Shown piece after piece: positions 1 to 33,020 of a stretch of DNA of 33,020 bases. Made by a program: the position numbers and the translations under genes. The stretch's first letter is position 1; every line of letters begins with the position of its first letter. Where the stretch lies: positions 1 through 33,020 of the forward strand of contig DYHI01000013.1 of assembly GCA_020724225.1 (NCBI GenBank). Reading direction: 5' to 3'. The notes beneath the pieces are model-generated. The model was not told the DNA's origin, did no database searches, and saw nothing but the letters and a program-made list of their open reading frames with translations. Source of the DNA: Candidatus Altimarinus sp. (lineage in GTDB: Bacteria > Patescibacteriota > Gracilibacteria > BD1-5 > UBA6164).

Positions 1-3
1 GCC

Positions 4-48
4 GTAGTAATTTTATGAAAATTTACTACACAACCTGATAGGTTTGTA
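4..48. repeat. Two adjacent imperfect hairpins after the mutS stop
   Basis: Positions 4-29 pair GTAGTAATTTT with AAAATTTACTAC around a short loop (one bulged base). Positions 31-48 pair ACAACCT with AGGTTTGT around GAT (one bulged base). They lie immediately beyond the early stop of mutS. They could be a terminator without a U-tract or part of an inserted repeat; the window edge prevents a decision. Confidence 0.5.
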
Positions 49-51
49 CAT

Positions 52-78
52 ATTAGTTATTCACTATTAGTTATTAAT
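52..78. repeat. Direct repeat of TTAGTTATT type at the mutS 3' end
   Basis: The motif ATTAGTTATT occurs twice, separated by CACT, and the mutS stop codon lies inside it. The same kind of sequence is found between genes, for example at 7697-7738 (TTAATTATTCACTATTAGC...) and 20476-20580. The last codons of mutS (LITNSE) are therefore encoded by repeat-like DNA. Confidence 0.6.
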
Positions 79-1268
79 TTTTTAAGTTTCTCACTTCCCT
101 CTTTTTCAATCAATTCAAAAACATCTAGTACTTCTTGAAGAGATTTTTTTAAATTCACTAAATCTCTAGGTCAACTTCTATTTAGTGCTAATCTATTTAA
201 AATAGTATCTATATCAGAAACATATTTCAGGTGATTTTGAACTTTATCAAGTAAAACTGGTAATTTCAAAAACTCATCTATCATCTCAAGCCTTGCATCA
301 ATTTCTTTTTTATTTTGCAAAGGTTTCAAAATAGAATCTCTTAAAAATCTTGTTCACATTGCTGTTTTTGTATCATCAAGGATTCAAAAAAGTGTTCAAA
401 CTTTGTGAGATTTTGTTGCAAAATTGTAAATCAAATCTAGATTTCTAATTGTTGACTCATCTAAATCAAGGTATCAAGAATAAGTCTCGTATGAAATAGA
501 TTGTAAAAAATTAAGGTTTGATTTTTGATTAAGTTCAAGATATTCTAAAAGTAAAGAACTTGATTTGATAGCCATATTTTTTCATTCCAATCAAAATCAA
601 GATAGGCTTTTAACTCAAAAATGATTTATTAATTTTTCTCTATAATCTGAAACTAAATCAAAATAATAAATATTTAAACTGTACTTTTTTGATAATAAAT
701 CTTTAATAGAATCATCACTAAATAATTTCTTTTCTAAAATAACTTCTTTTGGTGAAATCTTATAAATTTGAAGAGAGAGATTTTGAAAAGTATCAAATTC
801 TGAAGTTGTCCATTTATTTGTAGATAAATCTAATATACTCAAACCATACCTAGAATCGTCATAAACAATAGAAATCATATAATTTGATATATTTTCTTTA
901 GAGTATTCTTCTCATTCTAGATATAGTGTTGCAGGAGTGATAACTCTTTGTACTTCTCTTTCAACTATTCACTTAAGTTTAGGATCTGAAATTTGTTCTG
1001 CTATTGCTACTTTATATCAAGCTTCAATAAGCTTAGGAAGATATTTTTCTTTTGCATGATATGGAATTCAAGCTAATGCTTCAGGATTTTTTGCATTTTT
1101 ATTTCTACTTGTTATCGCAATTCAAAGAACATTATGTGCTATCATGGCATCTTCTCAAAACATCTCGTAAAAATCTCACATCCTAAAAAAAAGTATAGCA
1201 TCAGAATACTTTGTTTTAAGTTCTTTATACTGTCTCATTGCTGGAGTTAGATTTTCTTGTTCTGACAT
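57..1268 (-). CDS. mutS: DNA mismatch repair protein MutS, C-terminally truncated
   Basis: MutS recognises base mismatches and small loops in DNA and starts repair. The 403-residue product shows the mismatch-binding domain I with FFRMGDFYEMFGED at about 27-40; F33 and E35 fit the Phe-x-Glu wedge that reads the mismatch. It is followed by domain II and the start of the core domain III (LALNRSGPRDLVNLKKS near 350-370). Family members are usually 800-900 residues. Here the frame stops inside domain III, before the clamp and the Walker-type ATPase domain, so it could not work as ordinary MutS. The stop lies in repeat-like DNA. The gene begins 3 nt after the ftsW stop and appears to be the last gene of the rnc operon. 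A frameshifted or split 3' half beyond position 1 cannot be excluded. TGA is read as Gly throughout. Confidence 0.85.
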
Positions 1269-1271
1269 ATA

Positions 1272-2516
1272 TTATATCCTTTCCTTATTAAAATAATTCA
1301 TTAATTTAGATGATCTAGAAAATCTTGATTTAAAGAAACTTTCTTTATTATCTACATATCTAGAAATATTTAATACTATAGCTAATCACATAATACAAGT
1401 AAGTAAGCTTGATCAACCATAACTTATAAATGGCAAAGTTATTCAAGTAAGTGGTACAATATTTAAATTTACTCAAATATTTATAAATGCTTGCATCAAA
1501 AACCGCGAAGACATACCAAGTGCAACATACCTAGCAAACAAATCAGTAGATCTAAGTGCTATATAAATCCCTCTATATCATATAAAAATATATATAGAAA
1601 CAAGTATAAATGCTCAGAAAAATCAAAGTTCTTCAACTATTACAGAAAAAATAAAATCTCATTGTACTTCAGGTAAATAACCAAATTTTTGAATAGATTG
1701 TCAAAATCAAAGTCATCAAAATCATCAACTTCAAATTGCAATTATTGCTTGTTCTGTTTGATAATTTATAGATTTATTTTCGATAGAAGTTTTTTCATCA
1801 CTTAGGAAATTATCAATTCTTTGAGAAATATATCAAAAACTATTTAAATTTTTTCAAGTTGATTTATCATAATCTCATATAGAATAAACTGTGAAAATAA
1901 GTAAAAATCAAGCTAATATGAGTCATAAAATATACTTCATATTTGCTCATGCAACAAAAAACATAATTGTAGCAACGGGGGCTAAAAGCATAACTGTTCA
2001 AAAATCAGGTTGCATAGCTACAAGAAAGATTACTCATGATAAAATAAATAAAAATGGTAGAAATCAATCATTAAAAGTATGTAGTAAATGTTTATTTTTC
2101 TTGAAAAAATATGCTAAATATATAATAAATCAAAATTTCAAAAACTCTGTTGGCTGGATTGTAAAAGGAATTCATGGTATAGATATCCATCATCTTGCTC
2201 ATTTCAATGTAATTCACATAAGCAAAACTATTAGCAACAAAGATAAACTTCAATAAAATATATATCTTGCATGTTTTTCAAAAAATGTATATGGAACTTT
2301 TACCAAAATTCATAGTAAAACTAAAGAAACAATAACATGTATAATATTTCTAATAACATAAAAATAATTATAAGGAGCTTCAATTAATCACAATTTAACC
2401 ATATTATTTGTAACCTTAAATGATGGATAAACAGAAACTGAGCTAATCATAATCATTCAAAAAATAACTAGGAGAATAACAGCAAAAAATAATTTATAAT
2501 CAACAGGTTTAGACAT
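1272..2516 (-). CDS. ftsW: Cell-division SEDS protein FtsW (peptidoglycan polymerase)
   Basis: A 414-residue polytopic membrane protein of the SEDS family (FtsW/RodA/SpoVE), which polymerises lipid II into glycan strands together with a class B penicillin-binding protein. Family signatures are clear: QPTEFLKFGF, QPDFGTVMLLAP, the loop LPEVQGDFIFSVIVEELG carrying the essential Asp, and the C-terminal PFISYGGSS. FtsW is preferred over RodA from the wording of the DFIFSVIVEELG loop, but the two are hard to separate without a tree. It lies between a YggT-family gene and mutS in the same direction. The start ATG follows the repeat-like spacer at 2520-2564. Confidence 0.88.
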
Positions 2517-2519
2517 AAA

Positions 2520-2564
2520 AAATTAATAGTTAGAAATTAATAATTAATAATTTTAGATAAATTC
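2520..2564. repeat. Low-complexity TTAATTA-type spacer
   Basis: The space between the YggT-family gene and ftsW consists of short tandem variants of TTAATAATT and TTAGTTA, resembling the spacers at 52-78, 7697-7738 and 32480-32510. No gene or clear promoter is visible in it. Confidence 0.45.
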
Positions 2565-2861
2565 CTAATTACTAATTAATTTATTTAAAACAGTTTGAAT
2601 TCACGGATTTAATGTAATTATTAATCCCTTTAAAAAAATTAAAATTATAATTATTACAATAGGTGTAAAATCTAGAGGTCAAAATGAAGTTGGAATATAT
2701 TTTTTTACAAAAGCATAAATAGGATCAATTATATCAGCAATAAATTTAGGTCTAAGATTTAATCACATAAGTGATATCCATGATAAAATAACATCAATAA
2801 AAATTATATAAAACAAAATTTCACAAAATATAATTATTGCAATTAATAAAGTTTCTAGCAT
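2565..2861 (-). CDS. YggT family membrane protein
   Basis: A 98-residue protein with two hydrophobic segments, one at residues 2-30 and one around 66-84. It carries the YggT-family pattern: DVILSWI in the first helix and, after a loop, RPKFIADIIDPIYAFVKKYIP followed by GPLDFTPIVIIIIL. YggT proteins are integral membrane proteins often found near division and envelope genes; a general role in membrane organisation or osmotic tolerance has been proposed but no reaction is known. It begins 11 nt after the rnc stop and is followed by ftsW, which fits a division-related operon. Confidence 0.8.
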
Positions 2862-2872
2862 AGAAAAAATAA

Positions 2873-3610
2873 TTAAATAATAATACTATCCCTTTTCTCA
2901 TAAGCATCTTTTGCTGCTTGTTCTTGTCATTTTTTCTTACTTGAACCTGATCAAGTTCATATAAGCTTATCTCATATATAAATTCAAACCTTGAAATTTT
3001 TATCATGATCTGGTCATTCTTCAAGTAAAACTTCATATGTAGGAGTTATATCAAACTCAGCTTGTGCATATTCTTGTATAAGTGATTTAAAATCTTTAAA
3101 ATAATTATTTTCCAATATCTCCTTTAAAGTTGGATATATAAATTTATTTATAAAATTTTTAGCATTTTCAATTCATAAATCTATATAAATCGCTCAAATA
3201 AAAGCTTCTAAGGTATTAGCTAAAAGGTAATCACTATCTCTTCATCATCAAAGTTCTTCTCATTTTCAAAGTAACAAAAACTCACTAAATCAAAGATCTC
3301 TTGAAACTTTTGCTAGATTTCTTCATCTAACTAAAGCACTTCTTATATCTGTTAGTTCTCATTCAGTTTTATCTATAAAATCATTATACAAATTATCTGT
3401 AATTACAAGTTCCAATACAGAATCTCATAAAAACTCTAACCTTTCGTTATGTTCTGGAGCAAAATCAGGCCTTTCATTTACGATTGATCTATGTATAAAT
3501 GAATGGATATAATACGAAATCATATTAAAATTTATCTCTAATTTTTTTAATAATGATGTAACTTTTTCTATAACATCAGGATGTTCTATAGCTTTTTTTA
3601 CGATTACCAT
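2873..3610 (-). CDS. rnc: Ribonuclease III
   Basis: RNase III cuts double-stranded RNA in rRNA precursors and other structured transcripts. The 245-residue product has the family signature HNERLEFLGDS at residues 54-64 with the metal-binding Glu and Asp. A second acidic cluster follows in LANTLEAFIGAIYID (near 130-145), and a double-stranded RNA binding domain occupies roughly the last 75 residues, ending with the KKKGQEQAAKDAY motif. Length is typical (220-250). The ATG at 3610 is the first start and gives a full N-terminus. It is the first gene of the run rnc - YggT - ftsW - mutS. Glycine in GKGEELGGGRDSDY is encoded largely by TGA. Confidence 0.95.
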
Positions 3611-3735
3611 ATATTTCTAATTGCAAATTAATAAAAACAATTAATAATCAAGTAGAAATAGAATAATTTATTATTCAAAATTTACTTAACAATTAATTTA
3701 TCTATTTTTACTTTTTTTTTGATAAAAATCAATAA

Positions 3736-3762
3736 AAAAAGATAGTTTTATCTATCTTTTAA
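3736..3762 (-). terminator. Rho-independent terminator of nusB
   Basis: AAAGATAG pairs with CTATCTTT around a six-base loop, followed on the minus strand by a U-rich run. The TAG stop of nusB lies inside the upstream arm. Confidence 0.7.
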
Positions 3763-4225
3763 AAATTGAAAATGTATTTAATGTTTTAAAATCTTTTAAC
3801 TCAATAACAAGGTTATCATAATCCTTTAAAATATTATTCAAAATTCAATTAATTACTCTTTTTATTCACTCATCTCAATATGTTTTTGAAATTTCTATAG
3901 CTTCATTAATGGATACCAGCGCAGGGATTTCTTCTTCTAAATAAAACATCTCTGCACAAGCTATAAAAATAGGTAAAATATATAATATACTCATACCTTT
4001 TACATCAAACTTTGGTGCATATCTTTTTATCAAATCTAAAAAAACTCACTCTTTCTCAAAAATTATATTTTGCATTTTATCATAATAATCATTATCCATA
4101 GTCAGGTTTCCATCATCAAAATAGAAAGATTTTAAAAACTCACTATCTTTAACATCACTATATCACAAAGCAAATAACTTTTGAAACAAAAGCCTTCTTG
4201 TAAGTTTCCTAGATTGTTTAGACAT
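3752..4225 (-). CDS. nusB: Transcription antitermination factor NusB
   Basis: NusB binds the boxA element with ribosomal protein S10 and prevents premature termination, chiefly in rRNA operons. The 157-residue product begins with the family opening RKLTRRLLFQKLFAL (residues 6-20) and ends with the conserved core EIPALVSINEAIEISKTYG and GIKRVINGILNNI. The length matches the family (about 140-160) and it is expected to be all-helical. It lies between bL32 and rnc, with its own terminator before rnc. Confidence 0.92.
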
Positions 4226-4261
4226 ATTTTAAATTTAATGAACGAAAAATAAATAAAAATA

Positions 4262-4306
4262 AAGTAGAAAATTATTTAATTCTATAACTTTCTACTTTTA
4301 AATTAC
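4262..4306 (-). terminator. Rho-independent terminator of rpmF
   Basis: AAAGTAGAAA pairs with TTTCTACTTT around an 18-base AT-rich loop. On the minus strand the hairpin is followed by ATTTTTATTTATTTTT. It separates rpmF from nusB. Confidence 0.7.
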
Positions 4307-4313
4307 AAAAAAA

Positions 4314-4526
4314 TTATATTCTAGTTACTTTTTTTACTTTTGATTTCACAGAAAAAACTTGTCTTCCGTTATACATCCCGTCAGCATCAGCAAAGTGAGC
4401 TAAACCGTTTCCATCCTTATTTAAAGCTACTCTATTTTTTAATTTCAATGCAGTTCTTTTAATCCAAGCACTAACTCTTGTTCTAGATCTAGTTTTTGAT
4501 ATTTTTTGTTGTGGTGCGAATGTCAT
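4314..4526 (-). CDS. rpmF: 50S ribosomal protein bL32
   Basis: A small basic protein of 70 residues that fits bL32 of the large ribosomal subunit: an N-terminal stretch with the KISKTRSRTR pattern, a central basic helix, and a C-terminal GMYNGRQVF segment. The zinc-binding cysteines found in some bL32 proteins are absent (the product has no Cys). I start at the ATG at 4526; an in-frame ATG upstream would only add residues from the AT-rich leader. All four glycines are GGN codons and none is TGA, unlike most other genes in the window, which suggests that highly expressed genes avoid the recoded triplet. Confidence 0.85.
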   Translation of the reverse strand: MTFAPQQKISKTRSRTRVSAWIKRTALKLKNRVALNKDGNGLAHFADADGMYNGRQVFSVKSKVKKVTRI

Positions 4527-4649
4527 ATATAAATAATTAACAATTAACAAATTACAAATTAACAAATGATTACTTTTGTTATTTCGCAGAGAATTTTATA
4601 AAAAAACTTTTAAAAAGCAAATTTTATTTTAAAAAAATGTAATATTTTC

Positions 4650-4679
4650 TTGACATTTTACTATTATATATGATAAGAT
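4650..4679 (+). promoter_or_regulatory. Promoter of the MscS-like gene
   Basis: TTGACA at 4650-4655 and TAAGAT at 4674-4679 are separated by 18 nt, with the start codon 31 nt further on. Confidence 0.6.
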
Positions 4680-4710
4680 ATAAATATAAGTTTTTAAAAT
4701 ACATAGAACT

Positions 4711-6228
4711 ATGAAAAAAATACTAAAATCTCTTGTTGCATTAATATGATTAATCTGCTATTTACAATGATATGCAGAAAATTTAGAAATAAATTTATCA
4801 TCAAATACAAATATATCATGATTAACAAATATAAATGATTATGATAATAATTCTGAAATAAATCAAAGTGAAAATTCCGAAAATAATATAAAATTGGAAG
4901 ATGAATTAAAAAAAGATTGAATAACATTGAATTCAGCTAATGATAAAAATACAAATATAGTTGATTTAGCAAATGATTTAAAAAATAAAGAAATAAATAA
5001 ATTATTTTGAAAGACTGAGGAAGAAAAAAATATTAATACAATTGAAAATGTACTTGCTAGCTTAGAAATAAAAAAAGATTTAGCAAGTAATCAATTAGAA
5101 GAAATTGAAAATAGTCTAAAACTATTACAAAAAAATATTGAAGATAATAATAAAACAATTACTTCTTTAAGGGAATCAAAAAATATAACAGAGGTTAAAA
5201 ATGAACTACAAAAATTAGAAGAGATAAATGAAGAATTAAAAAAAGATCTAGAAAGAAAAGAAAATTTGATATTTGACTTAAATAGTGATTTAAAAAAATA
5301 TGTTTCAAGTGAAGAAAAATATCAATTACTTATGTCAGATTACATTGAGGCAAAAAAAGAAAGAGATACAAAAATTTGAAACGAAAAAATTAAAAAACTT
5401 TACTACTTATTATCATTTTTATCGATTTTTTTAATTATATATGTAATTAAAAATATACTTATAAAAAATGAAAAATTTATAAAAAGTCGTCCAAATTTCT
5501 GAGAATACTTTGATTTATTGTATTGAATTTCATTAGTTATATTTCTTGTTATTTATGTATTTTATTTATTTCCTGAATTATATGCTTTAGTTATATTGAT
5601 ATCTTCGGCTTTAATCCTTATAAATGCACAAGTCATATCATCATTTGTTGCTAGTTTGATATTATTTAGACATTTCAAAATTTGAGATATCATAAAAATT
5701 TGAACAGAAAAATGAAAAATAATAAAAATGAATCCTCTAAGCACAATTGTTAGAAAAATAAATGAGTATTGAGTTATAGAAAATGAAGAAGTAAATATAC
5801 CAAATATAGATTTATTGAAAGAGAAAGTTACACTAGCAAAAAATTCTCAAAATAAAGAAAATGTATTCAATATTATTTTATCCCTTAATTGAAAAAAAGA
5901 TATATTTGAAATAGTTGATAATATAAGAGAAAATATATTTTCAAAAATGCTAGATAAAAAATTAACAACTCTTAATCCTGATAATAATGATACATTTAAA
6001 ACAAAATATGAACATATAGATCAAGATAAAATCAAAATCACTTTTTATTGGATATGAAATAGTGAATTAAATAGGAAAATAGAAAAAAGAATAATACAAT
6101 ATATAAAAAATTATATTTACTTTGATGAGTGAGAAAAAAATAAAACAAAAAAACAAACTTCAACTAAAAAAACAAGTGATTGAAATGTACAAAAAATTGC
6201 AATAATTCAAGAACAAATGACAACTTAA
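4711..6228 (+). CDS. MscS-like mechanosensitive channel with secreted coiled-coil N-terminus
   Basis: A 505-residue protein. Residues 1-22 form a signal peptide. Residues of about 25-225 are polar and strongly coiled-coil in character (long runs of E, K, N and L) and probably lie outside the membrane. Two or three transmembrane helices follow (about 230-250 and 270-325). The cytoplasmic beta domain typical of MscS comes next: FKIGDIIKIGTEKGKIIKMN and, shortly after, VNIPNIDLL. MscS channels open on membrane tension and release solutes during osmotic downshock. The large N-terminal coiled coil is an addition to the basic MscS plan. The gene is followed by its own terminator and by mscL, so the two osmotic safety valves sit side by side. 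Function of this subfamily is inferred. Confidence 0.75.
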
Positions 6229-6258
6229 AAACCAAAAGAAAATCTTTTGGTTTTTTTT
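6228..6258 (+). terminator. Rho-independent terminator of the MscS-like gene
   Basis: AAAACCAAAAG pairs perfectly with CTTTTGGTTTT around AAAAT, followed by four further T. The first base overlaps the TAA stop. Confidence 0.9.
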
Positions 6259-6302
6259 AAAAATAAATATAATTAAGTCACTTATATAATAATTTTATAA
6301 TT

Positions 6303-6842
6303 ATGAAATTACTTAATGAATTCAAATCTTTTGCTATGAAAGGAAATGTAATTGATTTAGCTGTATGAGTTGTAATTGGTACAGCTTTTGGAAAAATTGT
6401 TTCATCTCTAGTTGCTGACATAATAACACCTACACTTTGAGTACTAGTTTGATGAGTTGATTTTACAAAATGGTGATATAGTACTACTACCCTAGCATGA
6501 TGAGAAGTAATGATTGCTTATGGAAAATTTTTGCAAACAATGTTTGATTTCATAATCATTGCTTTCTCTATATTTATAGTTATAAAGATTTTAAATAAAG
6601 CTCAAGAAAAAGTAATTAAAAAAGCCGAAAAAGATGATAAAAAAGAGGTTGTTAAAAAATCAGATGATTTAATTGTTTTAGAAGAAATTAGAGATTTACT
6701 TAAATCAACAAAAGGTTCGTCAAAAAAAGAAGTTATAGAAAAAAATATAACAGAAGTAATAGTAGAAAAAGCTACTCCTAAAAAGTCAATTCAAAAAACT
6801 AAAAAACCTATTGAAAAAACAACAAAAAAATCTACAAAATAG
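6303..6842 (+). CDS. mscL: Large-conductance mechanosensitive channel MscL with long Lys-rich tail
   Basis: MscL forms a pentameric pore that opens under extreme membrane tension. The 179-residue product has the conserved N-terminal amphipathic helix (NEFKSFAMKGNVIDLAVGVV), TM1 (GVVIGTAFGKIVSSLVADII), a short periplasmic loop and TM2 (MFDFIIIAFSIFIVIKI at about 80-96). A cytoplasmic helix follows. The family is usually 130-150 residues; here an extra Lys/Glu/Thr-rich tail of roughly 40 residues follows the usual KxxEVxxLEEIRDLL end, a possible binding or regulatory tail. It is immediately downstream of the MscS-like gene. Confidence 0.93.
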
Positions 6843-6870
6843 AGATGTTAGAAACATCTCTTTATTTTTA
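6841..6870 (+). terminator. Rho-independent terminator of mscL
   Basis: AGAGATGTT pairs with AACATCTCT around AGA, followed by TTATTTTT. It begins within the TAG stop. Confidence 0.85.
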
Positions 6871-6920
6871 TTAATTAATAGTTATAATATTTTTATAAAT
6901 TTAATATTTTATTTATTTTC

Positions 6921-7583
6921 ATGGAAAAGATTTTTATAATTGAAGATGACTTTTGAATAATGAAATCATTAGAACTATACTTATGAAACTCTTGATATGA
7001 GGTTTTTACTTATAGTACAGGGGAAGAGGGAGTAAAAAATCTTAAAGATATTAATCCAGACTTAATAATACTTGATATAAATTTACCTTGAAAAAACTGA
7101 CTTGAAATATGTAGAGAAATAAGAGAAAATAATATTATTCCAATAATAATGTTAACTGCTAGAAATACAGAAAATGATAAATTAAAAGCTTTTGATGCTT
7201 GAGCAGATGATTATATTGCAAAACCATTTTCACCAAAAGAACTTTTAGCAAGAATACAATCAATACTAAGAAGAATAAAAATGAAGGAAGAAAAATGAAA
7301 TACTATAAAGCATTGAAAAATAGAAATAAACTTGGATAAAATGAAAGTAAAGGTATGAAACAATGAAGTTTTTTTTACTAAAAATGAATTTGATATACTT
7401 AAAAAAATATTTGAAGCAAATTGAAAAATAGTTTCTAGAGAAGATTTAATGGATATAATATGATATAGTGAATATCTTTTTGATAGAACTATTGATACTC
7501 ATATAAAAAACATAAGAAAAAAAATTGACCATAAAGATATGATTTTAACAGTAAGATGAGAATGATACAGACTGAATAACTAA
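6921..7583 (+). CDS. OmpR/PhoB-family response regulator
   Basis: A 220-residue two-component regulator. The receiver domain (1-120) has the acidic pair E8/D9-D10, the phospho-acceptor D52 in [10 protein letters not shown], the conserved Thr in MLTARN and the Lys in YIAKPF. The winged-helix DNA-binding domain (about 130-220) carries the typical [13 protein letters not shown] and the recognition-helix region [15 protein letters not shown], ending in VRGEGYRL. It precedes its likely partner histidine kinase by about 160 nt. Target genes cannot be told from the sequence. Confidence 0.93.
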
Positions 7584-7696
7584 AAATAGTGAATAATTAT
7601 TGAGATAACTGAAATTTAAATTTAATAGTAAAAGTTCTAGTTTTTATTTTACTAAAAAATTTAAAAAATCTGCATACTGTTACAACTTGATATTAC

Positions 7697-7738
7697 ATTA
7701 ATTATTCACTATTAGCTATTCATTATTAATTATTAATT
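7697..7738. repeat. TTAATTATTCACTATTAGC-type intergenic repeat
   Basis: AT-rich tandem variants (ATTATTCACTATTAGCTATTC) closely resemble the repeat that ends mutS at 52-78. The rest of the regulator-kinase gap (7584-7696) holds only a weak hairpin (TAGTAAAA / TTTTACTA near 7627-7655). Confidence 0.5.
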
Positions 7739-7744
7739 AAGTTT

Positions 7745-9052
7745 ATGTCACTTTCTAGAAAATTTTTGATAGTATTTCTTTTTAGTATATTTTTTATAAC
7801 TATTACAAACATAATAGCTTTTTATAGTTTTTACAACACATATTTAAAAATATATTTAGCTGAAAACATACAAAATAAAAGTGAAATTACTCTTGAATAC
7901 ATAAACAATATCGTCAAAAAACAAACTGCAGATGAAATTGATAATATTTTCAATGATACTGAAGTTGAATTTTTTGATATACTTGAAACAAATGAATGAA
8001 AAATCCCTTTAAATAAAGAAAAAAATAGAGATATAGTTATAAATTATCTTATAAAAAGTTGAGTTACACCAAAATATATAGAAGAAATAATCCCAACAGA
8101 TAATTTTTGAAAAGTTATTGAAAAAGTAAAAGAAAAAGATTCTCCAGAATACAATTTTTTACAAAAACTTTTATGATCAATAATAGTAACAAATATTTTA
8201 GCTATACTACTTATAGTCATATTTATATGAATATTTATAAGAAAAACAATATATCCAATAAAAGACATAACTAGAATAATTAAAAATCTTGATTTCAACA
8301 AAAAAACAAATCCTGAACTTATATATACAAAAAAAGATGAAGTTTGACTACTTGTATGAGCAATAAATGATTTAAATAAAAAACTAAAAATACAAGAGAA
8401 TATAAAAAGTAAGTTACTTGCTGATATCAGTCATGAATTAAAAACTCCGATTACATCAATTCAATGCTATTTAGAATGAATTTCTGACTGAGTAATAAAA
8501 CTAAATGAAAAAACTCTAAACTCTTTAATTGATGAAATGAAAAGATTAATAAATCTTGTAAATATAATCATGGAATATGAAAAATTTGATAATCAAGAAT
8601 TAAATTTAACATTAAGTGATGAAAATATTACAAATATATTAAAAGAGTTATCAAATACACATAAGAAAAAACTTGAAAACACAAAACAAAGAATAAAAAT
8701 TTCTTGAATAGATGATGTAATACTTAAAATTGATAAAAATTTATTTAAACAATTAGTGCATAATATAATTTGAAATTTTCTAAAATATGCTTGATATGAT
8801 ACAATACTAAATATAAATGTTACAAAAAATTATATAGAATTTATAGATAATTGAAACTGAATATCTCAAAGTGAAATCCCTTATTTAACAGAAAAGTTTT
8901 ATCAAGGAAAAAAGGAAAAATCATGAGATGCAAAAGAAAGATGAATTTGAGTTTGATTAAGTCTAGTTCAAAAAATTGTTGAAGCTCATAATTGGAAAAT
9001 TAGAATTAAATCAGACATATGAAAATGATTTAGCATAAAGATTAGCTATTAA
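7745..9052 (+). CDS. Membrane sensor histidine kinase
   Basis: A 435-residue sensor kinase. TM1 is at about 6-30, an extracytoplasmic sensor region of about 110 residues follows, and TM2 is at about 143-166. A HAMP-like linker, the dimerisation/phosphoacceptor domain with DISHELKTP (H230) and a HATPase domain complete it. The ATPase shows the N box (HNIIGNFLKYA), G1 (FIDNGNGIS) and G2 (GIGVGLSLVQKIVEAH). It most likely phosphorylates the upstream OmpR-type regulator. Odd point: in the conserved stretch after the H box the usual Gly is Cys241 (SIQCYLEG), encoded by TGC where TGA would give Gly. Confidence 0.93.
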
Positions 9053-9118
9053 TAATCTTCACAAAATCTCCACATAACAGATTTTGAATATTAAAATTTT
9101 TGGTTAAAATAAAATTAC

Positions 9119-9194
9119 AAAATTAGGGGATCACTTCATTTTAGTGTTAAAGCCTTAGTTTACAAAATAACATTAAATAAGATTCCCTAGTTTT
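9119..9194. repeat. 76-bp element bounded by 14-bp inverted repeats
   Basis: AAAATTAGGGGATC at 9119-9132 pairs over all 14 positions (two G-U pairs) with GATTCCCTAGTTTT at 9181-9194. Inside, CACT/AGTG (9132-9146) and TAAA/TTTA could form small hairpins. Both ends are followed by T-rich DNA, so it could act as a terminator on either strand, be a structured leader for the gene at 9228, or be a small MITE-like element. No second copy was seen in the window. Confidence 0.55.
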
Positions 9195-9227
9195 TGTTAA
9201 AATACGGTGAATGTTAATTTATTTTTT

Positions 9228-9992
9228 ATGAAACTTACATCAAAACTTATTAATCTTGTTTTTTTAATTACGATTTCATTCGTATTTTTAACCGTGTCTG
9301 CGACAGAAGTAGTAACAATAAAAGATTTACAGAACAATATAAAAATATTAGAAGAAAAACAATGAGAAATATCTAAAAAAATTTCCTCTGACCTATGAGA
9401 TATCTGAGATATAAAAACTTTTTTAAAAGAAGCTTTATCAGAAAAAGAAATTCATGAGATAAAATTAATTATTACAAACTATAATAATTTAAAATCAGAA
9501 ATAAATTTAAACAATAATGGAAAAGAGGAATTAAAAAAACTATTACTTGAATTAAAAAGAGAAACATATAAAAAACTTATTCCATACATAGAACACAGTA
9601 AACTTGAAGAATATTTACAATATATAAGAAAAAATGTAGATATATTAAAACAATGAAAAGAAATAAATGAAGAAATTCATAAAAATAGAGAATTACTAGA
9701 ACAAAAAGTAATAATTCTAAAAGAAAAAATAAAAACTAACGAAGATAAATTAAAAAATGAAATTGATGAACTTATAAATAAAAAAATTGATGAAAAAATA
9801 AATATAATCAAAAATAATGAAAAATTTAAGTTACTTGATTTAGAAAAGAGAAAAGAACTTATAAATAAAACCATTACTAAAATAAAAAATATTTTATCAA
9901 AAATGGAGATAAAGGATGAAAACAAGAAAAAAATAGCAATTTACAACACAGTAATTGAAAAACTTGAAAATGTTCTCTCAGAATTAAAATAA
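9228..9992 (+). CDS. Secreted coiled-coil protein of unknown function
   Basis: A 254-residue protein not assigned to any family. Residues 1-25 look like a signal peptide (hydrophobic core VFLITISFVFLTV, cleavage likely after VSA). The rest is highly charged, rich in Lys, Glu, Ile and Asn, with heptad-like spacing and no Cys, so it is probably a long helical or coiled-coil extracytoplasmic protein. It stands alone between the kinase gene and a convergent glyS, with its stop codon inside a perfect palindrome that acts as the shared terminator. Confidence 0.75.
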
Positions 9993-10029
9993 AAGTCTTA
10001 TTTTTATAAAAATAAGACTTTTATTTTAA
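9984..10029. terminator. Perfect 46-bp palindrome, shared bidirectional terminator
   Basis: The 23 bases from 9984 are exactly the reverse complement of the 23 bases ending at 10029, without a spacer, so the hairpin reads AAAAGTCTTATTTTTA / TAAAAATAAGACTTTT with T-rich flanks on both strands. It lies between the plus-strand coiled-coil gene, whose stop codon it contains, and the minus-strand glyS. Confidence 0.85.
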
Positions 10030-10049
10030 GAAGCACTAAATTAATTCAA

Positions 10050-11474
10050 CTACTTCAATTTTGTTCTTAAAAACTCATTTAATTCACTTATCTCTACAAG
10101 TTCTTGTTCCATACTATCTCTATATCTTACTGTAACTTTTCAAGCATCATAATTTTCACTATCAATTGTTACACAAAATGGTGTTCAAATCTCATCAAAT
10201 CTAGCATATCTCTTCCCTACAGATCATACATCATCATATTCACAAACAAAATCCTCAGCTAATTGTTTGTAGATAGGTTTAGCAATATCTGCTAATTTTT
10301 TTACAACTGGTAAAACTCATACTTTGATTGGAGCGACTTTTGGATCTAACTTCAAGTAAGTTCTTTGTTCCTCTCATTCCCCATCTACAGTATAAGCATC
10401 GCATAAAGCAGTTAAAAATAATCTATTTAATCAAACTGATGGCTCAATAACATATGGAATAAATTTTCTATTATTTACAGGGTCAAAATAACTCATATCA
10501 GCTTTTGATTCAGTCATATGTGCTTTTAAGTCAAAATCTGTTCTATCAGCTATTCACCAAAGCTCTCACCAACCAAATGGAAATTTATATTCTATATCTG
10601 TTGTTGCATTACTATAATGAGATAGTTCATCTGGATCGTGATCTCTAAGTCTAATATTTTCTTCGTGCAATCACAAAGTATTTAAAAGAAAATTTTTACA
10701 ATCTTCTTTCCATCTAGCATGAACTTCTAAATCTGTTCCTGGTTCACAAAAATATTCAATTTCCATTTGTTCAAACTCCCTAGTTCTAAATATAAAATTA
10801 CCTGGAGTAATTTCATTTCTAAATGCTTTACCAACTTGAGCTACTCAAAATGGTATTTTTCTTCTACTAGTTCTAAGAACATTTGGAAAATCAACAAATA
10901 TACCTTGTGCAGTTTCTGGTCTCATATATACAGTTGCAGAACTATCATCAGTAACTCATTGAAAAGTTTTAAACATCAAATTAAATTTCTTTACATCTGT
11001 CCAATCTCATACTTGTCAATTATTTGGATTTTTTACTTTTTCTCATCTCATAACCTCTGCTTGTTTTTCCATAGGCCAAGATTCTGGGATAAGGTTATTT
11101 ACTCAGTATTTTGATTCTAAAGATTTAGCATTAGATCACATTTCCTCAATCAAAGCTTCAAGTAATTTATCAGCTCTAAATCTTTCTTTTGTATTTTTGT
11201 CATCAATCAAAGGATCTGAAAATCCTCACACATGTCATGAAGCGACCCAAACTTTAGGATTAAGAAGTATAGAACTATCAAGTAACATCATATCATCTTT
11301 TTTTTGAACAAATTCTTTTATCCAAAGATTTTTTATATTTTCTTTCATCAAACTTCCATAAGGACCATAATCCCAACTATTTGCAAGTCATCCATAGATT
11401 TCGCTTCAAGCATATACAAATCATCTAGCTTGTGACAGATTCACTATATCTTTCATTGTAAAATTTGTTTCCAT
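10050..11474 (-). CDS. glyS: Glycyl-tRNA synthetase (alpha2 class II type)
   Basis: This enzyme charges tRNA-Gly with glycine. The 474-residue product is of the single-chain homodimeric type, not the bacterial alpha/beta type. It shows [20 protein letters not shown] (22-40), [17 protein letters not shown] (184-200), motif 2 around [20 protein letters not shown] (219-238) and motif 3 [15 protein letters not shown], followed by the anticodon-binding domain. In a cell that reads UGA as Gly this enzyme must also charge the tRNA with anticodon UCA. The start ATG at 11474 is preceded by a T-box leader, so expression should rise when uncharged tRNA-Gly accumulates. Both GGN and TGA glycine codons are used in its own gene. 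Confidence 0.95.
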
Positions 11475-11479
11475 ATTTT

Positions 11480-11650
11480 ATATTTAAATAATAAAAAGAC
11501 CCTTAAAGCACTCTTATGAAATGCTCTCGGGGTCCATTTGTTTTTGCTTTGGACGGTTCCACCCAAGTTTCCCTCAATTAAGAAGGACTCTTTTTTTATA
11601 AATAACTCTTACAAGATTCCAACCTTGCTTTAAAACAAGCTATTATTTAT
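11480..11650 (-). promoter_or_regulatory. T-box riboswitch leader of glyS
   Basis: The hallmark T-box sequence GGGTGGAACCG lies at 11554-11564 on the minus strand; its UGGA can pair with the UCCA 3' end of a tRNA having U73, as tRNA-Gly usually has. An antiterminator can form from CTTGGG and GTCCA pairing with TGGACCCCGAG. The competing terminator (11497-11535) pairs GGACCC with GGGTCT and is followed by TTTTT. A short Stem I is closed by ATAAATAA at 11643-11650 pairing with TTATTTAT at 11598-11605. A possible specifier triplet is GGA (11618-11620), in the context GGAAUCUUG. Stem I is much shorter than in classical T-boxes. The assignment rests on motifs and foldings done by eye. Confidence 0.85.
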
Positions 11651-11654
11651 GTTT

Positions 11655-11681
11655 ATTTTATATTTTTATTTGTTTTGTCAA
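11655..11681 (-). promoter_or_regulatory. Promoter of the glyS T-box transcript
   Basis: On the minus strand TTGACA (11681-11676) is followed after 15 nt by TAAAAT (11660-11655). The expected start of transcription falls at the base of T-box Stem I near 11648-11650. Confidence 0.55.
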
Positions 11682-11684
11682 GTT

Positions 11685-11954
11685 TTACTTTTCAATTATC
11701 AAAGCTTCTTTATGAATTTCATTCCAAATTTTTTCTATAAGCTCTTCTGAAACTCACTTATTTTTTGCTTCTTTTCTTATATTCTCAAGTACTTTTTGCC
11801 ATCTTGCAGCATCTAGTGGATTATCTACTCAAACTTCTTTTTTTATCTTTCAAATTTCTTTAACATAATCAAATCTACGAGCAAGTAAATATATTAATTC
11901 CCTATCAAGTGTATCTATTCAATCTCTGTAATGTTTAATTAATTCTTCATTCAT
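11685..11954 (-). CDS. Chorismate mutase type II (AroQ) domain protein
   Basis: An 89-residue helical protein with the AroQ pattern. The N-terminal helix carries R and the DGIDTLDRELIYLLARR stretch (about 11-27). Then come KEIGKIKKE with the second conserved Lys, the DAARWQKVL segment and a C-terminal helix. AroQ chorismate mutases convert chorismate to prephenate at the head of Phe and Tyr synthesis. No other aromatic pathway gene is in the window, and the lineage is known for having few biosynthetic pathways, so the real substrate or role is uncertain. It starts 8 nt after the upstream SLH-type gene. Confidence 0.75.
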
Positions 11955-11962
11955 AAAAATTA

Positions 11963-12583
11963 CTATGGAACTAAAATCTCTTTACTATCAAATTCAGGAA
12001 AACTTTTACTTATAACATAAAAAATCCATCATCTTTTTGCATTTGAATTATAATCAAACTGCTTACTTGTAATTAATCATAAATCAAAAGCAGTATCAAC
12101 ATAGTCTTTTTGCCAATTATTTGTACTATATTTTTTTTCTATTTTTCTTGCTTTAAATACAAGTTTCAAAACCTCTGCACTTGTTATATTATCATTTGGT
12201 CTAAAGGTCTCAGTTTTTACTATATATCAAGCATCAAGTGCTGATTCTATATATTTACATCACCAATCATCTATAACATCAATATAAAATGAATTACAAG
12301 TAGATTTAGTTCTCAGTTGAGCTACATTTGAAATAATTTTCATAACCTCTTTTCTTGTTATATTATCTCAAACTCTATAATTTTCTGGATTCTTTGAATT
12401 ATCTTGTATATAATTTCTATTTGACATAAATATTGCAGATCTTAATTGATCATCTATAGAACAATTATTATCTTTTAAAAGTGTAAAATTTACTCATAAC
12501 TGTTCACATTTATATGATTCCTCTGCAAATACAAAAAAAGTAGTTAAAATAAAGAAAGTACAAAGTATAATTATCTTTTTCAT
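11963..12583 (-). CDS. Secreted SLH-domain-like protein (first paralogue)
   Basis: A 206-residue protein with a signal peptide (1-21, ending TTFFVFA) followed by sequence of S-layer homology type: DNITRKEVMKIISNVA, then FYIDVIDDWGCKYIESALDAGYI, RPNDNITSAEVLKLVFKA and a third weaker copy WQKDYVDTAFDLGLI. SLH modules anchor proteins to cell-wall polymers. Four Cys residues include the C...WGC pair shared with the neighbouring paralogue, possibly a disulphide. It lies between its paralogue and the chorismate mutase gene, all in one direction. Confidence 0.75.
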
Positions 12584-12597
12584 TTACAAATTATTAA

Positions 12598-13182
12598 TTA
12601 TTTAATTTTTACTTCATCACTATAAAAAGAACTTTTTAAAAATTCATTGTAATCAGGAAAAGTCTTTGCAACAGCTACAAAAATCCGTCATCTTTTTGCA
12701 TCAGAATTATAATTACTAGCTATATCATCAATCAATCATAACTCATAAGCTGATTTCATATAGTCTTCTTGCCAAACTCAAGTATTATATTTTTTATCAA
12801 GATTTCTTGCTTTGAAAAGTAATTTTAAAAATTCTGCTTTTGTTACATTGTCATCAGGTCTAAATTTATCATTTTTAGATATAATTCAAGCTTTTAAAGC
12901 CGCTTCAATATATTTACATCCCCAATCATCAACTACATCTTTAAAAGATCAAACACAATTATTTTCTGTTTTTAGATAAGCAACATTTGCAATTATTTTC
13001 ATCGTTTCTTTTCTAGTTATATTATCACTTATTCTATAATCTTTAGGTGAAGAACTAGAATCTTTTATAAAATTTTTTGATGCCAAGAAGTTTCAAGATT
13101 TTATTTGTTCAGATTCACTAAGAGCAAAAACAGATACTATAGTCATTGCAAAAATTGCAATTATTGATAACAATTTTTTCAT
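12598..13182 (-). CDS. Secreted SLH-domain-like protein (second paralogue)
   Basis: A 194-residue relative of the next gene, with a signal peptide (1-20, ending VSVFA) and the same module order: DNITRKETMKIIANVAYL, FKDVVDDWGCKYIEAALKAGII, FRPDDNVTKAEFLKLLFKA, WQEDYMKSAYELGLI. The two genes probably arose by tandem duplication. They keep the same Cys pair and the same AKRG(W/R)IF motif before the C-terminus. A role on the cell surface is likely; no enzymatic domain is visible. Confidence 0.75.
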
Positions 13183-13196
13183 ATATATTTATTTTA

Positions 13197-13250
13197 AAAA
13201 ATAACCCTTGTATTATATTTACAAGAGTTATTTTTGCAAAAATTTTTTGT
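13197..13250 (-). terminator. Terminator hairpin, copy 1
   Basis: AATAACCCTTGTA pairs with TACAAGAGTTATT (one mismatch), with T-rich DNA on both sides. A near-identical copy lies at 14235-14280, so the exchanger gene sits between two copies. Confidence 0.75.
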
Positions 13251-13252
13251 TT

Positions 13253-14215
13253 TTAAATATTTACAACTAAATAGATAATATATGAAAAATAAATAAGTAC
13301 CATAAATATTCATTCTGCTCTTCAAATAGTATGTTTTTTTAAAACAAACATTGTGATAAATAATAATATTGTTGCAAATATAGCCATAAATATATCTTTG
13401 TTTGCTTCAGAAGAAAATGATAATGGTGTGATAATTGATGTTATTCAAAGAATCCAAAAAATATTAAAAATATTACTTCAAACTACATTTCAAATTGCAA
13501 TATCACTTTGCTTTTTCAGTGCAGCAACAACAGATGTAGCAAGTTCAGGTAAACTTGTTCATACTGCAACAACAGTCAATCAAATAACTGATTCAGTCAT
13601 ACCAAGATTTTTAGCTAATTCAACAGCTCAATCTACTATCCATTTTCATCAAATAGTTAATCAAGCAAGTCATAAAACTATAAATAAAATTGATTTTAAA
13701 GCTGAAATTTCTACTAACTCTTCATCATCAGATGATTTTTCATCTTTTATTTTTGATATACCAAAAGTATAATATAAAAATATTATAAAAAATCCTATTA
13801 AAATAAGTCAATCTGATTTTGAAATTTGATTTGAAAATCATGAATCAAAAAAAACATCATTTGCCATTATTCACAAAACTAAAACTCAAAGAAGTGCAAA
13901 TGGTATTTCTTTCCAAACAGTAGTTATTTTTGATCTAACTGGATAAATAATAGCTGTAATTCAAAGTATAAGTAATATATTTGCTATATTACTTCAAAGT
14001 ATATTTCATATAGCTAAATCAGTTTTTCAATCAATCGCCGAAAACATATTTACTGCCAATTCAGGAGTAGATGTTCAAAAAGCAACTATAGTTAATCAAA
14101 TCACAATTGCAGGAATATTAAATTTCAAAGCAATAGATGAAGCTCAAGAGACAAGTATATCAGCTCATTTTATCAAAAAAATAAATCAAATAACAAAAAG
14201 TAAATATGTTAACAT
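13253..14215 (-). CDS. CaCA-family Na+/Ca2+ exchanger
   Basis: A 320-residue membrane protein of the calcium/cation antiporter family (YrbG-like). It has the two inverted alpha repeats that form the ion path: VAFGTSTPELAVN with AIGNILGSNIANILLILG in the first half, and VAVGTSLPELATSVVAA with AIGNVVGSNIFNIFWILG in the second. An acidic cytoplasmic loop (DEKSSDDEE) joins the halves. About ten transmembrane helices are expected. It exports Ca2+ (or another divalent ion) in exchange for Na+ or H+; the ion cannot be read from sequence. It stands as a single gene between two copies of the same terminator. Confidence 0.92.
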
Positions 14216-14234
14216 ATATAAAATTATTAATTTA

Positions 14235-14280
14235 AAAAAATAACTCTTGCATTCTATATACAAGAGTTATTTTTGCAAAA
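14235..14280 (-). terminator. Terminator hairpin, copy 2 (htpX)
   Basis: AATAACTCTTG pairs with CAAGAGTTATT around a 12-base AT-rich loop. The flank TTTTTGCAAAAA is shared with the copy at 13197-13250. Confidence 0.75.
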
Positions 14281-14287
14281 AATTATA

Positions 14288-15199
14288 TTAATAATTGTAA
14301 TTTCTCAAATTTTCTATTCTATCATCTAAATCAGGATGTGAAGAAAATAAAGCCATTATTCAAGTTTTATTTCTTGTGCTAATCTTCATAGTTGCAAGTT
14401 TAGACTCATCATTTTCTGCTCTATCAATCATCTTCTTAAGTGCTTGTAATCAAGCAATCATATTTTCTTTACCAACAAATCTAGCACTTCATTCATCTGC
14501 TCTATACTCTCTATATCTTGAGAACCACATAACTATAACTGAAGCTAATATTCATAAAATCAAATCAAGAAGAATAGAAACAATATAATAAATGAAAGAT
14601 GGTTCAGATGAACTACTATCTTTTCTAAAATAACTATCTGCTATATTTGCTATGATTCTTGATAAAAATACGACAAATGTATTTATAACTCATTGTAACA
14701 ATGTCATAGTAACCATATCTCAGTTAAGAATATGAGCCATTTCATGTCATACTACTCATTTTATTTCATTTTCATTCATCATATCTAAAAGCCCTGTAGA
14801 AACTGCAACTAAAGAACTATTTTTTGTAGCTCATGTTGCAAATGCATTTGGATCTGAACTTTCATATATTCATACTTCTGGCATTTTTATACCATTTTTC
14901 ATAGATAAATCAAAAACAATGTCATATACAAGTTTCTCTTTTGTTGACAAGTTATATAAATCACTTTGATCTATTATTGTTATATTATAAGCTCTTTTAG
15001 CCATCCACTTTGACATAAAAAGACTTATAAAAGCTCATGTGAATCAAACTATTGTTGCATAAATAAAGATTGAAGTATAACTTTGTCAGAATCAAGATAT
15101 ATTTATTCCAAATACTTTTTCTGCAATCGCAATCATAATTCATATAAGAACTATAACAGCTATATTTGTAAGTAAAAATAAAAATACTCTTTTAATCAT
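14288..15199 (-). CDS. htpX: Membrane zinc metalloprotease HtpX (M48)
   Basis: HtpX degrades damaged or misfolded membrane proteins. The 303-residue product has two N-terminal transmembrane helices (about 4-26 and 44-64), the zinc motif HEMAH at 152-156, two further hydrophobic segments, and the third zinc ligand in the SRYREYRADEGSARF segment. Family landmarks FATG.TKNSSLVAVSTGLLD and the closing SSHPDLDDRIENL are present. Length is normal (280-310). It is a single gene with its own terminator. Confidence 0.93.
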
Positions 15200-15219
15200 A
15201 TTAAATTGTTTGTTATAAA

Positions 15220-15438
15220 TTAATGTAAGATATACTTATCAAATCAAGATTGTCTAATAATTGCACTTAATAGTAATTTTCAAAAGTTTTATTTGAATGA
15301 ACTGGAACCGTAGTTCTTTTTCATGTTTTTACATTTTTTAAAGTACAATGACTTCATAACCCAAGAATGCTCTACAAATCATAATTTCTTTAATATGTCT
15401 ATTAAATCTTTTCATTTAATTTGAGAGTTTTTAGGCAT
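15220..15438 (-). pseudogene. hicA: hicA-type mRNA interferase toxin, frameshifted remnant
   Basis: The N-terminal part in frame gives MPKNSQIKGKDLIDILKKLG, a HicA start. The middle of the family pattern, NVKTGKRTTVPVHSNKT, is only readable in another frame. The end, GKLLLSAIIRQSGFDK, returns to the first frame. So one insertion and one deletion have compensated each other in length (219 nt, 73 codons) but create an internal TAA in the first frame. The gene starts inside the last codons of the upstream hicB remnant, as in functional hicBA operons. It can no longer make HicA unless the indels are sequencing errors. Confidence 0.75.
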
Positions 15439-15651
15439 TTACTAGATCTTTAGAGATTAAATTAAATCTAAAATCTTTAATATCTTTTTGTAAACTAACT
15501 ATATATGATAATATAGCTTCTTTTAAATTAAAATCTAATTCTTCTAAATTGTATCAGTAAGTAAAACAACCAGGAAATTTAAAACCTCAGCATAATAAGT
15601 TCAATCATCTTCTTTAAAAACTTTTATATCAAAATCTGATAAATTTGTCAT
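15431..15651 (-). pseudogene. hicB: hicB-type antitoxin, frameshifted remnant
   Basis: The first frame reads MTNLSDFDIKVFKEDDGTYY and AEVLNF, then hits a stop. The next frame continues the HicB pattern with FPGCFTYGYNLEELDFNLKE and ends at TAA. One base is missing in the TTTAAATTT run (221 nt instead of 222). HicB normally neutralises HicA and represses the operon. Its last codons overlap the hicA start by 8 nt. With hicA it forms a decayed toxin-antitoxin pair directly behind the truncated polA. Confidence 0.75.
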
Positions 15652-15683
15652 AATAACATTATTAAATTTTAATGGTAATTATT

Positions 15684-17036
15684 TTATTCAAGTAAACTCA
15701 TTTGTCAAAATAAACTAGTTCATTTTTTTTGAATTTTATTTAATGATTTTGTTTCATTACTTAAGTCAAATTTTCTCATAAATAACTCAATTATTTCTAA
15801 ATCATATTTAATATTGTGTCCTATTATTTTAAAATTTCAGTTTAAAATAAATTTAAAAAAATCATTTAATTCTGCTTTATCAAGCTTTGGTCAATTATGA
15901 GCTACATTTATATAGTAAATATGATTTTCATCAATTAATACTGAAACTCAAACAAGTTCTGCTTCAATTATATTTAGTGATGTTGTTTCTGTATCTAAAA
16001 CAAACTCATCTCTCTTAGAAATAAGTTTTTTTAAATTTTCAAGTCATTCATTATCTCAAATTATTTGAACTTTTAGTCATAAATCTTTCCATGTTTTTTC
16101 TTTTTTAATATGTTCTTTTCAAAGTAAACTATTAAATTCATATTTTTTAAAGAGTTCTATAACTTCATCATCTACTAAATTATCTTTATTAAATTTGTAT
16201 GCTTCAAGGTTAAATCAATCTTTATAGATTCCTGCCTTCGCAGGAATGACGATAGAGGATAAATCAACATCAAATTTTATTGTTGCAAGTTTTTTTGATA
16301 AAAAAGCCATTTCACGAGCTGAAACAATTTTTTCAAGAGTTTTCCCTGAAAGTATTTTTTTTATTTCTTGATTTTCACTTACTTTTCCAGAATCTATAAA
16401 ATCATAGATTTCTTCAACTGTTCCTAATTCATTTATAAGAGGGACTGCTTTTTTTGGTCATATCCCGTCAATTCAAGGAATATTATCTGAACTATCTCAG
16501 TTAATAGCTAGATAATCTATAATTCTCGGAGGTATTACTCAAAATTTTTCTGTAGTTTTTTTGATATCAAATACATCTTTTTTTATAATATCATATATTT
16601 TAATATTTTCTGTAACTAAACTATAAAGATCTTTATCTCAAGAAAGTATAAATACTTGATTTTCTTTATCCTTTCAAAGCTCAATAGCAAGTGTAGCAAT
16701 CACATCATCTGCCTCAACCATTGGTATTTCAATTACTGGAGTATGAAAAAGTGCAACCATATCATTTATCTCTTCTACCTGGCTTCTCAAATTATCAGGC
16801 ATTCTATCTCTTGTAGATTTGTATTCAGTATAAATTTGATGACGAAAATTTTCTCATCTAGCATCTCTTATAAACACGAGGTAGTCAGGATTATCTCTTA
16901 CAAGATCTTGCATAAAAAACTTTGCAATTCAAAAAATTGCACTTACATGTTTTCAACTTTTTGTTGTAAAATCAGGAATAGCAAAAAACATACGATATAT
17001 TAATGCATTTCAATCAATTAAAAAAATCTTTTTCAT
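15684..17036 (-). CDS. polA: DNA polymerase I lacking its polymerase domain (5' nuclease plus partial 3'-5' exonuclease)
   Basis: The 450-residue product starts with a complete 5'-3' exonuclease/flap domain: LIDGNALIYR (6-15), YKSTRDRMP (72-80), EADDVIATLA (108-117), SGDKDLYSL (132-140) and NGDSSDNIPGIDGIGPKKA (179-197). It then enters a proofreading domain with motif Exo I (LDTET, 347-351) and Exo II (GHNIKYDLEII, 406-416). It stops soon afterwards, before Exo III and the whole polymerase domain, after about 35 residues that do not look like PolA. It may still remove RNA primers. A 30-nt palindromic repeat is inserted in frame (VIPAKAGIYK, 263-272). Its 3' end borders the decayed hicBA pair. 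Confidence 0.85.
16221..16250 (-). repeat. Palindromic element, copy 1 (inside polA-like gene)
   Basis: A 30-nt sequence containing CCTGCGAAGGCAGG-type dyad symmetry, identical over all 30 positions to 27016-27045. It is read in frame as VIPAKAGIYK. Confidence 0.9.
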
Positions 17037-17047
17037 TGTATATTAAA

Positions 17048-17077
17048 GTTTAGAGTTTATAGATTAGAGTTTAGAAA
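17048..17077. repeat. GTTTAGAGTTTATAGATTAG intergenic repeat, copy 1
   Basis: The first 20 bases are identical to 20645-20664. Related degenerate forms are at 20685-20720 (inverted), 23351-23382 and, within uvrC, 31581-31612. Confidence 0.7.
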
Positions 17078-17115
17078 TTTTGTAATTTATAAATAAAAAT
17101 CTGAAAATCAAAACC

Positions 17116-17143
17116 ATTTTATTTATAAATTTTGTTTTGACAA
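17116..17143 (-). promoter_or_regulatory. Promoter of the polA-like gene
   Basis: On the minus strand TTGTCA (17143-17138) and TAAAAT (17121-17116) are 16 nt apart. Its -35 box overlaps that of the divergent promoter at 17137-17164. Confidence 0.6.
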
Positions 17144-17164
17144 ATGATATATTTTGAATAAATT
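17137..17164 (+). promoter_or_regulatory. Promoter of the nucleotidyltransferase operon
   Basis: TTGACA at 17137-17142 and TAAATT at 17159-17164 are 16 nt apart. The first start codon is at 17202. Confidence 0.6.
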
Positions 17165-17201
17165 ATTTATTGACTTATATAATATTTATTGTATTTATAA
17201 A

Positions 17202-17435
17202 ATGAATAAAAATACTTTTGAACAAGAAAGGTTAGATGATTTTTTAGAAATTCTTCCTATAAATCTAGATAGTGAAACTAAAAAAGCAATAGATGAATAC
17301 ATATGAATATTGATGAATACAATATCTTTGTTTGAATGACAAGAATGAATTAGTGAAGAAGATTTACAAAAAATAACAAAAAATTTAGTTGATTCGTTTA
17401 GATTTTGTGTTTGATTGTTAATTAAAAGAGATTAA
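17202..17435 (+). CDS. Small protein, first gene of nucleotidyltransferase operon
   Basis: A 77-residue acidic, mostly helical protein that I do not recognise. It begins MNKNTFEQERLDDFLEILP and has a hydrophobic helix around IGILMNTISLF; it ends FRFCVGLLIKRD. Its stop (TAA, 17433-17435) shares a base with the ATG of the next gene, so the two are probably translationally coupled. Glycine is given by TGA at all positions. It may bind the next small protein or regulate the nucleotidyltransferase; that is inference from position only. Confidence 0.65.
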
Positions 17436-17731
17436 TGAAAAAAATAGAATTATCATATGAGGAATCAATAGATTCTCTAACTTTTCAGGTAAAAGATTTA
17501 AATAGTTGAATTAATGAAAAATTAAAAGAAACAATAAATAGTATACCTAAAAACATAAGTAACGAAAGCAAACTCCTTATTGCAAAATATGCAAGCTTAA
17601 CAATAAAATCTATAACTTTATTTAAAAAATTATACAAAAAAGAAGAGGAGTTAGATGAATTAAACTGAGTTGTAAGAGAAGTAATAATTAGTTTTAAATA
17701 TGATGTAAAACACAGTTTAGAAAGTAATTAA
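17435..17731 (+). CDS. Small helical protein, second gene of nucleotidyltransferase operon
   Basis: A 98-residue protein without a family I recognise. It appears all-helical, beginning MKKIELSYEESIDSLTFQV, with a Lys/Glu-rich middle (LFKKLYKKEEELDEL) and no signal peptide or membrane segment. It overlaps the preceding gene by one base and ends 17 nt before the nucleotidyltransferase. I looked for an RX4-6H motif of HEPN toxins and did not find one. Co-directional, tightly packed order suggests a shared function with its neighbours. Confidence 0.65.
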
Positions 17732-17748
17732 TTTATAATCAATTTTCT

Positions 17749-18723
17749 ATGAAATATGAGTTATGACAGTTACCCGAATGAAATCATAAATGAAATGTTT
17801 GAGAAGATGATATAACACTTAAAGATATCCAAAATATTGTTAGTGTTATATTATGATGAAGAAATAATAATACTGTAGTATTAACTACTTGATCTTCATG
17901 AAGATGAGAAGAATATGCTGCTATAGATGATTTAGAACTATTAATTTTTTGAGATAATAAATGTTTATTAGCAGAAGAAATACTAAATATGATATGAGTA
18001 ACTAAAAGAAAATGTTCACTTTTAATAGAAAGAAAGACTTTTGATAATGTTGCTTTTTTTGAATGACTAGAGTGTTCACCTATACAATCACCTGTTTTCT
18101 TCCCATCTAGATTTATTGATTACTGAGTTATTTACTGAGATGATTCAAAATTAATTCCATTGGAAAGTAATTTTATTCACTCTCTACATGAAATTGGTAG
18201 AAAAGACTTAGATAGATGGAATGAAAGAATTAGATATCATAAAAAAGTATCTCAAACATGAGAATGATCTTGGAAATGAGGTACATTTAAAATTTTTGAT
18301 CAAAATGAAAGAATTTTAATATATGAAAAGTGAGATAATAAAGAAGTATCTATTAAAATTTGACCTTTAAGGTATATTCAGTATTTAATTGTTAAAATAA
18401 TCATTCAATTAGTAAAATTATGAGATGTAAAAGAAAAAAATTTTAGAGATATCTGAAAATCAATTTCTGATAAATTGGACTTTTTATCTGAAAGAAAAAT
18501 TGAGTTGAGATATTTAGAGGTAGAAGAATTAAAAAGTCTATATAATTTCTTTTTAAATATTCATAACAAAATGAGTAAAAACTTTAAAAGGAATCAAGAT
18601 TGAAGTATATCATTTTCAGATGAGGACTTCAAGATATTCACAGAACAACTAAGTAGATTTAATACATTACTTTGAAAATTAAGATTAAATGATATAAATC
18701 CTTTGACAAATATTCAAAGATAA
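17749..18723 (+). CDS. GlnD/DUF294-like nucleotidyltransferase-fold protein
   Basis: A 324-residue protein whose N-terminal half has the nucleotidyltransferase signature GSSGRGEE (48-55) followed by the acidic D61-x-E63 in DDLELLIF, as in GlnD, GlnE and DUF294 proteins. The following stretch IGPLRYIQYLIVKI resembles the GGLRDIE segment after the catalytic domain in those families. The C-terminal third is helical. It may attach a nucleotide to a protein or small molecule; the substrate is unknown, and the metal site is D-x-E rather than D-x-D. It is the last gene of a three-gene unit with two small unknown proteins. Closely similar systems are not known to me. Confidence 0.6.
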
Positions 18724-18782
18724 TTATCATTCACGAGTCAAGATTAATAATCAAGACAAACTTTCTTTATTAACTTTTTGAG

Positions 18783-18788
18783 AGGAGG
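18783..18788 (+). promoter_or_regulatory. Strong Shine-Dalgarno AGGAGG
   Basis: AGGAGG lies 6 nt before the ATG at 18795. It is unusually strong for this window, where most starts have AT-rich leaders, and it fixes the start of the small ORF. Confidence 0.75.
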
Positions 18789-18794
18789 TCTTCC

Positions 18795-19013
18795 ATGAAG
18801 ACAAGAACAATTGTAGTAAACGGAAGTACATATATAATCCCATACCCACGATGTGAACTACCAGACGAAAGAAATGGTTGGCGAGCATTCAAGGAATGGA
18901 AACACGATTTTCAGGAACTAAATCCAAGTGTAATGACTCTTTCCTCAAAAGAAAGAGAAGGTATATATAATGAAATATTGAGGTCATTTGGATTTATATC
19001 CTGACAACCCTAA
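18795..19013 (+). CDS. Small ORF of atypical composition
   Basis: A 72-residue protein (69 if TGA at 19002 were a stop) beginning MKTRTIVVNGSTYIIPYPRC, rich in Trp and charged residues (NGWRAFKEWKHDF), with no family I recognise. It differs from its neighbours: a perfect AGGAGG, four glycines all GGN with no TGA inside, two CGA arginines, more G/C-ending codons, and a GC-rich terminator directly behind. The only TGA is three codons before the TAA, so the product is almost the same in either code. It could be acquired from a standard-code source such as a phage or plasmid, or be a highly expressed host gene (rpmF also avoids TGA). Confidence 0.65.
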
Positions 19014-19015
19014 CA

Positions 19016-19040
19016 AAAAGCTCCCTGCGGGGAGCTTTTC
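19016..19040 (+). terminator. GC-rich terminator of the small ORF
   Basis: AAAAGCTCCC pairs perfectly with GGGAGCTTTT around TGCG. It is far richer in GC than the protein-gene terminators nearby. Confidence 0.9.
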
Positions 19041-19117
19041 CCATATTTTAAAAACAAATTTGCAAAATTTTAAAAAATCATAAAATCAGAGATTAATACA
19101 ACATTAAGCAAATTTTA

Positions 19118-19795
19118 ATGATAAAAGATTTCAAACTAATAGAAAAAACAAAAGTTACTCCTGATGTATTTGAGATGATTTTTGAAGTAAATGAAATATT
19201 TAACTACTCTTACTGACAGTTCATCACTTTTCTGCTTCCTGCACCTATCTGATGAAGAGCTTATAGTATACTTGATGTTACAGATTGAAACAAAATAAAG
19301 TTAATAATAAAGAGAGTTGAAAATGGTAGATGATGAAGTAAATACATATGTGATAGTGAAGTTTGAACTTTCTTAAAGTGAGTTTGACCTGCATGACACT
19401 TCACGCTTAAAGAAAATAATAAAAATAAACTTTTTATTGCTACTTGAGTTTGATTTGTTCCACTTTATAATCAAATAATTTGAAGTATCAGAAACTGACT
19501 TAATTGTAATATAAAACTTTTATTTTGAGTTAGAACTGATGAAGATATATTTTATGAAGATGTATTAAATGAGATGAAAAATAATAACTCAAACTTTAGT
19601 TTTGAGTATTATATAAGCCGTGAACATGATTTACATCATAACTTTTGAAGAGTAACTGATTTCATTACAAAAGAAAATATTTCAAACTTTGAAGAATTTT
19701 ATATATGTTGAAATCCATATATGATTGACGATAGTATAAATATACTACTAAATCTATGAGTTTCAAAAGAACAAATATTTACTGAAAAATTTTAA
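19118..19795 (+). CDS. Ferredoxin-NADP reductase-type flavoprotein
   Basis: A 225-residue protein of the FNR fold, which passes electrons between NAD(P)H and a redox partner through FAD or FMN. The flavin-binding strand is seen in RAYSILD (about 47-53), followed by GRGGSKYICD and GPAGHFTL. The nucleotide-binding domain starts with KLFIATGVGFVPLYNQI (GxGxxP-like) and ends with FYICGNPYMIDDSINILLNL and the C-terminal EKF. Length is near the lower limit of single-domain FNRs (about 230-260). No iron-sulphur motif is present. The partner is not evident. It is a single gene with a bidirectional terminator behind it. Confidence 0.82.
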
Positions 19796-19825
19796 AAAAA
19801 TCATTCTATAGAATGATTTTTTATT
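19794..19825. terminator. Palindromic bidirectional terminator
   Basis: TCATTCTA / TAGAATGA with A-run before and T-run after forms a perfect palindrome between the convergent reductase gene and the minus-strand gene at 19838. Confidence 0.85.
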
Positions 19826-19837
19826 CTTATTTTTATT

Positions 19838-20476
19838 TTATAACATTACTTCAACTATATTAACTAAATTATCAACAAAAAATTGATTATTTCTTTCTTC
19901 TGAACCTTTTATACAACATCTAATAACAGAAGTCATCTCATAATCTTCCTGATTTAATAACTTCAAAAATTTGTATGAGACCATATCTTTTACATCTCAT
20001 GAAAATTCTTCAAAAGTAACATTATCAGATCAACAGTTACAATTTGTAGAGCAATGGGTTTTTTCAGCTCACATATCATACAAAACTCAGTTCAATATAA
20101 GTCAAAATGTATTTAAATCAAAGTTTTCTCAAATTGCATAATCTAAAAATATAGCATTTTCTCACTTTTCATCCAAAAAAGTGTTTGGAATTATTATATC
20201 TCAAGCTTCAATATCTTGATTTCTTACTATTTTTGAGAATCAAAGTAAAACAATTTTTTGCAAAATATAATTTTCTTTTATATAATCTATTGTATTTTTC
20301 AAGTTTCACTCAGTTATATGTACAAAAACTATATTTTCTATAATTTCCTCAACTTCTCTATTTCAAGTATAAATCTCATATAAAGTATTATTTTCTTTTT
20401 TTAGATCTAATCTAGAAATAATAGTATCTCTTATATTTTTTTCAGTTGTAAATATTACTTTTGTATTTAAATTCAT
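19838..20476 (-). CDS. Protein distantly like MTA/SAH nucleosidases
   Basis: A 212-residue protein. KIVLLGFSKIVRNQDIEAGD followed by IIIPNTFLD resembles the substrate-binding GFAG...L..GDIVI segment of the nucleoside phosphorylase/MTA-SAH nucleosidase fold. The C-terminal part (DMVSYKFLKLL, then SVIRCCIKG) resembles its D-M-E-S and VIRVISD segments. The usual catalytic Glu and Asp are not clearly conserved (DMVS instead of DMES). A Cys cluster, HCSTNCNCGSD (about 139-149), is an unusual addition and could bind metal. It may be an inactive or diverged nucleosidase. The assignment is tentative. Confidence 0.5.
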
Positions 20477-20728
20477 TAATTAGTAATTAGTAGTAAGTAA
20501 TTAGTAGTAAGTAACAAGTAGATAGTGAAAAATAACAGTGAATAGTAAAAAAAATTACTAATAACTAGTTACTAACCACTAAATACTAAATAGATTTTAT
20601 CAATTCTTTTGAAAAAACAAAATTAATTATTAATATAGTTTTTAGTTTAGAGTTTATAGATTAGGTAATAAATTTATGTTTTTCATCTAATCTCTAATCT
20701 CCAATCCCTAATCTCTAATCTTTTCTAA
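20477..20728. repeat. Composite repeat region before mraY
   Basis: Two inverted-repeat families fill this gene-free stretch. The first is TAATTAGTAGTAAGTAATTAGTAG-like tandem units (20476-20530) with inverted counterparts (ACTAATAACTAGTTACTAAC, 20552-20590). The second is GTTTAGAGTTTATAGATTAG (20645-20664) facing CTAATCTCTAATCTCCAATC-type units (20685-20720). Each pair could fold into a long imperfect hairpin. A promoter for mraY must lie within it but none stands out. Confidence 0.7.
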
Positions 20729-21790
20729 ATGAACCAATACCTTATCCAAATTTTTTCCTTTTGAATAGCTACTTTTTTGATTTGATACTTAATTATTCCT
20801 TACTACATAGATTTTCTAAAAAAACTTAAGCTCTGAAAACAAATAAGAGAGGAAGCTCTTGTTTGAAAGGCAATGGAGTTTTTTAAACTGCACAAAGACA
20901 AAGCCTGAACTCCAACTATGTGATGAGCAATAATTTTAGCAATAGTTTTTTTAATGGTAATTGTAAGTATATGATTGCAAAGTTTTGGAATAACAAATAA
21001 TTCTCTACTTAACCAAAGAGAGACATATTTATCACTATTTACATTAGTAACTGTTTGATTTCTATGAATGATTGATGATTACATGAACATCAAATGAATC
21101 TGAGAAAAAAAATGATTATCAGCTAAATTTAAAATGTTTTGGTTAATAGTTTTTGCTCTACTTGGATCAATGTGGTTTTATTACAAACTTTGATGGAATC
21201 TAACAGATATAAACTGAAATTATATAAAAACTCTTTTAATTCCATTTTGAGAAAAACTAGAATTATGAATATATTTTATACCATTTTTTATATTTATAAT
21301 AATTGCCTCAGCAAACAGTGTAAATATAACTGACTGACTTGATGGACTTGCTTGATGACTTTTACTTTTTGCATATAGTGTTTATGCATATATAACATAT
21401 GATCAATGACTTTTCCTATTGTCTACACTTTGTCTTGTAATTATATGAAGTTTGATAGCTTTTCTGTGGTACAATGTAAAACCAGCAGAATTTTATATGT
21501 GAGATGTATGAAGTCTTGCACTTGGAGCAAATCTATGAATAATAGCAGTTTTAACAAATACTATTTCTGTTTTTTTAATTGTTTCTGCTATATTTATTCT
21601 AGAAACATTAAGTGTAATTATTCAAATAACTAGTAAAAAACTAAGAAAATGAAAAAAGATTTTTAGAATTGCCCCTTTCCATCATCATCTTGAAGCTATT
21701 TGATGGAGTGAAGAAAAAGTTGTTTTTAGGATGTGGCTAGTTGGAATAGTACTTTCTGTTGTATGAGTAATAGTTTACCAATTGCAATAA
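20729..21790 (+). CDS. mraY: Phospho-N-acetylmuramoyl-pentapeptide transferase MraY
   Basis: MraY transfers phospho-MurNAc-pentapeptide to undecaprenyl phosphate to give lipid I, the first membrane step of peptidoglycan synthesis. The 353-residue polytopic protein has the family motifs HKDKAGTPTMGG (about 51-62), the catalytic MIDDYMNIKG, NITDGLDGLAGG, FYMGDVGSLALGA and the conserved APFHHHLEAIGWSEEKVV. About ten membrane helices are expected. Most glycines are TGA. The product feeds the FtsW polymerase encoded near the start of the window. Confidence 0.96.
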
Positions 21791-21791
21791 A

Positions 21792-21820
21792 AAAAGTAGA
21801 ATTACTTGAATTCTACTTTT
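21792..21820. terminator. Terminator shared by mraY and the small membrane gene
   Basis: AAAAGTAGAATT pairs perfectly with AATTCTACTTTT around ACTTG; it lies between convergent genes and has A- and T-rich flanks suited to both directions. Confidence 0.85.
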
Positions 21821-21834
21821 AAATTTTAATTATA

Positions 21835-22023
21835 TTAGAAAAAATATGAATATATTTGACTAATATGTGGTAATGAACTACTATATGCTGGATCATAAGC
21901 TCATGCTTGAAGCATTTGTAATCCTACAACTATAGCCACAGCTCCAACCAATGTCCAATGTACTATTTCTGACATTTCACTTCTAAAAGCATGTCTTAAA
22001 GTTCCAATTTCTATATTTTTCAT
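21835..22023 (-). CDS. Small membrane protein
   Basis: A 62-residue protein with a polar N-terminus (MKNIEIGTLRHAFRSEMSE), one transmembrane segment (HWTLVGAVAIVVGLQMLQAG, about 22-41) and a short Ser/Tyr-rich tail. No family is recognised; the layout is reminiscent of small pilin-like or accessory membrane subunits, without firm support. Most glycines are GGA, only one is TGA, which in this window goes with well-expressed genes. Confidence 0.65.
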
Positions 22024-22124
22024 AATTTATATAGTTATTAAATAAATGTAAGTATATTACATCACATATTTTTATAATTGTCAAATATTTTAATACTATT
22101 TTTAAAAAAATGTGAAAATTTAAA

Positions 22125-22424
22125 ATGATAAATGAAAGTTTTATTTGTGAAAATTGCAATAAAACTATAGAAAAACACCCAGAGGGTAGTGCTAGAAACC
22201 ACTGTCCTTCATGTCTTTACTCAAAACACTTAGATAAAGATTTTCCATGAGATAGACTTTCTGAATGTTTTTGACTTATGAAACCTATTTGAATTGATAA
22301 TAAGAAAAATAAATGATGGATGATAAAACATAAATGCACAAAATGTGAAAAAGAAATACTTAATAAACTAGCTCCAGATGATGATTTTTTGGGGTTTATT
22401 AAAAATAATAATAAACTAATTTAA
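22125..22424 (+). CDS. RNHCP domain protein
   Basis: A 99-residue zinc-ribbon-like protein. It contains CENCNKTIEKHP, the family-naming RNHCPSC motif (about 25-31) and a second Cys pair near the end (CTKCEK), so four or more Cys probably bind zinc. The RNHCP family is small, widespread and uncharacterised, probably nucleic-acid related. Its stop is followed after one base by the tilS start, which suggests co-translation and perhaps a link to tRNA processing or translation. Confidence 0.85.
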
Positions 22425-22425
22425 T

Positions 22426-23346
22426 ATGGAAATTTTTCTTCAAAAATATTTTAAAAAAGATGATAAAGTAATACTAGCCTGTTCTTGCTGACCAGACTCT
22501 ATGTATTTACTTTATAAAATCCTTGAAACTAGTTACAAGGATAATTTAGTTGTGTGTTATTTTAATCACAAGTTGAGACCAGAAGCAGATGAAGAGGAAA
22601 AATTTATAGAAGAATTGTGAAAAAAACTTTGATTCCAGGTTGAGATATGAAGTGCAGATATAAAGGCTGTTCACGAAAAAGTCCCAAGTAAAAGTATAGA
22701 AGAAATCGCTCGTGAAAAAAGATATGCATTTTTCAATGCTATTTTAAACATTTATAACTCAAAACATATACTAACCGCACATCATCTAGATGACAAGATT
22801 GAAACTTTTATGTTTAATCTACTTAGATGAAGTAAAATCACATGACTTATCAATATGACTGAAAAATCTTGAGCTATTTTGAGACCACTTTTAGATATTA
22901 CAAAAGATGAAATTTTAGAATATTTAGATAAAAATAATTTAAAATATTTTGTTGATAAAACAAACTTTAATACTGATATTACTAGAAATCATTTGAGGCA
23001 TGAAGTTATACCAAAACTAGGAAAGATTAACTCAAACTTCAAAGAGAATATAAATAATTTTATGAGTTATTTAGAGTGAGTCAAGGAATATATAGATGAA
23101 GAGGTTAAGGTTTTCCTATGAGAAAATAGCTATTTCTCAATCAAACACTTCAATTCACTATCCCATTTTCTTCAAAACGAAGTAATTAGATATATCTATT
23201 TTATAAGAAATTGAAACTCTACTATTTGATTATCTGAAAGTAACATAGCTGAAATTATTAGGTTTATTAATTGAAAATGAAATAAAACAATCAAAGAAAT
23301 CAAAAACCTATCAATGAAAAAAGACTGAGATAAGTTATATTATTAA
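22426..23346 (+). CDS. tilS: tRNA(Ile)-lysidine synthase TilS
   Basis: TilS adds lysine to C34 of tRNA-Ile(CAU) so that it reads AUA. The 306-residue product has the PP-loop at the start, KVILACSCGPDSMYLLY (14-30), then FNHKLRP, the HHLDDKIETFMFNLLRGS segment, and a conserved RPLLDITKDEILEYLDKN. Further on DKTNFNTDITRNHLRHEVIP is typical. The usual SGGPDS loop here reads SCGPDS: Cys21 (TGC) replaces a Gly that would be TGA. The C-terminal domain is short compared with TilS of E. coli, as in many small genomes. It is coupled to the RNHCP gene. Confidence 0.93.
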
Positions 23347-23639
23347 AAAAGTTTAGATTTTAGAGATTAGAGATTGTAGATTTTAATTAAATGATTTTTT
23401 GTATTATCTACTTACATTTTCAATTTTATATTTCTATTTTTATACTTCATTATTTATCTTTGTCAATACTAAAAAACTTGTCTTATATTTTTTTTAGTTA
23501 TAATGTCGGTCTATAATTTATTTTTTAATTATAAAAAAGTAATTAAATATTATAATTACAATAGAAATTAAATAATTAAGATTAGTGACAAATCAATTAA
23601 TTTTTTAATTCGTAATTCGTAATTTTTAATTTGCTTCCT
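23347..23639. other. Gene-free spacer with repeats and a possible promoter
   Basis: 23351-23382 is a degenerate member of the GTTTAGAGATTAGAG family. 23612-23634 repeats AATTCGTAATTCGTAA, related to a repeat inside uvrC. A possible plus-strand promoter is TTGTCT (23478-23483) with TATAAT (23499-23504), spaced 15 nt, about 135 nt before the next gene. No gene is visible. Confidence 0.5.
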
Positions 23640-24593
23640 ATGTTACCTCGATTGTTAAACAAAATTATTTTTATCATAATTTTACTATTAATTACATCAT
23701 CTCAGGTATATTCATCTAACACTTGAGATATAGATTTAAACTCAAATCCTCAAAATCAAGAAACAAGACAAGAATTAGAATTATTGATTACAGGATATTA
23801 CTCTCCCCTACCTGATCAAAAATCATATATAACAGGTAGTTATGAAAAAGAAATTAAATTGAACTGAGACTGAGTATGAATGGCCTCTGGTAAAAAAGTT
23901 TTTACTGGAGCTATTGCTGCTCCAAAAAAATACCCATTTGGTACAAAAATATATATAGAATGATACTGAGTTGGAGTTGTTGAAGATAGATGATGATCTA
24001 TAATAGATGATACTCATACTAGAATAGATATATGGATGTGATATGGTGATGAATGACTACAAAGAGCAAAAAATTGGTGATCAAGAAAATTAAAATGATA
24101 TATAGTAAAAGAAAATTCAAAAGTTACTATAGAATTTAAAAGTGAGATAGAAGATTCATATAAAAATCTTACTCTAAAACCAGAATCAAATGATGAAGAA
24201 GTAAAAAAAGTACAAATATTTTTCAAAGAAATATGACTTTATAAATGAGAAATTGATTGAATTTATGAAAGTATAAAACCAACAATTGTAAAATATCAAT
24301 TATCTAGATGAATAATTGATTCTGAAAATGATTCTAATGCTTGATACTTTTGACCAAAAACAATTTCAGAATTAAAAGAAGACTATTGATTAGTTTTAAA
24401 ATGAGAATATGGTATAAGTAAAAAAGAAAGAGATAATTTAAATAAAAAAATAGATAGAATAAAGAAAAGACTTTGAAATGAATACGAAACAAAAATAAAA
24501 GAAGTTTTAAAACAAATAAAAACTTTGAAAAACAAAGAAGGATTAAATAAAAAAACAAAATCTTATCTTGAATACTTAGAACTAATATTGTAA
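23640..24593 (+). CDS. Secreted 3D-domain protein with one peptidoglycan-binding repeat
   Basis: A 317-residue protein with a signal peptide (about 1-22). Next is a 3D domain named for its conserved Asp residues: GYYSPLPDQ, AIAAPKKYPFGTKIYIEGYG, VVEDRGGSI and TRIDIWMGYGDEGLQRA. This fold is shared with MltA-type and Rpf-associated wall-lytic enzymes. A peptidoglycan-binding type repeat follows (VKKVQIFFKEIGLYKGEIDG ... GYFGPKTISELKEDYG, about 187-250), and the end is a Lys-rich helix. It probably cuts or binds peptidoglycan outside the membrane. The next gene is a longer paralogue. Confidence 0.8.
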
Positions 24594-24679
24594 TTATTTT
24601 TTTCAAAAATACACATTTTTGACTTAAGAAAACAATTATGATATCATTTATAAGTAATTTTATATTCTAAAAGACTATT

Positions 24680-26128
24680 TTGGTAAATCGATTATTAATA
24701 ACATTTCTTTTATTTATAGGATTTGGTAATCTTATATATATTGCAAATGCAAACGAAGAAACAAAGTATTTTATAGTTACAGCTTATTACTCACCTCTTC
24801 CAGATCAAGAATACTACTTGAAAGGAAATTATGAAGATGAAATAAGACTTAACTGAAGATGAATAAGATGAGCATCATGAATGGAAGTATTTGATTGAAT
24901 GCTTGCTGGGCCTAAAAAATATGCTTTTGGTACAAAAATATACTTAGAGGGAATTTGAACATGAGTTATCGCTGATAGATGATGAGCTATAGTTGAGGCA
25001 TGAGTTAGATGATATGATTCAGATAGGATAGATGTATGGATGTGATACGGGGATGAATGACTTAAAAGAGCTATATCATGGGGAAAAAGGAAAGTTTCAT
25101 GAAAAATAGTATGGACTCCTGAAAATACTTGAACTTGAGATACTTCTGTATGATTTGATTTCCAAGCATGAAATATAAACTTATCAAAATATAAAAAAGA
25201 TAACAGAGAATATATATTTACTAAAAATCTTTGAATAGAAGATAGTTGAGATGATGTAAAAAAACTTCAAGAATTACTTAAAAGTAAATGATTATATAAT
25301 TCTGAAATAGATTGAATATATAATAGTGAATTAATAAAATCAATAATTGATTTTCAAATAGAATATGCTATAATAAAAAATAGAAATGATTACTGAGCTT
25401 GATATTGGTGACAAAAAACTAGAGATGCATTTTTCAAAAATAAAGACAAAGAAAACCTTTTAACAAAAAAACAAGAAGTAAAAATAACTTCAATCAAACC
25501 TAAAGATTTATTTGAAACATACATTAGTCCAGACTCTAACAGTGAAGATATAAAAATACTTCAATCTAAATTAAATGAAATGGAGTTATACAGTTGAGCT
25601 ATAAATTGAAAATATAGTGATTTAAGAAACATTCTTTTAAATTACCAATTATCGAAAAGTATAATTTCAAGTAAAAATGACATATGAGCTTGATATTTTT
25701 GACCAAAAACAAGAGAAATATTAAAAAATGACTATATAGCTTTTTTAGCAAAAAAAGAAGCGGAAGAAAGAGATAGAAGAAAACTTGAAGAAGTAAAAAT
25801 TGTTTCTGAAAAACTAGCTAATGAACAAATAGAAAAAATTTGAACACCTAAAATATGAGAAGTATCACAAAATGTAAGAGAACTTCAAAAAACTCTTTGA
25901 TACTTTGAATGAAAAGATACAGCAATTTACTGAGAAATAACAAAACAGAGTATATATGAATACCAAGTTTCAAAAAATCTTGTAGGTAAAATCACAGATC
26001 CATGAGCTTGAAAAATATGAGAGAAAACAAAGGCAGAAATTAAAAAAGATCTTGCAAAATTATTACTAGAAAGAAAATTAAAAGAAGAAAATATGGTAGC
26101 ATATACTTCAAAAAAAACTTGAAATTAG
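24680..26128 (+). CDS. Secreted 3D-domain protein with three peptidoglycan-binding repeats
   Basis: A 482-residue paralogue of the gene before it. The start is taken as TTG at 24680: a TAA lies in frame 12 bases upstream, no ATG occurs before the conserved domain, and TTG gives a good signal peptide (VNRLLITFLLFIGFGNLIYI, cleavage near ANA). The 3D domain has YYSPLPDQ, AGPKKYAFGTKIYLEGIG, VIADRGGAIV and DRIDVWMGYGDEGLKRA. Three repeats of about 70 residues follow, each with a LQ..L start and a G.GYxGxKTR-type end (near 190-260, 280-350, 400-470). Repeat number differs from the sister gene. A wall-lytic role, for self or prey, is inferred. Confidence 0.8.
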
Positions 26129-26137
26129 TAAAAATTT

Positions 26138-26171
26138 AAAAACCTGAAAACCAAAGTTTTCAGGTTTTTTT
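26138..26171 (+). terminator. Rho-independent terminator of the 3D-protein gene
   Basis: AAAAACCTGAAAA pairs with TTTTCAGGTTTTT around CCAAAG, followed by two more T. Confidence 0.9.
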
Positions 26172-26177
26172 GAACAT

Positions 26178-26205
26178 AAAAAAGCCCCCGGGCAAGCCCG
26201 GGGGG
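26178..26205 (-). terminator. GC-rich terminator of the RNA cluster
   Basis: On the minus strand CCCCCGGGC pairs with GCCCGGGGG around TT, followed by CTTTTTTA. It ends the transcript that comes from the tRNA genes. Confidence 0.9.
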
Positions 26206-26290
26206 GTGTGGTAAAACCGACGTTGCGTCGGTCAGGGAGTTTTGGTACACTAACACTTATATATTTCTTATATGGCTAGTGTAAAAAACT
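26206..26290 (-). ncRNA. Candidate structured RNA or tRNA trailer
   Basis: Read on the minus strand, this GC-richer stretch holds a hairpin ACACTA ... TAGTGT enclosing ATATA/TATAT, then CCGACG-CAA-CGTCGG followed by TTTT, directly before the strong terminator at 26178-26205. No promoter of its own was seen, so it would be the 3' part of the tRNA transcript or a small RNA released from it. Confidence 0.45.
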
Positions 26291-26437
26291 TGGCGGGCAT
26301 GGAGGGAATCGAACCCTCAACCTTTACCTTTGACCATGAGGATATTCACTAGGAACCATTACCTAATTACTAGTCTCTCACTATCCACGATGTATTGTGG
26401 AATTCGATAATATTCTTACCACCTGAACTACATGCCC
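26291..26437 (-). tRNA. tRNA gene interrupted by about 70 nt in the anticodon arm
   Basis: On the minus strand an acceptor stem GGGCATG/CATGCCC, a D arm GTTC-AGGTGGTAA-GAAT, a T arm GAGGG-TTCGATT-CCCTC, discriminator G73 and an encoded CCA are all perfect. The D arm and G73 resemble tRNA-Asp. Between TTATC (27-31) and GGTAA (39-43, pairing with one G-U) there are 77 nt instead of 7. The 3' part of that stretch ends in TCAAA, which would give anticodon UCA if taken in register; GTC (Asp) is one base away. No way of joining the ends gives the universal U33. The insert can fold into CCAC/GTGG and GGATA...TATCC hairpins. Intron, unusual tRNA or pseudogene remain open. Confidence 0.7.
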
Positions 26438-26450
26438 TGTAAAATCTTTG

Positions 26451-26523
26451 TGGAGCTAACTGGATTCGAACCAGTGACCTCTCAGATGCCATCTGAGTGC
26501 TCTGCCCACTGAGCTATAACTCC
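26451..26523 (-). tRNA. tRNA-Ala (anticodon GGC)
   Basis: 73 nt on the minus strand with all arms: acceptor GGAGTTA/TAGCTCC, D stem GCTC/GAGC, anticodon stem CTCAG/CTGAG with loop ATGGCAT (U33, anticodon GGC), variable AGGTC, T arm ACTGG-TTCGAAT-CCAGT, A73. CCA is not encoded. The usual alanine identity pair G3-U70 is replaced by A3-U70, with a U-G pair at 5-68 instead. The anticodon is therefore the only support for Ala. Confidence 0.75.
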
Positions 26524-26544
26524 ACAAAAAGATTTTACTTATAT

Positions 26545-26572
26545 ATATTAATGCTTTTTTATTTATTGTCAA
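26545..26572 (-). promoter_or_regulatory. Promoter of the tRNA cluster
   Basis: On the minus strand TTGACA (26572-26567) and TAATAT (26550-26545) are spaced 16 nt, about 20 nt before the 5' end of tRNA-Ala. Confidence 0.75.
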
Positions 26573-26588
26573 ATTTATTTTTTGATTT

Positions 26589-26697
26589 AAAAAAGCCGGG
26601 CTGAAGCCCGGCATAAATTCCACATGGTGGAATGGAGGAGACGACAACCAGGCCTACAAATATGATGGGTCCCACCCCACCAAGAAACCTGACTGTC
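26589..26697 (-). ncRNA. Uncharacterised structured RNA of about 109 nt
   Basis: An independent RNA gene on the minus strand with its own promoter and terminator. The 5' end GACAGUCAGG pairs over ten positions with CCUGGUUGUC further on (two G-U pairs). The enclosed part has a hairpin UGGUGGG-GUGGGA-CCCAUCA. Then come a single-stranded GUCUCCUCC, a hairpin AUUCCAC-CAU-GUGGAAU and a terminator GCCGGGC-UUCA-GCCCGGC-UUUUUU. GC content is far above the surroundings, as expected of a functional RNA in an AT-rich genome. I do not recognise it; the GGAA-loop core of SRP RNA is not present. No long ORF is convincing here. Confidence 0.75.
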
Positions 26698-26703
26698 AAT
26701 TAA

Positions 26704-26731
26704 AATATAACCATAAATATATATTTGTCAA
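26704..26731 (-). promoter_or_regulatory. Promoter of the structured RNA gene
   Basis: On the minus strand TTGACA (26731-26726) and TATATT (26709-26704) are spaced 16 nt; the predicted start, seven bases on, coincides with the first base of the outer RNA helix. Confidence 0.8.
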
Positions 26732-26796
26732 AGTATTTTTTCTTTACAAAGAAATTAAAGTAAATAAACTAAAAATTATAAGTTTAATAAAAAAAT

Positions 26797-27492
26797 ATGT
26801 GAAAATTATATACTATACTTAAAGATTATACTATAGATGATGCATTAAATATAGAAAAACAAGACTCACAATATAAAAGCCTTGAAAAACTATATGCAAA
26901 CTTAAGAAATAAAGAACTATTTTTATCCCTTGTTTTAGCTAACTGTATAGTTTGTTATCAACTATCAAGTACATGAGAAAAATACTGGGAAGAGTTTGCT
27001 AGTTATTTTTCATCTGTCATTCCTGCGAAGGCAGGAATCTATAAAATAGATATCATTAAATTAATGATTGATTTTTTACCTAATTCCAAATGAAATAAAA
27101 GATTCGTAGATACAAAAATAAATAGATTATGAAAACTTGAGATATTTTTAAGTAAATTTGAAAAAGAAATAGATTTTTACTCAAATAATTTAATAATTCT
27201 TAGAAATGAGCTAGCTACAACTATGTGACAAAAAAAAGATGCAAAAACTATAGTTTTTGCAATCAAGATGATTCTTTACTGATTATCTATCATAAACAAC
27301 TGAAAATCAACTCTATGCCCTTTTGAAATAGAAATACCAATTGATTCAAGACTTACACAAATATTTGAGAAGTATAAAGAAAACTATACTGATATTAAAC
27401 TTTTTTATAGTGATTTATCAAAAAAAATTCAGATTCCAGAAATACATCTAGATGCAATTATTTGGGTTAATTTTGAAGAATTGATGAGATAA
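26797..27492 (+). CDS. AGOG-type 8-oxoguanine DNA glycosylase/AP lyase
   Basis: This family removes oxidised guanine from DNA and was first described in archaea. The 231-residue product follows it along its length: LFLSLVLANCIVCYQLSSTGEKYWEEFASYF (41-71), NRLGKLEIFL, the KTIVFAIKMILYG helix (150-162) that in family members carries the catalytic Lys, the IEIPIDSRL segment (179-186) with the conserved Asp, and the closing IHLDAIIW. A 30-nt palindromic repeat inserted in frame adds VIPAKAGIYK (74-83) in a loop. Its 3' end overlaps the convergent nucleotidase gene by 26 bp. Confidence 0.82.
27016..27045 (+). repeat. Palindromic element, copy 2 (inside AGOG gene)
   Basis: Identical over 30 nt to the reverse complement of 16221-16250. 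The core CCTGCGAAGGCAGG can form a hairpin. It is read in the same frame as in the polA-like gene, giving VIPAKAGIYK. Confidence 0.9.
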
Positions 27493-28321
27493 TTTCATTC
27501 ACAAAACTAAAATCACTATCATTTATAATAACAACATCATAGTTTTGTTTATAAATTTCTAAATCTCTTTCAACTTCTTTGTTTAAAAAGCCTATCTTTA
27601 GTAAATTATCATATTCAAATCAATCTATCATCCCTACATCTCATAAACTATCTCAAAGCAAAATCACATTTTTTCTATCTTTTATTTTATCAAAAATGAA
27701 AGGATTATTTTCAAGAATTTTTTCATCTTTATTGAAAGTATGTATAACCTCACTTCACTTTCATATAGCATATCAGTTGTCATCCCATATAAAACTATTT
27801 GATTCTATATAAGTATTTGTGAAAAAAAGATTATGTGATTCCAAAAATAACTTCATACTATCTCAACCAAGTCAATTTGCAGAAATAATTACTAGTGGAA
27901 TGTTATTTTTATCCAAAAACTTTAAAAAATCAGGAACTCCGGAGCGAAGTTTAACAATTCCTGAATTAATCGCTTTTTCTATATCAGATATATTTAGTTT
28001 TGATTGAACTAGCAAATCAAGATGAGCATTCCACCACTTTGTCATCTCATCTTTTTTTATTTGTAAATCTATGTTTGGATCTACTTCAATTGGATGATAA
28101 TAATCATAAAGTTCATAAGCTTTTTTAGAGTAATCCTCTCATAAAATCTTCTTTTTTCTAAGAACAGAAATAAGACTAGGTCTTTCTTCTCAGTCTACAA
28201 TATTGAAAGTCAAAGTTCTATCAAAATCAGAAACTATATGTATTTTATCAAATCATCAAGCTTTAAAGTTTGAGATTATTTCATCAAACTTTGACCTGTT
28301 TGAAATTATTATATTTTGCAT
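27467..28321 (-). CDS. HAD-superfamily pyrimidine 5'-nucleotidase (UMPH-1-like)
   Basis: A 284-residue protein resembling cytosolic 5'-nucleotidase III. HAD motif I is SDFDRTLT (about 31-38). The cap region has the family pattern YYHPIEVDP and DEMTKWWNAHLDLLVQSKL. Motif II lies in VIISANGLG, and motif III/IV in VILLGDSLGDVGMIDG. It likely dephosphorylates pyrimidine nucleoside monophosphates; the substrate is inferred from the family. It follows grpE by 16 nt and its 3' end overlaps the AGOG gene in the opposite direction by 26 bp. Confidence 0.82.
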
Positions 28322-28337
28322 TGAATCAGTTAAAGAA

Positions 28338-28892
28338 TTACCCTTGTCCAACAACAACTTTAGCTACCCTAAGCACTCTATCCCCTATCATATATCATTT
28401 TTCAAATTCATCAACTATAACTCACTCTTCTCATGGAACTTGTGTCATAACTTCATGTTTATCTGGATCTACTTTTTCTCACTTAGAAACAAATGATTTT
28501 ACTCAAAGTCTTTCTAAATCTGCAACTAACTTTTTTTCAATTGAAACTATTCATTCATAAATTGCTCAAACTCTTTGTTCTTCAGGTGTAGCTGTAATTA
28601 TCCTTTGCATATCATCAATCCTAGGTAAAACTTTTTTTAGTATATCTGCTTTCAAAAAAAACATCATATCTTCCCTATCTCTTTCAACTCTTTTTTTGAA
28701 ATTATCATAATCAGCTTGTTGTCTAGCAAAAGCTTCTTTTAGTCTAGAGAATTCATCATTTCATAAACTTTCTTGCTCTTGTTCATCATTTTCACTTTCT
28801 AGTTCTTCTTCATTCTGAATTTCATTTAACTCTTCATGAATTTCTTCAGTTAAATCCTCTAGTTTTTGATCTTCTTTTTTATGTTTCGTCAT
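28338..28892 (-). CDS. grpE: Nucleotide exchange factor GrpE
   Basis: GrpE releases ADP from the chaperone DnaK. The 184-residue product has a long acidic N-terminal coiled coil, the conserved KEAFARQQADYDNFKKRVER stretch (about 55-74), and the C-terminal beta-wing region with GEKVDPDKHEVMTQVP and RVLRVAKVVVGQG. Length is normal. No CIRCE operator is visible upstream, and dnaK or dnaJ are not adjacent; the neighbour in the same direction is a nucleotidase. Confidence 0.95.
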
Positions 28893-29024
28893 TTGTAATA
28901 TTTTTTAATAATAAATTTTAGGATTAAAATATATTTATTTTTCATTTTTTTTCAAGATTTAAAACTTTACTTTTTATTAAAAACATTAAAATAAATAAAA
29001 CCTCATTAAAATTAAACAAAACAT

Positions 29025-29810
29025 ATGAAAATAATTACTTGGAATGTAAATGGAATAAGAGCAGTAGTTCAGAAATGATTTAAAGATTTTGTACAAAGTG
29101 AAAGTCCTGACATAATATGTATACAAGAAACCAAAGCATTTGAAGACCAATTTTTAAAAGAAGTTTGAAATTTAGATTGATATCACTATGTTTGGCATGC
29201 TTGAACAACTGCTTGATATGCTTGAACAGCTATATTTTACAAAAAAGAATTAGACATATTAAACTGAAGAAATCATTTTGATGATGTAGAACATTTTCAT
29301 AGTGACTGAAGAATAACTGAAATAAAAACTCCAGATTTTGTGCTTTTAAACTGATATTTCCCTAACTGATGAACCAGAGCAGATTGAACTGAAATGCTTA
29401 CATATAAACTTGAATTTTATGATAAAATTATTGACTATGCAAACAAGTTGGTATCATCAGGAGAAAATGTAATTATAACTTGAGATTTCAATATCTGTCA
29501 TGAGGAAATAGATATTGCAAGACCTAAAGAAAATGAAGATAGTATATGATTTTTACCTATTGAAAGAGCAAAAGTGACAGAACTTTTAGATAATTGATAT
29601 ATAGATGTTTGGAGAAAATTCTATCCAGAAAAAAGAGATGTTTACAGTTGGTGGAGTTATAGGGCTTGAGCAAGACCAAGAAATATATGATGGAGAATTG
29701 ATTATTTTGTAGTAAATAAAAATTTCCTAGATAAAGTTACTTGAATAGAATATATGACTCAAATTATGGGATCTGATCATTGCCCAGTTAAATTAGAGAT
29801 AAAGTGATAA
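29025..29810 (+). CDS. xthA: Exodeoxyribonuclease III (AP endonuclease)
   Basis: Cuts DNA at abasic sites and trims 3' ends. The 261-residue product has the whole set of family motifs: TWNVNGIRA (5-13), IQETK with the metal-binding Glu (about 39), the LNGYFPNGGTRA segment, GDFNICHEEIDIARP, the RIDYFVV stretch and the catalytic GSDHCPV near the end. It would act right after the AP lyase encoded nearby (AGOG). The ATG at 29025 gives the canonical MKIITWN start. Confidence 0.95.
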
Positions 29811-29887
29811 ATTGACCAAATGATTAAATGAATTAAATTTAATCTATCTCTTTATCTATTCTTCATTTTATCATTTCATCATCTTTT
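29811..29887. other. Spacer with inverted repeats
   Basis: AT-rich DNA with GATTAAA/TTTAATC and AAATGATTAAATGA/TCATTTTATCATTT inverted repeats that could fold as a weak terminator for xthA. No gene is visible. Confidence 0.35.
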
Positions 29888-30559
29888 ATGAACAAATACG
29901 AAAAATTATTTTTCAGCAAATTTATACCTGAGTGAAGTGAAGTAAAATATATAGTTCACGAACACATCATAGTTATAGTATGAAAACTATTTTTAATGCT
30001 ATGTTTATTTGTGATTATTCCTAGTTTTTTATATTTTCAATCTCTTGCAATAAGAAATCTAATTCCTTTTTACATACTTGAAATTTATTTAATTATTGTA
30101 TATATAAAAATAGTTTATGATATATTTAACCGGTACAATGATGCATGGATTATTACTGAATCAAGTGTAATAGACCTAAAATGGGCATTATTTCATATCA
30201 AAGTAAATTCTGTAAACTTTGAAAGTATAGAATGAATAGAAGTTGAACAAAATTGAATAATTGATACTATTTTATGAAAATGAACATTAATAATTCATAA
30301 AATATGAGAGGAACTTTTTGTTTTAAATGAAGCAAAAATTCCATTTGAAGCATTAGATGAAATAGAAAAAATTAGAGAAGAAAAAAAAGAAGATCCAGAA
30401 AAGGAAGAAAAAGATAAATTTGAACTTATAATGGAAGCACTAACTTGAGTAGTTAATCAGTATTTAGAAACATCAACAGGATTAAAAAAGAAGGAAATAG
30501 AAAAAAAATCTATTGAAGATGATGTTAAGTGAAAAAAGTGAACTATTGATTTGAGATAA
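29888..30559 (+). CDS. Membrane protein with PH-like domain
   Basis: A 223-residue protein: two hydrophobic segments at about 29-50 and 58-80 in the pattern of bacterial PH (bPH2) membrane proteins, then the sequence YNDAWIITESSVIDLKW (the strand opening such a domain), VNFESIEGIEVEQNG and GTLIIHKIGEELFVLNEAKI, matching the PH-like fold. The C-terminal 80 residues are highly charged (E/K-rich coiled coil). No enzymatic function is expected. It precedes uvrC by 31 nt and might be cotranscribed with it. Confidence 0.65.
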
Positions 30560-30590
30560 ATAATATATAAAACTATATTAAAATCAAATT

Positions 30591-32444
30591 ATGTTAAATC
30601 TCAAAAATATCCCTAAATCCCCTTGAATTTACAAATATTTCAACAAAGATTGAAAAATAATTTACATTTGAAAAAGTGTAAATCTTTTTAGTCGTGTAAA
30701 TTCGTATTTTAACTGAAAATCAAAACTAAATTTTGCAAAGAAAAAAATGGTTTCAGAAATAAATAATATAGAGACAATAGTAGTAAACAATGAGAAAGAA
30801 AGCTTAATCCTAGAAACAACTCTAATCAAAAAACATAAGCCAAAATACAATATACTAATGAAAGATGATAAAAATCATCTTTACATAAAAATAACTAATG
30901 AAGAAATTCCAAAAATTATCAAAACAAGAATTAAAAATAACTCTTGAACATATTTCTGACCTTATATTAGCTCAAATAATGTAAATAATATACTCAAAGT
31001 AATAAAAAAAATATTTTGATATAGAAGTTGTCAAATTGATTTTAGTCCTAAAAACTGAGAATTAAGTTTAAAAAAAATTTGAAATACTAAAATTCCTTGT
31101 ATTGATTATTACACAAAAAGATGCTCTTGACCTTGTCTTCTTTGAGGTAAAGAAATAAATGAATATAAAAAGTGAATAATAAATATCATAAATTTTCTAA
31201 ATTGAGATTTCAAACAGGTTATTAATTTGCTACAAGAGAAGATGTTATGAAAAGCTAAAGAACTTAAATTTGAAGAAGCTGGAAGCATAAAACAGGATAT
31301 AGAAAGTATAAAAAGTCTAGAAGAGAACTCAATAGTAAGAGATTATATTAAGTGAGATTATGATGTAATAAATTATTTAGAAAAGTATGATAAAATATAT
31401 ATTTGATTAGTTTCAATCAGATCTAGTAAAATAGTAGATCTAAGAAATTATGAAATTGAGACAAAACTTGATGAAACAATTGAAGAAATTCTAGAATATT
31501 TTATAGAAAGAGAGGTAATTGTAAAATCCCCAGACTCGCTATCAGGGGTACAAGAAAAAGTAACTTTGCTTTTACCAATTTCTCTAAACTCTAAACTAGA
31601 AACTATAATCTCTTATGAAGTTCCAAAAATTTGACCAAAACTCGATTTACTTAAATTTGTATATAAAAATCTCTATGAATATGCTTACAAGAAACATATT
31701 GATTCACTAAGTACAAAATGATTTACAAAACAAACAATGAAAAATTTGTTAACTACTTTATGATACAAAGAAATAAATAAAGATATTATCTTTGAATGTA
31801 ATGATATTTCTCATCTTTCAGGAAGCCATACAGTTGCATCAAGAAGTATTATAGAAAACTGAAAAACAAATCCTTCAAAATATAGAAAATTCAACATAAA
31901 AACTCTTCCAGACTTAAAAATAGATGATTTTTCAAGTATGAAAGAAATAATGACAAGAAGGCTAAAAGAACTTCTAGAAAAATGAAATTTACCTGATTTG
32001 ATAATAATTGATGGTTGAGTCGGGCAATTAAATAGTGTATTACAGATAATTACGAATTACAAATTACAAATTACAAATTGAGAAAATAATTCCCTACTTT
32101 CTAATCTTCAACTAGTTTCAATAGCAAAAAGAGAAGAAGAATTATTTTTACCTTGAATTAAAGAACCTGTGATTTTAGAAAAAGATAGTCAAGAACTTAG
32201 ACTTGTGCAAAAAATCAGAGATGAAGCACACAGGTTTGCAATAACTTTCAATAAAGAAAAAAGAATTAAATCTATGAAAAAAAATATACTAGAAGAAATT
32301 CCATGAATCTGACCAAAAACTAGAACAAAACTTACAAAAACTTATGGAAATATAGATAATTTAAAATGAGTTCCAAAAGAAGAATTAAAAAAGCTTCTAT
32401 CAATAAATCAGATAGAAGCACTTGAAAATCATGGTATAATTTAA
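30591..32444 (+). CDS. uvrC: Excinuclease ABC subunit C (UvrC)
   Basis: UvrC makes both incisions in nucleotide excision repair. The 617-residue product has an N-terminal GIY-YIG nuclease (SPGIYKYFNKDGKIIYIGKS, 10-29), a Cys-containing PCIDYYTKRCSGPCLLG segment, a UVR motif (LKFEEAGSIKQDIESI) and an RNase H-like second nuclease (ECNDISHLSGSHTVAS, then LIIIDGGVGQLN with the acidic residues). IAKREEELFLPG, a HxRFAITF segment and a C-terminal helix-hairpin-helix IPGIGPKTRTKL follow. Two low-complexity repeats lie within it (31581-31612 and 32048-32080) and lengthen surface loops in frame. Length is about normal (590-620). Confidence 0.95.
31581..31612. repeat. CTCTAAACTCTAAACT-type repeat inside uvrC
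   Basis: Inverted relative of the GTTTAGAGTTTATAGATTAG family at 17048 and 20645, here translated as SLNSKLETIIS within UvrC. Confidence 0.55.
32048..32080. repeat. Tandem ATTACAA repeat inside uvrC
   Basis: Four tandem variants of AATTACAA, translated in frame as ITNYKLQITN, inserted in the loop after the conserved GGVGQLN motif. Similar units are at 4540-4565 and 23612-23634 between genes. Confidence 0.65.
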
Positions 32445-32517
32445 AAAATTTTACTTTTAATAAATTTTTACTAAAATGTAACTAATTCCTAATTACTACT
32501 TACTAACATATAAAAAT

Positions 32518-33020
32518 ATGTCTGATATAATTTCAAAATACAAAAAACATAATTACATAAAAAACACTTGATTAGTTACAATGAGCTTCTTTTTAGCACT
32601 TGGAATCAACTTTGTAATACAAGATACTTCAATGTGACAAAAGTTACAAATAAGTGTTTTAAATTCAACAGAAAATTTAAAAGTTTGAGATGTTTTTCTA
32701 AAGAAAAATGAAAACAAACTTGAACTTTTAGTATGAAAAGATATGAAAAATGTAAAAAGCATCTCTTTTTCACTAACTTATAATCCAACAAATGTAAAAA
32801 TAAATAGCATTAATTCTACAATATGATGAAATATTATCAATCAGGCTAATGAAGAATGATTAAATACACTAGTTATAAACTTTTCTACACCAATAGATAT
32901 AAAACAAGCTGATGTTTTACTTGAAGTTACAACATCGAAAACAGAAGAAAAACTTGAAAATATAAATATAATCAATGCTAATTTCACAGATTCAAATAAT
33001 CAAGTTTACCTACTTTCAAG
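32518..33020 (+). CDS. Membrane-anchored protein with cohesin-like beta domain, partial
   Basis: The first 167 residues of a gene that runs off the window. A short polar N-terminus precedes one transmembrane segment (TGLVTMSFFLALGINFVIQ, about 18-36). The following part (GQKLQISVLNSTENLKVGDV, SISFSLTYNPTNVKINSINS, LNTLVINFSTPIDIKQADVL) has the alternation of strands and the LTYNP pattern of cohesin-like or type IV pilus associated domains. No firm family can be given. It follows uvrC after a repeat-like spacer. Confidence 0.55.

Follow-up and report, generated by a model that had tools for sequence, protein, structure and literature searches.

Small RNAs (sRNAs) that carry an anti-Shine-Dalgarno (anti-SD) sequence are known from settings in which mRNAs carry SD sites. 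In the Betaproteobacteria toxic small RNA family (RF02278), which includes bdhR1 and S17S, a single-stranded UGUCUCCUCC is followed by a hairpin, the sequence UGGAUU and a terminator. Both S17S (Bordetella) and bdhR1 (Burkholderia) use their C/U-rich stretch to pair with ribosome-binding sites (PMC11722255, PMC5688073), and these sRNAs, which are comparable in design to the one described here, repress mRNAs (PMC11722255). S17S is processed from a longer RNA bearing an upstream stem-loop. Members of the Alpha-r14/NfeR1 family expose a CCUCC anti-SD in unpaired regions while the sequences of their stems are free to vary, and the CCUCCUCCC motifs of NfeR1 pair with ribosome-binding sites and repress mRNAs (PMC10746234).

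Judging from sequence, a 109-nt sRNA gene located at 26589-26697 on the minus strand of the 33,020-nt stretch that we analyzed (the window) is real, conserved and previously unnamed. The sequence-only reading of this locus had proposed a stand-alone structured RNA gene with a TTGACA-16-TATATT promoter, an outer helix, internal hairpins and a terminator. All of these are present on the minus strand, and a 109-nt RNA with its own promoter and terminator is confirmed at 26697-26589; what that reading overlooked is a conserved unpaired linker, GUCUCCUCC. The sigma70-type promoter (TTGACA-N16-TATATT, 26704-26731, minus strand) matches the consensus at 11 of 12 positions in its two boxes (TTGACA, 26731-26726; TATATT, 26709-26704), and the distance from TATATT to the predicted RNA start, G26697, is 7 nt. 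The predicted fold (-47.3 kcal/mol; z of about -4.1 versus shuffles) comprises, all on the minus strand, a 5' hairpin (26643-26697) with a 13-bp outer helix, 10 bp of which are formed by GACAGUCAGG/CCUGGUUGUC; the linker (26634-26642), our proposed pairing seed; a second hairpin, AUUCCAC-CAU-GUGGAAU (26617-26633); and an intrinsic terminator, GCCGGGC-UUCA-GCCCGGC plus U6 (26589-26612), encoded as a stem of seven G-C pairs followed by T6. The sequence GGGGUGGGACCC is also found in the sRNA, but within a hairpin. With a G+C content of 52%, the gene falls in the top 0.05% of 109-nt windows in a genome (G000) whose mean is 24.7%, and among the 113 TTGACA-N15-18-TANNNT sites in ~1.16 Mb (nearly the whole genome), a GC-rich terminator lies no more than 230 nt away in only one case, that of the sRNA.

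A syntenic homologue is present in one of four congeners (G001), where we reached it via a neighboring ORF that encodes an AGOG-type DNA glycosylase (Pfam). Its promoter, TTGACA-N16-TAATAT, has equal spacing and occupies the same position. Identity between the two 5' hairpins is at the level of shuffled sequences, yet the helix persists in G001 as 14 bp composed of different bases, and in an arm-swap test each species' own arms paired at -14.5 and -14.2 kcal/mol, compared with -2.6 and -4.1 kcal/mol for arms combined between species. Comparison of the two genomes thereby shows that the 5' hairpin has been kept by compensatory change, which the sequence-only reading had named as the pattern to look for in relatives. 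The 3' part, by contrast, is conserved in sequence, the second hairpin included: 47 of 59 columns are identical, versus 32 +/- 2 (maximum 37) in shuffles, and the nine bases of the linker are identical in both species and predicted to be unpaired in both with a probability of at least 0.93. A BLAST search with the sRNA against 60 relatives returned the self-match alone, and a covariance model built on the 3' half and run on 77 genomes of the order detected G000 and G001 only, the remaining matches being bare terminators or coding DNA; the lack of any further copy among these 77 genomes indicates a narrow sRNA family. Viral contigs yielded at least 120 matches to the motif, with the following hairpin in none of the 80 that were examined, and phage records gave weak chance matches alone.

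No Rfam family matched the sRNA at its gathering cutoff. RF02278 scored 31.5 bits (G000) and 37.5 bits (G001) against a gathering cutoff of 50. The sRNA has the arrangement of that family, an unpaired UGUCUCCUCC followed by a hairpin, UGGAUU and a terminator, except that GUCUCCUCC is preceded in G000 by C instead of U, and its 5' hairpin recalls the upstream stem-loop of the S17S precursor. It differs in lacking a second CUCCUC in the hairpin loop, in being transcribed with its own 5' hairpin, and in belonging to a different phylum and an SD-less genome. RF02278 is the nearest described family in design, but with scores below its cutoff we do not claim membership; the likeness lies in the proposed mode of action. 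The Alpha-r14/NfeR1 family likewise resembles the sRNA in its exposed anti-SD and variable stems, but it has three CCUCCUCCC motifs where the sRNA has one GUCUCCUCC, and it gave no Rfam match. SorX and SorY matched weakly across the C/U-rich stretch and terminator, but scored only 24.3 bits (cutoff 46.6) and 33.2 bits (cutoff 111).

Could the sRNA be a divergent housekeeping RNA (SRP RNA, 6S or tmRNA)? Two such slots look empty: the RF00169 model, the only SRP model used, found no match at the locus, in the G000 genome or in 48 family genomes, and no 6S RNA was found in the genome. The sRNA itself, however, lacks the SRP tetraloop and GCAGCC core as well as the long duplex of 6S, matched neither 6S (RF00013) nor tmRNA (RF00023), and is missing from three of the five congeners, all five of which have a tmRNA candidate elsewhere (in G000 at 45.4 bits, versus a 47-bit cutoff). 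A housekeeping identity is thus extremely improbable, in keeping with the earlier judgment that no SRP, 6S or tmRNA core could be recognized here.

The position of the gene raises a different possibility, that it is a cis-acting T-box-like leader or riboswitch for the tRNA genes that lie downstream on the same strand. The sequence-only reading had likened GGGUGGGACC to a T-box bulge while holding that no gene that it could control follows. The first point is contradicted by the fold, in which GGGUGGGACC sits within a stem, by G001, which has no counterpart of it, and by the absence of a T-box match to the sRNA in Rfam. The second must be qualified, as a tRNA-Ala (GGC; 26450-26523) and a tRNA-like gene do lie downstream, both on the minus strand, though past the terminator and under another promoter (26572-26545, with TTGACA at 26572); tRNA-Ala is outside the sRNA. 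With a strong terminator and a new promoter intervening, and with tRNAs not being T-box targets, we consider a cis-acting role very improbable.

The genome in which the sRNA resides differs from those of the systems introduced above. TGA is read as glycine, the long ORFs of the window being open under code 25 alone, which is consistent with an origin in Gracilibacteria; a protein relative is encoded in a Candidatus Gracilibacteria MAG. SD-like motifs are depleted upstream of G000 ORFs (12 of 879, versus 44 of 877 and 41 of 879 background windows). The 3' end of 16S rRNA, known from the congener G001 (L236, G001 C1) as that of G000 is absent from the assembly, reads GGACUAUCUCCUUAUU in place of GGAUCACCUCC, with loss of the CCUCC anti-SD core; SR1 bacteria have already been described as SD-scarce and without CCUCC (PMC10783764). 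Given the depletion before ORFs and the G001 tail, GUCUCCUCC cannot serve at home to block SD sites in general, and the SD count rules out generic SD blocking by the sRNA.

The SD sites that the genome does contain are mainly on a small, GC-rich set of dispersed mini-genes, each with an SD before ATG, a short ORF of relatively GC-rich codons and a terminator, and with products that are often signal-peptide or membrane-like. Their promoters resemble in type those of the genome's own genes, in which TTGAC lies at -57 to -61 and TATAAT at -34 to -39 relative to ordinary starts. One mini-gene is in the window (18795-19004, plus strand; 69 aa, SD GAGAGGAGG, TGA end, promoter TTGACA at ~18703) and is a weaker predicted partner of the linker (-15.5 kcal/mol). 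Others in G000 are on L197 (~2.1 kb), L200 (5251-5648), L246 (16376) and L251 (6019-6240), and those of G001 are on L294, L299, L300, L305, L317 and L331; several are conserved between the two species.

Since ordinary genes lack SD sites, the sRNA would act on few SD-bearing mini-mRNAs, and it is most likely a trans-acting antisense regulator of these, a reading in which we place about even confidence. Among the hallmarks of such a regulator, the promoter, the terminator and the conserved unpaired seed were found and the pairing was computed. The linker would serve as a seed for purine-rich, SD-type sites. At home, a few mini-genes alone stand out clearly as candidate partners, the best being mini2 and RNA-G, both chosen after inspection of the ranked lists. 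On mini2 (G000 C2, ~2.1 kb; G001 C7:5305) the linker is predicted to cover the SD and the start codon in both species, pairing GGAGGGGAUGAUGAA with UUGUCGUCUCCUCC in G000 (-24.7) and GGAGGGGACAAUGAA with UUGUCUCCUCC in G001 (-22.3). For a GUC insertion present in the G000 linker there is a counterpart in the mini2 target, such that sRNA and target change together. On RNA-G (G000 C51:16404; G001 C15:76768) the predicted linker site is 29-40 nt inside the reading frame. In a pairing scan of all 100-nt windows of ~1.16 Mb (G000) and 1.07 Mb (G001), this is the top site in G001 (-28.7; next, -25.0) behind the sRNA's own antisense strand, and in G000 it is within the top dozen (-23.2), with several unrelated windows pairing better. 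G000 has three copies of GGAGGAGAC, one opposite the sRNA, one in RNA-G and one in a coding sequence. RNA-G, like the sRNA, is present in G000 and G001 only, but this common distribution is weak evidence because these sole two species are also each other's nearest relatives. Between 5 and 8% of shuffled linkers score as well on the mini-gene set, indicating that purine-rich mini-genes are favored by any C/U-rich linker.

Alternatively, the sRNA could work through a protein or through its structure, for example as a scaffold or sequestering RNA, with the linker as a protein site. Conservation of the whole architecture, and of the second hairpin in its sequence as well, would fit, and the targets of the linker are computed. 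The strictly conserved single-stranded part is nevertheless a nine-base SD complement with two homologous partners in both genomes, and we regard a protein- or structure-based function as unlikely, though worth keeping in mind. If the sRNA instead regulates mini-mRNAs in trans, placement of the linker over the SD and start codon would block their translation, and pairing within RNA-G could either destabilize RNA-G or titrate the sRNA. The presence of an anti-SD sRNA amid ordinary genes without SD sites and a minority of mini-genes with such sites suggests a layer of regulation to which the mini-genes alone are visible.

In the mini-genes, TGA also seems to act as a stop, although this genome uses it for glycine. 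All 43 of their glycines are encoded by GGN, whereas TGA accounts for 79% of the glycine codons of 830 ordinary ORFs; the mini-gene count is partly circular in that frames were cut at the first TGA (a 74/75-aa pair ending in TAG/TAA is exempt). Three homologous pairs end in TGA in one species but in TAA or TAG in the other. The single release factor sequence found belongs to the RF1 type, and there is also a tRNA with a UCA anticodon, making TGA termination at home unlikely, so the mini-genes, if they do stop at TGA, become candidate genes for use in another cell; how such epibionts act on their hosts would then become directly testable. The sRNA might by extension act in a cell other than its own, a bacterial host or prey of the presumed epibiont, where SD sites are common, where its exposed CUCCUCC would bind many SD mRNAs in the manner of a toxic sRNA and where the mini-genes would also be expressed. 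The codon and stop usage, the release factor and tRNA complement and the CCUCC-less G001 16S tail favor such action. The sRNA promoter, however, is of the genome's own type, from which transcription at home is expected, the route of RNA export is hypothetical, the host is presumed, and the circularity of the glycine count applies here too; we consider action in a host or prey doubtful. Slightly more doubtful still is that the sRNA and the SD-bearing, standard-code mini-genes form one program read by host ribosomes, in which the sRNA regulates either mini-mRNAs or host SD mRNAs. In both species, the UCA-anticodon tRNA gene (L200:7109-7187 and L299:1823-1901) lies ~2 kb or less from the same cluster of mini-genes.

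The tRNA-like gene downstream of tRNA-Ala (26294-26437, minus strand; L022:2464-2629) is a neighbor conserved in G001, and a 70-90 nt insertion replaces its anticodon loop. The insertion holds CUAGUAAU, a hairpin that covaries, and GUGAAUA. Homology to a piece of 16S rRNA was considered, as CUAGUAAU...GUGAAUA also occurs in the 16S rRNA of G001, and was dropped; a bulged-G motif (AGUA/GAA) accounts for much of the likeness. A class-wide pattern search found no further copy. The gene is followed by conserved hairpins, a CUCCC stretch and a terminator.
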